Part shown: piece by piece, positions 1 to 64,000 of the stretch
Layout: every line of letters starts with the position of its first letter
Position numbering within the stretch: the first letter of the stretch is position 1
Assembly (NCBI RefSeq): GCF_003606325.2
Contig: NZ_CP031843.2
Span: 744,001 to 808,000, forward strand
Length of the DNA: 64,000 nucleotides
Direction: 5' to 3'
Origin: Bartonella kosoyi
GTDB taxonomy: Bacteria > Pseudomonadota > Alphaproteobacteria > Rhizobiales > Rhizobiaceae
Notes under the pieces: generated by a model
Database searches by the model: none
What the model was told of the DNA's origin: nothing
What the model saw: the letters and a program-made list of their open reading frames with translations, nothing else
Translations under genes and position numbers: made by a program

Positions 1-62
1 CAAAATACTGTATGGGATAGTAATAGCTTATATGCGAACAGATTTTTGGGAACAATGACATA

Positions 63-106
63 CCCTTATGGAACAGTGGGCTGCCCCTTATGGAACAGTG
101 GGCTGC
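63..106. repeat. 22-bp tandem repeat, two copies
   Basis: Two adjacent identical 22-bp units (63-84 and 85-106) beginning CCCTTATGGAACAGTG. They lie upstream of the promoter of the first antirepressor gene. No function can be read from them. Confidence 0.7.
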
Positions 107-234
107 ATTTATAACAGGAGCGACTTGACAGGCTTATAACAATGTGTCTATTGTCGAATCAGGTGCCTGAAAAACACCTTGAATCGATAGCGGATAGATT
201 GCCGAAACAATCTTTTCTCCGCACATTAAAGGCT

Positions 235-264
235 TTGACTCATTGTATGCTACACGCATATAAT
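235..264 (+). promoter_or_regulatory. Promoter of the first structured leader, with palindrome
   Basis: A -35 box TTGACT (235-240) and a perfect -10 TATAAT (259-264) are separated by 18 bp. A short palindrome ATGC-N5-GCAT (247-259) lies in the spacer, overlapping the -10 box by one base, and has counterparts before the two other leader copies. The expected transcription start, about 7 nt past the -10, falls on the first base of the conserved leader at 271. Confidence 0.65.
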
Positions 265-270
265 GACTTT

Positions 271-370
271 GTCGGGTGTGGTTATGCTATACAATACCTT
301 TTATAGGGAAAGCGTGACGACGGACTATCGACCGTGTTTTTCAGCACCCGGCATCCTTTGTTGGATGTCA
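271..370 (+). ncRNA. Structured leader RNA, copy A (upstream of antirepressor gene)
   Basis: This conserved leader of about 100 nt also occurs at 16998-17098 (+) and 24302-24401 (-). Visible helices: outer P1 CGGGTG (273-278) with CACCCG (345-350); P2 GTTATGC (281-287) with GCGTGAC (312-318); P3 CCT (297-299) with AGG (305-307); P4 ACGG (320-323) with CCGT (332-335); P5 CATCC (352-356) with GGATG (363-367). P2, P3 and P5 differ in sequence among the three copies but stay paired, which supports a real RNA fold. It ends about 30 nt before the start codon, so it is a 5' UTR element. The class is not recognised. Confidence 0.7.
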
Positions 371-401
371 ATGAAAAATCTCTAATCGATAGGAGTTCGT
401 T

Positions 402-932
402 ATGAACACACTTATAGAAATTAAAGAACAAATCATTGATCAGGAAACTGTTCAGACAGTAAACGCGCGCGAATTGCATACGTTTTTGGCAATAGGAAAA
501 CGTTTTGCGACTTGGATTACGAACCGCATTAATCAGTATGCATTTGAAGAAGGAAAGGACTATATTTTAACGCTTCCCAAAATTGGGAAACGTAAAAATG
601 TTATCAGCAAAGAATATCACCTTACCTTAGATATGGCCAAAGAGCTCTCAATGGTTGAACGCAATGAGAAAGGTAGACTGGCTCGTCGTTACTTTATTGA
701 GTGTGAGAAAAAGTTAAAAAGCCAATCTGTTGATTATGACCATGATACGCGCTTTGATTTGCCAAGCCATTGGGAGGGTATGAGTGCTGGTGAAAAAGCT
801 TTGTATCTTTTAGGTCCTATTCATGTTCGTCTTATTGATGCTTTTAGAGTGGATGAAGAGAACAGAAAATATAAAGCCCTCATTAAAGAAGTAAAGCAGG
901 TTTTAGCAAGATCTGTCGTAAAAGCAGCTTAG
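402..932 (+). CDS. AntA/AntB-family phage antirepressor
   Basis: 176 residues. The AntA/AntB domain spans about residues 14-110, with the family pattern VQTVNARELHTFL, a W-rich stretch (ATWITNRINQYAF) and the signature LTLDMAKELSMVERN followed by an ARRYFIECEKK helix. Members of this family inactivate prophage repressors. The C-terminal part (from about residue 115) is unlike the KilAC domain of the second copy at 10713-11474 and is not recognised. AGGAG lies 6 nt before the ATG. A structured leader and strong promoter lie directly upstream. It sits left of host genes, so it may belong to a second prophage or remnant. Confidence 0.85.
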   Translation: MNTLIEIKEQIIDQETVQTVNARELHTFLAIGKRFATWITNRINQYAFEEGKDYILTLPKIGKRKNVISKEYHLTLDMAKELSMVERNEKGRLARRYFIECEKKLKSQSVDYDHDTRFDLPSHWEGMSAGEKALYLLGPIHVRLIDAFRVDEENRKYKALIKEVKQVLARSVVKAA

Positions 933-1181
933 TTTGTAGAATTGATTCTATTTCCTCGTCTTTTATGGCGGGGAGGGGAATTGGGGAGTCGAAGCAAAAC
1001 ATGGTATGGTGATTTAGTTCCAAAATATGCTTCAAAAAAGCAGCAATGATTCGTATTTTAGTACTATCTCAATACCATCTGATAGCGTTATGATAGGGTT
1101 TTAAAAGGTGGTTTAGAAGGTGGTTTAATTTTTTCTAATTTCTAATAAATTACTGAAAAATAAGGGGAAATCCACATACCG

Positions 1182-1267
1182 TGGTGCGGACGGCGGGACT
1201 TGAACCCGCAAGGTCTTCGACCGGCAGATTTTAAGTCTGCTATGTTTACCGTTTTCATCACGTCCGC
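1182..1267 (-). tRNA. tRNA-Leu (anticodon TAA)
   Basis: On the minus strand the sequence folds as a class II tRNA of 86 nt including an encoded CCA. The acceptor arm pairs GCGGACG with CGTCCGC, the anticodon arm is GCAGACTTAAAATCTGC with a TAA anticodon, and there is a long variable arm and a TTCAAGT T-loop. Discriminator A precedes CCA. It could serve as an attachment site for neighbouring phage DNA, but no duplicated 3' end was found in the window. Confidence 0.95.
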
Positions 1268-1416
1268 GACGAGAGTTCTCTCATAAGCTATATCTTTTAT
1301 TGAATCAAGAATTAATGACAAAAGAAAAAATTTTCACTTTTTTTTCGTGAAATTTTGACTGACAATATTTTTTTTTATCGCTAGAAGAAGCCTGTATAAT
1401 ATAAATAAAGCATGAA

Positions 1417-2694
1417 ATGATCAGTGTTATGAGTAAATTTATTCAAGATGTCACAAAAGCTATGGTGGGATTACATCACGTGTTTGCTGAAACCCCCCTT
1501 CAAAGAAATGATTTTCTAAGCCAAAAATATGATGCAGAAATTTATTTGAAGCGTGAAGATTTAACACCGGTGCGGTCTTATAAGATTCGTGGTGCTTTCA
1601 ATTTTGTTTCAGAAATGTTGAGCAGTATATCGTCAGATTCTGCATTTGTGTGTGCTTCAGCAGGGAATCACGCACAAGGGGTTTCTTTTGTTTGTCGTTA
1701 TTTTAAACGTAAAGGCGTGATTTTTATGCCTATGACAACGCCACAACAGAAAATTGAGAAGACACGTATTTTTGGTGAAGAGTTTATTGATATTCGTTTG
1801 GTTGGTGAAACATTTGATCAATGTTATGAAGCTGCGCAATCTTTTGTCGTCGAGAACGGTGGTGTGATGGCTCCTCCGTTTGATGATATTCGCATTATTA
1901 CGGGGCAAGCAACTGTGCTCTGTGAAGCTGCTTTGCAATGGAAAAAACTCAATGGAGAAAGTGAACCAGATTTAATGATTGTGCCGGTAGGGGGAGGTGG
2001 TTTGGCAAGTGGGATAAGCAAGTTCTTACGGGAATATGGTTGGAATACAAAGCTTCGTTTTGTTGAGCCCCAAAGAGCTGCAAGCTTGCTTGCTTGTTTG
2101 GAGAGTGGAAAAAGGGTCAAACTAGAAAATATTGATACTTTTGTAGATGGGGCTGCGGTGGCTGAAATTGGTGCACTAAACTATACAATTTTAAAGCATT
2201 TTTCTCCTGATTCTGTCATTACGGTTCCTGAAAATCGCGTTTGTTCTACGATGGTTGAAATGCTTAATGTAGAAGGTGTGGTTCTTGAACCAGCTGGTGC
2301 TTTATCGATTGATGCGCTTAACAGTATTCCATCTCAAGAGTTGAGCGGTAAAAAAATTATTCTCGTTATTTCAGGAGGTAATTTTGATTTTGAGCGTTTG
2401 CCAGAGATTAAAGAGCGTTCTTTACGTTTCCAAGGCTTGAGAAAATATTTTATTTTTAGTTTTCCGCAGCATCCTGGTGCATTGCGTCATTTTCTTTCCA
2501 CATTATCACCGGATGATGATATTGTGCGCTTTGAATATTTTAAAAAATCAGCGAGAAATTTTGGTTCTGTATTGGTTGCGATTGAAACAAAAAAATACGA
2601 CAATTTTCGTCTCTTAGAAGAAAAATTTCAAGCGTTAGGTTGGCGCTATCGTGATATTACGGATGATCAAACATTATTTGATTTTGTTATTTGA
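1417..2694 (+). CDS. ilvA: Threonine ammonia-lyase (threonine dehydratase)
   Basis: 425 residues. A PLP-dependent fold-type II enzyme converting threonine to 2-oxobutanoate, the first step of isoleucine synthesis, in the cytoplasm. The PLP lysine is K56 in SYKIRGAF. The SAGNHAQG motif lies at 81-88 and the glycine-rich phosphate-binding loop VGGGGLASG at about 191-199. From about residue 335 there is one ACT-like regulatory domain (FIFSFPQHPGALRHFLSTL), as in the short biosynthetic IlvA enzymes with feedback control by isoleucine. An ATG at residue 5 is an alternative start, and neither start has a strong ribosome site. This is a host core gene, not part of the phage. Confidence 0.93.
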   Translation: MISVMSKFIQDVTKAMVGLHHVFAETPLQRNDFLSQKYDAEIYLKREDLTPVRSYKIRGAFNFVSEMLSSISSDSAFVCASAGNHAQGVSFVCRYFKRKGVIFMPMTTPQQKIEKTRIFGEEFIDIRLVGETFDQCYEAAQSFVVENGGVMAPPFDDIRIITGQATVLCEAALQWKKLNGESEPDLMIVPVGGGGLASGISKFLREYGWNTKLRFVEPQRAASLLACLESGKRVKLENIDTFVDGAAVAEIGALNYTILKHFSPDSVITVPENRVCSTMVEMLNVEGVVLEPAGALSIDALNSIPSQELSGKKIILVISGGNFDFERLPEIKERSLRFQGLRKYFIFSFPQHPGALRHFLSTLSPDDDIVRFEYFKKSARNFGSVLVAIETKKYDNFRLLEEKFQALGWRYRDITDDQTLFDFVI

Positions 2695-2729
2695 AAAATT
2701 GAAATTTTACTAAAACAAGAAGTGTAAAA

Positions 2730-3260
2730 ATGAAATCTATTTTTTATTTTGTACTGAGTCTGTTTTTCTTCTTGATTGTTCATCAACAGAGTTTAGCATC
2801 TCAGCCAACAGCACTCCAAAAAACTGAACTTTCAGGAATAGTTGTTGATGTTAATGCTGCTATAAAAAGTGGCGATTTTTCGCTTATATCTCATTATATG
2901 CCGGAGCGACTTTATAAAGAGATGGCACGTCGATTAAATACAACTGAGGATGCTTTACGGGGTAATTTTCTTCAACAGCTGCAGAAGCAATTTGAAAACT
3001 TGCCTTCTGGTGCTTATTGTTTAGATAAAGAAAATATTGAGTATTTTCAAACAGATAACGGTAATTTATATGCTCTAATTCCAACGGTCCTTGAGATGAA
3101 GGATCGCATTATTCAATATAAAACTTTGGCGATTTTTGATAAAACCCAATGGTATTTAATTTATGGCGGTCAAAAAACTTTACAAAATCCAGTTTTTCTC
3201 GAGATTTATCCTGATTTTATTAAGGTACATTTACCGATGGAGACAATCATCAAGAAATAA
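2730..3260 (+). CDS. Small exported protein of unknown function
   Basis: 176 residues. The N-terminus is a clear Sec signal peptide: a lysine, a long hydrophobic core rich in F and L, and a likely cleavage after SLASQ near residue 24. The mature part is soluble and mixed alpha/beta, with a YKTLAIFDKTQWYLIYGGQ strand-like stretch resembling secreted proteins of an NTF2-like or DUF4440-like shape, but I cannot assign a family. It starts 36 bp after ilvA, so the two may be co-transcribed. The predicted location is the periplasm. Confidence 0.75.
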   Translation: MKSIFYFVLSLFFFLIVHQQSLASQPTALQKTELSGIVVDVNAAIKSGDFSLISHYMPERLYKEMARRLNTTEDALRGNFLQQLQKQFENLPSGAYCLDKENIEYFQTDNGNLYALIPTVLEMKDRIIQYKTLAIFDKTQWYLIYGGQKTLQNPVFLEIYPDFIKVHLPMETIIKK

Positions 3261-3541
3261 ATGATTTAAATATTTTTTGTCGCGATAAATGTATTTCGTA
3301 AAGTCCTTGCTTTTTTATCATAATCCAAGGATAATAAAGATGAAGGTATTTAAGTTAGTGTATTAGCTTTTGGGAAAATTATATGCCTTTGCCTTGATTC
3401 CAAGGTGCTCATGGGTTGCGCAGGTCGCTTTTTAAGTGTTGCTTCGTTTAAAATATCAAGGATTTCTCTTGCGCGGATTCTTGAGTGGAGAGTTCAGCTG
3501 GTGATTGAGTGAAAGTTGTTCAGCTGAGGGAAGTTTTTATT

Positions 3542-4924
3542 TTGCCTATAAAAAAAGAAGATGTTTTTACAAAGTTAGGTTTGCCTGCTCTTTTGATTAA
3601 GAATTTACGCATTTCTGGGATGAGTAAACCTAAACCTATACAAGAACAAGCTATTCCAATGATGTTGAAAGGACACGATATTTTAGGGATTGCACAGACA
3701 GGTTCTGGAAAAACCTTGGCATTTGGTTTGCCTATTTTAAGTCAAATTTTAACTTTGGGTGACAAACGCTGTCCTAAAACTGCACGTGCTTTGATTTTAG
3801 CGCCAACCCGTGAACTTGCTGTTCAGATTGACGAAGCAATTCGCACTGTGGCGAAGGGAGCGCATCTTTCGACGTGTCTTATTTTTGGGGGAGTATCACG
3901 TTTAAAACAAATTAAACGTATGGAAGCAGGTGTGGATGTTTTGATAGCCACTCCAGGGCGTTTGAGAGATCTTGTTCGTGAAAAATGTGTTGATCTTTCT
4001 CAATCTCGTTTTTTGATTTTGGATGAAGCAGATCGTATGTTGGATATGGGGTTTATTCATGACGTTAAGCAAATTGCAAAGCTTTTGCATCAAGAGCGTC
4101 AGACAGCCCTTTTTTCTGCGACAATGCCGAAAGAAATTGCTGCGCTTGCAAAGTGTTTACTCAATGATCCAGTTAAGATTGAAGTTGCTCCTCAAGGTAC
4201 TACAGCTTTAGAGATTACCCAGAAATTATATTGTGTTCCTACCAGTGAAAAAAAGAATGTTTTAAGTAAACTTTTGACAAATCCAGCTTTTAATTCGGTT
4301 ATTGTTTTTACTCGAACGAAACATGGGGCTGATGCTGTCACACGTCATTTAGCAAAGAACGGCTATTTAGTTGCAACAATTCATGGGAATAAATCACAAG
4401 GTGCTCGCCAATCTGCTTTAAAAGCTTTTCGGGAAAGATCGGTCCAGATCCTTGTTGCAACAGATATTGCGGCACGCGGTATTGATATACCAAGAATAAG
4501 CCACGTTATTAATTATGATTTACCAGATGAAGCTGAAAGTTATGTGCATCGTATTGGTCGGACAGGACGCAATGGTGAATCGGGTGAAGCACTTACGCTT
4601 TTTGATGAAAAAATTGAAAGGACACGGTTGCGTGCCATAGAGCGCTTGATTCGTATGAAATTGGTGTCTGACTCTGTTCCAGAACAATTTGCAGCATTTC
4701 CAGAAAAGCTCAATGGGCTCCAAAGTGGAGAAAAAGAAAACAATAAAGAACGCCGTTTAAAAAAATCTAAACGTCAGAGACGGTTTTTAGGTCGAAAAGA
4801 TGATGCTGCACAGTTACAGCGGAAGAATTCTTCCTCTCCAAATGAGAGGCATAAAAAGGCAAAAGCAGCGGCAAAGCGTGCAAAGGCTTTTCGTTTTCGC
4901 AAGTCAGTCAAGAAAGCGGCTTAA
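3542..4924 (+). CDS. DEAD-box ATP-dependent RNA helicase (RhlE-like)
   Basis: About 460 residues. All superfamily 2 helicase motifs are present in order: Q-motif (IQEQAIPMML), Walker A AQTGSGKT, PTRELA, TPGR, DEAD, SAT, then HRIGRTGR in the C-terminal RecA lobe. The tail from about residue 395 is lysine/arginine-rich and disordered, as in RhlE-type helicases acting on ribosome assembly or mRNA decay. Start choice: TTG at 3542 has GAGGGAAG 8 nt upstream. An in-frame GTG at 3509 would add 11 residues but has no good ribosome site. The phage begins beyond the spacer on its right. Confidence 0.9.
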   Translation: MPIKKEDVFTKLGLPALLIKNLRISGMSKPKPIQEQAIPMMLKGHDILGIAQTGSGKTLAFGLPILSQILTLGDKRCPKTARALILAPTRELAVQIDEAIRTVAKGAHLSTCLIFGGVSRLKQIKRMEAGVDVLIATPGRLRDLVREKCVDLSQSRFLILDEADRMLDMGFIHDVKQIAKLLHQERQTALFSATMPKEIAALAKCLLNDPVKIEVAPQGTTALEITQKLYCVPTSEKKNVLSKLLTNPAFNSVIVFTRTKHGADAVTRHLAKNGYLVATIHGNKSQGARQSALKAFRERSVQILVATDIAARGIDIPRISHVINYDLPDEAESYVHRIGRTGRNGESGEALTLFDEKIERTRLRAIERLIRMKLVSDSVPEQFAAFPEKLNGLQSGEKENNKERRLKKSKRQRRFLGRKDDAAQLQRKNSSSPNERHKKAKAAAKRAKAFRFRKSVKKAA

Positions 4925-6394
4925 ATAAAATCTTGAAAAGAGATTATGTCTTGAGAGTTTTTTACTTTTATCGATTTTTTTTCAATTAAAAAGAGACATA
5001 CAACATTCTTGCTAAAACAAGAGAGGTCTTCAAAGGTTTTCATTTTTTAGAAATGGGAACCTTTGGATGTTTGGACTGATTTAAAAATCTTTTGAAAAAA
5101 AGTTTTATTGTAGAGATGATTATTCATTTGCTTTATTCCCATTTTTAAAAATAGGGATAAAGATCAATTTTATTGATATAAAAGATGCATTTTATCGTTC
5201 ATGATAACTTTTAATTTAACAATTTTATTATCTCATAATAACTGATTGTTTTATATATTAAATAATCTACTTCTATTGTAAAATTCTCTCATTTTGAATC
5301 TGTTTATATTGATCTCTTAAAACTATTTGTTTGCATGTTACAAACGAGATTGCTGTATGGATAAAACATTTAAGAAATCAATAAAATGATTCTTATAACC
5401 TATTGCAAAAAAGGAATATTTTTAATATTGAGTGTTAGAAAATAGCATGAAGGTATGGCTTTTATTGTAGGTCAAAGATGTTGCTCATCAATGGATTTTA
5501 TTTTAACCATTTATGGAAGCCATGGTAAAAAGGCTTGGGGGATTTAAGGGATGTCTCTTTAAATATGGTGTAGATGCACAATACAATGGAGACAATGAAG
5601 AAAACACCTATGATTTGTTGAAGGTTTTCACAGGATTCTCATCAACTTAGATTGCTATATTGTTTGTGCTGTAAAACACTCTCGTTTAGGGACGTTATAT
5701 AAAGCCCATAACACTTTTACGCGCTTAGTGTTTTTATGACAGTATAAGAAATATTCACGGCAAGGCTGTTTTTAGAATTTATGAAGTGATTAAGTAGGAG
5801 AAACCCATGAGAGTAAGAAACTGGACTTTATTACAGACTTTTCGGTTGGGAGTTTCTGCTTTCAAGGTAGGGAGGAAGTATGAGGTGTAGGGAGATAATA
5901 TAGATGATTTTGATTATGTTTTCCCGTTTTTCAAAATGATTGTTTCAAGAGTAGATTTTTGAGTTTAATTGTTTTATTGAGTAAAAATCATTTTTGGATT
6001 GGAAAACAAAGTTTATGCGAAATCTTTTTCATTACTGGTGGTGTTTAATAATTTTCTCTCGTGAAAGAAGTAATTATTTCAAATTAACTAATAAGAAAAA
6101 AACTTGTGCAATCTCTTTCCCTTTAAAATGAATCAATCATTTTCGCGTTCATTGCAAAAAATACATCCCGTAGGACATTGCATTTCTACTTTATTGCAAA
6201 AATCCTCTTTCCTCACTTTTATTAACAAATCTCTCATGTTTAAAAAGTGTTAGCAAAAACGATAAACTATACGGGATAAAAAAAGAAGTGGCTCCCCGGG
6301 CCGTTCTAATCGATTTTAATAAAATTAACATATTAACAAAATATAAGGGAATATTGTAGGTATTGTTTTTTTTAAGTTTTTTTTGCTTCTATCC
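4925..6394. other. Gene-poor spacer of about 1.5 kb, probably decayed DNA
   Basis: No convincing gene. The stretch is strongly AT-rich. Two short frames can be read on the plus strand: 5513-5650, about 45 codons (includes FKYGVDAQYNG, faintly like an autotransporter beta-barrel), and a 27-codon frame from 5806 with a good AGGAG site. Both are too short to call. A GC-richer patch (about 6290-6307) near the integrase 3' end is a place to look for the left attachment site, but I found no matching partner. Confidence 0.5.
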
Positions 6395-7432
6395 CTAACT
6401 TTTTTGGAGCTTTTTTATAGCTTCAAGAGCTAATCTTTTACGATCTGCGCTCTTTGTATAAAGAGATGCCATTTTATCTTCTGTCCAGCCAAAAATTGCT
6501 TTCAATTGTGAAACTGTTGCACCAGAGTTAGCTGCGCGTGTGGCTGCTAATTTTCTCAATCCATGGGCTGATTTTTTAATACCTGCTGTATTACATGCTT
6601 CACGAAACAGGTTGCCAAAACTTTCTTTTACGAGCTTATTTCCATTTTTCCCGCAAATGAATGTTTCATTTCCAATAGGACCAATTTTAAGGGTTTCTGT
6701 TAATTCAGGCAAAATGGGTAGAAAAACATCTGTTTTAAATTGGCTCTTTTCTGTTTTCAGATGAATGATATTATCATTAACATCTTTCCAACCAATGCGA
6801 ACGGCATCACCACGGCGTAAGCCCGTATACAAAAGAACATCAATCCAAACCCGTTCATGGGTACCATGTGACCAGCGTTGGTAATATTTCTCAACATCAT
6901 CTTCTGTCCAAACAGCGAATCCGTCTTTATTGCTAAGAGCTGGTCTTTTTACTCCTATTGTTGGATTATTTTCCAAAAGTCCTTGGTCAATTGCCCAATT
7001 AAAAAGCCCATTAAGAGCTTTCAAAAAATTTTGAGCAGCTGATGGTGTTTCTTTACGCCGTTCAACACCGGCTATAATATGTTTTTTTTCAATTGCTTTG
7101 TATGGAATATTTCCTATGCTATCGCATACCTTCATAAGAATGAGTTCTTTTTGTCTTTTCGTAGCTTTAGCAAGGCTATGCCAATTGACGCTATTAAAAT
7201 ATTGTTTAAGCAGCCATGCAAATGACCCTTCAATCAGTTTTCCGGTTTTAGGTTTTGGAGGGATTATGCCTTGTAATTCGGCAAGTGCGCTTTTGTAGTT
7301 ATCAACAAACTCTTGCGTTCCATAGGTTCCGCGTATTCGAATACGTTTTCCATGACCAATACGTACATACCATATGATTTTGTTATGGCGTGTGACTTCT
7401 TTTAGAAGATAGGGGGGGCGTGGTTTTGGCAT
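6395..7432 (-). CDS. Phage tyrosine recombinase (integrase)
   Basis: About 345 residues. Site-specific recombinase that inserts and excises the prophage. The N-terminal arm-binding region and SAM-like core-binding domain (about 65-165) precede the catalytic domain, with arginine I in LLYTGLRRGDAVRI (about 206), the H-x-x-R box HGLRKLAATRA (about 290-293) and the nucleophilic tyrosine in MASLYTKSADRKR (about 325). ATG at 7432 is preferred over a TTG two codons upstream. It lies at the left end of the leftward early operon, the usual place for int, which marks this side as the prophage edge. Confidence 0.92.
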   Translation of the reverse strand: MPKPRPPYLLKEVTRHNKIIWYVRIGHGKRIRIRGTYGTQEFVDNYKSALAELQGIIPPKPKTGKLIEGSFAWLLKQYFNSVNWHSLAKATKRQKELILMKVCDSIGNIPYKAIEKKHIIAGVERRKETPSAAQNFLKALNGLFNWAIDQGLLENNPTIGVKRPALSNKDGFAVWTEDDVEKYYQRWSHGTHERVWIDVLLYTGLRRGDAVRIGWKDVNDNIIHLKTEKSQFKTDVFLPILPELTETLKIGPIGNETFICGKNGNKLVKESFGNLFREACNTAGIKKSAHGLRKLAATRAANSGATVSQLKAIFGWTEDKMASLYTKSADRKRLALEAIKKLQKS

Positions 7433-7440
7433 GATCAATT

Positions 7441-7659
7441 TTACATCTTAGAGAGTGCGATTTCGTAATATTCATTCTTTGACAAATCTAAAAGTGTGTC
7501 TGGGTGGCTAACGGAATTTAGTCTTGGAATATCTGCTTTAAGATAGATAAGCAGTTCACCGGTAGGTTTGATTTCTATGAGTTCGCAGCCTTGCTTTTTT
7601 GCTTCTTTTAAAGCGCGTGCAATGTCTGCTTGCGTTATGATAGCTTTACGAGGCGCCAT
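7441..7659 (-). CDS. Small protein next to integrase (possible excisionase or regulator)
   Basis: 72 residues from the ATG at 7659, which has AAGGAG 7 nt upstream; the longer frame to 7707 lacks a ribosome site. The sequence ITQADIARALKEAKKQG may be a helical DNA-binding segment, followed by a strand pair (LIEIKPTGELLIYL). Its place directly before integrase, with only 8 bp between stop and start, fits an excisionase or integrase-control role, but this is inferred from position only. Confidence 0.6.
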   Translation of the reverse strand: MAPRKAIITQADIARALKEAKKQGCELIEIKPTGELLIYLKADIPRLNSVSHPDTLLDLSKNEYYEIALSKM

Positions 7660-7780
7660 ATCTCTTCTCCTTACATTGAGACGCAATTCACTCGTGTGGT
7701 GAGTCACGAATTGATTAAAAATTGTTAGGAAAGGGTGGGGGTGCTAGGAGGCGTTGGTGAGGATAAGCACCCCCATAGTT

Positions 7781-8404
7781 TCAAGCGGCTTTTATTGAGA
7801 TTCTTTGTATCTCTTGTTCTATTTCTGCTAAAAAAGCTTCGACGGCTTGATTAATCTGTTCAATTTGTTTGTCATCACGGTAGATGCGTTTGATTTTCAT
7901 ACGCAAGTGAGATGAATCCCCCACAAAACGCGGGTCATAACTGATAAAATCACACCATTTTCGCTCTGTACAAGCCATTTGGAATTGCATTTGCGCATGA
8001 TATTCTGGTTTAATTTCATCATCTATACAAAAGCGTAAATGGTTGATTGATTGTGGACATTTGATTTCGATTAAACCGTTTTCACCAATAAGCCCATCAG
8101 GGCTAGCCCCCGCCATTTTGATTGTGGGGTGTTGGATAAAACCACATTGAGTGATTTCTGTATCATAAATGAATGCATATTCTTTTAGAGCATCTTCTTC
8201 ATGTTCAATGCCCCATTGCATAGCCGGCGTTGGATAAGATTGGCTTATTTCACCCGTTAAACGCTCTGTCATAAGTTTGATTTTGTAATCTTCATATTTG
8301 CTTGTAGGAGTTCCCTTTGCTGTTTTACTAATGACGTTATAAACGTTTGAAGCGGTGACTTTGCCTAACCGTGCTTGAAACCATTGTGCTGTTCTTTGTT
8401 CCAT
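7781..8404 (-). CDS. YqaJ-family viral recombinase (lambda-exonuclease-like)
   Basis: 207 residues from the ATG at 8404; a longer frame to 8470 would overlap the recombinase gene. PD-(D/E)XK exonuclease of the YqaJ type: it resects double-stranded DNA ends for single-strand annealing. Visible family features are QRTAQWFQARLGKVTAS at the N-terminus, TPAMQWGIEHEEDALKEY, the catalytic AGASPDGLIGENGLIEIKCPQ (D..ExK) at about 97-117, and a late QMQFQMACTERKWCDFISYDPR. It starts one base after the stop of the upstream RecT gene, so the pair is translationally coupled. Confidence 0.9.
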   Translation of the reverse strand: MEQRTAQWFQARLGKVTASNVYNVISKTAKGTPTSKYEDYKIKLMTERLTGEISQSYPTPAMQWGIEHEEDALKEYAFIYDTEITQCGFIQHPTIKMAGASPDGLIGENGLIEIKCPQSINHLRFCIDDEIKPEYHAQMQFQMACTERKWCDFISYDPRFVGDSSHLRMKIKRIYRDDKQIEQINQAVEAFLAEIEQEIQRISIKAA

Positions 8405-8405
8405 C

Positions 8406-9227
8406 TCACACCGCCGTTTGTTGTTGAGTGGGTGCATATTCGATATCTTGGATATGAATATATTCGGCATCTTGTATAGGCGCGTCTATTTGCTCTTGTT
8501 GCGGGTGAGATTGTAGAGCTCTTTCTTTTTGAATATTTTGCTTTTTTTCCAATAGCTCTAAAATCTCTTGTGCTTTTTCACAAGACAGATCTGTTAGGTT
8601 TTCGATATTTGCGTAAGAGAGAAGAATATTTTCATTGGTTTGTGTTTCTTTAATTAACAGTTTGATTTGTTCGAGCATGGCATGAGAAACAAATTGTACT
8701 TGTGTATTCCGGCTTGCTTCATTAATACGCGCTGCTTCATCTTCTTCATAAATGCCAGAAAAGCCAAAAGCGTAGCGAGCGCATTGTATAGTTGCTTTAT
8801 GACGTAACATACGAGCGGGGTATTTTTGCCAAGTGTCACTTTTTTGTTTGCATTCATTTAAATATTCGGTGACTTCGATAGGGTCTTGAATACCTTTGAG
8901 ACGAATAGCGCATTTAATGGCAATGATATTACCGTTTTTATCGAGTTGATCTTGAAAGGTCATACCATCAAATTGAGGATTAGATTTAATGATCTTAATC
9001 CAGCCATCAATAGAGACAACAGGGATAATGCCGCCACCTCTTTTAGGGAGCGCATAGATTTCTTTTGTTAATGGGTTAAGCCCATAAGTATTTGCCACCG
9101 ATATAAAAGCAGCGAATTCTTCATCAGAGAAGTTATGATTGATACAAGTTTTGATAATTGTTTTACGGAATTGATCATGAGAAAATCCATATTTGCTAGC
9201 CATTGTTGTTAAAGGAGAATTTGTCAT
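8406..9227 (-). CDS. RecT/Bet-family single-strand annealing recombinase
   Basis: 273 residues. The core reads SDEEFAAFISVANTYGLNPL, followed by a region containing PKRGGGIIPVVSIDGWIKI, characteristic of phage recombination protein Bet/RecT. It binds ssDNA made by the downstream YqaJ exonuclease and anneals it during phage recombination and replication. The last 60 residues are Gln/Glu-rich and low in complexity. AAGGAAAC precedes the ATG. It belongs to the leftward early operon driven from about 12 kb. Confidence 0.9.
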   Translation of the reverse strand: MTNSPLTTMASKYGFSHDQFRKTIIKTCINHNFSDEEFAAFISVANTYGLNPLTKEIYALPKRGGGIIPVVSIDGWIKIIKSNPQFDGMTFQDQLDKNGNIIAIKCAIRLKGIQDPIEVTEYLNECKQKSDTWQKYPARMLRHKATIQCARYAFGFSGIYEEDEAARINEASRNTQVQFVSHAMLEQIKLLIKETQTNENILLSYANIENLTDLSCEKAQEILELLEKKQNIQKERALQSHPQQEQIDAPIQDAEYIHIQDIEYAPTQQQTAV

Positions 9228-9303
9228 TATTGTTTCCTTGATTTGCGCGCAATTCCCCCGTGGCGTGAATCACGCTTGTGTTAAAAGTTGTTTGGTTTGG
9301 TTG

Positions 9304-9834
9304 TTAGAAAGGATTGTAATCCTCTGTTGAAGGTTTGCGGTTATCGCCAATCATGGCTAGTCCAGAAAGTTCAAAGTCTCCATAAACATTTACATAACCA
9401 CAGACCAATACCTTGTCGTAAATTTTTGTATTTCCGTAGATAGATGCACCGCAGCAAGCTTTTGCATTTCCATAAATCTGCGCATTTTCATAAATCACTG
9501 TACCGGAAACACATGCGTTGTCGTAGATACGTGCATTATCGGAAACTTTAGCACCATTGGTAACCTGCGCATTACCAAAAACCTTGGCATTTTTACTAAC
9601 TTGCGAGGCAACATCAACTATCGCATTATCACAAACTACAGCATCATCATAAACAGCGGACAAACCACGAACCCAACAATTTCCATTATGCGAGAGGTTT
9701 CTTTCGTGCTCTACAAAACCACCTAAATCACCAGCCTTTACATCTCCAAAATCTCTCAATGCACGAATGCGATAAGTTAACTTATTTCCGTATATCCAAG
9801 TTGTCTCATCAGTAAGTTCGTATTTTTTTTCCAT
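9304..9834 (-). CDS. Hexapeptide-repeat (left-handed beta-helix) phage protein 1
   Basis: 176 residues. The first 50 residues form the conserved head shared by nine genes here: KYELTDET, YRIRALRDFGDVKAGDLGG, then NLSHNGNCWV. From about residue 58 there are imperfect hexapeptide repeats of the (I/V)-Y-x-N-A-x type (IYDNACVSGTVIYENAQIYG) predicted to coil into a left-handed beta-helix. No acyltransferase active-site histidine is obvious, so catalysis is not assumed. The head resembles that of E. coli YdcK. It is the last of three in tandem, 4 bp after its neighbour, within the antirepressor/recombination operon. Function unknown. Confidence 0.8.
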   Translation of the reverse strand: MEKKYELTDETTWIYGNKLTYRIRALRDFGDVKAGDLGGFVEHERNLSHNGNCWVRGLSAVYDDAVVCDNAIVDVASQVSKNAKVFGNAQVTNGAKVSDNARIYDNACVSGTVIYENAQIYGNAKACCGASIYGNTKIYDKVLVCGYVNVYGDFELSGLAMIGDNRKPSTEDYNPF

Positions 9835-9837
9835 GGT

Positions 9838-10305
9838 TTATTGCTTCTCACGATCTAAGATCACGGTGGATCCACTAATTTTACAATCTCCAGCAATGTC
9901 TACACGACAGCAAATATATGCTTGATTATAAATTTTAGCATTTCCGTAAACGTGTACACTCCCCCCTATAACAGAATTTTCATAAATCCGTGCATAGCCA
10001 TAAATTTTGGCATTATCTCTAACAGAAGAACCACTAACTTCGGCATAATCGGAAACTTGTGCATTTTCAGAAACGAGTGCATTCCCATAAATCCGCGCAT
10101 CACCATAAACTTTGGCATTATCATAAACTTGTGCATTGCCAAAAATCCAACAGTCTCCCTTATGGCTTAAGTTGCTCTCTTTTTGTATAAAACCGCCAAG
10201 GTCACCTTTTTTGACATATCCAAAATCTTTTAAGGCACGTATGCGGTGTAGAGTATGTCTATTAACTTCGATTGTCTCATCAGTCAGTTCGTATTTTTTC
10301 ACCAT
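9838..10305 (-). CDS. Hexapeptide-repeat (left-handed beta-helix) phage protein 2
   Basis: 155 residues. It has the same head (KYELTDETIEVNRHTLHRIR, then a DFGYVKKGDLGGF box and SHKGDCWIFGNA) followed by about 14 hexapeptide turns such as VYGDARIYGNALVSENAQVS. It overlaps the end of the upstream gene by 7 bp, so translation is probably coupled. Its short C-terminal tail (ILDREKQ) differs from its neighbours. Probably a soluble cytoplasmic scaffold or binding protein, by fold only. Confidence 0.8.
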   Translation of the reverse strand: MVKKYELTDETIEVNRHTLHRIRALKDFGYVKKGDLGGFIQKESNLSHKGDCWIFGNAQVYDNAKVYGDARIYGNALVSENAQVSDYAEVSGSSVRDNAKIYGYARIYENSVIGGSVHVYGNAKIYNQAYICCRVDIAGDCKISGSTVILDREKQ

Positions 10306-10700
10306 GCTTTTTCTCCAGTGGACATGATATTATCGCCATCAATATCCGCATCACGATAAATTTTTGCGTCACCATAAATACGTGCATTACCGGAAACCGT
10401 TGCCATTCCATAAATTTCGGCAAAACCGTAAACATGTGCATTATGTTTAATTCGTGCACTACCATAAACTTCAGCATCATCATAAACTTGAGCATTATCG
10501 TAAACGCAAGCACAAGATAAGACGAATGCATTACCACCTACCCAGCAATTACCATGATGCGATAGGTTGTTTTCATGTTCTATAAAGCCGCCTAAATTAC
10601 CTTTTTTAATAACTCCAAAGTCTCTTAAAGCTCGGATACGGTGAAGAGTTACCCCTTTAAACTCAGCTTTCTCATCAGTAAGTTCGTACTTCTTTTCCAT
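10299..10700 (-). CDS. Hexapeptide-repeat (left-handed beta-helix) phage protein 3
   Basis: 133 residues, the shortest of the family. The head is KYELTDEKAEFKGVTLHRIR with DFGVIKKGNLGGFIEHENNLSH, then about ten turns (VYDNAQVYDDAEVYGSARIK). It starts 12 bp downstream of the AntA gene, which links this family to antirepressor expression. The last codons overlap the next gene. Confidence 0.8.
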   Translation of the reverse strand: MEKKYELTDEKAEFKGVTLHRIRALRDFGVIKKGNLGGFIEHENNLSHHGNCWVGGNAFVLSCACVYDNAQVYDDAEVYGSARIKHNAHVYGFAEIYGMATVSGNARIYGDAKIYRDADIDGDNIMSTGEKAW

Positions 10701-10712
10701 GGTTTATTGCCT

Positions 10713-11474
10713 TTAATGCATGTTTTGTCGTTTAAATTCTTGAGACAGCAGCCCCATACCTTTTGTTGTGATTTTTGCTGAAGGAATGACTTTTTCTGTT
10801 CCATTTTCGGTTTGAACAGTGTGTGTTGAGCAATCCATAAGACCTTTTTGGATTTTATCTTGATAAGGCAATAAATGCGCCCCGAAAGTGCGTCGATACA
10901 CCCATCCTTTTTTCTGTAGGAACTGAATGAACTGTTTTGGTTGAATTTCGAGAATTTTAGCAGCTTCAGTAAGACCGAAGAGCCCATCAGCGCGTTGCAA
11001 GCTTTCCAAAGCCATTGCTTTTGGTTTTAAATATTCAATGATAGTATCTTGTTGATCTATTTGACTTTGTAGGTAATTCAAAAAGCCCATCATAGCTTTT
11101 GGACTTGAATAGTCGATTTGTTGTAGTGTTAGTGCCTGCTTTGCACGCCGCTCGCACTCGATAAAGTATAAACGAGCTTGTTTTCCTTTTTCATTACGCT
11201 CTACCATGGAAAGTTCTTTTGCCATTTCCAAGGTGAGATGATAATTAATTGCAATAACAGATCTAGATTTTGCGCTCGCCAAATTTGGTGACCGCAAATC
11301 TTGTGTTTTTACAAAGTCTTGTCCTTCTATAAAATTGTATCTGCTAATACGGTCCTTAATCCAATTGGAAAAGTCTCGTTTTGCTTCTAAGAATGCGTGC
11401 AAATCACGAGCATTGACTGTTTGAACGTCTTCTCCGTTAACCGTGTTATTTGTAATAGCAATAGGATTATCCAT
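10713..11474 (-). CDS. AntA/AntB antirepressor with KilAC C-terminal domain
   Basis: About 253 residues from the ATG at 11474 (GGAG 7 nt upstream); the frame extends to 11558 without a better site. N-terminal AntA/AntB domain: VQTVNARDLHAFLEAKRDFS, and LTLEMAKELSMVERNEKGKQ. The C-terminal half carries a KilAC-type DNA-binding domain (LFGLTEAAKILEIQPKQFIQ, then WVYRRTFGAHLLPYQ). By analogy with P1 Ant and related proteins it would antagonise the CI-like repressor at 12178-12507. It is the second gene of the leftward early operon and is related over its N-terminal domain to the 402-932 gene. Confidence 0.9.
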   Translation of the reverse strand: MDNPIAITNNTVNGEDVQTVNARDLHAFLEAKRDFSNWIKDRISRYNFIEGQDFVKTQDLRSPNLASAKSRSVIAINYHLTLEMAKELSMVERNEKGKQARLYFIECERRAKQALTLQQIDYSSPKAMMGFLNYLQSQIDQQDTIIEYLKPKAMALESLQRADGLFGLTEAAKILEIQPKQFIQFLQKKGWVYRRTFGAHLLPYQDKIQKGLMDCSTHTVQTENGTEKVIPSAKITTKGMGLLSQEFKRQNMH

Positions 11475-11554
11475 AAGTTTACTCCGTCCGATATTTAATA
11501 AGAGGAAAGAGGGGGCGCTCTTAAAAACGCCCTTCATAGTTTTTAAAGCACATC

Positions 11555-11914
11555 TCAAGGATAACGGTTCTGTTCTTCATAGGTACCATAGACCTCATCA
11601 TTATATTTTTCTTTTGCTAAATCATCTAAAAGGTCATTGTAAGAAACACTTTCGCGAACAAAGTCATGAACATTACTATTCTCATCGAGATGTTCGATAT
11701 TTTTTTCTACATATGCTTCTGCAATCTCTTCAGAAATGTCTTCACAACTCTTTTCAGAAGGATTTATACGAAAGATTTGTATAACATCATCTACCCCATC
11801 AACAATGCTTAGAATTTGGCTCGCATCAAGCGGTCCAGACTCTGCAATGTTTTGATCATCATCGCAGGAAACTAGTAAAATTTCATCAGAATTTATAAGC
11901 ACTGGTTTGTTCAC
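11555..11914 (-). CDS. Acidic protein of unknown function, first gene of left early operon
   Basis: About 119 residues. GTG at 11914 has GGAGG five bases upstream and is preferred; an ATG at 11926 has no ribosome site. The sequence is strongly acidic (VSCDDDQNIAESGPLDASQ, later EKSCEDISEEIAEAY), with no recognised domain, membrane segment or signal. It is the first gene behind the leftward promoter at about 12020, a position often taken by small host-takeover or antirestriction proteins. Function cannot be assigned. Confidence 0.65.
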   Translation of the reverse strand: MNKPVLINSDEILLVSCDDDQNIAESGPLDASQILSIVDGVDDVIQIFRINPSEKSCEDISEEIAEAYVEKNIEHLDENSNVHDFVRESVSYNDLLDDLAKEKYNDEVYGTYEEQNRYP

Positions 11915-11996
11915 AACTACCTCCATTATCAAAATATTTAAATACATTTTGAAAAAAACGCCTTGACATAGGTTTTTTTTTTCAGGGTATGGTGCT

Positions 11997-12026
11997 GTGA
12001 TAATTGTATTTTATGCACAAGTCAAC
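11997..12026 (-). promoter_or_regulatory. Leftward early promoter with CI/Cro operator
   Basis: On the minus strand, TTGACT (12025-12020) is followed by 17 bp and TATCAC (12002-11997). The 16-bp block GTTGACTTGTGCATAA is an exact copy of the block in the rightward promoter at 12575-12590, in opposite orientation. A further TGCATAAAACGCA copy lies at 12035-12047. The shared sequence is probably bound by the CI-like and/or Cro-like proteins. Confidence 0.6.
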
Positions 12027-12106
12027 TAAAATTTTGCATAAAACGCAAAAATAAATCTTAAAATATATAATTAATTTATGCGCTATCCACAATTTAGGAG
12101 ATGTTT

Positions 12107-12289
12107 ATGAGCGATATAGATAAAAAAATAGAATCTGTTTTCTCATTATTTAATGAGAAAGAGCAGTTAATTCTTACTTATTTTGTTTTTAATTTTTTTA
12201 ATAATTCAAGAAAATCAAGCACCGCTTCTTTGTCGACTGGATCAAGCGATGCACATATTTTCATAAAATCCAAGTCTACTTCTTTATAA
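12107..12289 (+). CDS. Possible small ORF convergent with the repressor gene
   Basis: About 60 codons starting MSDIDKKIESVFSLFNEKEQ with a good AGGAG site about 8 nt upstream of the ATG at 12107. The first 30 codons lie outside other genes, and the rest overlaps the 3' end of the repressor in antisense. The overlapping part is S/T-rich and unlike a folded protein. It may be a real short regulator or chance, so confidence is low. Confidence 0.3.
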   Translation: MSDIDKKIESVFSLFNEKEQLILTYFVFNFFNNSRKSSTASLSTGSSDAHIFIKSKSTSL

Positions 12290-12507
12290 AAACTGGGTGG
12301 AGGTTCATTAAAAAATTCAGAAATCTTCACTAGTTCATCTATTGTTATATCTCGCGTTTTCCCATTCTGATAGGTATTAAGCATGCGATTCACTGCTGAC
12401 GGGTGTAGCTCTAAATGTAATGCTAATAATGTTTGTGCGCCGTGTCCTCGTTCTTTAAGACGCTCTTTAATCCATAGCTTAAGTTTGGACTGAATATCTT
12501 GTTCCAT
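12178..12507 (-). CDS. CI-like helix-turn-helix phage repressor (short form)
   Basis: 109 residues from the ATG at 12507 (AAGGA upstream); the frame extends to 12597 but that part covers the promoter region. The HTH segment is GAQTLLALHLELHPSAVNRML, with ITIDELVKISEFFNEPPPSF, an XRE/CI-type N-terminal domain. There is no LexA-type S24 peptidase, so induction would not be by RecA self-cleavage; antirepression by the AntA proteins is the likely switch. It is divergent from the Cro-like gene. Confidence 0.82.
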   Translation of the reverse strand: MEQDIQSKLKLWIKERLKERGHGAQTLLALHLELHPSAVNRMLNTYQNGKTRDITIDELVKISEFFNEPPPSFYKEVDLDFMKICASLDPVDKEAVLDFLELLKKLKTK

Positions 12508-12558
12508 AGTTTGTATAATCCTTGAAAATATATTTTTATGCAAATGTGTAAAAATGAT

Positions 12559-12604
12559 AAAAACGCATAATTTTGTTGACTTGTGCATAAAACGCAATTA
12601 TTTG
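12559..12604 (+). promoter_or_regulatory. Rightward early promoter and operators
   Basis: TTGACT (12576-12581), a 17-bp spacer and TATTTG (12599-12604) precede the Cro-like gene. The block GTTGACTTGTGCATAA (12575-12590) is identical to the inverted block in the leftward promoter. Related half-sites occur nearby (AAAACGCATAA at 12560-12570 and TGCATAAAACGCA at 12584-12596). The repressor could therefore control both early promoters and its own. Confidence 0.6.
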
Positions 12605-12627
12605 TTACGCTGTTATGGAGATTACAT

Positions 12628-12909
12628 ATGCCTGCGAGATTAATTATAAAATATTTAGGCGGTTTAAAAATTGTAGCAGCTATAGTGCAAAGAGATGCGT
12701 CGTCTGTTTCTAGATGGCATGATTTTATACCAGCAAAGCACCAACAAAAATTATTAAATTATGCGCGTGAACATGGGATAGATTTACGTCCAGAAGATTT
12801 TTTTTATCCCGAGCGTTTGCAGTCATTAATGCAAGAGCAACGCCCCCCATTGTCGAAAATTTGCAAGAGCCGCGTTGTTGATCACACCGGCGAGACTTTG
12901 CAGCCTTAA
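12628..12909 (+). CDS. Cro-like DNA-binding regulator
   Basis: 93 residues from the ATG at 12628 (GGAG 7 nt upstream). The segment GGLKIVAAIVQRDASSVSRW is a helix-turn-helix with a Cro/YdaS look, followed by PAKHQQKLLNYAREHGIDLR and DFF, typical of small phage Cro-like regulators. It is divergent from the CI-like gene with operator copies between them, the standard lysis-lysogeny arrangement. It is the first gene of the rightward operon. Confidence 0.8.
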   Translation: MPARLIIKYLGGLKIVAAIVQRDASSVSRWHDFIPAKHQQKLLNYAREHGIDLRPEDFFYPERLQSLMQEQRPPLSKICKSRVVDHTGETLQP

Positions 12910-12919
12910 GGAGATCAAA

Positions 12920-13336
12920 ATGGGATTAAGTGAAGTGGTATTGATAGTTGTATGTGTGACGCTTGGTTCTTTGCTTTTTAGTGGGATGTCGTTGCTTTGT
13001 GCTTTGAATTATAGCGAAAAGGTTAAGGCGCTTAAAAAGGAGATTGAAGATGAAGAATTTGCAGCTAGGGCTTTAGAAAAAGAACGCGAAGAAATTAGAG
13101 AGATCATTAGTGGATATGATGAGAATGTAGAAAAATATGAAGAGGAAATTAAGAGACTTAAAGAAACTAGAGACGAGTACAGAAAAAAATTACAACGAAA
13201 AAACGAAATTATAGATACCCTTGAAGCAGAAGCTAAATCACGTGGTGAAGAAATAGAAAAACTTACACAAGAGCTTAAGCAGCGTGGTGAATCTGTAAAA
13301 GAAAAGTCTCATAAAAATAAGAAGAAAAGTAAGTGA
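12920..13336 (+). CDS. Membrane-anchored coiled-coil protein
   Basis: 138 residues from the ATG at 12920 (AAGGAG 6 nt upstream). A single N-terminal membrane helix (VVLIVVCVTLGSLLFSGMSLL, about 5-26) is followed by an uninterrupted charged coiled coil (about 30-125) and a lysine-rich end. The architecture recalls phage spanins or Rz-like proteins and superinfection membrane proteins, but its place in the early operon makes lysis unlikely. Function unknown. Confidence 0.7.
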   Translation: MGLSEVVLIVVCVTLGSLLFSGMSLLCALNYSEKVKALKKEIEDEEFAARALEKEREEIREIISGYDENVEKYEEEIKRLKETRDEYRKKLQRKNEIIDTLEAEAKSRGEEIEKLTQELKQRGESVKEKSHKNKKKSK

Positions 13337-13346
13337 GGAGAGAGAG

Positions 13347-13529
13347 ATGGCAATGATACCTACAGCTATTTTTATGGCTACTAATTTTTATCTGCTCTAT
13401 CAAGTTTATTACTGGTTTAAACTGACACAAGAATTGAGAGATGAGATAGACGAAAAAAACAAAATAATATGGGATTTAGAGGATGAGCTTAGCCTGAAAA
13501 ACAACCGACGAAATGTGTCCAAAAAATAG
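13347..13529 (+). CDS. Small membrane protein
   Basis: 60 residues. GAGGAG precedes the ATG. One hydrophobic segment (AMIPTAIFMATNFYLLYQVYYWF) is followed by a short charged helix. It starts 10 bp after the preceding coiled-coil membrane gene and shares its layout (membrane helix then coiled coil), so the two may act together. The last 40 bp overlap the opposite-strand gene. Confidence 0.6.
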   Translation: MAMIPTAIFMATNFYLLYQVYYWFKLTQELRDEIDEKNKIIWDLEDELSLKNNRRNVSKK

Positions 13530-14199
13530 ACTTCATTGTTTTTTGGGGATGATTTGATGAGGTGTGTTCTAAAATGAAGAGTGGAGAAGCTGCTTTATCT
13601 AAATTTTGGGGCAGGATAAAAATCTCCCATTTAATTTCTTCTCTTGGGTCGATGTTAAATGGAGCAACAGTGTATCCATTAAATAGTATTTGTGGTTTAG
13701 TTTTAGGATTTATAAGATTAATGTGCTTTGATGATGTTGGATAAATTTCTATCGTTTGACTAAGTCTAGGAGGACAACACTTTATCTTATAAAATTCGAA
13801 AGGGCACTTTTTATCTATCCAGATATTATCCATTTGAATTATTCGTTCGGTAGGATTTATGATACGTACTATTATACTGATGGGGCCATTATTAGGGTCA
13901 TCTTCATCTGGAGTGGGGCTATTAGGCTTAAAAAGTAGCGATGGTCCTAAATCCAGCTCTTCTTTTGTTTTTAGTAAAAAATTGACGTGTTTTTCTGCTA
14001 ATGTAGCTTGCTTTTGCAATGATTTATTTTGGTCTTCTAAATGGTTAAACTGTTTTTCTACATTGCATAAATCTTCTCGTCGAGTTTTCTCTGCTCTTTT
14101 TAGGTCTGCGTTTCTCACACACCATGACAGCAAAAACGAGATCGTACTACCAATGAGAGCAGAGATGATACTACTGAGTATATCAAGTGGTATTTCCAT
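13489..14199 (-). CDS. Membrane-anchored protein of unknown function, antisense in the early operon
   Basis: 236 residues. It has an N-terminal membrane helix (ILSSIISALIGSTISFLLSW), a coiled coil (about 35-80), then a soluble domain with a beta-rich pattern (GPISIIVRIINPTERIIQMD, later IKWEIFIL). It is transcribed against the surrounding replication operon and is therefore likely to have its own promoter and to be expressed in the lysogen. This is the pattern of a moron gene such as a superinfection-exclusion factor. That role is inferred from layout, not from family recognition. Confidence 0.65.
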   Translation of the reverse strand: MEIPLDILSSIISALIGSTISFLLSWCVRNADLKRAEKTRREDLCNVEKQFNHLEDQNKSLQKQATLAEKHVNFLLKTKEELDLGPSLLFKPNSPTPDEDDPNNGPISIIVRIINPTERIIQMDNIWIDKKCPFEFYKIKCCPPRLSQTIEIYPTSSKHINLINPKTKPQILFNGYTVAPFNIDPREEIKWEIFILPQNLDKAASPLFILEHTSSNHPQKTMKSIFWTHFVGCFSG

Positions 14200-14274
14200 A
14201 TTCTATACACCCTTCTTTCCTTCATTTTCAGAAAAAAACAATCTTATAAAATACGTTTTGTATGGAGTGGTGCG

Positions 14275-14739
14275 GTGATTAACACGATTCTTTGTTTTGA
14301 TCTAGGTACGAAGATGGGGTGGGCGATACGAGGGGGAAATGGTCATATATTCAGTGGTACGATGAGTTTGCAACCCCGTCGTTTTGAAGGCGGGGGAATG
14401 CGTTATTTACGCTTTAAGCAATGGCTTAATGAGATAAAGCATACAGCAGGTGATATTGACGCGGTGTATTTTGAAGAGGTGAGGCGTCATGTTGGAACCG
14501 ATGCAGCGCATGTTTACGGTGGTTTATTAGCAGCATTAACGGCGTGGTGTGAAGATCATGAGATACCGTATGAGGGGATACCAGTTAGCACAATTAAGAA
14601 AGCGACGACGGGCAAGGGGAATGCGTCAAAAGAAGAAATGATTAAGGCGATGCGTGCAAAAGGACACGCGCCTTGTGATGATAATGAAGCGGATGCTTTA
14701 GCAATTTTACATTTAATTAAAGAGAGGGAGATCTTATAG
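14275..14739 (+). CDS. RuvC-like Holliday-junction/branched-DNA endonuclease
   Basis: 154 residues, GTG start. RNase H-fold nuclease of the phage RuvC type: first aspartate in LCFDLGTKMGWA (about residue 8), glutamates in AVYFEEVRRH, and the C-terminal acidic pair in DDNEADALAIL. AAHVYGGLLAALTAWCEDHE and VSTIKKATTGKGNASKEEM fit the family. It would resolve branched DNA before packaging. It is followed 2 bp later by the first replication gene. Confidence 0.88.
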   Translation: MINTILCFDLGTKMGWAIRGGNGHIFSGTMSLQPRRFEGGGMRYLRFKQWLNEIKHTAGDIDAVYFEEVRRHVGTDAAHVYGGLLAALTAWCEDHEIPYEGIPVSTIKKATTGKGNASKEEMIKAMRAKGHAPCDDNEADALAILHLIKEREIL

Positions 14740-14741
14740 CG

Positions 14742-15107
14742 ATGCCCAGTAACAAAGTAGAGTGTGTAAAGTTTAATTCAGATCAGTTTTTAAAAGAGCT
14801 TATGGGTTTAAAAGCAACAGAGAAGGCAGTTTATACAACACTTGTGTTGCTTATGAATGATAAGAAAGCGCCTCTTATCAATAATGGGTCTTATTTATCA
14901 AGTTGGTGTGGGTGTTCAGTAAGAACGTTTCAAAAGACATTAGAGACTTTAATAAGCATGGGTTACATCACGCGTTTAGAGAATGGGAACTTATGGCATA
15001 GGTCATTAGCTTTTGATTATAGCATCAGTAAATTTTCAGAAAGAGCTTCAAAAGCAGCGCATATGAGGTGGAGTAAGAAAAGAGAGGAGGCAATACATGT
15101 CAACTAA
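14742..15107 (+). CDS. Replication-associated DNA-binding protein (winged-helix, DUF1376-like)
   Basis: 121 residues. LMGLKATEKAVYTTLVLLMN and SYLSSWCGCSVRTFQKTLET form a winged-helix-like unit as seen at the N-terminus of phage replication initiators, ending in a FSERASKAAHMRWSKKRE basic tail. The next gene has the same fold and the same FSERAxKAAxxRW tail, so the two are diverged paralogues. They overlap by 11 bp. Confidence 0.7.
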   Translation: MPSNKVECVKFNSDQFLKELMGLKATEKAVYTTLVLLMNDKKAPLINNGSYLSSWCGCSVRTFQKTLETLISMGYITRLENGNLWHRSLAFDYSISKFSERASKAAHMRWSKKREEAIHVN

Positions 15108-16212
15108 GTTGCCATGGACGAGGCTTTTTGCAGACAAGTGGCTTCTTGATCTTGCGCATTTGCCCGCTTTTGAAGGTTTTATATATGTGAAGTTGCGATT
15201 TCAAATGCTTCGCACTGGAGAACCGCTTAAGAATAATTTTCGAGTATTGTCTTTATTGGCTGGTTGCTCAGTTAAAAGATTTCAGAAAGCATTAGATCTT
15301 TTATTAGAAACTGGACACATTATTTTTTCAGAAGATGGTCGTTTGTGGAGTTTACAAGTTGAAGAGGAACTCAATAACTCAAATGAAAATTTAAGCAAGT
15401 TTTCAGAAAGAGCACAAAAGGCAGCGAAGGCAAGATGGGATAAAAATAAAGATAACAGTGATGATGATGCTAAACATGCTACAAGCAATGCACAAGCAAT
15501 GCTTAATGATGCCATTAACAATAACATTAACATTAACATTAACAATAACAAAAAAAATAAAAATATTATTTTATCAAAAAGAGAAATTGAATTTGAAAAT
15601 TTAGAAACAAACGATTTGGTTGACGAGCCAATCGAGTGTGATGATGTTCAATCAGAAGAAATCAAAACGATAGAAACTAAACAACTAATCATTCACGAGC
15701 AAAATAACAACATTTCAAACGAAGCTAATAATCGATGGCAAAGTAACGAAGCAATGATTGAGAAATTGCCTTCACGAAAAGGTAAAAAGGTTGGCAAACA
15801 ACTTTCAGAAATCGTTGACAAGATAATGCCTGCTTATTTTCCAGAGCAAGCAAACTTTTTTGAGAAAGACAAGAAAATGAGAGAAAAACAAGAAGTTGAA
15901 AGCATGTTAGAAGATTTCAACCCCGATTTTCAATACGCAATTGATCTAGGATTAACGCATGATGAAGCGTTATCAGAGTTTAAAAAATTTATACGCTTTT
16001 CAAAAGCCAACCCATATCGAAATGCTCATGAACGTGATTGGCAAAGCGCTTGGGATAATTGGATTACACACCCGAAATATGGATTGGTAGCTAAGAGACA
16101 CGCAGAATTAGAAATGAAAGAAAGATATACAATCACATGCTGTAAACCACTAACAGAGAGCTTGGCAAAATATATCAGAAATATAGAGCCTATCAGTTCA
16201 TTTGCAACATAA
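15097..16212 (+). CDS. Phage replication initiation protein (DUF1376-like)
   Basis: 371 residues. The N-terminal winged-helix domain (about 5-85: FEGFIYVKLRFQMLR, then LAGCSVKRFQKALDLLLETG) and the FSERAQKAAKARW segment match DUF1376/YdaU-type replication proteins. A low-complexity asparagine/isoleucine linker (about 140-152), encoded by AACATT-type repeats, separates it from a C-terminal domain ending HERDWQSAWDNWITHPKYG, typical of phage initiators that recruit the helicase. It probably binds the phage origin. Confidence 0.8.
   Translation: MSTKLPWTRLFADKWLLDLAHLPAFEGFIYVKLRFQMLRTGEPLKNNFRVLSLLAGCSVKRFQKALDLLLETGHIIFSEDGRLWSLQVEEELNNSNENLSKFSERAQKAAKARWDKNKDNSDDDAKHATSNAQAMLNDAINNNINININNNKKNKNIILSKREIEFENLETNDLVDEPIECDDVQSEEIKTIETKQLIIHEQNNNISNEANNRWQSNEAMIEKLPSRKGKKVGKQLSEIVDKIMPAYFPEQANFFEKDKKMREKQEVESMLEDFNPDFQYAIDLGLTHDEALSEFKKFIRFSKANPYRNAHERDWQSAWDNWITHPKYGLVAKRHAELEMKERYTITCCKPLTESLAKYIRNIEPISSFAT
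15513..15552 (+). repeat. Hexanucleotide microsatellite inside the initiator gene
   Basis: About six tandem AACATT/AACAAT units encode a run of alternating N and I. The unit is a multiple of three, so slippage would change linker length without breaking the frame. Confidence 0.7.
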
Positions 16213-16252
16213 TGAAATCGTATTTAGTTGCATTTGAAAAAACAGCAAACTA

Positions 16253-16419
16253 GTGAAAAGAGCTGATAGTTTTGAGAATAGATATGGGTTTAAACAGCTA
16301 AAAAAGTACCGTACAGAGCGATTTTAGATTTTTATGATAAAAACCACATTGAAAATAAAAACGCTACTGCACGGTCCAATATGAGGCAAATAAACCCATC
16401 GGTAAAGTTATGGATTTAA
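16253..16419 (+). pseudogene. Frameshifted small phage protein
   Basis: Two overlapping frames together read like one protein. Frame 1 starts at GTG 16253 (KRADSFENRYGFKQLKKYR) and stops at 16327. The next frame continues AILDFYDKNHIENKNATARS and NMRQINPSVKLWI to a TAA at 16417-16419. A one- or two-base indel near 16312-16320 would join them. The product would be a basic helical phage protein of about 55 residues; its family is not known. Confidence 0.45.
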
Positions 16420-16835
16420 GCAAGGGGATATTAAATCAAATGTTTTTAAAAAAACGTAAACAGCCTATTCAAAAGAAATTTGTTGCAACGGCGGTTGGAT
16501 ATGCACCATGGGGATTAGGGGTGGCAGAGTATTTTTACAATCTCTATGAATATGAAGATGGTATGAGGGAATATGAAGAATTTGAAGGCGGTCAGTATCA
16601 TGATCATGAGATGCCTAACAAAGTTGATTATAGTACCAAAGCGCAAGTGAAAGCATGGATATATGGGGGTGATTTACCAAAAAGCGTATTGAGTTATGAA
16701 CCTTTAATAGATGAGGTCAATGTGAAAATCAAAAAACGTACAGAGAAAGCAGTGAAAACTTATGATGATATAGACAGTGAACTAGAAAAAGCGCTTGATA
16801 TTCAATTGGGTAGATATCAAAATGAAAAAAAGTGA
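16410..16835 (+). CDS. Hypothetical phage protein
   Basis: 141 residues. The N-terminus is basic (LKKRKQPIQKKF), the middle contains YFYNLYEYEDGMREYEEFEG, and the C-terminus is a charged helix. No domain is recognised. It is the last gene before the structured leader at 16998 and overlaps the end of the frameshifted reading frame. Confidence 0.55.
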   Translation: MDLSKGILNQMFLKKRKQPIQKKFVATAVGYAPWGLGVAEYFYNLYEYEDGMREYEEFEGGQYHDHEMPNKVDYSTKAQVKAWIYGGDLPKSVLSYEPLIDEVNVKIKKRTEKAVKTYDDIDSELEKALDIQLGRYQNEKK

Positions 16836-16970
16836 AAAAAATAAAAAATACGTATTGACTTTAAAGAAAAGGTCGTTTATTAAGGTTGGCAAGTGATTAA
16901 AAACCACGATAACTAGCGGGTAAACCACGAAAAGGTTTCTCCCATTTCTTTAAAATACTGACTTTATTTT

Positions 16971-16991
16971 ATGCTGTCGCTAGCATATAAC
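16971..16991 (+). promoter_or_regulatory. Putative promoter and palindromic operator of leader copy B
   Basis: Palindrome ATGCT-N6-AGCAT (16971-16986) abuts a -10-like TATAAC (16986-16991), 6 nt before the conserved GTCGGG. The same arrangement occurs before copies A and C. A CTGACT at 16958-16963 is spaced too far (22 bp) for a normal -35, suggesting activator help or a different promoter class. Confidence 0.5.
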
Positions 16992-16997
16992 GATTTT

Positions 16998-17098
16998 GTC
17001 GGGTGTGCTTATGCCATACAATACCCTTCGCGAGGGAAAAGTATAAGCAACGGACTAGTTACCGTGTTTTTAGCACCCGGCGCCCTTATGGGCTGTCA
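16998..17098 (+). ncRNA. Structured leader RNA, copy B (upstream of hexapeptide operon)
   Basis: Helices: P1 CGGGTG (17000-17005) with CACCCG (17074-17079); P2 GCTTATGC (17007-17014) with GTATAAGC (17041-17048); P3 CCCT (17024-17027) with AGGG (17033-17036); P4 ACGG (17050-17053) with CCGT (17062-17065); P5 GCCC (17082-17085) with GGGC (17090-17093). Compared with copy A, P2, P3 and P5 carry paired changes. The internal loops CATACAATAC and AAAAG are almost invariant, as expected for a binding site. It ends 30 nt before the ATG of the first hexapeptide gene. Confidence 0.75.
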
Positions 17099-17128
17099 AT
17101 TAAAAACTCTAAATAACTAGGTGTTAAA

Positions 17129-17653
17129 ATGCATTCTAAAGAAAAAAATCAAGAAACATCTCCAAAATATCAACTCACAAATCAAACAATCATTCGCGAA
17201 GGTAAAAAACTTTATCGCATTAAGGCGTTAAGAGATTTCGGTGATGTTAAAGCTGGTCAATTGGGCGGCTTTATTGAAAGTGAAGATAATCTCTCTCATG
17301 ATGGCAATTGCTGGGTTGGTGATCAGGCCATTGTTGTGAGTCCTGGTCGTGTTTATGATAATGCGCAGGTTTATGGCAATGCAGGTGTTGGTGGTTTTGT
17401 ATATGGTAATGCTCGCGTCTACGATTCAGCAAAGGTTTTTGCCAATGCCCATGTGTATGATAATGCCCATGTTTTCGATAGTGCAAAAATTGTAAGTAAA
17501 GTGCATGTTTATGAAAATGCCAATGCATGTGGCATGGCTATTGTTACTAAGAATATTTGTGGTGACACAATGAATAATGTTTATACAGAACGCCTTTCTC
17601 CTTATGGTGAAATTTGCTTTGTTATGTGTCGTCCTCATAGGAAAACAGCTTAA
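17129..17653 (+). CDS. Hexapeptide-repeat (left-handed beta-helix) phage protein 4
   Basis: 174 residues. Head domain (YQLTNQTIIREGKKLYRIKA, RDFGDVKAGQLGGFIESEDN, SHDGNCWVGDQA) followed by repeats such as VYDNAQVYGNAGVGGFVYGN. The C-terminal tail contains YTERLSPYGE, nearly the same as the tail of the gene at 22023-22601 on the opposite strand, while the heads differ more. It is the first gene after leader copy B. Confidence 0.8.
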   Translation: MHSKEKNQETSPKYQLTNQTIIREGKKLYRIKALRDFGDVKAGQLGGFIESEDNLSHDGNCWVGDQAIVVSPGRVYDNAQVYGNAGVGGFVYGNARVYDSAKVFANAHVYDNAHVFDSAKIVSKVHVYENANACGMAIVTKNICGDTMNNVYTERLSPYGEICFVMCRPHRKTA

Positions 17654-17656
17654 ATA

Positions 17657-17733
17657 ACGCGCGGGCGCGGCGGGGCGCCCCCTTTTAAACATTTCATTTT
17701 AAAATTTAAATCTTTTTATAAAGGAATAGTGTT
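17657..17733 (+). repeat. GC-rich spacer repeat between hexapeptide genes
   Basis: A block of G and C (CGCGCGGGCGCGGCGGGGCG) followed by CCCCC and an AT-rich stretch ending AAAGGAATAGTGTT before the ATG. Reverse-complement copies lie at 22602-22680 and 23470-23540, with a weaker relative at 21955-22020. In such AT-rich DNA these identical spacers are probably recombination sites between cassettes, or transcript hairpins. Confidence 0.7.
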
Positions 17734-18537
17734 ATGCAAAAGAAATTTGCACTCACAAATGAAACGCGTATATTTAATAATAAAACTCTTTATCGCATTA
17801 AAGCTTTAAGAGATTTTGATGATGTCAAAGCTGGTCAATTGGGCGGCTTTATTGAAAAGGAAAACAATCTCTCTCATGATGGCAACTGCTGGGTTTATGA
17901 TAATGCTCTTGTTTTAAGTCCAGCCCATATTTACGAAAATGCCAAGATTTTTAATAAGGCTATTATAATGGGTAATGTTTATGGCAATGCTCATGTGTAT
18001 GACAGTGCCCGCGTTTATGCAAATGCTCATGTTTATGACAATGCGCATCTTTCTTATAATGCTTGGGTTTATCATCAGGCGCGGGTTTATGGCAATGCAA
18101 AATTATCAGGAAGTGCACGTATTCATGGCAATGCTGAGGTTTATGATTATGCTGTTGTTAGTGGTGCTGCTAAAATTTATGGCAAGGTTTATGGTCGTGC
18201 TAGTGTGGGGTGCCATGCTGAGATTAAAGGCTTTGTTTATGGCAATGCAAAAGTATCAGGATCTGCTTGTATTTATGATGGTGCGCATATTTTTGATAAA
18301 GCAAGGGTTTATGGAAAAGCGGTTGTTTATAAAGATGTCAAGATTTATGGCAATGCGCGTGTTTATGAGAATGCTATGATTTATGAAAAAGTAGAAATCT
18401 ATGATGACGCGTGTGTTTCTAACAGATCTATTATTGCTGAGGGTGTAAAAATTTATGGCAATGCCGCTCTTAAAGAAAAGAAAATATTTCGTGAAGATGT
18501 TTGTAGTAATGATGCCATTAGTGAAAAAGCAGCGTAA
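17734..18537 (+). CDS. Hexapeptide-repeat (left-handed beta-helix) phage protein 5
   Basis: 267 residues, the longest of the family, with about 30 helix turns (for example VYANAHVYDNAHLSYNAWVY). The head MQKKFALTNETRIFNNKTLY and the spacer before it match the gene at 22023-22601 on the other strand, but the tail (NDAISEKAA) differs. This head/tail exchange is direct evidence of shuffling. Second gene after leader copy B; a terminator follows. Confidence 0.8.
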   Translation: MQKKFALTNETRIFNNKTLYRIKALRDFDDVKAGQLGGFIEKENNLSHDGNCWVYDNALVLSPAHIYENAKIFNKAIIMGNVYGNAHVYDSARVYANAHVYDNAHLSYNAWVYHQARVYGNAKLSGSARIHGNAEVYDYAVVSGAAKIYGKVYGRASVGCHAEIKGFVYGNAKVSGSACIYDGAHIFDKARVYGKAVVYKDVKIYGNARVYENAMIYEKVEIYDDACVSNRSIIAEGVKIYGNAALKEKKIFREDVCSNDAISEKAA

Positions 18538-18566
18538 ATAACGGGGCGGGGGGCTGCTTATAACAA

Positions 18567-18602
18567 AAAAAGCCGTGTCCTTTAAAGACGCGGCTTTTGT
18601 TT
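18567..18602 (+). terminator. Rho-independent terminator of the rightward hexapeptide operon
   Basis: The stem pairs AGCCGTGTC with GACGCGGCT around a TTTAAA-type loop, with A-run and TTTT flanks, 30 bp after the stop codon. Confidence 0.8.
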
Positions 18603-18672
18603 TCACAGAAGGTATATACATTTACACTAAATACGTATCACACAAAACGTGTAAAATGCAAGCATTAATACA

Positions 18673-18708
18673 TAAAAACCGCATCAAAATGAATTGATAC
18701 GGCTTTTA
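18673..18708. terminator. Second hairpin of the CCG/CGG terminator family
   Basis: The stem pairs CCGCATCAA with TTGATACGG, with A- and T-runs on either side, so it could work in both directions. It lies in a gene-free stretch between the hexapeptide genes and ssb. Confidence 0.55.
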
Positions 18709-18846
18709 TAACTAATGAATCAAACAAAATAGAATTGAAAATTAAACACAAAAGCGTTTAAAAAAAATCTTTTCACTACTAAAATACATATTTTGTGTAT
18801 AAACACAAGTTTATTTCAAATATTTGATGATGATTGTTCATATGAT

Positions 18847-18875
18847 AAAGCCGCGCTCTTTATGAACGCGGCTTC
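18847..18875 (+). terminator. Third hairpin of the same terminator family
   Basis: AAGCCGCG pairs with CGCGGCTT around CTCTTTATGAA, followed by CTGTTTT. It lies about 240 bp before ssb. No gene was found between 18538 and 19113 apart from these hairpins. Confidence 0.55.
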
Positions 18876-19113
18876 TGTTTTGCGATGTGTTTCTGTTATC
18901 GTTATTCGTAAGTTTACGAACACCTCTTTTATTGCACATTACGTATCAAAACACAAGCAAATAAGTAAAATAAAAACAGGATTAATTCTTTAGATTCAGT
19001 TTATTAAAACTATTTTTGCTTGTAATAATATAGCATAATGTGTTATATTATTGTTATGTATCAGTTATTTCCGTTTCTAAGTACCATTTCCCATAAAAAG
19101 GATAGCAAAGCAA

Positions 19114-19557
19114 ATGCTTAATAAAGTGATGTTAATTGGTCATTTAGGTGCAAATCCTGAAAGTAAAAAAATGCCGTCTGGTGTAGAAATAGTCAATTTT
19201 CGTATGGCAACTTCTGAAAGCTACACAGATAAGGCAACCAATAAGAAAGTAGACAAAACAGAATGGCATTCCATTGTGGTCTTTAATCCGCATTTGGCAA
19301 AAATAGCGCTTCAGTATCTTAAGAAGGGTAGCAAAGTTTATATCGAGGGGCGCTTACAAACCCGTAAATGGCAAGATAAAAACGGTATTGAACGATATAC
19401 AACAGAAGTCATATTGCCTCCGTACAAAGGCGACTTAAAGCTCTTAGATGCCAAAAATGATGATAATCAAGAGCAGTCATCATCTGCTTATGACAGAAGC
19501 ATTTATAGACCTCTTGATACACCCCATACCGTTATGAATGATGATGTTCCTTTTTAA
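19114..19557 (+). CDS. ssb: Single-stranded DNA-binding protein
   Basis: 147 residues. The OB-fold starts MLNKVMLIGHLGANPESKKM, with NFRMATSESYTDKATNKKVD and WHSIVVFNPHLAKIALQYLKK, then YIEGRLQTRKWQDKNGIERY, all canonical for bacterial/phage SSB. A short linker leads to the acidic tip DDVPF, which recruits replication partners. It coats ssDNA at the phage fork and for RecT. It is probably the phage copy, lying between the two hexapeptide operons. Confidence 0.95.
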   Translation: MLNKVMLIGHLGANPESKKMPSGVEIVNFRMATSESYTDKATNKKVDKTEWHSIVVFNPHLAKIALQYLKKGSKVYIEGRLQTRKWQDKNGIERYTTEVILPPYKGDLKLLDAKNDDNQEQSSSAYDRSIYRPLDTPHTVMNDDVPF

Positions 19558-19570
19558 ATAGAGGGTATAA

Positions 19571-19717
19571 GTGAAAAGAAACAAGAGGGGACGCCCTAAA
19601 ATCATAGGGCAAATAAGAGAAGCCAATGGTCGTATATCACGTGCAAATCCGTATCATATCAAAAAACACAATAAAGTCAATATGTTGATTGCAATTATTT
19701 TATATGAATCCACTTAA
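19571..19717 (+). CDS. Small basic protein downstream of ssb
   Basis: 48 codons from GTG 19571, 13 bp after ssb. It begins MKRNKRGRPKIIGQIREANG followed by RISRANPYHIKKHNK. The GRP.... NGR.SR pattern occurs in short conserved phage proteins, and the start is AT-hook-like, suggesting nucleic-acid binding. The ribosome site is weak. Confidence 0.45.
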   Translation: MKRNKRGRPKIIGQIREANGRISRANPYHIKKHNKVNMLIAIILYEST

Positions 19718-21038
19718 GAATCCATCTTTTTATGCATGATTCATTTGACCATTTTTTATATAAGATTGCCATGTATGAATAGACCATAAAAAGCAAATCA
19801 TGGTGCAAATATTATAACGCATGTAAACATTCAAATGAAATGAAAAGCAGATATCATTCATAACAGTTCATAAATTTTATGATACGTTTTTATCACAGCA
19901 CAAATCACATTGTTTAAAATTTAGTCGTTTGGAACTATCGATAACATACGTTTAAAGATCACATCTTGTTTTAAAGATTGGATTGTTAATCGCATATTAA
20001 CGTTCGCCAAAATTGGCGAGCGCAAAATAGAGAGCTGTCATAACAGCAGCATCATAATACCGAACATTTTAAAGATTGCATAAAAGGATTAAGGACAAGA
20101 TCGCTTTTAAACGCTTTCTAAAAGTTTAGAAAACGATAAAGAGGTATTTTATATCTTATGAAATGAAAAGCCTTTTAATGAATAGATTGCAGACTAGTTT
20201 TTAGAACAGAACTATATTCGCTTCCATAAAAAAATGGAGGCGCATAATGCCATAGAAGTAGAATACTATATACCTTAGACATGGTATAAAAAACGTTTTA
20301 AAAGTTATCGTTTTAAAATATGAAACCAAATGAGATCTCCTCAAATTTGAGGGCATCTATTTTAGACAAAGATAAGCAAGTAAAATTCAAAACCGTTGTA
20401 ACATCATAAGGCACAGGATTTACTTAATTGTGCTAGCCAAATAGAGCGATTAATTTGCAAAGAAGCTTTGTTTAAAATACGCTTATTATGAAAGCCTTTC
20501 TAAATGAATGTTTAAACGTTTGAAACGGATGTTTATAATAATTTTTAAAACCTTCCATTTGATAAAAGCGGTTGTTTATTTATCTTATGAGAGCTTGTTT
20601 TAAAAACCAGCGTTTGCAAATGTAAAAAGAACGTTTTTATAAGACATTCATTTAAGATGCATTTTCTTTTGATTGAATTGATAAAGCTACCAAACGTTTT
20701 GATTTGTTTGATAGGTTTTGATTTTAGATAATGTGTTATTTGAATTCACTCAGCTCGATTTTGAGCTTAGTATATTGAAACGTTTTAAAAGAAGCATTGT
20801 GATCATGGGCTTTGTTTTAAAAACCCCCCTCACAAAGGAGGGTGTTATGATTAATACGTTTGAGAGTAACAAAAAGCGCTTATAGGCTCTCTCATTCAAG
20901 TGAGTGATTAAAGATCATATACATCATTTACGTTCCTTTTGATAAGTTTTCATATCTCTAATAGAGCGCTTGTAATAGATATGTTTTGTATATATGTGTC
21001 ATTACCTTGATTAGGGTTGATTCATAAGGATAGACATT
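19718..21038. other. Non-coding stretch, possible replication or regulatory region
   Basis: About 1.3 kb without a gene on either strand. It is AT-rich and filled with variants of TTTAAA-containing words (CGTTTTAAAA, GTTTAAAATACG, TTTAAACGTTTG). This is a plausible place for a phage origin because ssb is adjacent, but no defined iteron array is visible. Confidence 0.4.
20817..20846 (-). terminator. Leftward rho-independent terminator
   Basis: On the minus strand CACCCTC pairs with GAGGGGG across TTTGT, followed by TTTTT. It lies about 290 bp beyond the last leftward hexapeptide gene. Confidence 0.5.
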
Positions 21039-21073
21039 AGAAAGCCGCGTCATATCAGTTGGCACGGCTTTCT
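21039..21073. terminator. Bidirectional terminator after the leftward hexapeptide operon
   Basis: AGAAAGCCGCG pairs with a CACGGCTTTCT arm, with T-runs on both strands. It is the fourth member of the GCCGCG hairpin family and lies about 65 bp after the stop of the 21137-21916 gene. Confidence 0.65.
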
Positions 21074-21136
21074 TTTATGAATTCTCTCTTTTATGATGGG
21101 TTTATAGCCATAAAGAAGGCACCCCCATACCTATTT

Positions 21137-21916
21137 TTATTCTGTTTTATCAATAATCTTAACGACATTATCGCTTTGATAAACCTCATAATTTTTAGGA
21201 ACTAACTTTGCTTTGCTTTTTGTGTTGATTGTTGCATTGCCATAAGCACGCCCCCAGATCGTTGCACAATGTGAGATTTTTGCATTACCATAAACAGAGC
21301 CATAAATCTCACAAGAGCCCCCCACGCGCGCATTGCCATAGACCTTGCCATAAATCTTTGCACGACCATTAATCACAGCATAATTATAAATTTTCGCATG
21401 GCTATAAATGCAAGCAGAGCCACAAACCCTAGCATGACCATAGACGCGGGCATAACTAAAAACCGTAGCATCATAAGAAACATGCGCATGGTCATAAATA
21501 TGAGCATCAGCAAGAACGCGGGCAGCACCACTCACATGAGCATTGCCATAAACATTGCCATACACATGAGCACTCCCATAAACACAAGCCTGATCATAAA
21601 TCTTTGCATATTGAGAGATAAAAGCCTTGCCATAGACCTCGGCATTGCCATAAACGAGACCACAGACTTGAGAATAATGCCGTATTTTTGCATCATCATA
21701 AACACGGGCATGACCATAGACACAAGCATTATCATAAACCCAGCAATTGCCATCATGAGATAGGTTGACTTCCTTTTCAATAAAACCCCCCAATGCACCC
21801 GTCTTTACATCAGCAAAATCTTTTAATGCTTTAATGCGATAAAGGCTTGTAATATTTCGAGTAAGAGCATGTTTGATTTTTTTGATTTCACTGGTTAATT
21901 CATATTTTTTGCACAT
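21137..21916 (-). CDS. Hexapeptide-repeat (left-handed beta-helix) phage protein 6
   Basis: 259 residues. The head is KKYELTSEIKKIKHALTRNI with DFADVKTGALGGFIEKEVNL and SHDGNCWVYDNA, then about 30 turns (VYGHARVYDDAKIRHYSQVC). It includes several short G-rich turns (VYGNVYGNAHVSGAAR) that break the regular rise. The tail KLVPKNYEVYQSDNVVKII is unique to this copy. Last gene of the leftward group. Confidence 0.8.
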   Translation of the reverse strand: MCKKYELTSEIKKIKHALTRNITSLYRIKALKDFADVKTGALGGFIEKEVNLSHDGNCWVYDNACVYGHARVYDDAKIRHYSQVCGLVYGNAEVYGKAFISQYAKIYDQACVYGSAHVYGNVYGNAHVSGAARVLADAHIYDHAHVSYDATVFSYARVYGHARVCGSACIYSHAKIYNYAVINGRAKIYGKVYGNARVGGSCEIYGSVYGNAKISHCATIWGRAYGNATINTKSKAKLVPKNYEVYQSDNVVKIIDKTE

Positions 21917-22022
21917 AGAGATACCCTCACAATTTAATGTGTTAAACGTTTTCTAAAATTTGGAATGGAAAAATTTGGTTTGAAAGCAAGCGCCCCCACA
22001 ACGCCCGCCGCTGCTTTATTGA

Positions 22023-22601
22023 TTAAACCCAGACAATTTCTAACTCGCCATAAGGAGAGAGACGTTCAGTATAGGTTTTTATTTTAGTAGACCCGCCGAC
22101 ATTTTCACGAATAACAGCAATGCCATGGATATGAGCATTTTCAAAAATATGCACGTCATTTGCTATACGCGCGTTTTCATAAACCCTAGCATTGTCATAA
22201 ACATAGGCATTATCATAAATAATAGCCTTGCCATACACATGAGCATTGCCATAGACACGGGAATTATCAGAAACAACGGCATTGCCATAAACATGCGCAT
22301 TATCATAAATATAGCCAGCAGCGATAGCATTATCATAAACGCGGGCATGACCATAGATATGACCACAAGCGACAGCCTTGCCAAAAACCCTTGCGTTTTC
22401 ATAAACGTGACCATTTTTAAACACAAGAGCATCATCATAAACCCAGCAATTGCCATCATGAGAGAGGTTATCTTCCTTTTCAATAAAGCCCCCCGAGGCA
22501 CCCGCTTTAACATCAGAAAAGTCTTTTAATGCTTGGATACGATAAAGGGTATGATTACCAAATACACGCGTTTCATTTGTGAGTGTAAACTTTTTTTGCA
22601 T
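22023..22601 (-). CDS. Hexapeptide-repeat (left-handed beta-helix) phage protein 7
   Basis: 192 residues. The head MQKKFTLTNETRVFGNHTLY and the upstream spacer match the 17734-18537 gene, whereas the tail with YTERLSPYGELEIVWV matches the 17129-17653 gene. It looks like a chimera of the two rightward genes, or their parent after loss of the middle. Repeats run about residues 54-165. Confidence 0.8.
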   Translation of the reverse strand: MQKKFTLTNETRVFGNHTLYRIQALKDFSDVKAGASGGFIEKEDNLSHDGNCWVYDDALVFKNGHVYENARVFGKAVACGHIYGHARVYDNAIAAGYIYDNAHVYGNAVVSDNSRVYGNAHVYGKAIIYDNAYVYDNARVYENARIANDVHIFENAHIHGIAVIRENVGGSTKIKTYTERLSPYGELEIVWV

Positions 22602-22680
22602 AACACTATTCCTTTATAAATAGATTTAAATTTTAAAATGAAATGTTTAAAGGGGGCGCCCCCGCCGCGCCCGCGCATTA
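22602..22680 (-). repeat. GC-rich spacer repeat (inverted copy)
   Basis: Reverse complement of the 17657-17733 spacer over nearly its whole length, including the GC block and AAAGGAATAGTGTT before the start codon. Its conservation in a non-coding stretch indicates recent duplication or selection. Confidence 0.7.
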
Positions 22681-22681
22681 T

Positions 22682-23455
22682 TTACGCAGCGTCTTTTCTA
22701 GACTGATTATCATCACAAATATCATTCGTAATTTTTTCACGGCTATTAACCACGGCATTACCATAGATTTGTACATCATGATCAATATTGGATTTACCAT
22801 AGACCTTTGCATTTTCATAAATTCTTGCAAAGGAGCCCACCCGAGCCGAGCCAGAAACCTTTGCATCATCAAAAATACTTGCAAAACTCTTAATCCAAGC
22901 ATTACAAAAGACATGGGCATTGCCATAAATACACGCCCCCCCATAAATGCGTGATTTACCATAAACATGGGAATTCCCATAAACAAAGCCACTCACATGA
23001 GCATTTTCATATACACGGGCATTATCATAAATATGTGCACTAGGAGAAACATTAGCATTATCACAAACCATGGCATTGCCATAAACTAGACCACAGATCC
23101 TAGCATTGTTACTAATTTTTGCATTGTCATAAATGCTAGCATCATGACCGAATACCCATGCCTTATCACAAACCACAGCATTCCCATAAACTTTAGCTTC
23201 CCTAGCAATAATGGCATCATGATGTATTTTTGCATTTTCAGAAACGACGGCATTGCAAAAAACCATAGCATTATCATAGACCCAGCAATTGCCATCATGG
23301 GAGAGGTTGTTTTCATTTTCAATAAAACCGCCCAATTGACCAGCCCTAACATCATCAAAATCTCTTAAAGCACGAATGCGGTGTACAGTAATCCCTTCAA
23401 AAGTATGATTTTCATTAGTCAATTCATATTTTTTAGATACAGTTATAGTGGACAT
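22682..23455 (-). CDS. Hexapeptide-repeat (left-handed beta-helix) phage protein 8
   Basis: 257 residues. The head is VSKKYELTNENHTFEGITVH with RDFDDVRAGQLGGFIENENN, then about 28 turns (ISNNARICGLVYGNAMVCDN). The tail ends SRKDAA. It is flanked on both sides by the GC-rich spacer repeat, so it is bounded like a cassette. Confidence 0.8.
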   Translation of the reverse strand: MSTITVSKKYELTNENHTFEGITVHRIRALRDFDDVRAGQLGGFIENENNLSHDGNCWVYDNAMVFCNAVVSENAKIHHDAIIAREAKVYGNAVVCDKAWVFGHDASIYDNAKISNNARICGLVYGNAMVCDNANVSPSAHIYDNARVYENAHVSGFVYGNSHVYGKSRIYGGACIYGNAHVFCNAWIKSFASIFDDAKVSGSARVGSFARIYENAKVYGKSNIDHDVQIYGNAVVNSREKITNDICDDNQSRKDAA

Positions 23456-23469
23456 AGGTAACTCCCTAA

Positions 23470-23540
23470 GTTTATATTTGATAAATTTTAGAATGAGATT
23501 TTTAAAGAGGGGCGCCCCCGCCGCGCCCGCGCGTTATTTA
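23470..23540 (-). repeat. GC-rich spacer repeat (third copy)
   Basis: The same GC block as at 22655-22680, with a shorter related AT-rich arm, placed between proteins 8 and 9. Confidence 0.65.
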
Positions 23541-24269
23541 CGCAGCATCATTTTCATATTCGCTATCATCGTCATAATACCATTCACAATCAGCATAATA
23601 CTCATGACGGTAATAATCATCTTCACTTCCAAATTCTGGATATGCCTCATCCCAAATATGATCATCAGCAGTTAAAGAGGCGGCGCTATGAACATAAGAA
23701 TCGCCAGAGATAAGAGCCCCACAAACCACGGCATCATCAAAAACACGCGAGCCATCACAAATATGAGCAGCGCCGCTTATTTTAGCATTGCCACCGACAT
23801 GAGCATCATCACAAATAACGGCATCATCACAAATATGAGCATGATCAGTGACGCGGGCGTTATCATAAATTTTAGCATTACCTTCAATTACAACGGCATT
23901 GCTAACATGAGCATTTCCATAAAGCTTTGCATTGTCCTTTAATAACATGCCTTCAAAAATAGCATTACCATAAATTCTTGCATTACCACAAACATCAACA
24001 AAAAAGCTTTTTACTTTAGCATTGCCTGAAACCCTTGCATTTTGAAAGACGCGCGCTTTGTCATAAACCCAGCAATTGCCTTTGTGAGATAAGTTACTTT
24101 CGTTTTCAATATACCCCCCAAGATCGCCCGCTTTGACATCACCAAAATCTCTTAAAGCACGTATACGGTATAATATGAGACCAGTCACAAAATCCATTTC
24201 GCCAGTAAACTCATACTTTTTGGATATTTTTTTCTTATTAACGGGGGTAATTTTTGAGATATTTGTCAT
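23538..24269 (-). CDS. Hexapeptide-repeat (left-handed beta-helix) phage protein 9
   Basis: 243 residues. An N-terminal extension (TNISKITPVNKKKI) precedes the head (KKYEFTGEMDFVTGLILYRI, RDFGDVKAGDLGGYIENESN). The turns are unusually rich in aspartate and histidine (HICDDAVICDDAHVGGNAKI). The last 45 residues are acidic and tyrosine-rich (DDYYRHEYYADCEWYYDDDS), not a helix repeat. It is the first gene after leader copy C and the most divergent member. Confidence 0.8.
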   Translation of the reverse strand: MTNISKITPVNKKKISKKYEFTGEMDFVTGLILYRIRALRDFGDVKAGDLGGYIENESNLSHKGNCWVYDKARVFQNARVSGNAKVKSFFVDVCGNARIYGNAIFEGMLLKDNAKLYGNAHVSNAVVIEGNAKIYDNARVTDHAHICDDAVICDDAHVGGNAKISGAAHICDGSRVFDDAVVCGALISGDSYVHSAASLTADDHIWDEAYPEFGSEDDYYRHEYYADCEWYYDDDSEYENDAA

Positions 24270-24301
24270 AATTAAAACCTTATGGTTATATGTTTGTTAT
24301 T

Positions 24302-24401
24302 GACACCCCTATAAGGGCGCCGGGCGCTAACAAACACGGCCATAAGTCCGTTGTCACACTTTTCTCATAAAGAGTATTGTATGGTGTGACCACACCCGAC
24401 A
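24302..24401 (-). ncRNA. Structured leader RNA, copy C (upstream of leftward hexapeptide operon)
   Basis: Minus-strand helices: P1 CGGGTG (24398-24393) with CGCCCG (24326-24321); P2 GTCACAC (24390-24384) with GTGTGAC (24359-24353); P3 CTC (24374-24372) with GAG (24366-24364); P4 ACGG (24351-24348) with CCGT (24339-24336); P5 CGCCC (24319-24315) with GGGTG (24308-24304). P2 differs from copies A and B at several positions and stays fully paired, and P3 swaps CCCT/AGGG for CTC/GAG. The ATG is about 30 nt further on. Confidence 0.75.
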
Positions 24402-24408
24402 AAATCAC

Positions 24409-24429
24409 TATATATGCTAACAAAAGCAT
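24409..24429 (-). promoter_or_regulatory. Putative promoter and palindromic operator of leader copy C
   Basis: The palindrome ATGCT-N6-AGCAT (24414-24429) touches a -10-like TATATA just upstream of the conserved GTCGGG. The spacing and flanking CTGACTTT match copy B. The palindrome is the only element besides the RNA shared by all three promoters. Confidence 0.5.
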
Positions 24430-25203
24430 AAAAGAAAGTCAGTTTTTATAATAGGATTAGGTTTATCGCAACCTAGTCGCTTATGGTTTAGTGTTTGTTA
24501 ATCACTTAATTATTTATATAACAAAATACGTATTTATTGTCAATTAATATTTTATCTTTTTTGATATTTTTTTGTATTTTTTTAAATACGTTGTGTATTG
24601 ATAATATCTTATGCTTATGAATTGCTTCTTTTATATTTATGTGCTTTTAAAGCTATATTATGGGCTTTATAAAACGATTGCGTTATGTTTTGAATCTATA
24701 CATTTATAATATTTAAAAACGCTCTCATAATGCGTATTTTTATCTTTATAACCTATCAGTTTTTTCACTAAATGAATTTAAATTTTTTTGTGAATTTTGT
24801 TTATAACGCATTTGCAACTTAACAGCTTTTTATAGGAACTGTTTTTATAACCAACGCATTCATTTGTATTATGATTATAAAACCTTGCTGTTTTTATGCA
24901 TTCTTTATAACCGTTATATGCTTTACAGCCACCGCATCATTTTTCATTTTCATAAGAGAAAAGATAAATAGGATAATTGCGATTTATAGACTGTTATGAA
25001 AACACTTATGAAAACATCTAAAGAGAGTTTGATAACTATAGAGATTAGAAAAATCCCTTTTATTGAATTTTATCAGTTCTTTTGAATGATAACCTTATGA
25101 TTTAGAGAATGATTACAACGTGCTTTATGAAAATCATGTGATCCTTTAAAGCTTTTCAAAAGATAGCTTGTAACTTATAAGAGATGCTATCAAGATCATT
25201 AGG
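24430..25203. other. Non-coding AT-rich stretch
   Basis: No gene seen. Recurrent TTATAAC words (for example TTTATAACC, TTATAACCAACGC, CTTTATAACCG) appear every 50-100 bp on the plus strand. Meaning unknown. Confidence 0.4.
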
Positions 25204-25397
25204 TTATGAGTTTTGGGGGTGTTTTTTATACGTATTATTTTATTTTTTTAATTAGAAATAAAAGTTATTATATTTCAATATGTTAATGTTTTAAAGAAAC
25301 AACCTATATTAAATACAACCCATAAATACAATCTATAATATATATAAAAAAGGGGTTTTGTAGGGGTTTTGGGGGGTTTAAGAACCTACAAAACCTA
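25204..25397. repeat. Left inverted repeat flanking the restriction-modification gene
   Basis: About 195 bp that match, at roughly nine bases in ten by eye, the reverse complement of 30921-31115. It includes the G-rich core GGGGTTTTGTAGGGGTTTTG (25352-25371) and the block AAAGAAACAACCTATATTAA. The repeats lie 320 and 275 bp outside the two ends of the 4.9-kb gene. Confidence 0.8.
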
Positions 25398-25456
25398 TAA
25401 GTAAAATGAATATACATAACTCTCTTTAAACAAAGCTTTTGAAAACAATAAAGCAC

Positions 25457-25597
25457 TCATTTTAGATTACGGTATAACCTCTTAAAGGCAATGTAAAAAA
25501 ATCTAACTCTATTTAAGATGGGATTTCTTAAAAATCTTAAAGCAATCCAAATGAGAGTATCTAAAAGTGCAAATGATTTCTTTTTAGAATAACGCAT
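25457..25597 (-). CDS. Small cationic protein
   Basis: 46 codons from the ATG at 25597 with AAAGGAG 7 nt upstream: MRYSKKKSFALLDTLIWIAL followed by RFLRNPILNRVRFFYIAFKR. One possible membrane helix lies in a very basic peptide. It is downstream of the restriction-modification gene and inside the inverted repeats. It may be a toxin-like peptide or a remnant. Confidence 0.4.
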   Translation of the reverse strand: MRYSKKKSFALLDTLIWIALRFLRNPILNRVRFFYIAFKRLYRNLK

Positions 25598-25717
25598 ATA
25601 AACACTCCTTTTAAAGATTAGATGTAATAAACTTAACAAAAGAGGTATAGATTATGGTTATAAGCTCTATACCCCTTATGCGTTTATCATAACCATTATG
25701 TGAGCATGCTTTATAAG

Positions 25718-28700
25718 TTATTCAGTTTCTCTTAATACCAGATTTGGTAAGTTTTTTACGATTTTCATTGTTTCTAAACTTACAGTAATAACCCTTTGAA
25801 ATAATTCTAAAGGGTAGGCAGGGTTGCCAACGGTTTCAACAGCATAGCGATTGGCATCATTGACAATGCCGCTCTTTTTATCAGTCTTAACACATTGACG
25901 CCCCATAACCCATTCAAGAGCAGGCTTGCCGTTGACGATATACTCATAAGCTTCAAGAGGGATATCTGTTATGGTAATATTGCTATTATAGATAACCGTT
26001 GATTTATCCTTTTCCTTACTATTCTTAATTTTTGCGAATTTCATTTCAGTTACATAATAGAATTTTTCGGGATTAGAGATGTCAGTTAATTTTGGATTAC
26101 CCTTTTTAAAGGTTACTGGATAAGGCTCTACATCTTCATAATTCACGTGCAAATGACCCAGTTCACGCCCTGCTGTTACAAATTTCCAAAAATCTTCAGC
26201 ACTCTTTACACAAGGGATACGAGGTAATTCTTTAGAGAGGTTATCAGCATAACGGGCACGATAATCTTCCGAATGCAAAATTCCATAAACGTAATAGAAT
26301 AGATCATCCTTAGAGATTTTTTCATTAGGATAAGCTGCTTTAAAATGTGCTAATCCCGCATCTGTAATGCCATCACGAACTTTCTTTTTTACACTTGCAG
26401 CAAATAAACTCTGGTTATGATGTTTTTTTTCATCAGAATATAATAAAAGTGGATAGCATCTCGTTTTTTCCAATGTATCAAAACTGATTGGCTTATTTGT
26501 CATAAGACAAGAAAATCCTGATCGATTTCCTATTCCAGAAACACAAATTCCAAGGTTGCCAAGAATATTTGAGTTAAAAAATTGATGCGTGTGTCCTAGA
26601 CCTTCATTTAAGAATGGTGATGTATAATGCCATAGTGTCATAAACGGGCGATAAAGAATGAGAGCTTTTAGATGAGATTCAAATGTTGCTTCTATGCTCC
26701 GTTTTAATTTGGAGATAAGAGCATCCGTCCAACTGATTTTTGTAGTATCATAATCAATGATTTTTTTCATAGATATAGACGGATTTTCAGCAACGAGACG
26801 CCTTTGTTCATTAAAAAAATCAATTGCCTTTTGCACAGATGTACTTAGTGCATCTGTTGAAAAATTACAAACCCAAGAATCTCTTGCTGTTCTCATACCA
26901 AGCGACACTTCCTCAAAAAGCTTAGTATCTATCGACGTATTCCTATCTCCCATAGGCATAAATTGATAAAAATTGACATCTCTTGGTTTTATCCAGTCAT
27001 GCTTTTCATTAGGAGTAATTTCAATAAATTGTTTGGAGTGTGTTATTCCTTTTATACTCTTAAATTCACGCAATTGCTTTAATTTTTCCTTTGTAGAAAG
27101 GTTATCCCCAATATCATGATAGAAAATCTTACAAGGCTGTTGTTTTTTTGGATTACGTACAAAAAGAGTTATTGATATTCCATTTTGACATCCAGAGCCA
27201 AAGACGTTTTGTCCTTCTTTTGCCATTCTGTTCGATAATCTGTTTTTTCGAATATCTCCACGAAGATTAACGATATAAATAGAGGAATATTCATTTTCTA
27301 AACAACTACGCATACCATCCGCAGAGATTTTATCTATCCATCCATTCCCAGAAATATAAGCGACAATACCTCCTTGTGAACTTAAGCGATTACTTGCCCA
27401 CCTAATTGCTCGAATATAGCTATCATAAAGCTTATTTCGATTCATTTTTTCTGATGATCTCGTTATATATTGTTTATAGATACTATCATCAAGCGTATCA
27501 TAACGCACATTTGGATTGTTATCATTGGCATTTTTTTGCCCTACGGAATAAGGAGGGTTGCCAACAATAACTTGGATATCTGCTTCCTGCTGTTTTTTAC
27601 ACCGCTCTGAATTCTCAAACATATAGCGTGTAAAAAAATCTTTTTCCTCTAACATCAGAAACGTATCAGTTAAACAAATTCCTTCAAAGGGTATATAATC
27701 TCCTTTCATAAGACTATGATAAGTCGATTCAATGTTAATGGCTGCTATGTAATAGGCTAGGAGAACAATCTCGTTGGCTTTGATTTCATTTCGGAACTTA
27801 TATTCCATATCCTCTGGTTTTATCAGTCCAGATTGTAAAAGCCTTGTAATAAAGGTTCCTGTACCTGTAAAAGGGTCAAGAATAGAGACGCCTCGAGAAC
27901 TTAAGCTTTGTCCAAACTCTTGCTCTAAAACATCATTGACGGAATGTAAGATAAAATCAACTATTTCAATAGGCGTATAAACAATCCCAAGCTTATCTGT
28001 TGTCTTTTTGAATGCCTTGGTAAAAAAATCTTCGTAAAGTTTGATAATAAGATTCTGTTTTGCTCGCGTCTCAATAATCTCCTCTGTATCATCCTTTACA
28101 CTTTGATAAAACTTTTCAAGATCTTTGGCTTCGTCTTTGATATTAATCTTATCAAGTTCTCTTAAGATCTTTTCCATCGCTTGCGAGATGGCGTTTTTAC
28201 TCACAAACTCATTTCCATCAAACAAGGATTCAAAAATAGGTCGTGTCACAAGGTGTTGCGCCAACATCTCGAGTGCATCCTCTTGCTCGATACTGTCATT
28301 TAAACCGTTCTTTAATTCTTTATGAAAGGCATCAAAAGCATGAAAGGCTTCACTCTTTTTATCAGCGAGTATGCTTTTAAGACGAATAATATGATTTTGT
28401 GCAATTGCAGCTACATTGCCAGCCCAATTTCCCCACTGATTAGGCTCCCCACATTTTTTGACAATGATGGGCTTAATAGCACGCGATAATTCATCAACAT
28501 AAAACTCGAATTCTTTTTGTCCTTCATAGCTATGAGAATTTTCACTTGCTACTGAACCAATATGAAGCCCAGCACCTTCCGATTTCGTATGGAAAGAGAG
28601 TTCGTCAACAACTGCGGTCATTGCTTGTAAAGCAGGGTCAAAAGTGACTCCTACAATCTCAAACACATGACGAACATTTTGGTCTAGCTCTAAGGCTTTT

Positions 28701-30646
28701 ATTTTGTTTTTAAAGTTGTCATCATGAGCACGCAAAGCATTGAGAACTTGCCAGATGACATCATACTTTGTATTGTTTTCTAAAGCCTGTTGTGGTGGAA
28801 TATTAAAGGGAATACCAACGGGTAAAATAATATAGCCTGTTGTTTTACCTTCTGCGCGGCGCATCACACGCCCCACAGCCTGTATCACATCCACATGACT
28901 TTTACGCGGGTGTAAAAACATAACCGCATCAAGAGCAGGGACATCGACTCCTTCAGAGAGACAGCGGACATTGGTTAACACACGGCAGTTATTCTCATCT
29001 GTATCTTCTTTAAGCCAATCAAGTAATTTATTACGATTTTTGCCATTAAAAGAGCCATCAATGTGCTTAACATCAAAGATAAGAGAAGTCTTACTTTCTG
29101 GAACAAATTTATGATATTCATCAATGGCGTCATTGAATAGTTCGCTAACGAGTTGAGACGTATTGATATTTTTACAAAAAGCCAGAGAACGACGCATAGG
29201 TTTTATGCCATCTTCTTCTTTCTTTTCTATTTGGGAAAGTGCTTTGTAGCAGCCAATGATTTTGGTTGTATCATCAAGAATAAGTTCGGAATTTTTATCT
29301 TTAAGGCGTTTCTGAATCGTTGCGTTAATAATTGCTTCATCAACAGCCAAGACGATAACTTTATAGGGTGTTAAAAGTTTATCTTTTAGAGCTTTTGAAA
29401 AAGTATAAGTGTAAAGATTTTTTCCATAGAGCTCTTCATCATCCATGGACGCCAGAACAGCATCAGATGCGTCAGCCTTCTTTTTCAACTTGTCGGTAAA
29501 GATCTTAGGGGTTGCCGTCATGTACAGACGTTTTTTGCCCCGAATGATGCTGTTATCATGAACCTTGATAAATTCAGATTCACGCTTGTCTGTTCCTAAC
29601 ACAGCTCCAGTGGTACGGTGTGCTTCATCACAGATGATCAGATCAAATTCGGGTAAATCATACTTTTTTTGCGCATCCGAAATCACTTGGATTGAATGGT
29701 AAGTAGAAAAGACCACAGTCATTAGATCAAGAGAAGTTTTATTGGCTTTACGCGCAAGCTCTTTGGCATCGGTCGTAGCCGGTAAAACAAGGTCTGATGC
29801 ATCGAGACCAGCTTCATCATCATCATTTTTATTATTCTTCCGACGTTTACCCACTTGTGTATCCGAACACACAGCAAAGGAACGCAAAGGCACTTCTGTA
29901 TCTTCTGTCCATTCACGAATTGTTTGAGAGATAAGAGCAAGGGAGGGTACCAAAAATAAAACACGTTTGCCTTGACCTGCTATGGTTTCTGCTATCTTCA
30001 AACTGGTGAAAGTCTTTCCCGTTCCACATGCCATAATGAGTTTGCCACGGTCTGCTTCTTTTAAACCTTCACAGACTTTCTCAAGGGCTTCTTTCTGATG
30101 ATCTAAAAGCTTTTTCTTTGGTTTCTCTTTAAGGACGGCTTGTCCTTGTTCTTTATAAGCGCTCCAATCGATTTGACTGCTTTCCAAATCAAAAAGGTTA
30201 ATACGTTGAATACGAACCTCTTGTCCTTCACAAGTCAGTTCAACATTGTCACTCCAATCTGTTTCAGTGCTATCAACCAGTATGCGACGGGTGAAGATTT
30301 TTTTGCCCGAGGCAGCGATAAAGCTATCAATATCTTCTTTTTTAATTATGTGAGAGGCGTTATAGCATTTACATTGAATGGCAGCATAACCTCCTTCATC
30401 ACGGATTGTCGCCACCAGATCAATCCCAATATCCGTTCCATCTTCATCATGCTCTTTTGCCCATTCCAAATAAGTTTGAACCTTTTCGTATTCTTGCTTT
30501 TGAAGAGGGTCTTCACTCAAATAAACCATGACAAGGTTTTCAAACATGGTTCCTAATTCACGGGGTGATTTTGATTGTTCGCGATAATATTCCAACAGAG
30601 AGCGTAAAGTGACATGTTCATTATCAGAATTAACAGATTGCAGCAT
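25718..30646 (-). CDS. Type ISP single-polypeptide restriction-modification enzyme
   Basis: 1642 residues combining all activities. An N-terminal Mrr-like PD-(D/E)XK nuclease (about 30-120, GIDLVATIRDEGGYAAIQCK) is followed by an SF2 DNA translocase with Walker A ACGTGKTFTSL (about 207-217) and DEAH in LIICDEAHRTT (about 340), and RVMRRAEGKTTG in the second lobe. The N6-adenine methyltransferase has motif I DPFTGTGTF (about 922) and motif IV NPPYSV (about 1032). A C-terminal target-recognition region completes it. The order and length match the LlaGI/LlaBIII group. It would cut unmethylated invading DNA after translocation, protecting the host or prophage. It is a lone gene between inverted repeats. 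Confidence 0.93.
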   Translation of the reverse strand: MLQSVNSDNEHVTLRSLLEYYREQSKSPRELGTMFENLVMVYLSEDPLQKQEYEKVQTYLEWAKEHDEDGTDIGIDLVATIRDEGGYAAIQCKCYNASHIIKKEDIDSFIAASGKKIFTRRILVDSTETDWSDNVELTCEGQEVRIQRINLFDLESSQIDWSAYKEQGQAVLKEKPKKKLLDHQKEALEKVCEGLKEADRGKLIMACGTGKTFTSLKIAETIAGQGKRVLFLVPSLALISQTIREWTEDTEVPLRSFAVCSDTQVGKRRKNNKNDDDEAGLDASDLVLPATTDAKELARKANKTSLDLMTVVFSTYHSIQVISDAQKKYDLPEFDLIICDEAHRTTGAVLGTDKRESEFIKVHDNSIIRGKKRLYMTATPKIFTDKLKKKADASDAVLASMDDEELYGKNLYTYTFSKALKDKLLTPYKVIVLAVDEAIINATIQKRLKDKNSELILDDTTKIIGCYKALSQIEKKEEDGIKPMRRSLAFCKNINTSQLVSELFNDAIDEYHKFVPESKTSLIFDVKHIDGSFNGKNRNKLLDWLKEDTDENNCRVLTNVRCLSEGVDVPALDAVMFLHPRKSHVDVIQAVGRVMRRAEGKTTGYIILPVGIPFNIPPQQALENNTKYDVIWQVLNALRAHDDNFKNKIKALELDQNVRHVFEIVGVTFDPALQAMTAVVDELSFHTKSEGAGLHIGSVASENSHSYEGQKEFEFYVDELSRAIKPIIVKKCGEPNQWGNWAGNVAAIAQNHIIRLKSILADKKSEAFHAFDAFHKELKNGLNDSIEQEDALEMLAQHLVTRPIFESLFDGNEFVSKNAISQAMEKILRELDKINIKDEAKDLEKFYQSVKDDTEEIIETRAKQNLIIKLYEDFFTKAFKKTTDKLGIVYTPIEIVDFILHSVNDVLEQEFGQSLSSRGVSILDPFTGTGTFITRLLQSGLIKPEDMEYKFRNEIKANEIVLLAYYIAAINIESTYHSLMKGDYIPFEGICLTDTFLMLEEKDFFTRYMFENSERCKKQQEADIQVIVGNPPYSVGQKNANDNNPNVRYDTLDDSIYKQYITRSSEKMNRNKLYDSYIRAIRWASNRLSSQGGIVAYISGNGWIDKISADGMRSCLENEYSSIYIVNLRGDIRKNRLSNRMAKEGQNVFGSGCQNGISITLFVRNPKKQQPCKIFYHDIGDNLSTKEKLKQLREFKSIKGITHSKQFIEITPNEKHDWIKPRDVNFYQFMPMGDRNTSIDTKLFEEVSLGMRTARDSWVCNFSTDALSTSVQKAIDFFNEQRRLVAENPSISMKKIIDYDTTKISWTDALISKLKRSIEATFESHLKALILYRPFMTLWHYTSPFLNEGLGHTHQFFNSNILGNLGICVSGIGNRSGFSCLMTNKPISFDTLEKTRCYPLLLYSDEKKHHNQSLFAASVKKKVRDGITDAGLAHFKAAYPNEKISKDDLFYYVYGILHSEDYRARYADNLSKELPRIPCVKSAEDFWKFVTAGRELGHLHVNYEDVEPYPVTFKKGNPKLTDISNPEKFYYVTEMKFAKIKNSKEKDKSTVIYNSNITITDIPLEAYEYIVNGKPALEWVMGRQCVKTDKKSGIVNDANRYAVETVGNPAYPLELFQRVITVSLETMKIVKNLPNLVLRETE

Positions 30647-30920
30647 ATTATAATAAAAATCCCTTGCCTTAAGAGATGATCAATAATCATCAAAAGAATC
30701 AAAACGAACTCAATCAAATGCATTTAAAGCAAATAACGATAAAAATGGGAAAAAACTGATAAAAAGCCGATATTTTTTCAAAAGGGGTTTTTAGAGGTTG
30801 TTTATCAACAGCCCATGACACAGCGTAAGATCAGCAAAATAGTGAAATTTGCTATTCGTTTCACGGGTTAATTAAGACAAATGCACTATGTGTTTATAAG
30901 GTATCAGAATTATTATTTTG

Positions 30921-31115
30921 ATAGGTTTTGTCTGTTTTTAAAACCCCCAAAACCCCTACAAAACCCCTTTTTATATATATTATAGATTGTATTTACGGAT
31001 TGTATTTAATATAGGTTGTTTCTTTAAAACATTAATGCATTGAAATATAATGATTTTTATTTTGAATTAAAAAAATAAAATAATACGCATAAAAAGCACC
31101 CCCAAAACTCATAAT
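30921..31115. repeat. Right inverted repeat flanking the restriction-modification gene
   Basis: Partner of 25204-25397 in inverted orientation, C-rich on this strand (CCCCCAAAACCCCTACAAAA). Its outer end runs into the terminator of the adjacent leftward gene, whose distal arm is also copied into the left repeat. That suggests the left copy was derived from this side. Confidence 0.8.
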
Positions 31116-31127
31116 GGGGAGTGCTTT
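31092..31127 (-). terminator. Leftward terminator after the primase-helicase remnant
   Basis: On the minus strand AAAGCACTCCCC pairs with GGGGGTGCTTT, followed by a T-run. It lies about 50 bp after the stop at 31178. Confidence 0.7.
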
Positions 31128-31177
31128 GAAGAGTTCACTGTTATATTGTTAATGTTCTATAAGATTTCCAAATTGCC

Positions 31178-32181
31178 TCAGTGTGATGTTTTATGGCTTG
31201 TCACTAAGGGATTCCATTCATAGCGTATGGTAGGGCGACCGCCTTGTGAGCTCTTGTCTCCAGAGATTTCACGAATATAGTTACAACGGCATAAAAGCTC
31301 TAAAGCTTGCTTAACGGCTTCATTATCTTTGAAACATTTCCAATCACGTTTATAAATATCCCTTGTTGTAAAAACATCGGGTAAACAATCACAACGTTCG
31401 ACAATTAATTTTGCTCCCTCTGTTGCTAAGCTATCCGCCGCCGCATAAAGCCTTTTGACATGACTTAATAAATATTTTTCCCAATACAAGGCTCTTTCAA
31501 GGGCATCTCTATTGATTTCAAAACGACCATCCTCAACCAGTTCAAAAATCAACGCAAGGGTTGGTATGGTTTGATTCATTTTCAAAAGATGTGCTTTTAA
31601 ACTTGATGAGAAATGACCATTCTTTATTCTTTTCTGAAAATCTTCCCACCATTCACGAAACATTTCTTGGGCTTGGGCAGAAAAGCGTATAGTTATCGGA
31701 TATTTTGGTGATCCTAATGGTTTATCATAAAGAGAACGAAAAAAACCTTGATAACTTTCCCATGCCTTTTGATTAGGAGGTCTATCAACCCATAACTGCT
31801 CTTGTCGTTCATCGGGATAGATCAGCATTTGAAACCGTTGCATAAGACCATCATCGTTTATTCCACGGTGCATGTCTTGAATAATGGGAATAATACGTGC
31901 AGGTTGAATACCCCCTATAATAGAGACAGTTGCATTGGGAATAAAAATGGTTCCCCGCCCAATCCGGTCATAGGTGTAAGACTTATTGCCATTAAAAGCT
32001 GTTAGATAGAAAGAACGGTCTGATTGATATTCCTTTCTTTCCATATCTGTTAAGAAACCGGATAATTCATCACGCACCATCAAGAGACCGCGGGGATTTT
32101 CTTTTAAGAGTTCCCCAAGCTTTTCCACGCTCGTATCATTGACAATAAAACGAGAGACATCATCGTCACTTTTACGAGTAA
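31178..32181 (-). pseudogene. DUF3987-type primase/helicase, 5'-truncated remnant
   Basis: The frame is open from just after a TAG near 32182 and could only start internally at GTG 32128. The readable part (KSDDDVSRFIVNDTSVEKLG, ENPRGLLMVRDELSGFLTDM, RGTIFIPNATVSIIGGIQPA) is the C-terminal half of a DUF3987 replicative helicase. The ATP-binding part and the primase part are missing upstream. A fragment of the primase N-terminus survives at 33216-33360 on the same strand, so one gene has been broken by DNA now carrying a toxin-antitoxin pair. Confidence 0.75.
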
Positions 32182-32326
32182 GAAACTAAATGGTGTGCAA
32201 AGCGATCATGCAATCATATTCTCGCAATATTAGAAAAGTAATAATTTATCATTACTTACTGATATAGAGTGCAGTATTTAAAAAAATAATTTGCTTCAAT
32301 TACCAAATAAATAAAAATACAGTTGA

Positions 32327-32599
32327 TTAAGGGAATTTTTGCTTTGTATGAAGCACACGTAAAATACGAACAACGCCATCTGAAATATCATAAATCATGA
32401 TATAATTTGGATGTACAATAAATTCACGTGTATTTACAACTCGTCCTAAACGACCAAGAGTAGGAAACTTAACGAGTTTTTCTATCTTTTCAGATAAAAG
32501 TTGATCAAACTTTAAGGCAGCAGAAGGATTATCTTGTGATATGTATTCACGTATCTTTTTGCGGTCAACGCGTGCTACTTGTGTCCAAATTAGCTTCAT
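32327..32599 (-). CDS. RelE/ParE-family toxin
   Basis: 90 residues. It shows the ParE/RelE fold pattern: MKLIWTQVARVDRKKIREYI, AALKFDQLLSEKIEKLVKFP, GRLGRVVNTREFIVHPNYIM and RILRVLHTKQKFP. The conserved C-terminal RVLHTKQ fits ParE-type toxins (gyrase poison) as well as RelE ribonucleases, so the target is not decided. Its start overlaps the antitoxin stop by 4 bp (ATGA), the usual arrangement for a co-regulated pair. Confidence 0.88.
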   Translation of the reverse strand: MKLIWTQVARVDRKKIREYISQDNPSAALKFDQLLSEKIEKLVKFPTLGRLGRVVNTREFIVHPNYIMIYDISDGVVRILRVLHTKQKFP

Positions 32600-32886
32600 A
32601 AAGTTGATCTATCTAGTTTACTTTGTATTTTTAAGCGCCATTCCTTTGCTTCTGCTTCGATTTCCTCAGAAGATATTATATCGCCTGCATTAGCAGAATT
32701 TATCCCTAATTGAACCTGTTCCCGAAACCATAAATCGTGTGCACTTCTTTCTTTTTGTTCTTTTACGATATCGCGCATATAATCTCGCAACAATTGTGCA
32801 CCAGATCTATCACACGCTTTTGCTGCTTTGGAAAATTCATTTTTCAATACATCATCAACGCGAAAGGTAAATGTCGTCTCAGCCAT
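32596..32886 (-). CDS. Ribbon-helix-helix antitoxin of the RelE/ParE pair
   Basis: 96 residues. The N-terminal TTFTFRVDDVLKNEFSKAAK is a ribbon-helix-helix DNA-binding start (RelB/DinJ/ParD-like). The C-terminal half, ISSEEIEAEAKEWRLKIQSK, would wrap the toxin. It presumably represses its own promoter at about 32900-32950. It sits in the gap created in the primase gene. Confidence 0.85.
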   Translation of the reverse strand: MAETTFTFRVDDVLKNEFSKAAKACDRSGAQLLRDYMRDIVKEQKERSAHDLWFREQVQLGINSANAGDIISSEEIEAEAKEWRLKIQSKLDRSTL

Positions 32887-33215
32887 TTTATTACCTCTTA
32901 ATGTGTTACAAAATAGTTCTAATGTAATACATTTTGACTATTTCTTCAATAGGTACTGTTAGAATAGATATTTTCTATCTATCTTGCATTTTCATATCCA
33001 AAACATGATTGTTGTTTACATATAAAAAACTTATAATTTAATTCACATTATTTTATGGGATAAAATATTAATTTTGATCTAAATTAATATTTTTACTTAA
33101 TATGATACAATTTTGTGCATATTTATGAGTTTCTCATGATTACAAGATACAGAAAATCAAAAACTTGGATTGTATAGCCAATTTTCTCTTGATGTTTTAG
33201 AACTTCTTAAGGACG

Positions 33216-33360
33216 TTAGTGAGCGTAATTTATAAGGTACGCCAATTTATTAAGGAATAACAGCCTATCATCATGAGCGGGGCAATGAGTAAGTCCATAA
33301 CGCCCATGCCAAGTACCACGCAAGGCACGTGTAATGCCCCGCGCATTCTTAAAAGAACAC
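33216..33360 (-). pseudogene. N-terminal fragment of a CHC2-type phage primase
   Basis: In the minus frame the sequence reads ARGITRALRGTWHGRYGLTH then CPAHDDR, the start of the zinc-finger domain of toprim phage primases (pattern WHGRYG..xCPAHxDR). After about ten more codons it degenerates to a TAA at 33216. The upstream side is cut at the integrase repeat (33370). With 31178-32181 it marks a destroyed primase-helicase gene. Confidence 0.6.
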
Positions 33361-33432
33361 ATCATTTTAAATCCTATAACGTTGCGTCACAGGACGGATT
33401 GTGCACTCTCTAGATTGATGAGTTTGAGAAAG

Positions 33433-33464
33433 CCTTGTCCGTCCTTACGTGACAAGGTTTTTTT
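33433..33464 (+). terminator. Terminator-like hairpin at the left end of repeat unit 1
   Basis: CCTTGTC pairs with GACAAGG, followed by seven T. The same hairpin is at 38993-39025 in the second unit. Confidence 0.65.
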
Positions 33465-33663
33465 ATGCCACGTCGTTATAACGTTGCTGTTTTGCTTGTT
33501 CGATTACATTCAAAAGATCCGATTGTAACCAACGGGATAAAAAACCAAATTTTAAAGGTTTTGGGAGAGAGCCATTGGTAACATGACGGCGGAATGTTGA
33601 GACACTCATATGAAGCAATTTTGCACTTTCACGGTCTGTTAAAAGAATATCATTTTCTGTCAT
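33463..33663 (-). CDS. AlpA-family DNA-binding regulator, copy 1
   Basis: 66 residues. LTDRESAKLLHMSVSTFRRH and VTNGSLPKPLKFGFLSRWLQ form the MerR-like winged helix of AlpA/excisionase-type proteins, which control P4-type integrases. It lies 3' of its integrase on the same strand, 210 bp away, with the AAATGG-type ribosome region conserved in both copies. Confidence 0.88.
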   Translation of the reverse strand: MTENDILLTDRESAKLLHMSVSTFRRHVTNGSLPKPLKFGFLSRWLQSDLLNVIEQAKQQRYNDVA

Positions 33664-33872
33664 TCTAAAAACCTTTTATTTTCAAAAAATGGAAACAAAT
33701 CATGCCCATTTATTAAGCACATTTTGGTTTATTTTTGAAGGTATTTTATTTATAGAAAACAATATATTATCATATAATTTCTGATGTGATAATTTATGCG
33801 TCTTATTGAGAGAGAATGAGAAAACAGAGAGAGAAAGTTATTCACAGATCATGGGGTTATGCACCCCATATC

Positions 33873-35039
33873 TTAAGATTGCCCAGTGACATAAGCCGCC
33901 CATTTATCCATATAGACACGGCGCTGTTCTAGATAGTCCGTACGACGATAGGCACGCTCTACTTTACCGCCTACCGTATGACTTAGAATAGTTTCAGCGA
34001 CCTCATAGGGGGCATCGGTTGTTTCAGCGAGCCAATCGCGTAAACTAGAACGAAAGCCATGCGGGCAGGCGTTTAGTCCAGTTTTTTGCATATACCTTGC
34101 CATATTACTTTCACCAAGAGGAGCACGACCGGTTGCAGAAAGGATAAAATCACTTTTGGAAAGACAGCGAGCATGTTCAATCACTTTCATTGCTTCTGTT
34201 GATAAAGGTACGCGAAATTCTGTTGTAGCATCGCGCTTTCCTTTCATATTTTCAGCAGGGATTGTCCATATATTTCCATCAACCTGATCCTTATGAATAT
34301 AACGTAAGGAATGCGTACGAACGCCTGTCAAGATGAGCAAACGCAAAGCCAGTTGTGTTATAGCTGTTGTTTGGCAAAGTGTTTTATAAAAAGCGGGTAT
34401 ATCTCTCCAATCCATTGCTGGTCTATTAGTGATTTTATGACGTTGTTTACCTAAAAGAGCACGTGCTTTTTCGGTTGCTTGTAAGTCAACATCTAAACCT
34501 AGTGCAGCCGCATGTTTGAGACAAAGTTTGAGACGCATCAATGCTGTCCGAGCAGCTCCAGCTTTTGTATGCCAAATAGGGGCAAGGGTATCGCGTATCT
34601 CTGTTTGCGTAATTTCTGAAACGGGTAAACAACCTAATTTGGGGAGAATATGAAGTTGTAAAGGCGAAAACCAATCTCCATTTTTACCCTCTCCTTTTAA
34701 TTCAGCTTTACGAGTTTCAAAAGTGTCTAAAGCAATATCTTTTAAATAATGGAGATTACTTATTGCCTCACGCTTTTGTTTATTGCGCTCTTTAATGGGG
34801 TCACGCCCCTCATGCAAAACAGAACGCCATTGGTTTGCCAATTCACGTGCTTTTTTTAAAGAAACATGTCTTAAAGCACCCAATCCCATTTCACGACGGC
34901 GCCCGTGAAGGGTATACCGTAAAATCCATTGAGCACCTCCATCTTTACGCTTATGAAGTAACAAGCCGGCACCATCATTATATTTGCCAGCCCCCAATGT
35001 TGCGACAGATCTTGCATTCAGACGGTTCATAAGAGCCAT
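33873..35039 (-). CDS. P4-type tyrosine integrase, copy 1
   Basis: About 388 residues from the ATG at 35039 (AAAGGAT upstream). N-terminal DUF4102-like domain (MNRLNARSVATLGAGKYNDG, MGLGALRHVSLKKARELANQ), core-binding domain, then a catalytic domain with LILTGVRTHSLRYI (arginine I), CPHGFRSSLRDWLAETTDAP (H-x-x-R) and YRRTDYLEQRRVYMDKWAAY (tyrosine). It drives integration of genomic islands. The attachment-like end GTTGATCAC is 170 bp upstream of the start. Confidence 0.92.
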   Translation of the reverse strand: MALMNRLNARSVATLGAGKYNDGAGLLLHKRKDGGAQWILRYTLHGRRREMGLGALRHVSLKKARELANQWRSVLHEGRDPIKERNKQKREAISNLHYLKDIALDTFETRKAELKGEGKNGDWFSPLQLHILPKLGCLPVSEITQTEIRDTLAPIWHTKAGAARTALMRLKLCLKHAAALGLDVDLQATEKARALLGKQRHKITNRPAMDWRDIPAFYKTLCQTTAITQLALRLLILTGVRTHSLRYIHKDQVDGNIWTIPAENMKGKRDATTEFRVPLSTEAMKVIEHARCLSKSDFILSATGRAPLGESNMARYMQKTGLNACPHGFRSSLRDWLAETTDAPYEVAETILSHTVGGKVERAYRRTDYLEQRRVYMDKWAAYVTGQS

Positions 35040-35214
35040 TTTTAATCCTTTCTTATACAAATTTTATCCACACACTCATCCCACTTGTTATGTGCAAATG
35101 AGTGGTTTTGATTGATGCAACATAAACAGATTTGAAATGAGAGAATCTTACGTTATTCGAGACTCTCATTCAACATACAAAACAGTGAATTATCATTATA
35201 AATCAGTGTGTTGA

Positions 35215-38200
35215 TCACTCATATCGGGGGGCAAAGGTGTTGCCATTGATTCAGGAAACAACACGGAAATTGTAGCCTCGATACTCACAGCCGGCAAGAT
35301 AGGGGAGACTTCAGGAGCAAAAACGCCAGAAGACCAAGCAAAAGCCGATATTACCATTCACTCTGGTGGCAATATTCTCATCAAAGGGGCGCAAGAAAAG
35401 TATGATCAGCAAGCACAATCGTCAGAAAGTGGCTTTTTGAGTAGCAAATCTTCCGATACATCTGAATCGCATAGCACAACGGTTTCCTCCATTCTTGGGG
35501 CGACGGGCAATATTGTGTTAGACGCACAAGGGGATGCCACAATCACGGCTTCTCATATGATTGCCAATGAAGATATCAATGTGGCAGCAGAAAATGTAAC
35601 GATTAATGGCATGACAGACCATCATAAGAGCCATTCAGAAACCCATGAAACCGGTTTTGGTGTGGGATCAGGCAAGGGCTTTGTCTCAATCTACGGGAGT
35701 GAGGGAAAGACAGAGAATGAAGAAAGTTTTGAACATCAAGGCTCTTCGTTCAATGGGAAAAATATCACCATCACCGCCAAAAAAGACGATGTGAACGTGG
35801 TCGGCTCTGATTTTAATGCACGAGAAAATATTAATGTTTCGGCAGCCCATGATATCAATGTTTTGCCTGGTCACAATAGCCATAGCGCAAATTCAAAGGA
35901 AGAACGCACAGGCTTTGGGATTCAGTTTGAAAAGAACAAAAGTGGTGCTTCTGTGGGTGTTGGGGTTGAGAGCAATAAAGATACGGGCGATCAATGGGAA
36001 AAGACGAATACGCCGTCCAATTTCCATGCGGGCAATGATGCGAATTTTAATGCGGGCAATGATGCGAATTTTCAAGCGGCAAATGTTTCGGCAAATCGTG
36101 ATGTCAACATTAATGCTGGCAATAATATCACCCTATCGGAAAGCTATGATACCTCTCATGCACAAGAAAAGCATGAAAAGTTCTTTGCTGGTGTGACAGG
36201 TTCTGTCAATGTTGGCATTCTTGGTACTGTACAAGATATAAGGGATGCCGGAAAACGTTTTGGTCATGGGGATACAAAACACAAAATCGGCAATGGTTTG
36301 CTTGGCGGTTTAAAAGGTTATGATCTCTATAACAAAGGCAAAGGTCTTTACAATGGGATAAAGGGTGGAGCAAGCAAAAGTGACCTTCGTAATATGGCGG
36401 ATGTTTCAGCCAGCATTACGGCAGGCTTTAAGGCTGAAAAGGCAGAAGCCTCTTCTCAAGTTTCCACCGCGGTGACCACAACAATAGAAGGTGGGCGTTC
36501 TATCAACATGCATGCCCACAATGGGAGTATTCATGGTGTTGGTGCTGATCTTATCGCTGGCACAAACCCTCTGAGCAATGATGAACAGAGCGGAAATATC
36601 ACCTTGGATGCAAAAGAACATATCCTCTTTGAAAGTGCGCAAAACACGCAAAGCACGCAAAACCATTCGCAAAATATTTCTGCAAATGTTGGTTACAGCT
36701 ACGGGAGTGGCGGTCCAGGCTGGATGGGCAATGCTTCTTTTGGAAAAGGAAAGGGTTCCAGTGAACAAGTGCATCATAAAAACAGCCATATTATAGGCAC
36801 CGGCACTGTTCATACCAACAGTGGGGGAAATACTACATTAGCAGGCGCTGTAGTTTCTGGAAACCGTGTAGAGATGGGGGTTGGTGGTGATTTCACCATT
36901 ACCAGCCTCAGTGATACGGGACAAAGTTCCAGCAAGCAAAACTCTGTTTCTGTTGGCTTTAATGGTGGAAAAAAGGATGATGTGGCGACAACCAATATTG
37001 CCTTTAACAAGGATAAAACCTCTAGTGATTATCACAGCGTTGTGGAACAATCCGGCATTAAAACCGGTGATGGCGGCTTTGATATTACAGTGGCGGGTGC
37101 AACAACCATGACCGGAGGTATTATCGGTAGCACCGCACCGGCGAACAAAAATAAACTGACCACAGGAACCATTAAAACGAGTGATATCACCAACAGTGCT
37201 GGTGCTCAAGCCAACAGCGATGGGATCAGCATTTCTGCGGGTGGACCCATGTACCAAGGCAAATACGGCGTTGGGAAAAACATTGCCAAGAATGTTTTAG
37301 ATCATGTAAAAGCCAAAGATTCAGAGGAAGGCTATACCAAATCCGCCATTAGTGATAGCACCATTGTGCTGACAAATGAAGCAGGGCAAAAGGCGTTGAC
37401 GGGGCAAGATGTGGAACAAGCCATCGCCTCCCTTAACCGTGATACTGCCAACGCCCATAAGGGTGTACAACAGCTTGATGTTGCCAAGCTGGAACAAATC
37501 GTCCATGAAAACCGTGAAATGGCAATACAATTGCTGGAAGAAGGGTTTAAATACAGCGATGACTCCTATAGAACCATGTTTATCAAAGAACACCCCATCG
37601 CTGTGGTCGACCGTGATGAAAAGGGCAATATAATCTATGAAATAGATGCAAATGGACAGTATATCAAAGACGCTCGAGGACAAAAAATTCCTAAGTTTCA
37701 TTATTTAACGGATGAAGAAAAGCAGCATTTGCAAGAAGGCTCTGATGGCAAGGTTCATGTGTCCCTCAATGGCATCTTTACTCCACCCTATGAGGCTGCT
37801 GTTTATGCAGAGCAACATGCGGAGAATAAAAATGAACCACTTTATTTTGTTGTGTTCCCCCAAGCCGATTCTGCTATTTCAGAACTTCTGGTCGCAGGAT
37901 ACCAGAAGTTTCTGGAAAATAACTTTTGGGGTTTGACGAATTCTACACAAGAAGCAAAAGATCTGATGTTTCGCTATGGTAATACAGGATTGCATTTTGA
38001 TGCCCATAGTCGTGGCAGTATGACAAGCTTTAATGCGCTGAATTCTTTCAAACAAGAAGGTATCAATGATGTAGCTGGCAATACAACGATCAATTTCTAT
38101 GGACCAGCGGCTAATGTTTTGGCTGCATCCGGTCTGTTAAGGTATGTAAGTGGTGGCAAGCAGACCACGATTGGCTTTGATGGTCATAGATACGATTTTG

Positions 38201-38403
38201 TCAGCAGAATTATTGGCGGCAATGACTATACCTATGAGACAATACCTGCTGGTAGTAACATGTGGAAAGAATGGCGGAGAATGTTCACAAATCCCAATAG
38301 CGTTCATACTTGTCTTGGACATGCGAATGCTATGTGCAACATACTTTATGGCACATCTCATCTAGAACAATTTCCTTTAAGTAAATCAAGGAGTAAAAAA
38401 TGA
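35215..38403 (+). pseudogene. 5'-truncated FhaB/CdiA-like haemagglutinin with lipase-like C-terminus
   Basis: The frame is open from the end of repeat unit 1; TTG 35437 is only the first possible internal start. No signal peptide or TPS secretion domain is present, so the 5' part was lost at the junction. About 700 residues of filamentous-haemagglutinin repeats (IHSGGNILIKGAQEKYDQQA, NINAGNNITLSESYDTSHAQ) precede a C-terminal domain from about 37300 containing FDAHSRGSMTSFNAL. This matches the G/A-H-S-x-G nucleophile elbow of alpha/beta hydrolases (lipases). In CdiA-type proteins the C-terminus is the toxin. It could be a silent toxin reservoir rather than a working adhesin. Confidence 0.8.
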
Positions 38404-38753
38404 AACAAATTCTAAAGCTATTAGGTGTGGTAGTTTTGTTTATCATAACAGGATGCCAATTTAATAAACCTCCCGTATCTTCTATAGGTGCATGGGAGAA
38501 GCCAGGAGCAGATTTTACTGAGATAGGAAAAGCCTTATTAGAATGTGGCATGCCAACACCTTATGATGCCGATCCAGAAAATCAAAATCGTAGTTTCAAT
38601 CAAATGGCAACCATTGATGCTTGCATGCTTCAAGCAGGTTTCCGCTATAAATATGATGTGGGGGGGGGTGGTGTGGAAACCATAAAGCCGAAAATCTTCC
38701 GATTTGTCGACCAGGTGCTGTTGTTCCACAGAGAAGTGTCAAAAAGCGCTTAA
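38400..38753 (+). CDS. Lipoprotein, candidate immunity protein of the haemagglutinin C-terminus
   Basis: 117 residues. Lipoprotein signal KQILKLLGVVVLFIITGCQF with the lipobox cysteine at about residue 19. The mature part has GAWEKPGADFTEIGKALLEC and TIDACMLQAGFRY, with three further cysteines (residues 50, 76 and 80 by eye). Its ATG overlaps the stop of the haemagglutinin gene (ATGA). That is where CdiI-type immunity genes lie, and a membrane lipoprotein is a sensible guard against a secreted lipase. The family's function is not known to me. Confidence 0.75.
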   Translation: MKQILKLLGVVVLFIITGCQFNKPPVSSIGAWEKPGADFTEIGKALLECGMPTPYDADPENQNRSFNQMATIDACMLQAGFRYKYDVGGGGVETIKPKIFRFVDQVLLFHREVSKSA

Positions 38754-38992
38754 ACAGCCCTTTTTGTAAAAAGCATCCAGAGCAATATGAATGCTATCCT
38801 TAAATATTGTTATTTGTGGAAACTACAATCCCCACATTCATGTGTTCCCATGCTTGTGCGGGATTGTCTCCTCAACCAACAATCTCAACACTGTATGTGA
38901 AGCAGTATAACGTAGGGAATACACTTAGTAATCCTATAACGTTGCGTCATAGGATGGGTTGTGCACTCTCTAGGATTGTGAATTTGAGAAAG

Positions 38993-39025
38993 CCTTGTCC
39001 GTCCTTACGTGACAAGGTTTTTTTT
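38993..39025 (+). terminator. Terminator-like hairpin at the left end of repeat unit 2
   Basis: CCTTGTC/GACAAGG stem followed by eight T, as in unit 1. Confidence 0.65.
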
Positions 39026-39224
39026 ATGCTGCGTCACTTTGACGTTGCTGTTTTGCTTGTTCGATTACATTGAGAAGATCCGATTGTAACCAACGCGATA
39101 AAAAACCAAATTTTAAAGGTTTTGGGAGAGAGCCATTGGTAACATGACGGCGGAAAGTTGAGACACTCATATGAAGCAATTGTGCACTTTCACGGTCAGT
39201 TAAAAGAATATCATTTTCAGTCAT
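39024..39224 (-). CDS. AlpA-family DNA-binding regulator, copy 2
   Basis: 66 residues, differing from copy 1 at only a few positions (SAQLLHM for SAKLLHM, and QRQSDAA at the end). Same winged-helix features and position relative to its integrase. The near-identity indicates a recent duplication or gene conversion. Confidence 0.88.
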   Translation of the reverse strand: MTENDILLTDRESAQLLHMSVSTFRRHVTNGSLPKPLKFGFLSRWLQSDLLNVIEQAKQQRQSDAA

Positions 39225-39433
39225 TCTAAAATCCTTTTATTTTCAAAAAATAGAAACAAATCATGCCTATTTATTAAGCACATTTTGGTTTATTTTTGAA
39301 GGTATTTTATTTATAGAAAACAGTATATTATCATATAATTTCTGATGTGATAATTTATGAGTCTTATTGAGAGAGAATGAGAAAACAGAGAGAGAAAGTT
39401 ATCCACAGATGATGGGGTAAATTACCCCATATC

Positions 39434-40600
39434 CTAAGATTGCTCAGTGACATAAGCCGCCCATTTATCCATATAGACACGGCGCTGTTCTAGATAGTCA
39501 GTACGACGATAGGCACGCTCTACTTTACCGCCTACCGTATGACTTAGAATGGTTTCAGCAACCTCATAGGGGGCATCGGTTGTTTCAGCAAGCCAATCGC
39601 GTAAACTAGAACGAAAGCCATGCGGGCAGGCATCAAGTTTATTTTTTTTCATATATTTTGACATAACATTCTCAGCAAGGGGACCTCGACCGGAAAAAGA
39701 CAGAATGAAATCACTTTTAGAGATACAACTGGCTTGTTCAATCACTTTTAGAGCTTCTAAAGATAGGGGTACGCGAAATTCTTTTGTTGTATCACGCCTT
39801 CCTTTCATATTCTCAGCAGGAATAGTCCATATATCCCCATCAATCTGATCCTTATGAATATAACGTAAGGAATGTGTACGAACGCCTGTCAAGATGAGCA
39901 AACGCAAAGCCAGTTGTGTTATAGCTGTTATTTGGCAAAGTGTTTTATAAAAAGCGGGTATATCTCTCCAATCCATTGCTGGTCTATTAGTGATCTTATG
40001 ACGTTGTTTTCCTAAAAGAGCGCGTGCTTTTTCTGTTGCTTGTAAATCAACATCCAAACCCAAAGCAGCTGCATGTTTGAGACAAAGTTTGAGACGCATC
40101 AATGCTGTCCGAGCAGCTCCAGCTTTTGTATGCCAAATAGGGGCAAGGGTATCGCGTATCTCTGTTTGCGTAATTTCTGAAACGGGTAAACAGCCTAATT
40201 TAGGGAGAATATGAAGGCGTAAAGGTAAAAACCAAATTCCATCTTTCCCATCCCCTTTTAATTCAGCTTTATGGCTTTCAAAAGCATCCACGGCAATATC
40301 TTTTAAATAATGGAGATTGCTTATTGTCTCACGCTTTTGTTTATCGCGTTCTTTAATGGGGTCACGCCCCTCACGTAAAACAGAACGCCATTGATTTGCA
40401 CATTCACGGGCTTTTTTTAAAGAAACATCTCGCAACGCTCCCAATCCCATTTCGCGACGACGCCCGTGAAGGGTATAACGATAAATCCATTGAGCACCTC
40501 CATCTTTACGCTTATGAAGAAGCAAGCCGGCACCATCATTATATTTGCCAGCCCCCAATGTTGCTACAGATCTTGCATTAAGACGGTTCATAAGGACCAT
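39434..40600 (-). CDS. P4-type tyrosine integrase, copy 2
   Basis: About 388 residues from the ATG at 40600. All catalytic motifs of copy 1 are present. Differences cluster in two blocks: around residues 105-150 and before the H-x-x-R box (FSGRGPLAENVMSKYMKKNK against TGRAPLGESNMARYMQKTGL), with identical sequence between. This mosaic pattern suggests recombination between related islands. Both copies look functional. Confidence 0.92.
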   Translation of the reverse strand: MVLMNRLNARSVATLGAGKYNDGAGLLLHKRKDGGAQWIYRYTLHGRRREMGLGALRDVSLKKARECANQWRSVLREGRDPIKERDKQKRETISNLHYLKDIAVDAFESHKAELKGDGKDGIWFLPLRLHILPKLGCLPVSEITQTEIRDTLAPIWHTKAGAARTALMRLKLCLKHAAALGLDVDLQATEKARALLGKQRHKITNRPAMDWRDIPAFYKTLCQITAITQLALRLLILTGVRTHSLRYIHKDQIDGDIWTIPAENMKGRRDTTKEFRVPLSLEALKVIEQASCISKSDFILSFSGRGPLAENVMSKYMKKNKLDACPHGFRSSLRDWLAETTDAPYEVAETILSHTVGGKVERAYRRTDYLEQRRVYMDKWAAYVTEQS

Positions 40601-40775
40601 TTTTACTCCTTTCTTATACAAATTTGATCCACACACTCATCCCACTTGTTATGTGCAAATGAGTGGTTTTGATTGATACAACATACACAGATTTGAAATG
40701 AGAGAATCCTACGTTATTCGAGACTCTCATTCAACATACAAAACAGTGAATTATCATTATAAATCAGTGTGTTGA

Positions 40776-41246
40776 TCACGTGCAAAAGCACCCCGTGAAG
40801 CCGTTGATCAATTGGCAATAGAAATGCGTGCAAAACGCTTCGGTTTAACCCTATACGAGGCAAAAAATCCACTTTCTGGGTCTTACATAGGGCGGCTTTG
40901 TTTGCAAGGTGTGCTTACACAAGAGCAATATGACGCCGCGCAACAGTACTTACAGATAAGAAACGATTATCTATGTGCAAAAGGCTTGCCTAATGCGATT
41001 TATGACGAAATGCCGTCATCATCTGATGATAAGGCAAGAGATAAGTGGGTAGCATTCGCAACAGAGCAGTTTATCAACATGCAAGAGGCACTAAAAGAAG
41101 CGCAACAGCGCTATAGACAGTATAATCTTTATGCCGCGATAAATCATCTCGTTATAGAAGATCAAATGCTACCATATCTTGTGAATTCATTGCGCATTGC
41201 TCTTAATGCGCTTCAGAACTATTTTGATCAAAAAAGTAAATGGTAA
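40776..41246 (+). CDS. 5'-truncated phage protein at the island junction
   Basis: The frame is open from the end of repeat unit 2 and has no ATG start; TTG 40812 is the first usable codon. The sequence MRAKRFGLTLYEAKNPLSGS, then LTQEQYDAAQQYLQIRNDYL, is a helical soluble protein, not recognised. It lies just before the virion operon, as if the gene start had been replaced by the island. About 157 residues can be read. Confidence 0.6.
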   Translation, partial: SRAKAPREAVDQLAIEMRAKRFGLTLYEAKNPLSGSYIGRLCLQGVLTQEQYDAAQQYLQIRNDYLCAKGLPNAIYDEMPSSSDDKARDKWVAFATEQFINMQEALKEAQQRYRQYNLYAAINHLVIEDQMLPYLVNSLRIALNALQNYFDQKSKW

Positions 41247-41340
41247 TTGTTTTATGTGCTTTTGCAGAATGACGTGAAACCTTTTTCTGGACAAGACGTT
41301 ATCTTTGTATTACAGTGAATACAAAGATGAGGATTGCGTT

Positions 41341-41568
41341 ATGACGATATCTATTCGATTGCCTAGCGAACTTGAAACACGTTTGAATAATTTAGCAACT
41401 AAGACAGGTCGTACAAAGTCTTTTTATTTACGTGAGATTATTGAACGTGGAATCGAGGAAGCTGAGGATTATTATTTAGCTTCACAAGTAAGAGAGCGTG
41501 TTCGAAGAGGAGAAGCTACTTTTTATAGCTCTGAAGAGGTGAGGAAAGAGCTTGGCTTGGACGATTAG
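41341..41568 (+). CDS. Ribbon-helix-helix antitoxin (RelB-like)
   Basis: 75 residues from the ATG at 41341. MTISIRLPSELETRLNNLAT and KTGRTKSFYLREIIERGIEE form a complete ribbon-helix-helix domain that would bind its own promoter. The C-terminus, ATFYSSEEVRKELGLDD, neutralises the toxin. It overlaps the toxin start. Confidence 0.88.
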   Translation: MTISIRLPSELETRLNNLATKTGRTKSFYLREIIERGIEEAEDYYLASQVRERVRRGEATFYSSEEVRKELGLDD

Positions 41569-41821
41569 ATATGAAAGAAAAGCTCTTAGTTTTTTAAAAA
41601 AATGCGATAAAAAAGAAGCACGGAGGATTGTTGATTTTTTAGATCAACACGTTGCCCCTCTTGAAGATGTACGTGCAATAGGTAAGCCCTTAAAAGGGCA
41701 ATTATCGGGTTTATGGAGATATCGTGTAGGAGATTACAGAATACTTTGCGATCTTTATGATAAGGAACTTGTTGTGTTAGTTTTAGCTGTTGGACATAGA
41801 AAAAATATATATAAAGGCTAA
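41552..41821 (+). CDS. RelE-family mRNA interferase toxin
   Basis: 89 residues, TTG start inside the antitoxin gene. WTIRYERKALSFLKKCDKKE, GKPLKGQLSGLWRYRVGDYR and VLVLAVGHRKNIYKG are typical RelE features, including the R-x-G-D-Y-R core and the H-R-x-x-x-Y end. It cleaves mRNA on the ribosome. This is a second pair, unrelated in sequence to 32327-32886, and it may stabilise the prophage or island. Confidence 0.9.
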   Translation: MAWTIRYERKALSFLKKCDKKEARRIVDFLDQHVAPLEDVRAIGKPLKGQLSGLWRYRVGDYRILCDLYDKELVVLVLAVGHRKNIYKG

Positions 41822-41972
41822 AGCAAAAGTTATTTTTTGCGAGCTTTTTATAACTGATCTCCTTTGAAATTATCAATATGTGTTATTTTTATGTTGACAA
41901 AGTGTAGCAAATCGTATTTAATGACGTTGCTGTACTTAGGCGTATTGTGTCTAGAGAGGGAAATGTACAGTC

Positions 41973-42000
41973 AAAAATCCCCGCATTTGCGGGGTTTTTT
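41973..42000 (+). terminator. Strong rho-independent terminator before the virion operon
   Basis: CCCCGC pairs with GCGGGG around ATTT, followed by six T. It insulates the toxin-antitoxin pair from the terminase genes. Confidence 0.85.
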
Positions 42001-42021
42001 ATTATCTGGAGGGTGTATTTT

Positions 42022-42357
42022 ATGACATCACAAAATACAGAACAGGTTTCTCAAACAAAGAAAAAATATAAACCCCCTAAGGCAGGAATGGGGCGTGTCA
42101 AAGGTGTACCCAATAAGAATACACGTCTTTTGAAAGAAGCAATTCTTAAAGCCGCTGAATTGGCAGGCAATAAGTATGGGAAAGAGGGGTTAATCTCTTA
42201 TCTCGAAAAGCAGGCAATAAGATGCCCCGCGGCTTATTTAGCGTTGCTTGGTAAGATCTTGCCTTTGCAAGTGACGGGTGAAGATGGGGGGGCGATTAAG
42301 ATCATAGGGCGTGTAGAAATTGCTCCTTTAACAATGAATGACGACAAGACAGATTAA
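42022..42357 (+). CDS. Candidate terminase small subunit
   Basis: 111 residues from the ATG at 42022 (GGAGGGTG upstream). A basic start (KKKYKPPKAGMGRVKGVPNK) is followed by a helical region KEAILKAAELAGNKYGKEGL and a beta-like end (IKIIGRVEIAPLT). Proteins with this GRxKGxPNK start are commonly found next to phage terminases. The assignment rests mainly on position: its end overlaps the large-subunit start by 20 bp. Confidence 0.6.
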   Translation: MTSQNTEQVSQTKKKYKPPKAGMGRVKGVPNKNTRLLKEAILKAAELAGNKYGKEGLISYLEKQAIRCPAAYLALLGKILPLQVTGEDGGAIKIIGRVEIAPLTMNDDKTD

Positions 42358-43666
42358 GATTGTACCAAAACTTATCCCTATTTTTGCAGGGGATGCTTTG
42401 GTACGTGCGGCTTGGGGTGGACGAGGGTCTGGTAAAACAAGATCATTTGCCTTGATGGCTGCTTTAAAAGGCTATCAATTTGGTATGCAGGGAATATCAG
42501 GGACTATTCTTTGTGCACGTCAGTTTCAAAATTCGCTAGCAGAAAGTTCATTGGAGGAGATTAAGCGCGCCATTGAAGCCCATGACTTTTTAAGCGAATA
42601 TTACAAGGTTGGAGAGGCTTCGATTAAGTCAAATGATGGTCGTATAGCTTTTCAGTTTTCTGGACTGGACCGTAATATAGCCAGTATCAAATCCATGGGG
42701 CGTATTTTGCTTTGTTGGGTTGATGAGGCAGAGCCGGTAACAGAAACAGCTTGGCAGACACTCATTCCAACGTTGCGTGAAGAGGGAGAGGGATGGCGTG
42801 CAGAGTTATGGGTCACATGGAACCCGTTGCGAGACAATGCACCGGTTGAAAGGCGGTTTCGCTTTTCAGACAATGAATCCATTAAGCGTGTGGAGATTAA
42901 TTGGTCAGACAATCCGAAGTTTCCCAAGATCTTGAATGAAGCGCGGCTTGATGACCTTAGAAATCGTCCAGAAACCTATAAGCATATATGGGAAGGGGCT
43001 TATCTTACAGCGGTTCAGGGCGCTTACTATCAAAAAGAAATGTTGGCAGCGGAGCAAGAGGGGCGGATAGGGCGTGTTGCGCGTGATCCTTTAATGCAGA
43101 TACGGGCTTTTTGGGATATTGGGGGCACGGGAGCTAAGGCAGATGCCACAGCAATATGGATAGCGCAATTTGTAGGGAGAGAGATCAGAGTGCTTGATTA
43201 TTACGAAGCGCAAGGACAGCCGTTATCGGAGCATATCGGTTGGTTGCGTCACAATGGCTATGAGAAGGCACTGATGGTTCTCCCCCATGATGGTGCGACC
43301 AGAGACCGTGTGCACAATGTGAGTTTTGAGAGTGCTTTAAATGATGCGGGTTTTGAAACGCAAGTGATACCAAATCAAGGGGCTGGTGCTGTCAAAATGC
43401 GTATCGAGGCAGTACGACGTATTCTACCCTCTGTTTGGTTCAATGAGGAGACGACAGTAGCGGGGCGTAAGGCACTGAATTGGTATCATGAGAAATGGGA
43501 TGAGAAGCGTAATATTGGCTTGGGAGCAGAACATGATTGGTCCAGTCATGGTGCAGATGCTTTTGGATTAATGTGTGTGGGGTATGAACAGCCAATGCAG
43601 AGACAGAAGAGACCAGCTTATAGCGGTAGAGAAGCCTATGAAAGCACGTCATGGATGGCAGAATGA
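42338..43666 (+). CDS. Phage terminase large subunit (PBSX/Terminase_3-like)
   Basis: 442 residues. Packaging ATPase and nuclease: Walker A GGRGSGKT at 27-34, Walker B ILLCWVDEAE at about 123-132, then VTWNP (coupling motif). The nuclease domain starts with FWDIGGTGAKADATAIW at about 248 (first acidic residue), with later D/H residues in HDWSSHGADAFGLM. It cuts concatemeric phage DNA and pumps it through the portal, which follows with a 16-bp overlap. Confidence 0.93.
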   Translation: MTTRQIKIVPKLIPIFAGDALVRAAWGGRGSGKTRSFALMAALKGYQFGMQGISGTILCARQFQNSLAESSLEEIKRAIEAHDFLSEYYKVGEASIKSNDGRIAFQFSGLDRNIASIKSMGRILLCWVDEAEPVTETAWQTLIPTLREEGEGWRAELWVTWNPLRDNAPVERRFRFSDNESIKRVEINWSDNPKFPKILNEARLDDLRNRPETYKHIWEGAYLTAVQGAYYQKEMLAAEQEGRIGRVARDPLMQIRAFWDIGGTGAKADATAIWIAQFVGREIRVLDYYEAQGQPLSEHIGWLRHNGYEKALMVLPHDGATRDRVHNVSFESALNDAGFETQVIPNQGAGAVKMRIEAVRRILPSVWFNEETTVAGRKALNWYHEKWDEKRNIGLGAEHDWSSHGADAFGLMCVGYEQPMQRQKRPAYSGREAYESTSWMAE

Positions 43667-45669
43667 TGGATGATGAAGAGCATTTAGAGCAAGAGAGCAA
43701 CATCTCAGATCTGTCAACAGAAGGTTTGTTTCGCAAGTTAGTCAGTTGGTACAAAGAAGATGTGGAGCATGTGAACAAATGGCGTGAACACGCAAGGGAG
43801 GATTTTCAATTTTACAATGGTGATCAGTGGAATGATCAAGATTTAGCGGCTTTAAAAGAGCAACGCCGCCCCGTTATGACGTTTAATCGCATTGCCCCAC
43901 TTGTGAATGCTGTTGTGGGTTCAGAACGCAATAATAAGCGCGAAGTGCAATTTATTCCCCGTCAAATAGGCAAGGCATTGCCAAGTGAATTGCTTACAGG
44001 AGCGGCAGAATGGTTTCGCGATATGGCACATGCTGAATATGCAGATAGTGATGCTTTCCAAGATGCTGTCATCTGCGGTATGGGGTGGACAGATACGCGG
44101 CTTGATTACGAAAATAGTCTTGATGGTGAACCGGTCATTACGCGTTTAGACCCTTTGAAAATGGTTTGGGATAGTGCGGCAGTGCAACCGAATTTAACGG
44201 ATGCACAACGCATGTGGTATGTCGACCGCAAGCCATTAGACGTAGCCAAGCAAATGTTTCCAAAAGTCCATTGGAGTGAACTGAGTGCTGATTGGGCGCG
44301 TGATGGGGCTGCTTATGAAGGCGTTCATCATAATGATCTTGAAGCTTACGATGATGAGAAGGGCATTGATGTTGAAAACGGTCGACGGATGGTTACGCTT
44401 GTGGAATGTCGTTGGTTTGAAAGCGAACGATATTACAAGGCACCCGATTTGGAAACGGGAGAATTGCGTGATTACAGCGAAGAGGAGTTTAAGCAGCTCC
44501 AATGCATGATGCCCGATATCCAAGGGGCGGCTTTCAATAAAAAGGTTGTAAAACGCGCCTTTTTAGGGAGAAAACTGCTTGAATGCCCTGATCAACCTTT
44601 GGTTCCAGCGGGTCAGTTGGGTTGGGAGTGTATCACGGGGTATTTTGATAAGATAGAACGGCAATTTTATGGGGTTGTAAGACCGACAAAAGACCCTCAA
44701 CGCTGGGCGAATAAATATTTTAGTCAAGTTATGCATATTCTCAATAGCCAATCCAAAGGTGGGATTATGGCTGAGAGGGGAGCGTTTGAAGATGAGAGAG
44801 AAGCGGTAAAAAGTTGGAGCAGGGTAGATAGTATTACGGTTTTGAAAAATGGTGCTTTGGCAGGGGGTAAGATACAACCCAAACCCGTAGCGCAATTTCC
44901 AACCGGCTTTTTCCAACTGTTTAATGAAGCGAAAGAAGCAATTAATCAAGTTACAGGTCTCTCACCAGAGTTTATTGGAACGAGAGAAGTTTCACAAGCA
45001 GGGATTTTAGAGGCACAACGGCGTCAATCCAGTCTTAACCTGCTTGCTTGTTTGTTTGATGGTTTGCGTTTGTATCGCAAAAGGCAGGGCAAGATCATTT
45101 TGCACCTTATACAGAATTATTTGTCTGATGGTCGTTTAGTCCGGATATCGGGAGAGGAGAATGCGCAATATATTCCGTTGACCCGTGAAGCGGTGATGAG
45201 TGTTGATTATGATATTGTGGTGGATGATGCACCCACCAGCCCGAACGAAAAAGAGCGTACCTTTGGTATTATCACGCAGCTGTTACCGTTGCTTCAAAAT
45301 GCCGTTACACCGGATATCATGCTTGATTTACTTCGTTATTCGCCATTGCCTGCGTCATTACTCAATCGTGTAAGCGAGAAGATGCAACAGCAGCAAATGG
45401 CACAACAAGCCCAACAACAGCAAATGAATCCAGAACAAGAAATGAAGTTGCAAGAAAAGCAGCAGGATATTGCGACCAAAAGCCAGATGCAACAGATGGA
45501 TTTGCAAGGCAAGCAGATTGAATTGGTCATGCGTCAAAAGAGAGCGGAATTGGAAGCGGAATTGATGCAACAACGCCATGAGCTTGAACGGGAGCGTATT
45601 CTTAATGAACGAGCGCAAAATCAGATTATGCGGGAGAGAGCCGCAACGTACAGGGGAAGAAGCATTTAA
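43651..45669 (+). CDS. Portal protein (P22-like)
   Basis: 672 residues. The features GDQWNDQDLAALKEQRRPVM, TFNRIAPLVNAVVGSERNNK and QVTGLSPEFIGTREVSQAGI fit the P22-type portal family. Twelve copies would form the DNA-entry ring of the head. The last 100 residues are glutamine/methionine-rich coiled coil (MQQQQMAQQAQQQQMNPEQE), like the long barrel of P22 portal. The ATG codons at residues 5 and 6 are alternative starts. Confidence 0.9.
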   Translation: MDGRMMDDEEHLEQESNISDLSTEGLFRKLVSWYKEDVEHVNKWREHAREDFQFYNGDQWNDQDLAALKEQRRPVMTFNRIAPLVNAVVGSERNNKREVQFIPRQIGKALPSELLTGAAEWFRDMAHAEYADSDAFQDAVICGMGWTDTRLDYENSLDGEPVITRLDPLKMVWDSAAVQPNLTDAQRMWYVDRKPLDVAKQMFPKVHWSELSADWARDGAAYEGVHHNDLEAYDDEKGIDVENGRRMVTLVECRWFESERYYKAPDLETGELRDYSEEEFKQLQCMMPDIQGAAFNKKVVKRAFLGRKLLECPDQPLVPAGQLGWECITGYFDKIERQFYGVVRPTKDPQRWANKYFSQVMHILNSQSKGGIMAERGAFEDEREAVKSWSRVDSITVLKNGALAGGKIQPKPVAQFPTGFFQLFNEAKEAINQVTGLSPEFIGTREVSQAGILEAQRRQSSLNLLACLFDGLRLYRKRQGKIILHLIQNYLSDGRLVRISGEENAQYIPLTREAVMSVDYDIVVDDAPTSPNEKERTFGIITQLLPLLQNAVTPDIMLDLLRYSPLPASLLNRVSEKMQQQQMAQQAQQQQMNPEQEMKLQEKQQDIATKSQMQQMDLQGKQIELVMRQKRAELEAELMQQRHELERERILNERAQNQIMRERAATYRGRSI

Positions 45670-45682
45670 GAGAGGTTAGAGA

Positions 45683-46585
45683 ATGAATGCAGAAATGAAC
45701 GAAGTGATGAATGAAGGTATGAATGAAGATTATAGGGTTGGAGCACCGGTTTTTGATGATGATGAGAGCTCTTTTGATGTTGATCATGAGGTGGAGGCGG
45801 TTGAGAGTCATGATGCAACACCTCCAGAGCCGATTGCAGAGCCCGTTGAAAAGCCTTCAGAAATCGTTCCTAGTATAGAGCAGCAGCGTGCAGAACAGCA
45901 AGCCAACCAAGCCCGTGAAGCACTTACTAAGTTTTATGAACCTCAATCTCAAGCGCCAATGGCTGAAGGGGAAAGCAGACCTCCAGATCCTACACAAGAC
46001 ATTATTGGTTATATGAGTTGGATGGGAAAAAAGCTTCAAGAGCAAGATGCGTATATTCGTGCACAGCAAGATGTGCAAAGACAAGCCATTGAAACCCAAG
46101 AATTTAATGGACATTTGAATCAATTTTTAGAAAGTTCTGTGACCTCTATCAAAGATAAATACAGTGACTTTGATGCGGCAGCAAATTTTCTTTATGAGAC
46201 GCGTGCAAAGCAGTTGAATGCATGGTCTTCTGTTTATCCGAATTATGCACAAAAAAGTACGATAGATGCGATTATAGGGGATGAACTACGTACAATTGTA
46301 GCGACTTGTGCACAAAAAGGGGTTAATCCAGCAGAAGAGCTTTATAGGATAGCGCAAAATCTTGGTTATCAAAACCAAGCGGTCCAAGCCAATGATCAAG
46401 TTGCTGCGCTTCAAAGCCGTCAGAATTCTGCGCGAACCTTAACGGCATCTGGTGGAGGAGGGAGTACTGGACCAATGACTAAACAAACTCTATCCGATAT
46501 GTCAGAGAAGGAATTTGATGTGTGGATATCCAATCCGAAGAATGAAGCGCGTTTTTATGAAATTATGGGTGCAGACCCCGATTAG
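45683..46585 (+). CDS. Candidate scaffolding protein
   Basis: 300 residues, very acidic at the start and mostly helical (EQQRAEQQANQAREALTKFY, GKKLQEQDAYIRAQQDVQRQ). It ends LSDMSEKEFDVWISNPKNEA. Its position between portal and capsid, acidic composition and helical prediction suit a scaffold that guides procapsid assembly. No family was recognised with certainty. Confidence 0.65.
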   Translation: MNAEMNEVMNEGMNEDYRVGAPVFDDDESSFDVDHEVEAVESHDATPPEPIAEPVEKPSEIVPSIEQQRAEQQANQAREALTKFYEPQSQAPMAEGESRPPDPTQDIIGYMSWMGKKLQEQDAYIRAQQDVQRQAIETQEFNGHLNQFLESSVTSIKDKYSDFDAAANFLYETRAKQLNAWSSVYPNYAQKSTIDAIIGDELRTIVATCAQKGVNPAEELYRIAQNLGYQNQAVQANDQVAALQSRQNSARTLTASGGGGSTGPMTKQTLSDMSEKEFDVWISNPKNEARFYEIMGADPD

Positions 46586-46629
46586 GCAATAGATTTTACA
46601 GCATAATCCGCCTCTGATGCGGGTTTTCC

Positions 46630-46653
46630 ACCGGCTTTAAAGCCGGTTTTTTT
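46630..46653 (+). terminator. Hairpin between scaffold and capsid genes
   Basis: Perfect stem ACCGGCTTTAAAGCCGGT followed by seven T. It may lower read-through or protect the mRNA end; a new start just upstream of the capsid gene would be needed for high capsid expression. Confidence 0.8.
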
Positions 46654-46678
46654 ATAGCAAAGAAAGGTGAAACAAAAA

Positions 46679-47806
46679 ATGGCAACAACACATATAGGGA
46701 CTCATGATCCGCAATCGGTGAAATTGTGGTCACAGAAGTTAAGCAATGAAGTTTTGAAAGCGACGAAAATAGCCCCTCTGATTGGCAAAAGTTCGAACAG
46801 TATTATCCAGCTTTATAACGAAACCCATAAGAGTGCAGGGGATAGTGTTACATTTAGTTTGTTGGTCAATCTGTTTGGAGATGGTGTCACGCAAGGTGAA
46901 ACCTTAGAGGGCAATGAAGAAGCGCTTCAATTTATGAATGATCGGTTGGTGATTAATGAGCTTTTACATGCGGCGCGTGTTGCCAATGATGACTCGATTG
47001 ATCAACAGAGAATCCTCCCGAATTTACGCAAAAAAGCCAAAGAGGGTTTGGTTCGCTGGTATGCTAATCGTTTAAGCATCATGTTCTTTTTGCAGGTTTG
47101 TGGTTATACAGCGCGTACAATCAGTGTTGATGGTCGAGAAGTGTACATTAAACCGGTTCATTATGGCTTTAATGAAATCATGGCACCAAGCAGTGAACGG
47201 ATTATTCGTCCCGATGCAAAAACCAAGGATGAAGATCTTACCGATAAAGCCAAACATAGCTTTAGTTTGAAGCTGATTGATGAAGCGGTTAAACAAGCAA
47301 AGCTTGCTAATCCACAAATTTCTCCCGTCCATGTCAATGGTGATGATGTTTATGTTCTCTATTTGCACCCAACCCAAGTAATGCAATTGCGAACCAATAC
47401 CGCTGCTGGAGAATGGTTAGATATTCAAAAATCGGTTTATGCAACCTCTCGTGCGAAGAACCCAATCTTTGATGGCTCTCTTGGTATGTATAATGGTGTT
47501 GTTTTACGCGAAGCTATTCATGTTACCCATGGTGTAAAATCGACAGATCATACAGCGGTCAAAAGCGTGCGTCGTGCGGTGTTCTTAGGAGCGCAGAGTG
47601 CAATTATAGGTTTTGGGAAAAATCATAGTGCAACAAATTACACCCTTAAAGAAGAGTATTTTGATTATGAACGTGAATTTGGTGTTGCAGCAAAAACTTT
47701 GATAGGAATGAAGAAAACTCGTTTCCAAATGCCAAATAGTGGACAGACAGCCCAAGATTTTGGAACGATTGTTATTCCTACCTACAGCGGTGAAGCCGCA
47801 GCGTAA
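46679..47806 (+). CDS. Major capsid protein (N4-gp56 family)
   Basis: 375 residues from the ATG at 46679. VKLWSQKLSNEVLKATKIAP, KSAGDSVTFSLLVNLFGDGV and VYVLYLHPTQVMQLRTNTAA fit N4-gp56-type major capsid proteins, with AIIGFGKNH and VAAKTLIGMKKTRF late. It forms the icosahedral shell. Pairing this capsid type with a P22-like portal is seen in some alphaproteobacterial phages. Confidence 0.85.
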   Translation: MATTHIGTHDPQSVKLWSQKLSNEVLKATKIAPLIGKSSNSIIQLYNETHKSAGDSVTFSLLVNLFGDGVTQGETLEGNEEALQFMNDRLVINELLHAARVANDDSIDQQRILPNLRKKAKEGLVRWYANRLSIMFFLQVCGYTARTISVDGREVYIKPVHYGFNEIMAPSSERIIRPDAKTKDEDLTDKAKHSFSLKLIDEAVKQAKLANPQISPVHVNGDDVYVLYLHPTQVMQLRTNTAAGEWLDIQKSVYATSRAKNPIFDGSLGMYNGVVLREAIHVTHGVKSTDHTAVKSVRRAVFLGAQSAIIGFGKNHSATNYTLKEEYFDYEREFGVAAKTLIGMKKTRFQMPNSGQTAQDFGTIVIPTYSGEAAA

Positions 47807-47828
47807 ACATTAAGGAGGAAAACAAGAC

Positions 47829-48209
47829 ATGGCAGATCAATTACCCCCTCCATTACAGGGCAGAAATCTTCATACCCAACAGGTAAGCTTTTTGCGTTTG
47901 AATATCTCACATAAAGAGAAGCATCTTACAGAGAAAATCGGAATTTTGCCTCGTGGCGCTTTGATTACTTCAATTAAAACGTTTGTGAAGACGGCATTTT
48001 CCGAAGCAAAATTGAAGATTGGCAGCAGCTATGGGGGCAATGAGTTTGGCGAAAAAGATATCAAAGCCCAAACCACACAAGATTTTACACCAACAGACCA
48101 AAAGGTTTTTGCTCCAGAGGATAAAGAAATGACCCTTTATGCAACAAGAGATAAAACCACAGATGCTGGTGAGTGTGTTGTGGTCGTGCAATTTGTGGCA
48201 AATCATTAA
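47829..48209 (+). CDS. Capsid-adjacent protein, paralogue 1
   Basis: 126 residues. LPPPLQGRNLHTQQVSFLRL, KIGILPRGALITSIKTFVKT and AGECVVVVQFVANH suggest a small beta-sandwich. Its place directly after the major capsid gene suggests a head decoration or stabilising protein. Good GGAGG site. It is about half identical by eye to the next gene. Confidence 0.65.
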   Translation: MADQLPPPLQGRNLHTQQVSFLRLNISHKEKHLTEKIGILPRGALITSIKTFVKTAFSEAKLKIGSSYGGNEFGEKDIKAQTTQDFTPTDQKVFAPEDKEMTLYATRDKTTDAGECVVVVQFVANH

Positions 48210-48220
48210 GGGGACAAGAT

Positions 48221-48601
48221 ATGGCAGATTATTTACCAGAACCCTTACAGGGGAGAAACCTTCATACGCAGCAGGTAAGCTTCTTGCGTCTTAATTTTAG
48301 TTACCAAGATAAAGAAAACGTAATGAAGATAGGCACTCTCCCTCGTGGTGCTTTAATAACATCAATCAAGGCGTTTATTAAGACAGCGTTTTCGGACACA
48401 AAGGTCAAAATAGGCAGCACTGCTGGCGGGACTGAATTTGGTGAGTTAGAGATCAAACAAGCGGGTATTAAAGCAGCGACGATTTCTAATCAGAAGGAGT
48501 TTGTTCCCTTTGATAAAGAGGTCACGCTTTATGCCAAAGCCGATAAAACAGTCCAAGCTGGTCAAGCAAGTATAGTCGTTGAATTCGTAACCAATCACTG
48601 A
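48221..48601 (+). CDS. Capsid-adjacent protein, paralogue 2
   Basis: 126 residues from the ATG at 48221; the frame upstream lacks a ribosome site. It has the same length and pattern as its neighbour (LQGRNLHTQQVSFLRLNFSY, PRGALITSIKAFIKTAFSDT). A tandem duplication 11 bp apart implies two versions of one virion surface protein. Confidence 0.65.
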   Translation: MADYLPEPLQGRNLHTQQVSFLRLNFSYQDKENVMKIGTLPRGALITSIKAFIKTAFSDTKVKIGSTAGGTEFGELEIKQAGIKAATISNQKEFVPFDKEVTLYAKADKTVQAGQASIVVEFVTNH

Positions 48602-48636
48602 AATTGAGAGGAGAGATCTATTAACTCTCCTTCAGT

Positions 48637-48921
48637 TTATGAAGTAGAAGACTGTACAAAGAGTTGCAGGTTAAGGGCAGATAAGACAGCGACTAAAGTA
48701 GAAAGCTTGGGGTCACCCGTTTTACTTAAGGAGCGATATAATCCACTGCGTTCGCGATTGGTTTCTTTTGCTAAAGCACGCATATTTTGAGAGCGAGCAA
48801 CGATACCAATGGCATCCGCTATATGAGCGGCATCACCAGTTTTGAAGGCTTCATTGAGAAATGCTTGTTGTACTTCAATGTCTTCAAGATATTCTTCTGG
48901 TTTAAATGGGGTTGTTTTCAT
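48637..48921 (-). CDS. HigA-like antitoxin
   Basis: 94 residues from the ATG at 48921 (GGAG 7 nt upstream). FNEAFKTGD-like and IADAIGIVARSQNMRALAKE segments with TNRERSGLYRSLSKTGDPKL form the helix-turn-helix of the addiction-module antidote family. It binds its promoter and the toxin. It overlaps the toxin gene's end by 20 bp; the toxin is first in the operon, as in HigBA. Confidence 0.88.
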   Translation of the reverse strand: MKTTPFKPEEYLEDIEVQQAFLNEAFKTGDAAHIADAIGIVARSQNMRALAKETNRERSGLYRSLSKTGDPKLSTLVAVLSALNLQLFVQSSTS

Positions 48922-49210
48922 CACTGTACTCCTCTTTTAACTTTAACGCTTGTTCGATATCCCTTTGCTGCGTTGATTTATCTCCACCACATAACAAAAG
49001 GATAAAATCAGAGCCTTTTTGGGTAAAATAAATTCTGTAACCAGCACCATAGTGGATGCGTACTTCACCTATGCTATTGAAGAACTTAACATCACCCAAA
49101 AGTCCTTGTTTTAAGCGTACAACACGTTGAAGAATAATCGCTTTAGCCTTTTTATCTTTGAGTTTCTTAAGCCAATTATCAAATTCTATCGTTTTATGAA
49201 TGAATATCAT
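48902..49210 (-). CDS. HigB/RelE-like toxin (addiction module killer)
   Basis: 102 residues from the ATG at 49210. IEFDNWLKKLKDKKAKAIIL, NSIGEVRIHYGAGYRIYFTQ and LLLCGGDKSTQQRDIEQALK are diagnostic of the phage Gp49-like/HigB killer family, an mRNA interferase. The pair lies opposite to the virion operon between head and connector genes, so it has its own promoter and may be expressed in the lysogen. Confidence 0.9.
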   Translation of the reverse strand: MIFIHKTIEFDNWLKKLKDKKAKAIILQRVVRLKQGLLGDVKFFNSIGEVRIHYGAGYRIYFTQKGSDFILLLCGGDKSTQQRDIEQALKLKEEYSDENNPI

Positions 49211-49275
49211 TAGTGCACTGTAATGCACATGATGTGTAATGTCAATAATAATATTCCTTACAGAAAGGTATTTTG

Positions 49276-49983
49276 ATGACGCGTCATTATATTCGGGTTA
49301 GGACAGGCGGACCAATACCGGCTAGTCAAAATGTTTATCACCATAGAAAAACGCTTTCACACATGGTGTCTGTTATCCAAGATGAGATTGATGACATTAC
49401 GGACGAGTATGTAGCACAAATCCAAGAAAGTATTTTTGCTGCTATTCGTTTTTGTGAGAGGGAAACTTTTTACTTTAACGAAAGCCGTGATGTGGTGTTT
49501 GAAACACGGGCGGGTCAAGGCGCTTATGATGCAACGGACACCCGCCATATTGAAACAGCTGTCAAAATAAGGAGCGTTTATCTTTGTTCTGATCCACATC
49601 ATAAGATTGAATTAGAGCACAGGAGTCCTTTTTCTCTAGAGTCTTCGTTATCATCAGAGCAGCGAGGAACACCGGTTTGTTACAGTTATTTTGATAGGAA
49701 ACTGCATCTTTATCCCACACCGGACAGAGCCTATCAGATTCAACTCATACTCTCTCCACAGCGTTTATCAGAGATAGAGCGTGTTGATGAAGAGCATCTA
49801 TGGTTTGTGCACGCGTTTGATCTGATTAAGGCGCGTGCAAAATATGAGTTGTACAAGAATATCCTTAAAGAACCCGATTGTGCAACGGCAGCTTATAATG
49901 ACTTTACCGAGCAGTTGCATGAATTGCGTGCAGAGACGTCCAAACGTCATAACGTCACACGCATAATTCCAACGGATTTCTAA
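49276..49983 (+). CDS. Head-tail connector (P22 gp4-like)
   Basis: 235 residues from the ATG at 49276 (AAAGGT upstream). VSVIQDEIDDITDEYVAQIQ and SIFAAIRFCERETFYFNESR, followed by strands and a helical end (VHAFDLIKARAKYELYKNIL), match tail-accessory adaptor proteins that bind below the portal in short-tailed phages. Its position, after the head genes and before the 485-residue gene, supports this. Confidence 0.65.
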   Translation: MTRHYIRVRTGGPIPASQNVYHHRKTLSHMVSVIQDEIDDITDEYVAQIQESIFAAIRFCERETFYFNESRDVVFETRAGQGAYDATDTRHIETAVKIRSVYLCSDPHHKIELEHRSPFSLESSLSSEQRGTPVCYSYFDRKLHLYPTPDRAYQIQLILSPQRLSEIERVDEEHLWFVHAFDLIKARAKYELYKNILKEPDCATAAYNDFTEQLHELRAETSKRHNVTRIIPTDF

Positions 49984-49984
49984 A

Positions 49985-51442
49985 ATGGTTTATTTTCCAA
50001 TCGCTGATTATCGCCCCGATGTTTCGGTCGTCAATGGCAGCTTTACGGATACACTTGTGAATGTTTTACCGGCAGATGGAGGCTATATTCCTATGCCTAG
50101 CGCAATGGTAGTATCGGCTCCTTTGGGAGAAAAGCCTTTGGGGTGTATAGCGTTTCGAAGTGGTAATGGGGTTAAGATTATCGTAGGAGGAGCCAAAAAG
50201 CTTTATAGTTATGATAGTCAAACGCAGGGTTGGAAAGACATAAGCCAAAGCGGTGTGACCTATCAGGCAAATGAGGATAATCAATGGTCATTTGCCTTGT
50301 TTGGTCAGAGAGTTATTGCGGTCAATAAAAATGATAAACCGCAAGTCTTTCATACCCATAGTTCCGAACGATTTGAAGAATTAGGAGGCAATCCACCGAA
50401 AGCCGGATTGGTGAAGGTTTGGGGACCTTTTGTTTGTTTGATGCAATTGACAGATCATCCCAATCGCATTCATTGGTCTGGTTTGGAAGATGCAACCCAT
50501 TGGACAGTTAAGCAGAAAGATTGTGATTTTCAAGATTTTCCAGATGGAGAATACGTTCAAGGGGCAACGGAATCGAGCAATCCACTCATTTTTATGCGTT
50601 CTGCGATTTATGCAGGAACTTTTGTTCCGGGTTCTAAAATTGTATTTGCTTTTCAAAAGATCCAAGATAAGCGCGGAGCGCGCAGTGCAGCTTCTATAGC
50701 TTGTCGAGGCAGTGATGCTTTTTTTGCTGGTGATGGTGGCTTTTATCAGATGAGTGCTGATGGTCAACTTTTGCCAATAGGCTTTGAGAAAGTTGATAGA
50801 ACGGTTTTTAAAACCTTTGATAAATTTGCTCTTGATAATATGCAAGGAGTGATAGACCCCGTTGATAATCGGATTTACTGGTCTTTAAAGAGAGGTAATA
50901 ACGAGCAAACGACCTTTGTTTATGATTGGGGCTTGCAGAAATGGTCGACGATACAGGGAAAGCCTTTCACATTGTTTCCCGTATTTACGACAGGTTATAC
51001 TTTAGAACAGTTAGATGAGATCTCGATCAATCTTGAGTCCTTGCCTGCTTCTTTAGACAGCCCCCGTTGGCAAAGTGGCGCACCCATGCTTGGTGCTTTT
51101 GATGAAAACAATTGTCTTGTTATGTTTACGGGCGCACCGATGGAGGCAACGGTTGTTTCGCAAGAGATGGGGGCACCGGATGGAAGTTTTAACTTTATCA
51201 CAAAAATGTTTGCCGAAGTTGATACGACGCAAGGTCTTTTAAGTATCGGAGAACGTCGTCTTCGCAATCATCAGACGCCGATCACATGGCACAAGGAGAG
51301 AGAATGTTCCTATGCTACGGGTGCTTATCACGGACGTTCGCGCAATCGTTATCACCGCTTTAAATTACGCATTCCTAAAAATGAACCTTGGACGGCAATT
51401 ACGGGGTTTGATGTTGATTTACGTCCTTTAGGCAGAGGGTAA
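49985..51442 (+). CDS. Tail-nozzle/DNA-stabilisation-type virion protein
   Basis: 485 residues, rich in beta strands with repeated short blades (FRSGNGVKIIVGGAKKLYSY, then FALFGQRVIAVNKNDKPQVF, later IDPVDNRIYWSLKRG), like a propeller. Similar proteins in podoviruses seal the head after packaging (P22 gp10 position). The family assignment is by order and fold pattern only. It overlaps the following start by one base. Confidence 0.6.
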   Translation: MVYFPIADYRPDVSVVNGSFTDTLVNVLPADGGYIPMPSAMVVSAPLGEKPLGCIAFRSGNGVKIIVGGAKKLYSYDSQTQGWKDISQSGVTYQANEDNQWSFALFGQRVIAVNKNDKPQVFHTHSSERFEELGGNPPKAGLVKVWGPFVCLMQLTDHPNRIHWSGLEDATHWTVKQKDCDFQDFPDGEYVQGATESSNPLIFMRSAIYAGTFVPGSKIVFAFQKIQDKRGARSAASIACRGSDAFFAGDGGFYQMSADGQLLPIGFEKVDRTVFKTFDKFALDNMQGVIDPVDNRIYWSLKRGNNEQTTFVYDWGLQKWSTIQGKPFTLFPVFTTGYTLEQLDEISINLESLPASLDSPRWQSGAPMLGAFDENNCLVMFTGAPMEATVVSQEMGAPDGSFNFITKMFAEVDTTQGLLSIGERRLRNHQTPITWHKERECSYATGAYHGRSRNRYHRFKLRIPKNEPWTAITGFDVDLRPLGRG

Positions 51443-51867
51443 TGGCAAAAGTCTATTTGACCACGTCTTGGGATATGGAGCGTATAGCGCCTTATCTGGA
51501 AGACATCATTGCATCCTTTAGAGCATATGTGGAACGTTTTAAACATGAAATCACGTTGCAAGATCTTATTGAAGCGATTTGCAGTGGCAAGAAACAGTTA
51601 TGGCTTGTTTTGGACGATGACGCGCGCTTTTTAGCGGCGGTTACAACACAGATACAGCAGACAGTTTTAGGAAAGAAGCGCGCACTGATTTGTGAATGTA
51701 GTGGGAAGGGTGTTCTTGATCAAGTTGACAATTTGACATTTGTAGAGGATTGGGCGCGTGAGAATGGCGCTTTCGAGATAGAGATTTTAGGACGCTTAGG
51801 TTGGAAGCGCGCATTAAACAAACAAGGTTATGGCATAACGATGCTTTATTATAGGAAGGAATTATAA
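51442..51867 (+). CDS. GNAT-like protein in the virion operon
   Basis: 141 residues. LWLVLDDDARFLAAVTTQIQ, FVEDWARENGAFEIEILGRL and GWKRALNKQGYGITMLYYRK follow the strand/helix order of a GNAT acetyltransferase, including the closing G-W-x-x-x-L-x-x-x-G-Y pattern. The acetyl-CoA loop (Q/R-x-x-G-x-G/A) is not clear, so it may be a fold without activity. It is coupled to both neighbours. Confidence 0.55.
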   Translation: MAKVYLTTSWDMERIAPYLEDIIASFRAYVERFKHEITLQDLIEAICSGKKQLWLVLDDDARFLAAVTTQIQQTVLGKKRALICECSGKGVLDQVDNLTFVEDWARENGAFEIEILGRLGWKRALNKQGYGITMLYYRKEL

Positions 51868-51868
51868 C

Positions 51869-52792
51869 ATGGGGAGCAAAACACCAGCAACGACAGAACA
51901 GAAGCAGGTGCAGACAAGTGCACCTCCTTCTTGGATGGCAGATGTATTTAAGCGTGGTGGCAGGGATGCGTATAATCTATATAATATAGGGGCGGGTGGT
52001 AATGTTTATGGGGGACCTCGTGTAGCCCCATTAAGTGATCAAACGCGCTATGGAATTGGTGGTCTTGGCAGCATACCTCAGCATTATCAAAACCGTTCTT
52101 TGATGAATACGGTCTACAATCCAACGTCGGCAGCCAATAATCTTGGAAGCATGGCTTCGGGTGCTATGGTTGGACAGAATCCCGCTTTTAATGCCGCCTT
52201 ACAAAATAGCTTAGACCGTGTAAGAGATACGATTAACAGCTCTTTTGCCGGTGCAGGTCGTTATGGCTCCGGTGCACATACAGGGGTATTGGCAAATGAA
52301 CTTGGTGCTTTGTCGACAAGTGCGACAGCGAACCAATATAATCAAGATGTTCAGAATATGATGCAAGCCAATGCCATGATAGACCAAGCCAATCAAAATC
52401 AATTGGGAGCCTCCAATAACTTCTTACAAGGTTATGGGAATGCCTATTCCAATGCCATACAGGGGGGAGGTGTACTTGATGCCCACAATCAGAGAGTTGT
52501 TGATGCCAATCGTGAACGTTGGATGGAACAAGACAATAGCGGCTGGAATAGGTTGAATATGCTTATGAACGCCGGTCATGGTTTTGCAAGAAATTACGGT
52601 ACGACAACGAATAATATGTCAGGCTCTAAGATGCAAGGTAATAGCCCGTGGAAAAATGCAGGAGTTATAGGTTCTCTGGCACTTCAGGCAGCCCCTATGG
52701 CTTTTGGTTACATGGCAGGTGGTCCAATGGGAGCAGCTTTAGCAGCAGGAGCCCCCTATGCTTTTTTAAAGTACATGAATGAGAAACAATAG
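51869..52792 (+). CDS. Internal virion/ejection-type protein, small
   Basis: 307 residues. Rich in G, N, A, Q and S (NNLGSMASGAMVGQNPAFNA, MMQANAMIDQANQNQLGASN), with a hydrophobic C-terminus (LQAAPMAFGYMAGGPMGAAL). Proteins of this type in short-tailed phages are packaged in the head and ejected with DNA to form a channel. It is the first of three such genes. Confidence 0.55.
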   Translation: MGSKTPATTEQKQVQTSAPPSWMADVFKRGGRDAYNLYNIGAGGNVYGGPRVAPLSDQTRYGIGGLGSIPQHYQNRSLMNTVYNPTSAANNLGSMASGAMVGQNPAFNAALQNSLDRVRDTINSSFAGAGRYGSGAHTGVLANELGALSTSATANQYNQDVQNMMQANAMIDQANQNQLGASNNFLQGYGNAYSNAIQGGGVLDAHNQRVVDANRERWMEQDNSGWNRLNMLMNAGHGFARNYGTTTNNMSGSKMQGNSPWKNAGVIGSLALQAAPMAFGYMAGGPMGAALAAGAPYAFLKYMNEKQ

Positions 52793-52831
52793 CTGTATAA
52801 TCATTAAAGAATAGTTTTGTAGGAGAATGTG

Positions 52832-54262
52832 ATGGCATTTCCATTATTATTTCCATTATTATTTACAGGTTCTATGGCAGCGAGAGCTGCGCCTCATATT
52901 TTTAGATATATTGCTCCCAAAGCGGTTACAGGGGCGAACAGGTTGGGACAATTAATAACAAAGAGCCCCGTGGGAAAATTCGTAACAAAGTACCCAAAAA
53001 CCGCTGCATTTACTGTTGGGGGATCAGCCATCGAAGGTCTGATGATGCCAGAGACAGCACATACACCATCTAACCCCTATTTACAGTTGCCACAAAAACA
53101 ATTCCCTCCTTATACGGCTCCTGGAGCAGAGATGCCTCTTGGAGTTGATCAACATCCACCTTTGCTAAATGCACTGGAGGAAGCCCCAGAAGATCTTAAA
53201 CCTAAAGTTGATGTCCCCCAAGCACAGCCATTAGCGCCTGCTTCTCAAACACCTCCTCGTGAACCGACAGATGCAGAGAAATTTTTACAGTCTAATACTT
53301 ATAAGTTTTTTCAATCAGATGCATATCAGAAGCTTCAAGATCTTTTTGCAGGTATGGCAGCATCTTCATCAGACGGTTCAGGATGGGATGCGCTTGCAAG
53401 TGGTGTGAAGCGTCTTAATGAAGGCGATAAACAAAGAGGACAGGTTAATCAGACCGTCGAGTATCTAAAGTCCAAAGGGTACAGTGAAGAAGAAGCGCGG
53501 GTTATGGCACGCAACCCCCAAATGCTTAGTGCTTTGCTAACAGGTGGTAAGGCCCCAGAAGGCTTTCAATCGTATACCAATCCAGAGACAGGTGAACTTG
53601 AATATAGACCGGTTAAGGGGTCTATGCAGGAACTTGAATATAAGCAGAAGCTACAAGCACAGAAAGAATGGGAGGGTAGAAGGATAAAAAATATGTTCAC
53701 CACCAAGCAGCAGTTGAGAGCTGGTTTAAATGATCTGAAAGCTGCTTTTGAACTCATTCATGAAGGTAAATCTAACGCGTTTGTGCGGTGGCTCACGCAA
53801 GGAGTTGGAGGAGGTGAAGGGTACAGATTAAAAAAATTATTGGAGGGCATTAGAGGAAGTGTTCTAAAGACGGTATTTGAGAACCTAAAATCAATGAGTT
53901 CTAGCGGAACAGTAGGAGCTGGTGCTATATCAGATTTTGAAAGTAAAGCGCTATCATCAATGTTTGGTTCTTTGGATGTTGGGCGTAATAAAAAGGAATT
54001 AGAGAATACTTTCGAAATAATTAAAACAGCATTTGATTTTTTCAATAGGCATAATGATCTTCAACTGTACAATGCATTAACAGGTCAACCTATAGATACC
54101 CCCCAAGAAATCTCTGAAAAATATTTTGTAGATTCACCGATGTCACAAGGAGGTAGTGCAAGCTTGCCAATTATAAGCAGCAGAGAAGAGCTAGATCGTT
54201 ATCCTCCTGGAACAATAGTTAATTATAATGGTCATCCAGTATATAAGGGAGCAAAAAGATGA
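52832..54262 (+). CDS. Internal virion/ejection-type protein, medium
   Basis: 476 residues from the ATG at 52832 (AGGAG 6 nt upstream). A hydrophobic N-terminus (FPLLFPLLFTGSMAARAAPH) is followed by a proline-rich linker (about 75-150) and helices. PGTIVNYNGHPVYKGAKR closes the protein, like a short barrel. Its stop overlaps the next start (ATGA). Confidence 0.55.
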   Translation: MAFPLLFPLLFTGSMAARAAPHIFRYIAPKAVTGANRLGQLITKSPVGKFVTKYPKTAAFTVGGSAIEGLMMPETAHTPSNPYLQLPQKQFPPYTAPGAEMPLGVDQHPPLLNALEEAPEDLKPKVDVPQAQPLAPASQTPPREPTDAEKFLQSNTYKFFQSDAYQKLQDLFAGMAASSSDGSGWDALASGVKRLNEGDKQRGQVNQTVEYLKSKGYSEEEARVMARNPQMLSALLTGGKAPEGFQSYTNPETGELEYRPVKGSMQELEYKQKLQAQKEWEGRRIKNMFTTKQQLRAGLNDLKAAFELIHEGKSNAFVRWLTQGVGGGEGYRLKKLLEGIRGSVLKTVFENLKSMSSSGTVGAGAISDFESKALSSMFGSLDVGRNKKELENTFEIIKTAFDFFNRHNDLQLYNALTGQPIDTPQEISEKYFVDSPMSQGGSASLPIISSREELDRYPPGTIVNYNGHPVYKGAKR

Positions 54263-56457
54263 TAAACAATAAACGTTATCGACCAGGAGATCGAATTCTT
54301 GAACTTGGTGATGATGTTTACGTAGCCGATTATCCTCTTAATCCCAGCAATTCAGGTAAACGTTATCGACCAGGAGATCGAGTTCTTGAACTTGGTGATG
54401 ATGTTTATGTAGCCGACTATCCTTTATATAATAATTCTTATGAGGAAGAAGCAGAACATCCCGAAATCACGCAAAGTGAAGCTTTTTTGAACTCTTTAAA
54501 GCATGGTTTGAGTTTTAATTTAGATGATGAGATTGCAGGGCTCACAGCGGCAGGACGTGATTCTGATGATGATTTGGCAATATTGGCTTTTTTGAAGGGG
54601 TTTGGAAAATATTGGTTCTCTAGAGATAAGCAAGCCAGAGAGAAATATGAGAAAGAAGCCAATAGAATACGTGATTATTATCGTAGGATGAATGATCAAC
54701 ATTATTGGACTTCTTTTGCCGGAAATGCTTTAGGGGCGGCAATTCCTTCACTTGCAACTTTAGGGACAGGAGCGTTAGCCTCAGGAGCACGCTTTGTAGC
54801 GCCTAGACTCACAAATAGTCTTGCAGGGTCAAAGTTAGGTCAATTGTTCTTAAAAGCAGGTCAGTTACCACCAAGTCGATTTGCAAGTCCTTTTTTAGGC
54901 ATCACGCATAAAACAACGTTGCCTCATTTACTTAAAGTAGGTGCAGCATCTGGTGCATTACACGGTGCAGGAGAAGGGGAAGGGCTTGGGAATACACTTA
55001 CAAGTACAGCAACTGGTGCAGGTTTAGGAGCGGCAGGGACAGCCGTTGGAAGTGCTTTAGGTCATTTGGCTGGTTCTACTGTTGGTGGAATAGGAAGACT
55101 TTTTTCTCCTTCTCATAAGGAAGGTGTTGCAACAGATACGTTAAGAGCAATCAGTAAACATTTAGGCAATGAAGCTTCTGAAGATCTAGGAAAATCTTTT
55201 AAGAATGCGGTCTCTACCGATTATGTAGCTGATCATAGTCCTTTTTTACAAGATCTTGTTTTTGATATCGCGAAAAGAAACCAAGGAGCTTATCTTGATT
55301 TGACTAAAAGAGCTGGGCAGAGAGCGCTGGGAGGAGGGGAGCGTATTCATCAGGCAGCAGATGAACACTTTGTTCCTCGTCAAAATGTCACAGGTTTAAA
55401 AGATGATCTTATCGCGAGTAGAGAAGCAGAATCACATACTCTTTACGAAATAGCCAAGAAAACGCCGATAGGAGAAAAATATTATGGTGCTCTTAATGAA
55501 TTAATGAAGCGTCCATACTTCAAACAAGCTTATGATGAAGGACTAAAGCGGTTTATTACGGATGGCAACAACGTTAGTCCGTTTTCTTCTCAAAAATTTA
55601 GTCTCCTTAAGGAGAAACCAAACATGGGGGCTCTTCATAAGACTAAGGAGGTTGTCGATTTAATGATAAGGACGGAAAAGAAACAAGGAGATAATAGCCA
55701 AGTTCGTAGTTTAGTAGGCATTCAGAAAAAGTTATTAGAGCTTATGGATGATATCTCGTCTGAATATAAGAAGGGACGGGCATTATATCATCAATATAGT
55801 TCAGATGTAGATGCTATGGATGAAGGTTCCAAAATTCTTAGAAAGTCAGTTAATAAGGATAAATTCAGTAAAACTTTTGATGAATTATCAGAGGGAGAAC
55901 AAGAATACTTTAAAAAGGGATCAAGAGCAAAACTTTTACAAGGTATGGGGCAAGCAGGAGATCAAGTTTCCAAGGCAAAGGAGATTTTTGGTACGAATGA
56001 TCTGTATGAACGATTTGCAAAGATTTATGGAGCAGATAAAGCTTCTGCTGTTAAGAAGGTTGTTGATAGAGAAGCTAATTATGCAGATATTTATAACAGA
56101 ATACCAAATCGTATAGCAGATAAAGATATATCTTTTACCCATAATGTCAGTATACCAACGAGTACCCGTGATGCCGCCTTTCAAACAGGAAGAGCAGCGG
56201 TGAAAGCCTCTTGGATTCCTTTCAAACAAGCAGCATCTAGAGAGCGTCAACGGATTGAAAAAGATGTTGTCAAATTGTTAACAGGGGGGACACAGATTCC
56301 GAATGATAAAATTGCAAAGCTCATTCAAGATATGATTAAAGCGCAAGAAAAGGGATACGCTACAAAAGAATGGGTGAAAAAACTATCTGCTGCTTTGTTT
56401 GGAGGTGGAGGGAAAGCCTTAACAGAGGAATTGAATGTACTGAGTGCATTTGAATAA
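54259..56457 (+). CDS. Internal virion/ejection-type protein, large
   Basis: 732 residues. Two copies of a 24-residue unit, KRYRPGDRILELGDDVYVAD plus YPL, occur at residues 5-27 and 34-56. Then a glycine/alanine-rich amphipathic region (GNALGAAIPSLATLGTGALA, about 150-275) could enter membranes, and a long helical part follows. The largest gene of the ejection cluster, immediately before the lytic transglycosylase. Confidence 0.6.
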   Translation: MINNKRYRPGDRILELGDDVYVADYPLNPSNSGKRYRPGDRVLELGDDVYVADYPLYNNSYEEEAEHPEITQSEAFLNSLKHGLSFNLDDEIAGLTAAGRDSDDDLAILAFLKGFGKYWFSRDKQAREKYEKEANRIRDYYRRMNDQHYWTSFAGNALGAAIPSLATLGTGALASGARFVAPRLTNSLAGSKLGQLFLKAGQLPPSRFASPFLGITHKTTLPHLLKVGAASGALHGAGEGEGLGNTLTSTATGAGLGAAGTAVGSALGHLAGSTVGGIGRLFSPSHKEGVATDTLRAISKHLGNEASEDLGKSFKNAVSTDYVADHSPFLQDLVFDIAKRNQGAYLDLTKRAGQRALGGGERIHQAADEHFVPRQNVTGLKDDLIASREAESHTLYEIAKKTPIGEKYYGALNELMKRPYFKQAYDEGLKRFITDGNNVSPFSSQKFSLLKEKPNMGALHKTKEVVDLMIRTEKKQGDNSQVRSLVGIQKKLLELMDDISSEYKKGRALYHQYSSDVDAMDEGSKILRKSVNKDKFSKTFDELSEGEQEYFKKGSRAKLLQGMGQAGDQVSKAKEIFGTNDLYERFAKIYGADKASAVKKVVDREANYADIYNRIPNRIADKDISFTHNVSIPTSTRDAAFQTGRAAVKASWIPFKQAASRERQRIEKDVVKLLTGGTQIPNDKIAKLIQDMIKAQEKGYATKEWVKKLSAALFGGGGKALTEELNVLSAFE
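54271..54426 (+). repeat. Tandem DNA repeat at the start of the ejection gene
   Basis: Two near-identical units of about 70 bp (54273-54338 and 54360-54425), separated by a short linker. The DNA is almost unchanged even at third codon positions, so the duplication is recent. Confidence 0.8.
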
Positions 56458-56474
56458 GGGAAGAGATTTAAGCT

Positions 56475-57122
56475 ATGCCTCGTTATAATCCTTCAGTCGA
56501 TCAAGCAATCCGTCAAGCAGCAGCGCGATATGGTTTGCCCGAAAGCTATTTATACCGTGTTGCGCAAGTTGAAAGTGGCGGCAATCCCAATGCAAGGAAT
56601 CCACGTTCATCTGCGGGTGGGTTGTACCAATTTATAGACAGCACCGCCAAACAATATGGTTTGCAAGACCGTTTTGACCCCATGCAGGCAGCCGATGCCA
56701 TGGGGCGGTTGACCCTTGATAATCGCAATCATTTAAGCCGTGTATTGGGAAGAGCGCCTACTGATGCGGAATTGTATTTAGCCCATCAACAAGGGGCAGG
56801 TGGAGCCGCACGTCTTTTGCAAAATCCCCATGCCAATGCAGCGCAAATTGTTGGCAGCAATGCGGTTGGTTTGAATGGTGGCAACAGCGGCATGCGTGCA
56901 AGTGATTTTGTTAACCGTGTGTTACAGATGTACGGAGGGCAGCCTTATAGGGCAAGTCCTATAGCAAGGGGGGGCTTTGGCAATAGAGCCAACTTGTTAG
57001 AGGTTTTGAGGGCATTATTAGCATCACAAGAAGAAACTTTAGAAGAAGAGAGTGATGAAGATGATAATCTTTTGATGACGCCATTCATGCGGGCATTTTA
57101 CGGACCATTTTACCGAAATTAG
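56475..57122 (+). CDS. Virion lytic transglycosylase (SLT domain)
   Basis: 215 residues. The SLT fold is clear: YGLPESYLYRVAQVESGGNP with catalytic glutamate E33, then SSAGGLYQFIDSTAKQYGLQ, and AELYLAHQQGAGGAARLL. It cuts peptidoglycan during DNA entry. No signal peptide, in line with a virion protein rather than a lysis enzyme. It ends with an acidic tail, EETLEEESDEDDNLL. Confidence 0.9.
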   Translation: MPRYNPSVDQAIRQAAARYGLPESYLYRVAQVESGGNPNARNPRSSAGGLYQFIDSTAKQYGLQDRFDPMQAADAMGRLTLDNRNHLSRVLGRAPTDAELYLAHQQGAGGAARLLQNPHANAAQIVGSNAVGLNGGNSGMRASDFVNRVLQMYGGQPYRASPIARGGFGNRANLLEVLRALLASQEETLEEESDEDDNLLMTPFMRAFYGPFYRN

Positions 57123-57134
57123 GATTCATGAGAG

Positions 57135-58136
57135 ATGTCAACGATTTATGATTGGTCGCTTAGAGCGGCGGATAATACGCGTTGTGATGCTTCAATTGAT
57201 TGGTCAGAGGGACAGCATCCTAGCAGTGTAAACAAGAGCGCCCGTGTGATGATGCAACGCGTAAAGGAATATTTATCCGATACGGGTGGAGCGCTTGAAG
57301 GCATTGTTACCAATGACCATGTTCAACAAACGAGCACGATACGTCTTCAAAGCCAATCGCAATTTTTAGAGTATAAGAATGGGATTGTTTTGCGCTTTAT
57401 GGCAACGGGCAGGAATGTTGGGGCAAGCACGATGTTCCTTAATGCTTTAGATGGCAAGCCGGTTTATAAAGCAACAGAATTAGGGGTTGGTCCTTTATTG
57501 GGAGGGGAACTCCAAGAAGGGTGTGTTTATACAGTGGTGTCTTGTGAAGATTATTGGCATCTTGTTAATCCTACCCCTATGCCAAGAGAAGAAGAAAGCA
57601 GTCTTTATCCTACTGGATTTATAGGCACGTTTGGTATGCGTGATGTTCCAAAAGATTGGTTAATTTGCGATGGGAAGGCTTATTTGCGTCGTGACTATCG
57701 CGATTTATTTGAGACGATAGGAACGGTTTGGGGAGAAGGAGATAGTGTAACGACATTTAATGTTCCGGATTTTCGAGGAATGTTTTTACGGGGAGTTGAT
57801 GGTGGCAGTAATCGAGACCCCAATCGTCGATTTGGAAGTATTCAGACAGATTTAATCCAGTCTCACCAACATGAAGGTCAAGCCCTTTCGATGCCTCATT
57901 TTACCAGCAACGAAAACTTTTGGGATGGGAATACGACGGAGGTATTAGGTTATCGTCTAGGCTTGTTTGGAGGAGGGGCTCTAGCAAATTTTATGGGCAT
58001 AGAGCGTGATAATTTAGGGAGTCACGTTGCAACCCCCTATTCCTTTGATGAGACTCAAGAAGTTATTTTGGAAAGCACTGGAGAAGGCGAAACGCGTCCA
58101 GTCAATGTGAGTGTTCTGTTTGCGATTAAGACATGA
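57135..58136 (+). CDS. Tail-collar (short fibre) protein 1
   Basis: 333 residues. The N-terminal domain (STIYDWSLRAADNTRCDASI, INWSEGQ-type motif, MMQRVKEYLSD) is shared by three tandem genes and is probably the tail attachment part. The phage tail-collar domain covers about residues 155-235 (GTFGMRDVPKDWLICDGKAY, FNVPDFRGMFLRGVDGG), then a receptor-facing variable tip with HQHEGQALSMP, ending RPVNVSVLFAIKT. Confidence 0.88.
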   Translation: MSTIYDWSLRAADNTRCDASIDWSEGQHPSSVNKSARVMMQRVKEYLSDTGGALEGIVTNDHVQQTSTIRLQSQSQFLEYKNGIVLRFMATGRNVGASTMFLNALDGKPVYKATELGVGPLLGGELQEGCVYTVVSCEDYWHLVNPTPMPREEESSLYPTGFIGTFGMRDVPKDWLICDGKAYLRRDYRDLFETIGTVWGEGDSVTTFNVPDFRGMFLRGVDGGSNRDPNRRFGSIQTDLIQSHQHEGQALSMPHFTSNENFWDGNTTEVLGYRLGLFGGGALANFMGIERDNLGSHVATPYSFDETQEVILESTGEGETRPVNVSVLFAIKT

Positions 58137-58144
58137 GGTTTAAG

Positions 58145-59158
58145 ATGTCGACGATTTATGATTGGTCTTTGAGAGCCTCTGAGAATGCGTATTGTGATGG
58201 GTTGATTAATTGGTCAGAGGGACAGCGCCCTAGTAGCGTGAATAATAGTGCTCGTTTTATGATGCAAAGGGTGCGTGAGTATTTATCGGATACGAGTGGT
58301 GTGATTGAAAGCACGTTTACGGTTGATGCTGAACAGCAGACAACGTTGATAAGACTTCAAAGCCAATCGCGTTTTTTGAAATATAAGAATGGGATATCGC
58401 TTTGTTTTAAAGCGAAGAGCAAGAATGTAGGGGCGACCACGATTGCTTTGAATGATTTATCCGCCAAGCCCGTTTACAAGGCGACGGAATTAGGCATCAG
58501 TCCTTTATCGGGAGGGGAATTTCAAAAGGGGTGCATTTATAGCTTGGTCTATAGAGCAGATGCTTGGCATGTCTTAAATCCTACGCCGGTTTCTTTACCA
58601 CCAGAGCCGATTCTCCCCGTTTATCCTGCAGGGACGATAGGGATTTTTGGGATGCAAGTTTTGCCGGAGGGCTGGTTATTATGTGATGGCAAGGCTTATT
58701 TGCGCAGTGATTATCCTGCACTTTATGAAGCGATATGGATCAGGTGGGGGGGCAGTGATAGTGTTACCCATTTTAATGTTCCCGATTTGCGTGGTGTTTT
58801 TTTGCGTGGCGTTGATGATGACCGCGAGATAGACCGTTTTCGTTATTTGGGGACTTTACAGAAAGACGCGATAAGAAAGCATGAACATGGGGGTCACACC
58901 GTTACGATTTTTAATGATGAAAATGAGGAAGAGAGTTGGTATGGTGATATGACGATCATCTGGGGTTATGCACTTAATGACCAGCAAAGGTTAAAGCTAG
59001 CCGAACGTTTGGGGGTGAGAGCAGAGGATATACGGGTTCGTCATTCGCTAGCTTTTCCTCATACACACCTTCATATGCGTGATGTTGCGTTGGCAAGTTC
59101 CGGTGTCAGTGAGACACGTCCGATTAATATGAGTGTTGTGTTTGCGATCAAGACGTGA
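58145..59158 (+). CDS. Tail-collar (short fibre) protein 2
   Basis: 337 residues from the ATG at 58145; GAGGT precedes it, straight after the stop of copy 1. It has the same N-terminus (STIYDWSLRASENAYCDGLI) and collar box (GIFGMQVLPEGWLLCDGKAY, FNVPDLRGVFLRGVDDDR). The tip between about residues 240 and 315 is different (HEHGGHTVTIFNDENEEESW), so the copies could recognise different ligands. Confidence 0.88.
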   Translation: MSTIYDWSLRASENAYCDGLINWSEGQRPSSVNNSARFMMQRVREYLSDTSGVIESTFTVDAEQQTTLIRLQSQSRFLKYKNGISLCFKAKSKNVGATTIALNDLSAKPVYKATELGISPLSGGEFQKGCIYSLVYRADAWHVLNPTPVSLPPEPILPVYPAGTIGIFGMQVLPEGWLLCDGKAYLRSDYPALYEAIWIRWGGSDSVTHFNVPDLRGVFLRGVDDDREIDRFRYLGTLQKDAIRKHEHGGHTVTIFNDENEEESWYGDMTIIWGYALNDQQRLKLAERLGVRAEDIRVRHSLAFPHTHLHMRDVALASSGVSETRPINMSVVFAIKT

Positions 59159-59165
59159 GGTTAAG

Positions 59166-60299
59166 ATGTCGACGATTTATGATTGGTCTTTAAGCGCCTC
59201 CGAGAATGGTGGTGCGGATAATCTGATTAATTGGTCAGAAGGACAACATCCGAACACGGTTAATAATAGTGCGCGTTTTATGATGCAAAGGATACGTGAA
59301 CATTTATTTGATACGGGTGGAATGCTTGAAGGGATTGTTACGGTTGATGATAAACAAAAGACAAGTGCGATACGACTTCAAAGTCCCTCTCATTTTTTAG
59401 AGTATAAGAATGGGATATCGCTTTGTTTTAAAGCAAAGGGTAAGAATGTAGGGGCGACCACGATTGCTTTGAATAATTTAGCCGGCAAGCCCGTTTACAA
59501 GGCAACAGATACTGGTTTATTAGCTTTAACGGGAGGCGAAATTCAAGATGGCAGTCTTTATACCGTTATTTACGATGAAGATATAACCGGTTGGCAAATT
59601 CTCAATCCCACAAGAGAGAAAGTTTCTTCTTTAAAACGCCTACCGTCTGGTTTTATCGGTCCTTTTGCAATGGAACGCTTGCCGGAAGGCTGGTTAGTCT
59701 GTGATGGGCGTGCTTATTTGCGAAGCAGTTATAGAGCGTTGTTTGAGGCGATAGGAACGACGTGGGGTCAAGGGGATGGTGCTACGACGTTTAATGTTCC
59801 TGATTTTCGAGGGATGTTTTTAAGGGGCATGGACTATGAACGCAATTTAGACCCTTGGCGTTCTTTTGCAAGTCAACAAGGCTGCTCTTTGAAAGCCCAT
59901 GAACATTTTATTGGTCCAGAGTCTTCAGGTGATCATTCTTCTCGAAAAAGACGGGATGTTTCTTCTTCTCAAGCGCCCTTGAGAAGGCGCAAGAGAGCTA
60001 TAGACGAAGAGTGTTTAGGCTTGGATGGGGATGCCTTGGCAAGCTGTAATAAAGAATTTGACCAAATAGCAGGAAGTCCACAGGTAGAGGCTCCCTTTTG
60101 GTTTACCGATAAAGATAAGCCGCCCCGCTTGCCTTGGTTTATCCGGAGCCCCTTTGCGAACTTTTTATATTATTCGACGCCGATCAAAGAGGGCGTCCAT
60201 GACAGAGCGCATCATGAACATCACCTTATGGCAGAGAGTGTTGGTGGCGTTGAGACGCGCCCGGTTAATGTAAGTATCGTTTATGGGATCAAGACATGA
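59166..60299 (+). CDS. Tail-collar (short fibre) protein 3, with arginine-rich insertion
   Basis: 377 residues from the ATG at 59166. It has the conserved head and collar box (GPFAMERLPEGWLVCDGRAY, FNVPDFRGMFLRGMDYERN). The tip carries an unusual insertion with two basic clusters, SSRKRRD and LRRRKRAIDEE, followed by CLGLDGDALASC and a proline/aromatic stretch (DKPPRLPWFIRSPFANFLYY). This part has no parallel in copies 1 and 2. It ends ETRPVNVSIVYGIKT. Confidence 0.88.
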   Translation: MSTIYDWSLSASENGGADNLINWSEGQHPNTVNNSARFMMQRIREHLFDTGGMLEGIVTVDDKQKTSAIRLQSPSHFLEYKNGISLCFKAKGKNVGATTIALNNLAGKPVYKATDTGLLALTGGEIQDGSLYTVIYDEDITGWQILNPTREKVSSLKRLPSGFIGPFAMERLPEGWLVCDGRAYLRSSYRALFEAIGTTWGQGDGATTFNVPDFRGMFLRGMDYERNLDPWRSFASQQGCSLKAHEHFIGPESSGDHSSRKRRDVSSSQAPLRRRKRAIDEECLGLDGDALASCNKEFDQIAGSPQVEAPFWFTDKDKPPRLPWFIRSPFANFLYYSTPIKEGVHDRAHHEHHLMAESVGGVETRPVNVSIVYGIKT

Positions 60300-60308
60300 G
60301 GAGTTGAA

Positions 60309-60542
60309 ATGTCATTAAAACCGTTTGCCATATCAGAGCTTAGCGACCCGTCTCAAGTACGGGTTGTTTTGTATTCGGGAGGAGGCTTGGTGCACGCCCC
60401 TCTTCATGGTGTTTTTGATTTACTGAAAACAGCTTTGAAAAGCGAGCTTGATGGTTCGCTGAAAGATTTAGAGCAGCGCTTAGAGTCTTTAAAAGAAGAG
60501 TTTGAAGACTTGAAAGAGTGTTCATTGGATGAAGCCCTCTGA
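60309..60542 (+). CDS. Small protein between collar and fibre genes
   Basis: 77 residues. A compact start (FAISELSDPSQVRVVLYSGG) and a coiled-coil end (LEQRLESLKEEFEDLKECS). GAGTTGAA lies before the ATG. Probably a fibre assembly or connector part by position; family unknown. Confidence 0.6.
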   Translation: MSLKPFAISELSDPSQVRVVLYSGGGLVHAPLHGVFDLLKTALKSELDGSLKDLEQRLESLKEEFEDLKECSLDEAL

Positions 60543-60563
60543 AAGATGTAAGGAGGAAAGCAG

Positions 60564-63500
60564 ATGAAGATACCCGATCATAGTCATGAATATTTGATAC
60601 CGGTAGCAACACAAGAGGAAATCAGAGAAGGGATATCGCAAGATAGTGTTGTTGTTCCGAAGCTTTTAGGAACGGCATCTTTGTATTCGTATGAAACCTT
60701 TGCGCCGTTAGAACAGGTTGTCAATGCAAGGCAAGAGTCTGAAAAAGCCATGGCACGTGCAAATGGAGCGCAACAGGTTGCCGAAGAAGCGAAGAGGGTG
60801 TCGGAGCAAGCGCTTAGCGAAGTTACAAAAACGGGTGAAGCGGTTACAGCAGCAACGACAACGGCTAGTCTTGCGAAAGAGACAGCGGATACAGCGAAGG
60901 GCTTAGCAGAAGAAGCCAAGAATGCTTCTGATGCTGCGAAGCACATGGCAGAAGAGACAAAAGCAGCAGTCGATAGAGCCTCAGGGGAAATCAATAGTAC
61001 GAAAGGTTCATTGGCTACGGCATTACAACGTTTTGAAGAGGTTAAGCAGGTAAGTGAGAATGCCGTTAATATCTCGACCGAAGCCAAGAGGTTAGCTGAT
61101 GAATCGAAGACCATTGCAACCCGTGCAGAACAAACAGCAAGAGAAGCTTCACAAACAGCAACAGAGACGACGCAAGTATCCGCGACGGCGGTAGCAACGT
61201 GTCATGAAGTTAAGACTGTAGCCATGCAAGCCAGTCTTAAGGCGGCTGGCGCCAAACAGACAGCTGATGATGCCAAGGATATGGCGGAAAAGGCAAAAGG
61301 GTTATCGGAACGGGCGACATCTTCTATTACAGAACTTACAAAAACAACGTCACAAGTACAAGCGGCAGTAGAGACAGCATTAACGGATTTAAGGGACGCC
61401 AAGCAGATAGCAGAGGCATCTAAGACACTCTCGGGAGAATCCAAACAGATAGCCGATGACGCCTTGAGAGCGTCGAAAGATGCCAAATCACAATCAGAGA
61501 CAGCGGTAAGGATGTCGGAAGAGGCAAAGAATGCTTGTGATGAAGTTAAAGCCTCCGTTGCATCAGTTGAGAAAGTTGCAGAAACGGTGAAAACAGGTGT
61601 GGAACAAGCTTCGCAAACGGCATCTGAGGCGAAGGGTTTGGCGGAGGAAGTGAAAAGCGCCGTTGATAAGGCGACAGCCAAAGTAGAGCAAGCTGTAAGA
61701 GAGGCTAGCGATGCGCAATCTAAAGCGGACAGCTTAGAGAGATTAGCGAATGAAGCCAACCAAACAGCGCGCTCTTCGAAGAGCGTCTCAGAAGAAGCAA
61801 AAGGTTTAGCAGAAACCGCGAAAAGTACAGCAGATAGAGCAACATTGACAGCCACGCAGGCACAACAAGAGGCGTCTGAAGCGTCTAGAATAGCCAACGA
61901 AGCGAAGGTCACAGCAGAGCAAGCATTGCAAGCGGATAGACAAGCGGTCCGTGAAGGTGGGGAAGCCAGCAAAAGTTTAGCAGAAGCGGTTCAGAAGAAG
62001 TCAGAGGAAGCCGAGAGAGTTGCGCAAGACAGTAAGAGAGTTTGTGAAGAAGCCAAGCAGCTAGCAACAGAAGCCAAAAATGCCTCCACCAATGCGCTTA
62101 CAGAAGCGCGTGATGCGAAAGAGAAAGCGTCTACAGCGCTAACCTCAGTGAATGATGTAAAGAATCTTTGTGAAGAAGTTAAAGGATTAGCAGAAAAAGC
62201 GAGTACGGCATCTACAGAGGCGCAAAAGACATCAGACCAAGCTTTAAGAGAAGCAACCGCTGCGAAAACAACGGCGGATATGGCGTCTAGCACAGCCAAT
62301 AATGCGAAGGGGAGTGCTGAGAAAGCTAAAACATTATCAGAAGAGGCAAAGAAACTTGTTCAGGACAATAAGAATGCTTTTGATGAATCGAATAAAACCC
62401 TTGAAGCAGTTAAAGGATTAGCGGAAACGGCATTATCAACCGCCAATGAAGCCAAGCAGAAGGGGGAGGAGATAAGCCAACAAAGCTCAGAAGCATTAAT
62501 GAAGTCTGGTGAAGCCAAGAACTTAGCAGAGGAAGCGAAAAATTCTGCGGATAGTGCGCAGACAAAATCAGAGCAAGCGCACCAGAGTGCAACCGAAGCA
62601 ACGCGAATAGCTTCTGAAGCCAAAGCAGCGGCAGAGGCAGCAGCGCGTTCAGGAGAGAGGTCAGGGCAGGTTGATGCAGAGGCGTTGAAGGGTATAGCTA
62701 CAGCAGCAAAGAGTAAAGCGGAAGCAGCAGAGAAGGTAGCAGAAGAAACGAAAGGTGCTTTGGATGGTGTCAAACAAGTAGCCAATAGTGCGAAGTCTAT
62801 AGCCGAAGAGGCAAAGAAGGTAGCTGATGGTGCACAAAAGAAGGCATCACAGGTAGAGACAGTAGCGGGTGAAGCTGAAAAGATAGCAAAAGAAGCCAAA
62901 CAGACAGCTGGTTATGCTAACCATGAGGCGGCACAAGCGCGCAGTGAGGTAGAAAAGGCAAAAAGTACAGCTCATGAGGGATGGAGTAATGCCAATAAAG
63001 CGCAGGAAGTAGCAAGTGACGCTAAGACTATAGCAAGTTTAGCACGGACATATGCAGACGAAGCCAAGAAGATAGCGGAAAATTCAGGCAACACAGCTCA
63101 TCAAGGGTGGAGTACAGCTAACAACGCGAAGGAAGTAGCCGATAACGCTAAGGCTATAGCAAGTTTAGCGCGGACATATGCAGACGAAGCCAAGAAAAAA
63201 GCGGAAGTAGCAGATTCACAATCCTATCAAGCCAAGGGTGAAGTAGACAAAGCCAAGGAAATAGCTGGTAATGCAAAATATATAGCCGAACAAGCACAGA
63301 AAGCCGCAGAAACAGCGGGTAAAAAAGCAGATTCTTTAGAAACAGAAGCGCGAGAAGCACAAAAAATAGCTAATGAAGCCAAGGAAAAAGCAGGCTACGC
63401 TGAACATGATGCGCGACAAGCCCGTAGTGAGGCAGAATCAGCAAAAAATATAGCTTATAATGCTAGTAGTACAGCTTACAACGCGAAGGAAGTGGCAGAT

Positions 63501-64000
63501 AATGCTAGGACTACAGCAAGCTTAGCGGAAATGGCAGGTGAAGAAGCCAAGAAGATAGCGGAGAAAGCCGATAACCGCGCGTATGAAGCTAAAGGTGAAG
63601 TAGGGAAAGCCCAGGAATTAGCGGAGAGTGCGAAGTCCATAGCCCAATCTGCGGAGAGAGCGGCTGAAGAAGCTAAGAAAACAGCCAATACAGCATGGTC
63701 AAAGGCAGATGAGGCGAATGATGCGGTAAAGGCTATAAAAGATACAGCAGGTTATGCAAAACATGAAGCAGGACAGGCGCGGTCAATAGCAGAAAATGCA
63801 GAGAAAATAGCCTCGTCTGCGGTGAGTAGGGTTATCGATATCAATCAAGTGGTTGAGAATTTTAAAGCCCCCGTAAGTTTAGCGCGGACATATGCAGACG
63901 AAGCCAAGAAAAAAGCCGAAGCAGCAGATTCAAAAGCTTATCAAGCCAAGAGCGAAGCTGATAAAGCCAAGGAAACCGCCGATAGAGCGAAAAGAACAGC
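60564..64000 (+). CDS. Giant alanine-rich coiled-coil tail fibre (partial, runs off the window)
   Basis: The frame is open from the ATG at 60564 (AGGAGG upstream) to the last base, at least 1145 residues with no stop. The start, HEYLIPVATQEEIREGISQD then SVVVPKLLGTASL, is the typical phage tail-fibre N-terminal motif. From about residue 55 the chain is an almost pure heptad-type coiled coil built of AEEAK/ADEAKKxAE units, so a very long rod is expected. The only clear break is near 63826-63870 (VIDINQVVENFKAP). Repeats are also preserved as DNA (63040, 63161, 63872). The receptor-binding tip must lie beyond the window. Confidence 0.85.
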   Translation, partial: MKIPDHSHEYLIPVATQEEIREGISQDSVVVPKLLGTASLYSYETFAPLEQVVNARQESEKAMARANGAQQVAEEAKRVSEQALSEVTKTGEAVTAATTTASLAKETADTAKGLAEEAKNASDAAKHMAEETKAAVDRASGEINSTKGSLATALQRFEEVKQVSENAVNISTEAKRLADESKTIATRAEQTAREASQTATETTQVSATAVATCHEVKTVAMQASLKAAGAKQTADDAKDMAEKAKGLSERATSSITELTKTTSQVQAAVETALTDLRDAKQIAEASKTLSGESKQIADDALRASKDAKSQSETAVRMSEEAKNACDEVKASVASVEKVAETVKTGVEQASQTASEAKGLAEEVKSAVDKATAKVEQAVREASDAQSKADSLERLANEANQTARSSKSVSEEAKGLAETAKSTADRATLTATQAQQEASEASRIANEAKVTAEQALQADRQAVREGGEASKSLAEAVQKKSEEAERVAQDSKRVCEEAKQLATEAKNASTNALTEARDAKEKASTALTSVNDVKNLCEEVKGLAEKASTASTEAQKTSDQALREATAAKTTADMASSTANNAKGSAEKAKTLSEEAKKLVQDNKNAFDESNKTLEAVKGLAETALSTANEAKQKGEEISQQSSEALMKSGEAKNLAEEAKNSADSAQTKSEQAHQSATEATRIASEAKAAAEAAARSGERSGQVDAEALKGIATAAKSKAEAAEKVAEETKGALDGVKQVANSAKSIAEEAKKVADGAQKKASQVETVAGEAEKIAKEAKQTAGYANHEAAQARSEVEKAKSTAHEGWSNANKAQEVASDAKTIASLARTYADEAKKIAENSGNTAHQGWSTANNAKEVADNAKAIASLARTYADEAKKKAEVADSQSYQAKGEVDKAKEIAGNAKYIAEQAQKAAETAGKKADSLETEAREAQKIANEAKEKAGYAEHDARQARSEAESAKNIAYNASSTAYNAKEVADNARTTASLAEMAGEEAKKIAEKADNRAYEAKGEVGKAQELAESAKSIAQSAERAAEEAKKTANTAWSKADEANDAVKAIKDTAGYAKHEAGQARSIAENAEKIASSAVSRVIDINQVVENFKAPVSLARTYADEAKKKAEAADSKAYQAKSEADKAKETADRAKRT
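63040..63948 (+). repeat. Long near-identical DNA repeats in the fibre gene
   Basis: Units encoding SLARTYADEAKKKAE occur at about 63040, 63161 and 63872 with almost the same DNA, and the last two extend through a DSxxYQAK segment. Surrounding units (HEGWSNAN/HQGWSTAN, YAxHEAxQARS) also recur. Unequal recombination would change rod length in steps. Confidence 0.75.

Follow-up and report, generated by a model that had tools for sequence, protein, structure and literature searches.

A multi-copy leader RNA of Bartonella kosoyi is a divergent relative of sRNA-Xcc1 and probably a C4-like antisense RNA of phage genes

Introduction

The stretch of Bartonella kosoyi DNA analysed here (contig NZ_CP031843.2, positions 744,001 to 808,000; 64,000 nucleotides, hereafter the window) carries three copies of an element of about 100 nt, each shortly before the start codon of a gene. 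A first-pass annotation described them as copies of a structured leader RNA whose differences preserve base pairing. Which RNA is this, what do the differences between its copies encode, and how might it act on the genes behind it? The features of the three copies are collected in Table 1.

Table 1. Window coordinates of the three RNA copies, their pairing addresses and targets, and the genes behind them
Copy	Feature	Positions	Strand	Basis or remark
1	Upstream promoter-like site TTGACA-18 nt-TATTGT	125-154	+	Before upstream target; by eye
1	Upstream target a1 TGAAAAAC	168-175	+	Complement of linker 336-343
1	Upstream target b1 TCGATAG	184-190	+	Complement of P4 loop; permutation test
1	Hairpin GCGGATAGATTG..CAATC..TCCGC	190-222	+	By eye; outside the terminator criteria
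1	Sigma-70-like promoter TTGACT-18-TATAAT	235-264	+	Promoter scan, 11/12 matches
1	sRNA-Xcc1-like RNA	271-370	+	RF02221, 44.6 bits (L013)
1	Helices P1, P2/P3 arm, P4, P5	P1 271-278/345-352; P4 320-335	+	
1	P4 loop, address b' CTATCGA	325-331	+	
1	Linker P4 to P1, address a' GTTTTTCA	336-343	+	
1	Downstream target a2 TGAAAAAT	372-379	+	7 Watson-Crick pairs and one G-U
1	Downstream target b2 TCGATAG	386-392	+	Overlaps Shine-Dalgarno AGGAG 391-395
1	AntA/AntB antirepressor gene	402-932	+	Pfam AntA 1.9e-25; PHROG anti-repressor
2	Upstream promoter-like site TTGACT-17 nt-TATTAA	16855-16883	+	By eye
2	Upstream target a1 TAAAAAC	16898-16904	+	
2	Upstream target b1 TAACTAG	16910-16916	+	
2	sRNA-Xcc1-like RNA	16998-17098	+	P1 16998-17005/17074-17081, P4 17050-17065
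2	P4 loop, address b' CTAGTTA	17055-17061	+	
2	Linker, address a' GTTTTTAG	17066-17073	+	
2	Downstream target a2 TAAAAAC	17101-17107	+	
2	Downstream target b2 TAACTAG	17114-17120	+	Overlaps Shine-Dalgarno AGG
2	YdcK-type beta-solenoid phage protein gene (phrog_5070, function unassigned)	17129-17653	+	Pfam, PHROG
3	Upstream promoter-like site TTGACA-17 nt-TATATA	24515-24543	-	By eye
3	Upstream target a1 TAACAAAC	24493-24500	-	
3	Upstream target b1 CCATAAG	24480-24486	-	
3	sRNA-Xcc1-like RNA	24302-24401	-	RF02221, 40.7 bits (L008)
3	Helices P1, P4	P1 24393-24400/24319-24326; P4 24336-24351	-	
3	P4 loop, address b' CTTATGG	24340-24346	-	
3	Linker, address a' GTTTGTTAG	24327-24335	-	
3	Downstream target a2 TAACAAAC	24292-24299	-	
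3	Downstream target b2 CCATAAG	24279-24285	-	Overlaps Shine-Dalgarno AAGG
3	YdcK-type beta-solenoid phage protein gene (phrog_5070)	23538-24269	-	Pfam, PHROG

Results

All three copies were recovered at the positions first proposed, with a mean column identity of 80% in a 209-column alignment that includes the flanks. Three is the number for the window only; by DNA similarity the genome holds 16. The helices that had been proposed are present. P1 is formed by GTCGGGTG/CACCCGGC in copies 1 and 2 and by CGCCCGGC in copy 3; in copies 1, 2 and 3, respectively, P2 reads GTTATGC/GCGTGAC, CTTATGC/GTATAAG and GTCACAC/GTGTGAC, P3 reads CCT/AGG, CCCT/AGGG and CTC/GAG, and P5 reads CATCC/GGATG, GCCC/GGGC and CGCCC/GGGTG. 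The start codons (ATG at 402, 17129 and 24269) follow the element after about 30 nt, as had been noted, and the description as a structured 5' leader RNA placed to regulate the downstream gene is borne out.

The compensatory changes are real when pair counts over 42 copies from the genus are set against shuffles and slid partners. P1, P3 and P4 are paired in 100% of the cells and P2 in 98.4%, compared with 38-47% when the partners are slid, and two-sided changes occur at 2 pairs of P1, 1 of P3, 1 of P4 and 4 of P2. At most 1 of 500 shuffles matched the observed values of P1-P4. P5 is paired in 69% of the cells; two pairs each were taken for P3 and P5. These 42 rows come from the 49 elements of the genus set, called 'Bart', of which 6 were skipped (some for lack of pairing) and 2 of the other 43 left out, with L008 added. 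By folding energy alone, the three window copies are only some 2 standard deviations better than shuffled sequence (z -2.1, -2.2 and -2.5 for copies 1-3). The predicted structures of copies 1 and 3 also show an anti-P1 hairpin (GTGTG/CATAC), terminator-like in copy 3; by eye it is not conserved outside the genus.

One of the supposedly invariant loops has to be redrawn. In GGACT, two nucleotides belong to a fourth hairpin, P4 (ACGG/CCGT), as part of its 5' strand, and the remainder opens its loop. Changes in this loop are matched by changes in the Shine-Dalgarno region and at a site upstream of the RNA. The variation between copies is largely a base-pairing address for the ribosome-binding region and that upstream site.

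From the sigma-70-like promoter of copy 1, transcription would be expected to start at about 271, coinciding with the end of P1. Promoter scans for copies 2 and 3 gave no site on the right strand in the intervals scanned, which do not include the upstream promoter-like sites of Table 1.

At its normal cut-off Rfam reported a tRNA in the whole window and nothing else; this tRNA match (1185-1267, minus strand, 60 bits) follows the AntA gene of copy 1 at a distance of about 250 nt. A permissive Rfam search with 186 nt around copy 2 aligned the whole model of RF02221 (sRNA-Xcc1) at 45.4 bits (E 2.4e-7). All 16 genome copies align end to end with this model (positions 1-87) at 39.1-52.5 bits, the window copies at 40.7-45.4, so that the element can no longer be called undescribed; the first-pass annotation had itself counted a match of this kind as a refutation. 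None of the 16 reaches the gathering cut-off of 53 bits. In the search of relatives 26 of 61 genomes, the source genome included, had RF02221 matches, all 26 from the same genus; 21 of the 61 had matches above 53 bits and one relative has 44 matches. Because the match is full-length while all 16 copies stay below 53 bits and genus relatives exceed it, we place the element, by its alignment to the model, as a divergent branch of this known RNA family rather than a curated member. Across the phylum RF02221 matched 58 of 398 sampled genomes, 39 of them over the cut-off, and no match was found in 14 control genomes. Among the matches listed, the element is also present on contigs of B. raoultii and Bartonella sp. 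G70. The P2/P3 arm contains the motif AUACAAnACCC..GGGGAA (window 289-311 and equivalents), written in upper case in the Rfam consensus; 60 of 74 elements have ATACAA exactly, and the variants ATAAAA and ATATAA also occur.

Chen 2011, known to us by title, is reportedly the main paper on sRNA-Xcc1. Rfam lists the RNA as an sRNA gene, and its model ends before the downstream targets described below. According to the excerpted literature, it measures 88 nt by RACE and about 100 nt by Northern blot in X. campestris (PMC2996969), appears in an EHEC table as an 89-nt RNA with a value of 0.02, which we take as ribosomal coverage (PMC5331693), and stands upstream of symE in Xanthomonas integron cassettes (PMC12444791). 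Papers on Xanthomonas, Xylella and E. coli annotate it, and a role as a virulence or vesicle-borne sRNA has been discussed (PMC2996969, PMC12189769, PMC12444791, PMC5331693). No tie to C4-type pairing was found in the excerpts that name sRNA-Xcc1, and the novelty of what follows is limited to the searchable literature, outside which Chen 2011 lies.

In the window copies, each P4 loop is complementary, without mismatch over 7 nt, to a segment overlapping the Shine-Dalgarno sequence of the next gene (CTATCGA/TCGATAG, CTAGTTA/TAACTAG and CTTATGG/CCATAAG for copies 1, 2 and 3). The linker between P4 and P1 matches the segment just before the Shine-Dalgarno site, and each of the two matches is found a second time on the upstream side of the RNA. 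We call the loop b' and its matches b1 (upstream) and b2 (downstream), the linker a' and its matches a1 and a2; addresses and targets change together.

The least filtered test comprised 74 elements, one per locus (L001-L076 without L042 and without L038, a repeat of L005), placed by RF02221 coordinates with the hairpin taken by position and an exact 7-mer complement sought, no motif or pairing filter being applied. An exact complement of the loop lay upstream in 59 of the 74, downstream in 55, on both sides in 48 and on either side in 66. With swapped loops the rates were 1.7-3.2% upstream, 1.3-1.7% downstream and 0.1-0.6% for both. By origin, the downstream and upstream counts were 13/16 and 12/16 in the source genome, 26/28 and 25/28 in the rest of the genus, and 16/30 and 22/30 among the phylum elements. 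Two of the genome's own copies, L003 and L006, count here as having no match, their hairpin being misplaced; both have exact downstream matches elsewhere. The set 'Bart', chosen by motif and fold only, gave 42/49 downstream and 40/49 upstream.

Since the MAFFT alignment is poor in the target region and its loop-to-target counts are low there, we used counts anchored by P4 and the conserved AGG. In the 42 genus rows, for which pairing was one selection criterion, 290 of 294 loop-to-b2 cells are Watson-Crick and none is G-U. The pairing is fully Watson-Crick in 41 rows; the remaining one, L040, is an anchor slip whose aligned letters hold the exact complement. These rows contain 23 distinct loops going with 23 targets. 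Slid partners paired in 25-43% of the cells, and no permutation out of 10,000 gave more than 198 cells.

A larger sample of 266 elements, among the matches listed, was drawn from four sources (49 of set 'Bart', 27 from the phylum, 101 from genome_contigs and 89 from viral contigs), chosen by the core motif and the P1/P4 fold and not by pairing; it does not include L006 and L008 (copy 3) of the source genome, in which the motif is missed. Only identical duplicates were removed, and relatedness is uncontrolled in all these statistics, with which in mind the loops score 16.75 against their own downstream region and 12.26 (sd 0.13) against permuted ones, the own region being better in every one of the four sources. 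At least 6 bp ending near the start codon were found in 201 of the 266, compared with 36.6 for swapped pairs. An earlier comparison over 45 rows had given a mean run of 6.87, versus 5.16 for mismatched partners.

In loci added later the exact downstream 7-mer is present in 24 of 29 distinct rows, and in 44 of 53 when older loci of the same five genomes are included. It is present in 15 of 15 of the genome's own copies that were caught; the 16th, L016, has an exact upstream match and none downstream. Nine of the 53 rows lack it. Three of these are one position off. Among the other six, the copies examined include an exact address partner for only two, and one with a G-U pair for a third. The copies L016, L035 (-1549), L044 (-1275), L029 (-1276), L338, L370 and L372 keep the hairpin and loop while their downstream site has no match, and behind several of them a new TTGACA stretch can be seen by eye. 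For both L029 and L370, a second copy of the same genome carries a target that fits the address; L044 has the same address as L359, whose target pairs with one G-U.

The linker was scored only in elements with a match already found. Against a2 it scored 15.54, and 10.74 (sd 0.17) when permuted, in 197 of the 201 elements with a downstream match; the complementarity is at least 5 bp in 188 of these 197. On the upstream side, b1 scored 17.32 versus 12.53 permuted (sd 0.13) in 249 elements. The score limit was exceeded in 197 of the 249; 148 of those sites end 66-85 nt before P1, and the rest are scattered and partly due to chance. In 194 of these 197 the linker complement a1 just before b1 scored 17.17 versus 11.29 permuted (sd 0.19). 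By this loose score 160 of the 249 elements match on both sides, 37 upstream only, 36 downstream only and 16 on neither. Exact 7-mers in 205 elements were found upstream in 148, downstream in 127, on both sides in 102 and on either in 173, compared with 2.9% upstream, 2.4% downstream and 0.3% on both with swapped loops. The 249 of the 266 and the 205 were retained for upstream room, linker filters or loop length, and one look-alike viral group was removed.

Downstream blocking is not universal, because elements whose P4 stem is CCGC/GCGG have an exact upstream match in 26 of 28 cases and one near the downstream start codon in 3 of 28, and because 37 of the 249 elements above match upstream only and 16 on neither side. 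Where titles are given among the matches listed, the CCGC/GCGG elements belong mostly to Xanthomonas and its relatives, and in nearly all of them the upstream complement lies about 93-109 nt before the conserved ATACAA. Outside set 'Bart', a terminator-like hairpin stands between the upstream site and the RNA in 100 of 152 elements, where shuffled sequence gives about 11; 27 of 36 upstream-only elements have one. Within the set, the terminator criteria give 0 of 42 (1.4 in shuffled sequence). The attenuation that the first-pass annotation had suggested thus survives as a possible second effect, at the upstream site. The hairpin at 190-222 of copy 1 sits where many relatives outside the genus have their terminator-like hairpin. 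For the Xanthomonas type, the upstream site together with such a hairpin points to an action on transcription rather than translation. Since the founding RNA of the family is from Xanthomonas and this type is mostly upstream-only, a block of translation is unsupported for the founder itself.

The genes behind the RNA often encode phage antirepressors in the sets searched with Pfam. Of 186 representative downstream proteins, the 129 with pairing found and at least 45 aa gave Rha 20, AntA 17, ANT 10, Bro-N 8, ORF6N 8, KilA-N 6, YdcK solenoid 6, P22_AR_C 5 and SymE 4, with overlapping matches, and 47 of the downstream proteins match one antirepressor PHROG. Elements without a downstream match (32 of 42 representatives, at least 60 aa) gave Bro-N 4 and SymE 2. 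An antirepressor follows copy 1 and many relatives; the genes behind copies 2 and 3 encode YdcK solenoids and not antirepressors. Two phrog_5070 beta-solenoid genes stand in a row behind copy 2 (17129-18537) and likewise behind copy 3 (22682-24269), and two adjacent genes upstream of copy 2 (14742-16212) match phage primosomal proteins.

The closest counterpart in layout is C4 of phages P1 and P7 (RF01695, with c4-a1b1 as RF03163), which has the common order a1 b1, RNA, a2 b2, gene. The phage P1 record annotates a1, b1, c4, a2 and b2, followed by icd and ant, and P1 c4 holds the reverse complement of b2 in its last hairpin loop and that of a2 in the linker, the positions used by the Bartonella element as well. 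Both have b2 at the ribosome-binding site and two arms closed by P1, both consensus lines carry CCACCC at the 3' end, and an antirepressor operon is common to C4, copy 1 and many relatives. The C4-type combination of two addresses and two target pairs is found in the window copies, and the 48 of 74 elements above have both sides. The Bartonella element differs in its longer first arm with the conserved AUACAAnACCC..GGGGAA, a motif that the C4 consensus lacks. P1 c4 arises through processing by RNase P (PMC5320573, as excerpted); copy 1 in contrast has a promoter directly at the RNA. In P1 and P7 specificity is set by a few nucleotides, according to the same excerpt (PMC5320573). A crude loop search covered 16 RF01695 loci and P1. 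An exact downstream complement, at a distance of about 80-84 nt, turned up in P1 and in 6 of the 16, and upstream complements in 3; the remaining loci, some of them missed by the pattern, gave none. The C4 covariance model gave no match in 16 loci at E up to 0.5 and none in the source genome. Membership of C4 by sequence is therefore ruled out, and the model lends no support to common descent. By its full-length match in all 16 copies, it is sRNA-Xcc1 that has the same fold.

The IsrK-orf45-AnrP region of Gifsy-1 (RF01394) is also similar in layout, with a promoter, a short RNA with terminator and, by read-through, a silent mRNA that encodes an antirepressor-like protein (PMC4825925, as excerpted); it differs in that set 'Bart' has no canonical terminator. 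No isrK covariance match was found in 16 loci at E up to 0.5, which excludes isrK membership by sequence. In the six C4 loci scanned, isrK matches lay just before C4 in all six, three over the isrK cut-off. In phage P4 the complementary sites seqA and seqC flank the CI RNA upstream and downstream (PMC4825925, as excerpted); CI RNA differs in terminating transcription of replication genes, and we liken it by description, not by sequence. The Brt RNAs of Bartonella henselae, with which a comparison had been advised, are likewise multi-copy RNAs of the genus in a region with mobile elements. As described in the excerpted text they are 194-203 nt long and in tandem with genes for DNA-binding proteins (PMC5387305), and at this level of description they are ruled out by size (about 100 versus about 200 nt) and by neighbours (AntA and YdcK solenoids).

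Discussion

How the leader acts is suggested by the arrangement of its addresses. Most likely, judging from the sequences, it keeps phage genes silent by base pairing, as P1 c4 does. We put at about three in four the probability of the full reading, that these elements are a second, C4-like family of phage antisense RNAs that block translation of antirepressor and other phage genes and form self-contained, trans-acting modules giving immunity. Each module would consist of upstream a1 b1, a folded RNA of about 90-100 nt with the sRNA-Xcc1 fold, and a2 b2 at the ribosome-binding site. Pairing of b' with the Shine-Dalgarno region and of a' just before it would block translation. The RNA would act in trans as a separate molecule; pairing within one and the same transcript would be an initial or further mode. 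A separate RNA is supported, by analogy, by other members of the family, namely the 88 nt (RACE) and approximately 100 nt (Northern) species of Xanthomonas in the excerpted report (PMC2996969). At a1 b1, pairing could cause premature termination, as with phage P4 CI RNA; alternatively, a short upstream transcript could titrate the RNA, as IsrK does in Gifsy-1. In this way a prophage would silence not only its own antirepressor but also the one brought in by a phage that shares the address, and the differing addresses within one genome would keep the modules apart.

The strongest competitor, to which we give roughly one chance in seven, far less than the antisense reading, is a purely cis-acting lock in which the P4 loop and linker pair with the Shine-Dalgarno region within one mRNA and some signal opens the structure. 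Loop and target do lie close together in one likely transcript. In the minimum-energy folds of copies 1 and 3 the long-range a'b'/a2b2 helix forms and P1 and P4 are broken (the fold of copy 2 retains the RNA structure), and isrK-orf45 of Gifsy-1 offers a precedent for a translationally silent cis structure (PMC4825925, as excerpted). A lock of this kind alone, however, leaves unexplained the upstream copy of both targets, the upstream-only elements and the copies without a downstream match. It would also do with a shorter anti-Shine-Dalgarno stretch, whereas a perfect 7-bp match is kept across 23 addresses, and the discrete 88-nt RNA of Xanthomonas (PMC2996969, as excerpted) argues against it.

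That the RNA is a trans-acting sRNA of the virulence type with many host mRNA targets is improbable, even though sRNA-Xcc1 is so presented in the excerpted literature (PMC2996969, PMC12189769), where the published target lists are predictions. The matches we found adjoin the RNA and covary with it, and the loops differ between copies in one genome. Slightly less probable still is a riboswitch-like leader that senses a metabolite or protein, with the AUACAAnACCC..GGGGAA arm as its pocket. This arm is the most conserved part of the Rfam consensus and plays no assigned part in the antisense model, but nothing was found in support of the metabolite or protein ligand envisaged at first, and the variation is concentrated in the matched pairing addresses. 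A metabolite riboswitch in particular finds no support in the downstream genes, whose products (antirepressors, SymE, beta-solenoid phage proteins) suggest no common metabolic function. Recent duplication without function hardly needs consideration: the copies are paralogous and phage-like genes stand nearby, but duplication cannot create matched changes at separate places, and the permuted, swapped and slid controls, which fail to reproduce the pairing, rule out chance and plain paralogy.

The antisense reading offers a concrete, directly testable mechanism for RF02221. If it is true, such RNAs would be prophage or integron regulators with readable addresses, their targets predictable from the loop sequence, and temperate phages could be grouped, through the loop addresses, according to the immunity predicted for them. 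Given the 58 of 398 phylum genomes with RF02221, such a second C4-like family would be widespread. More speculatively, and with the odds against it, sRNA-Xcc1 might belong to phylum-wide C4-type phage immunity RNAs with swappable 7-nt addresses, forming orthogonal sets in each genome (16 copies here, 44 in one relative); copies without a gene could be an RNA memory that silences the antirepressors of incoming phages with the same address, and the AUACAA..GGGGAA arm could bind a dedicated partner absent from C4.

In X. fastidiosa De Donno an sRNA-Xcc1 annotation adjoins isrK and C4 annotations, and Temecula1 has five sRNA-Xcc1 copies about 380 nt apart (PMC12189769, as excerpted); the Xylella arrangement would fit tandem phage immunity modules. 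A distinct group from viral contigs was also caught by the pattern (L196, L201, L217, L228, L231, L278 and L314), with the loop ATGCGG or GTGCGG. Its members may represent a separate leader of their own, having a CCATCGGAAT stretch and a complement of the loop shortly before the ATG.
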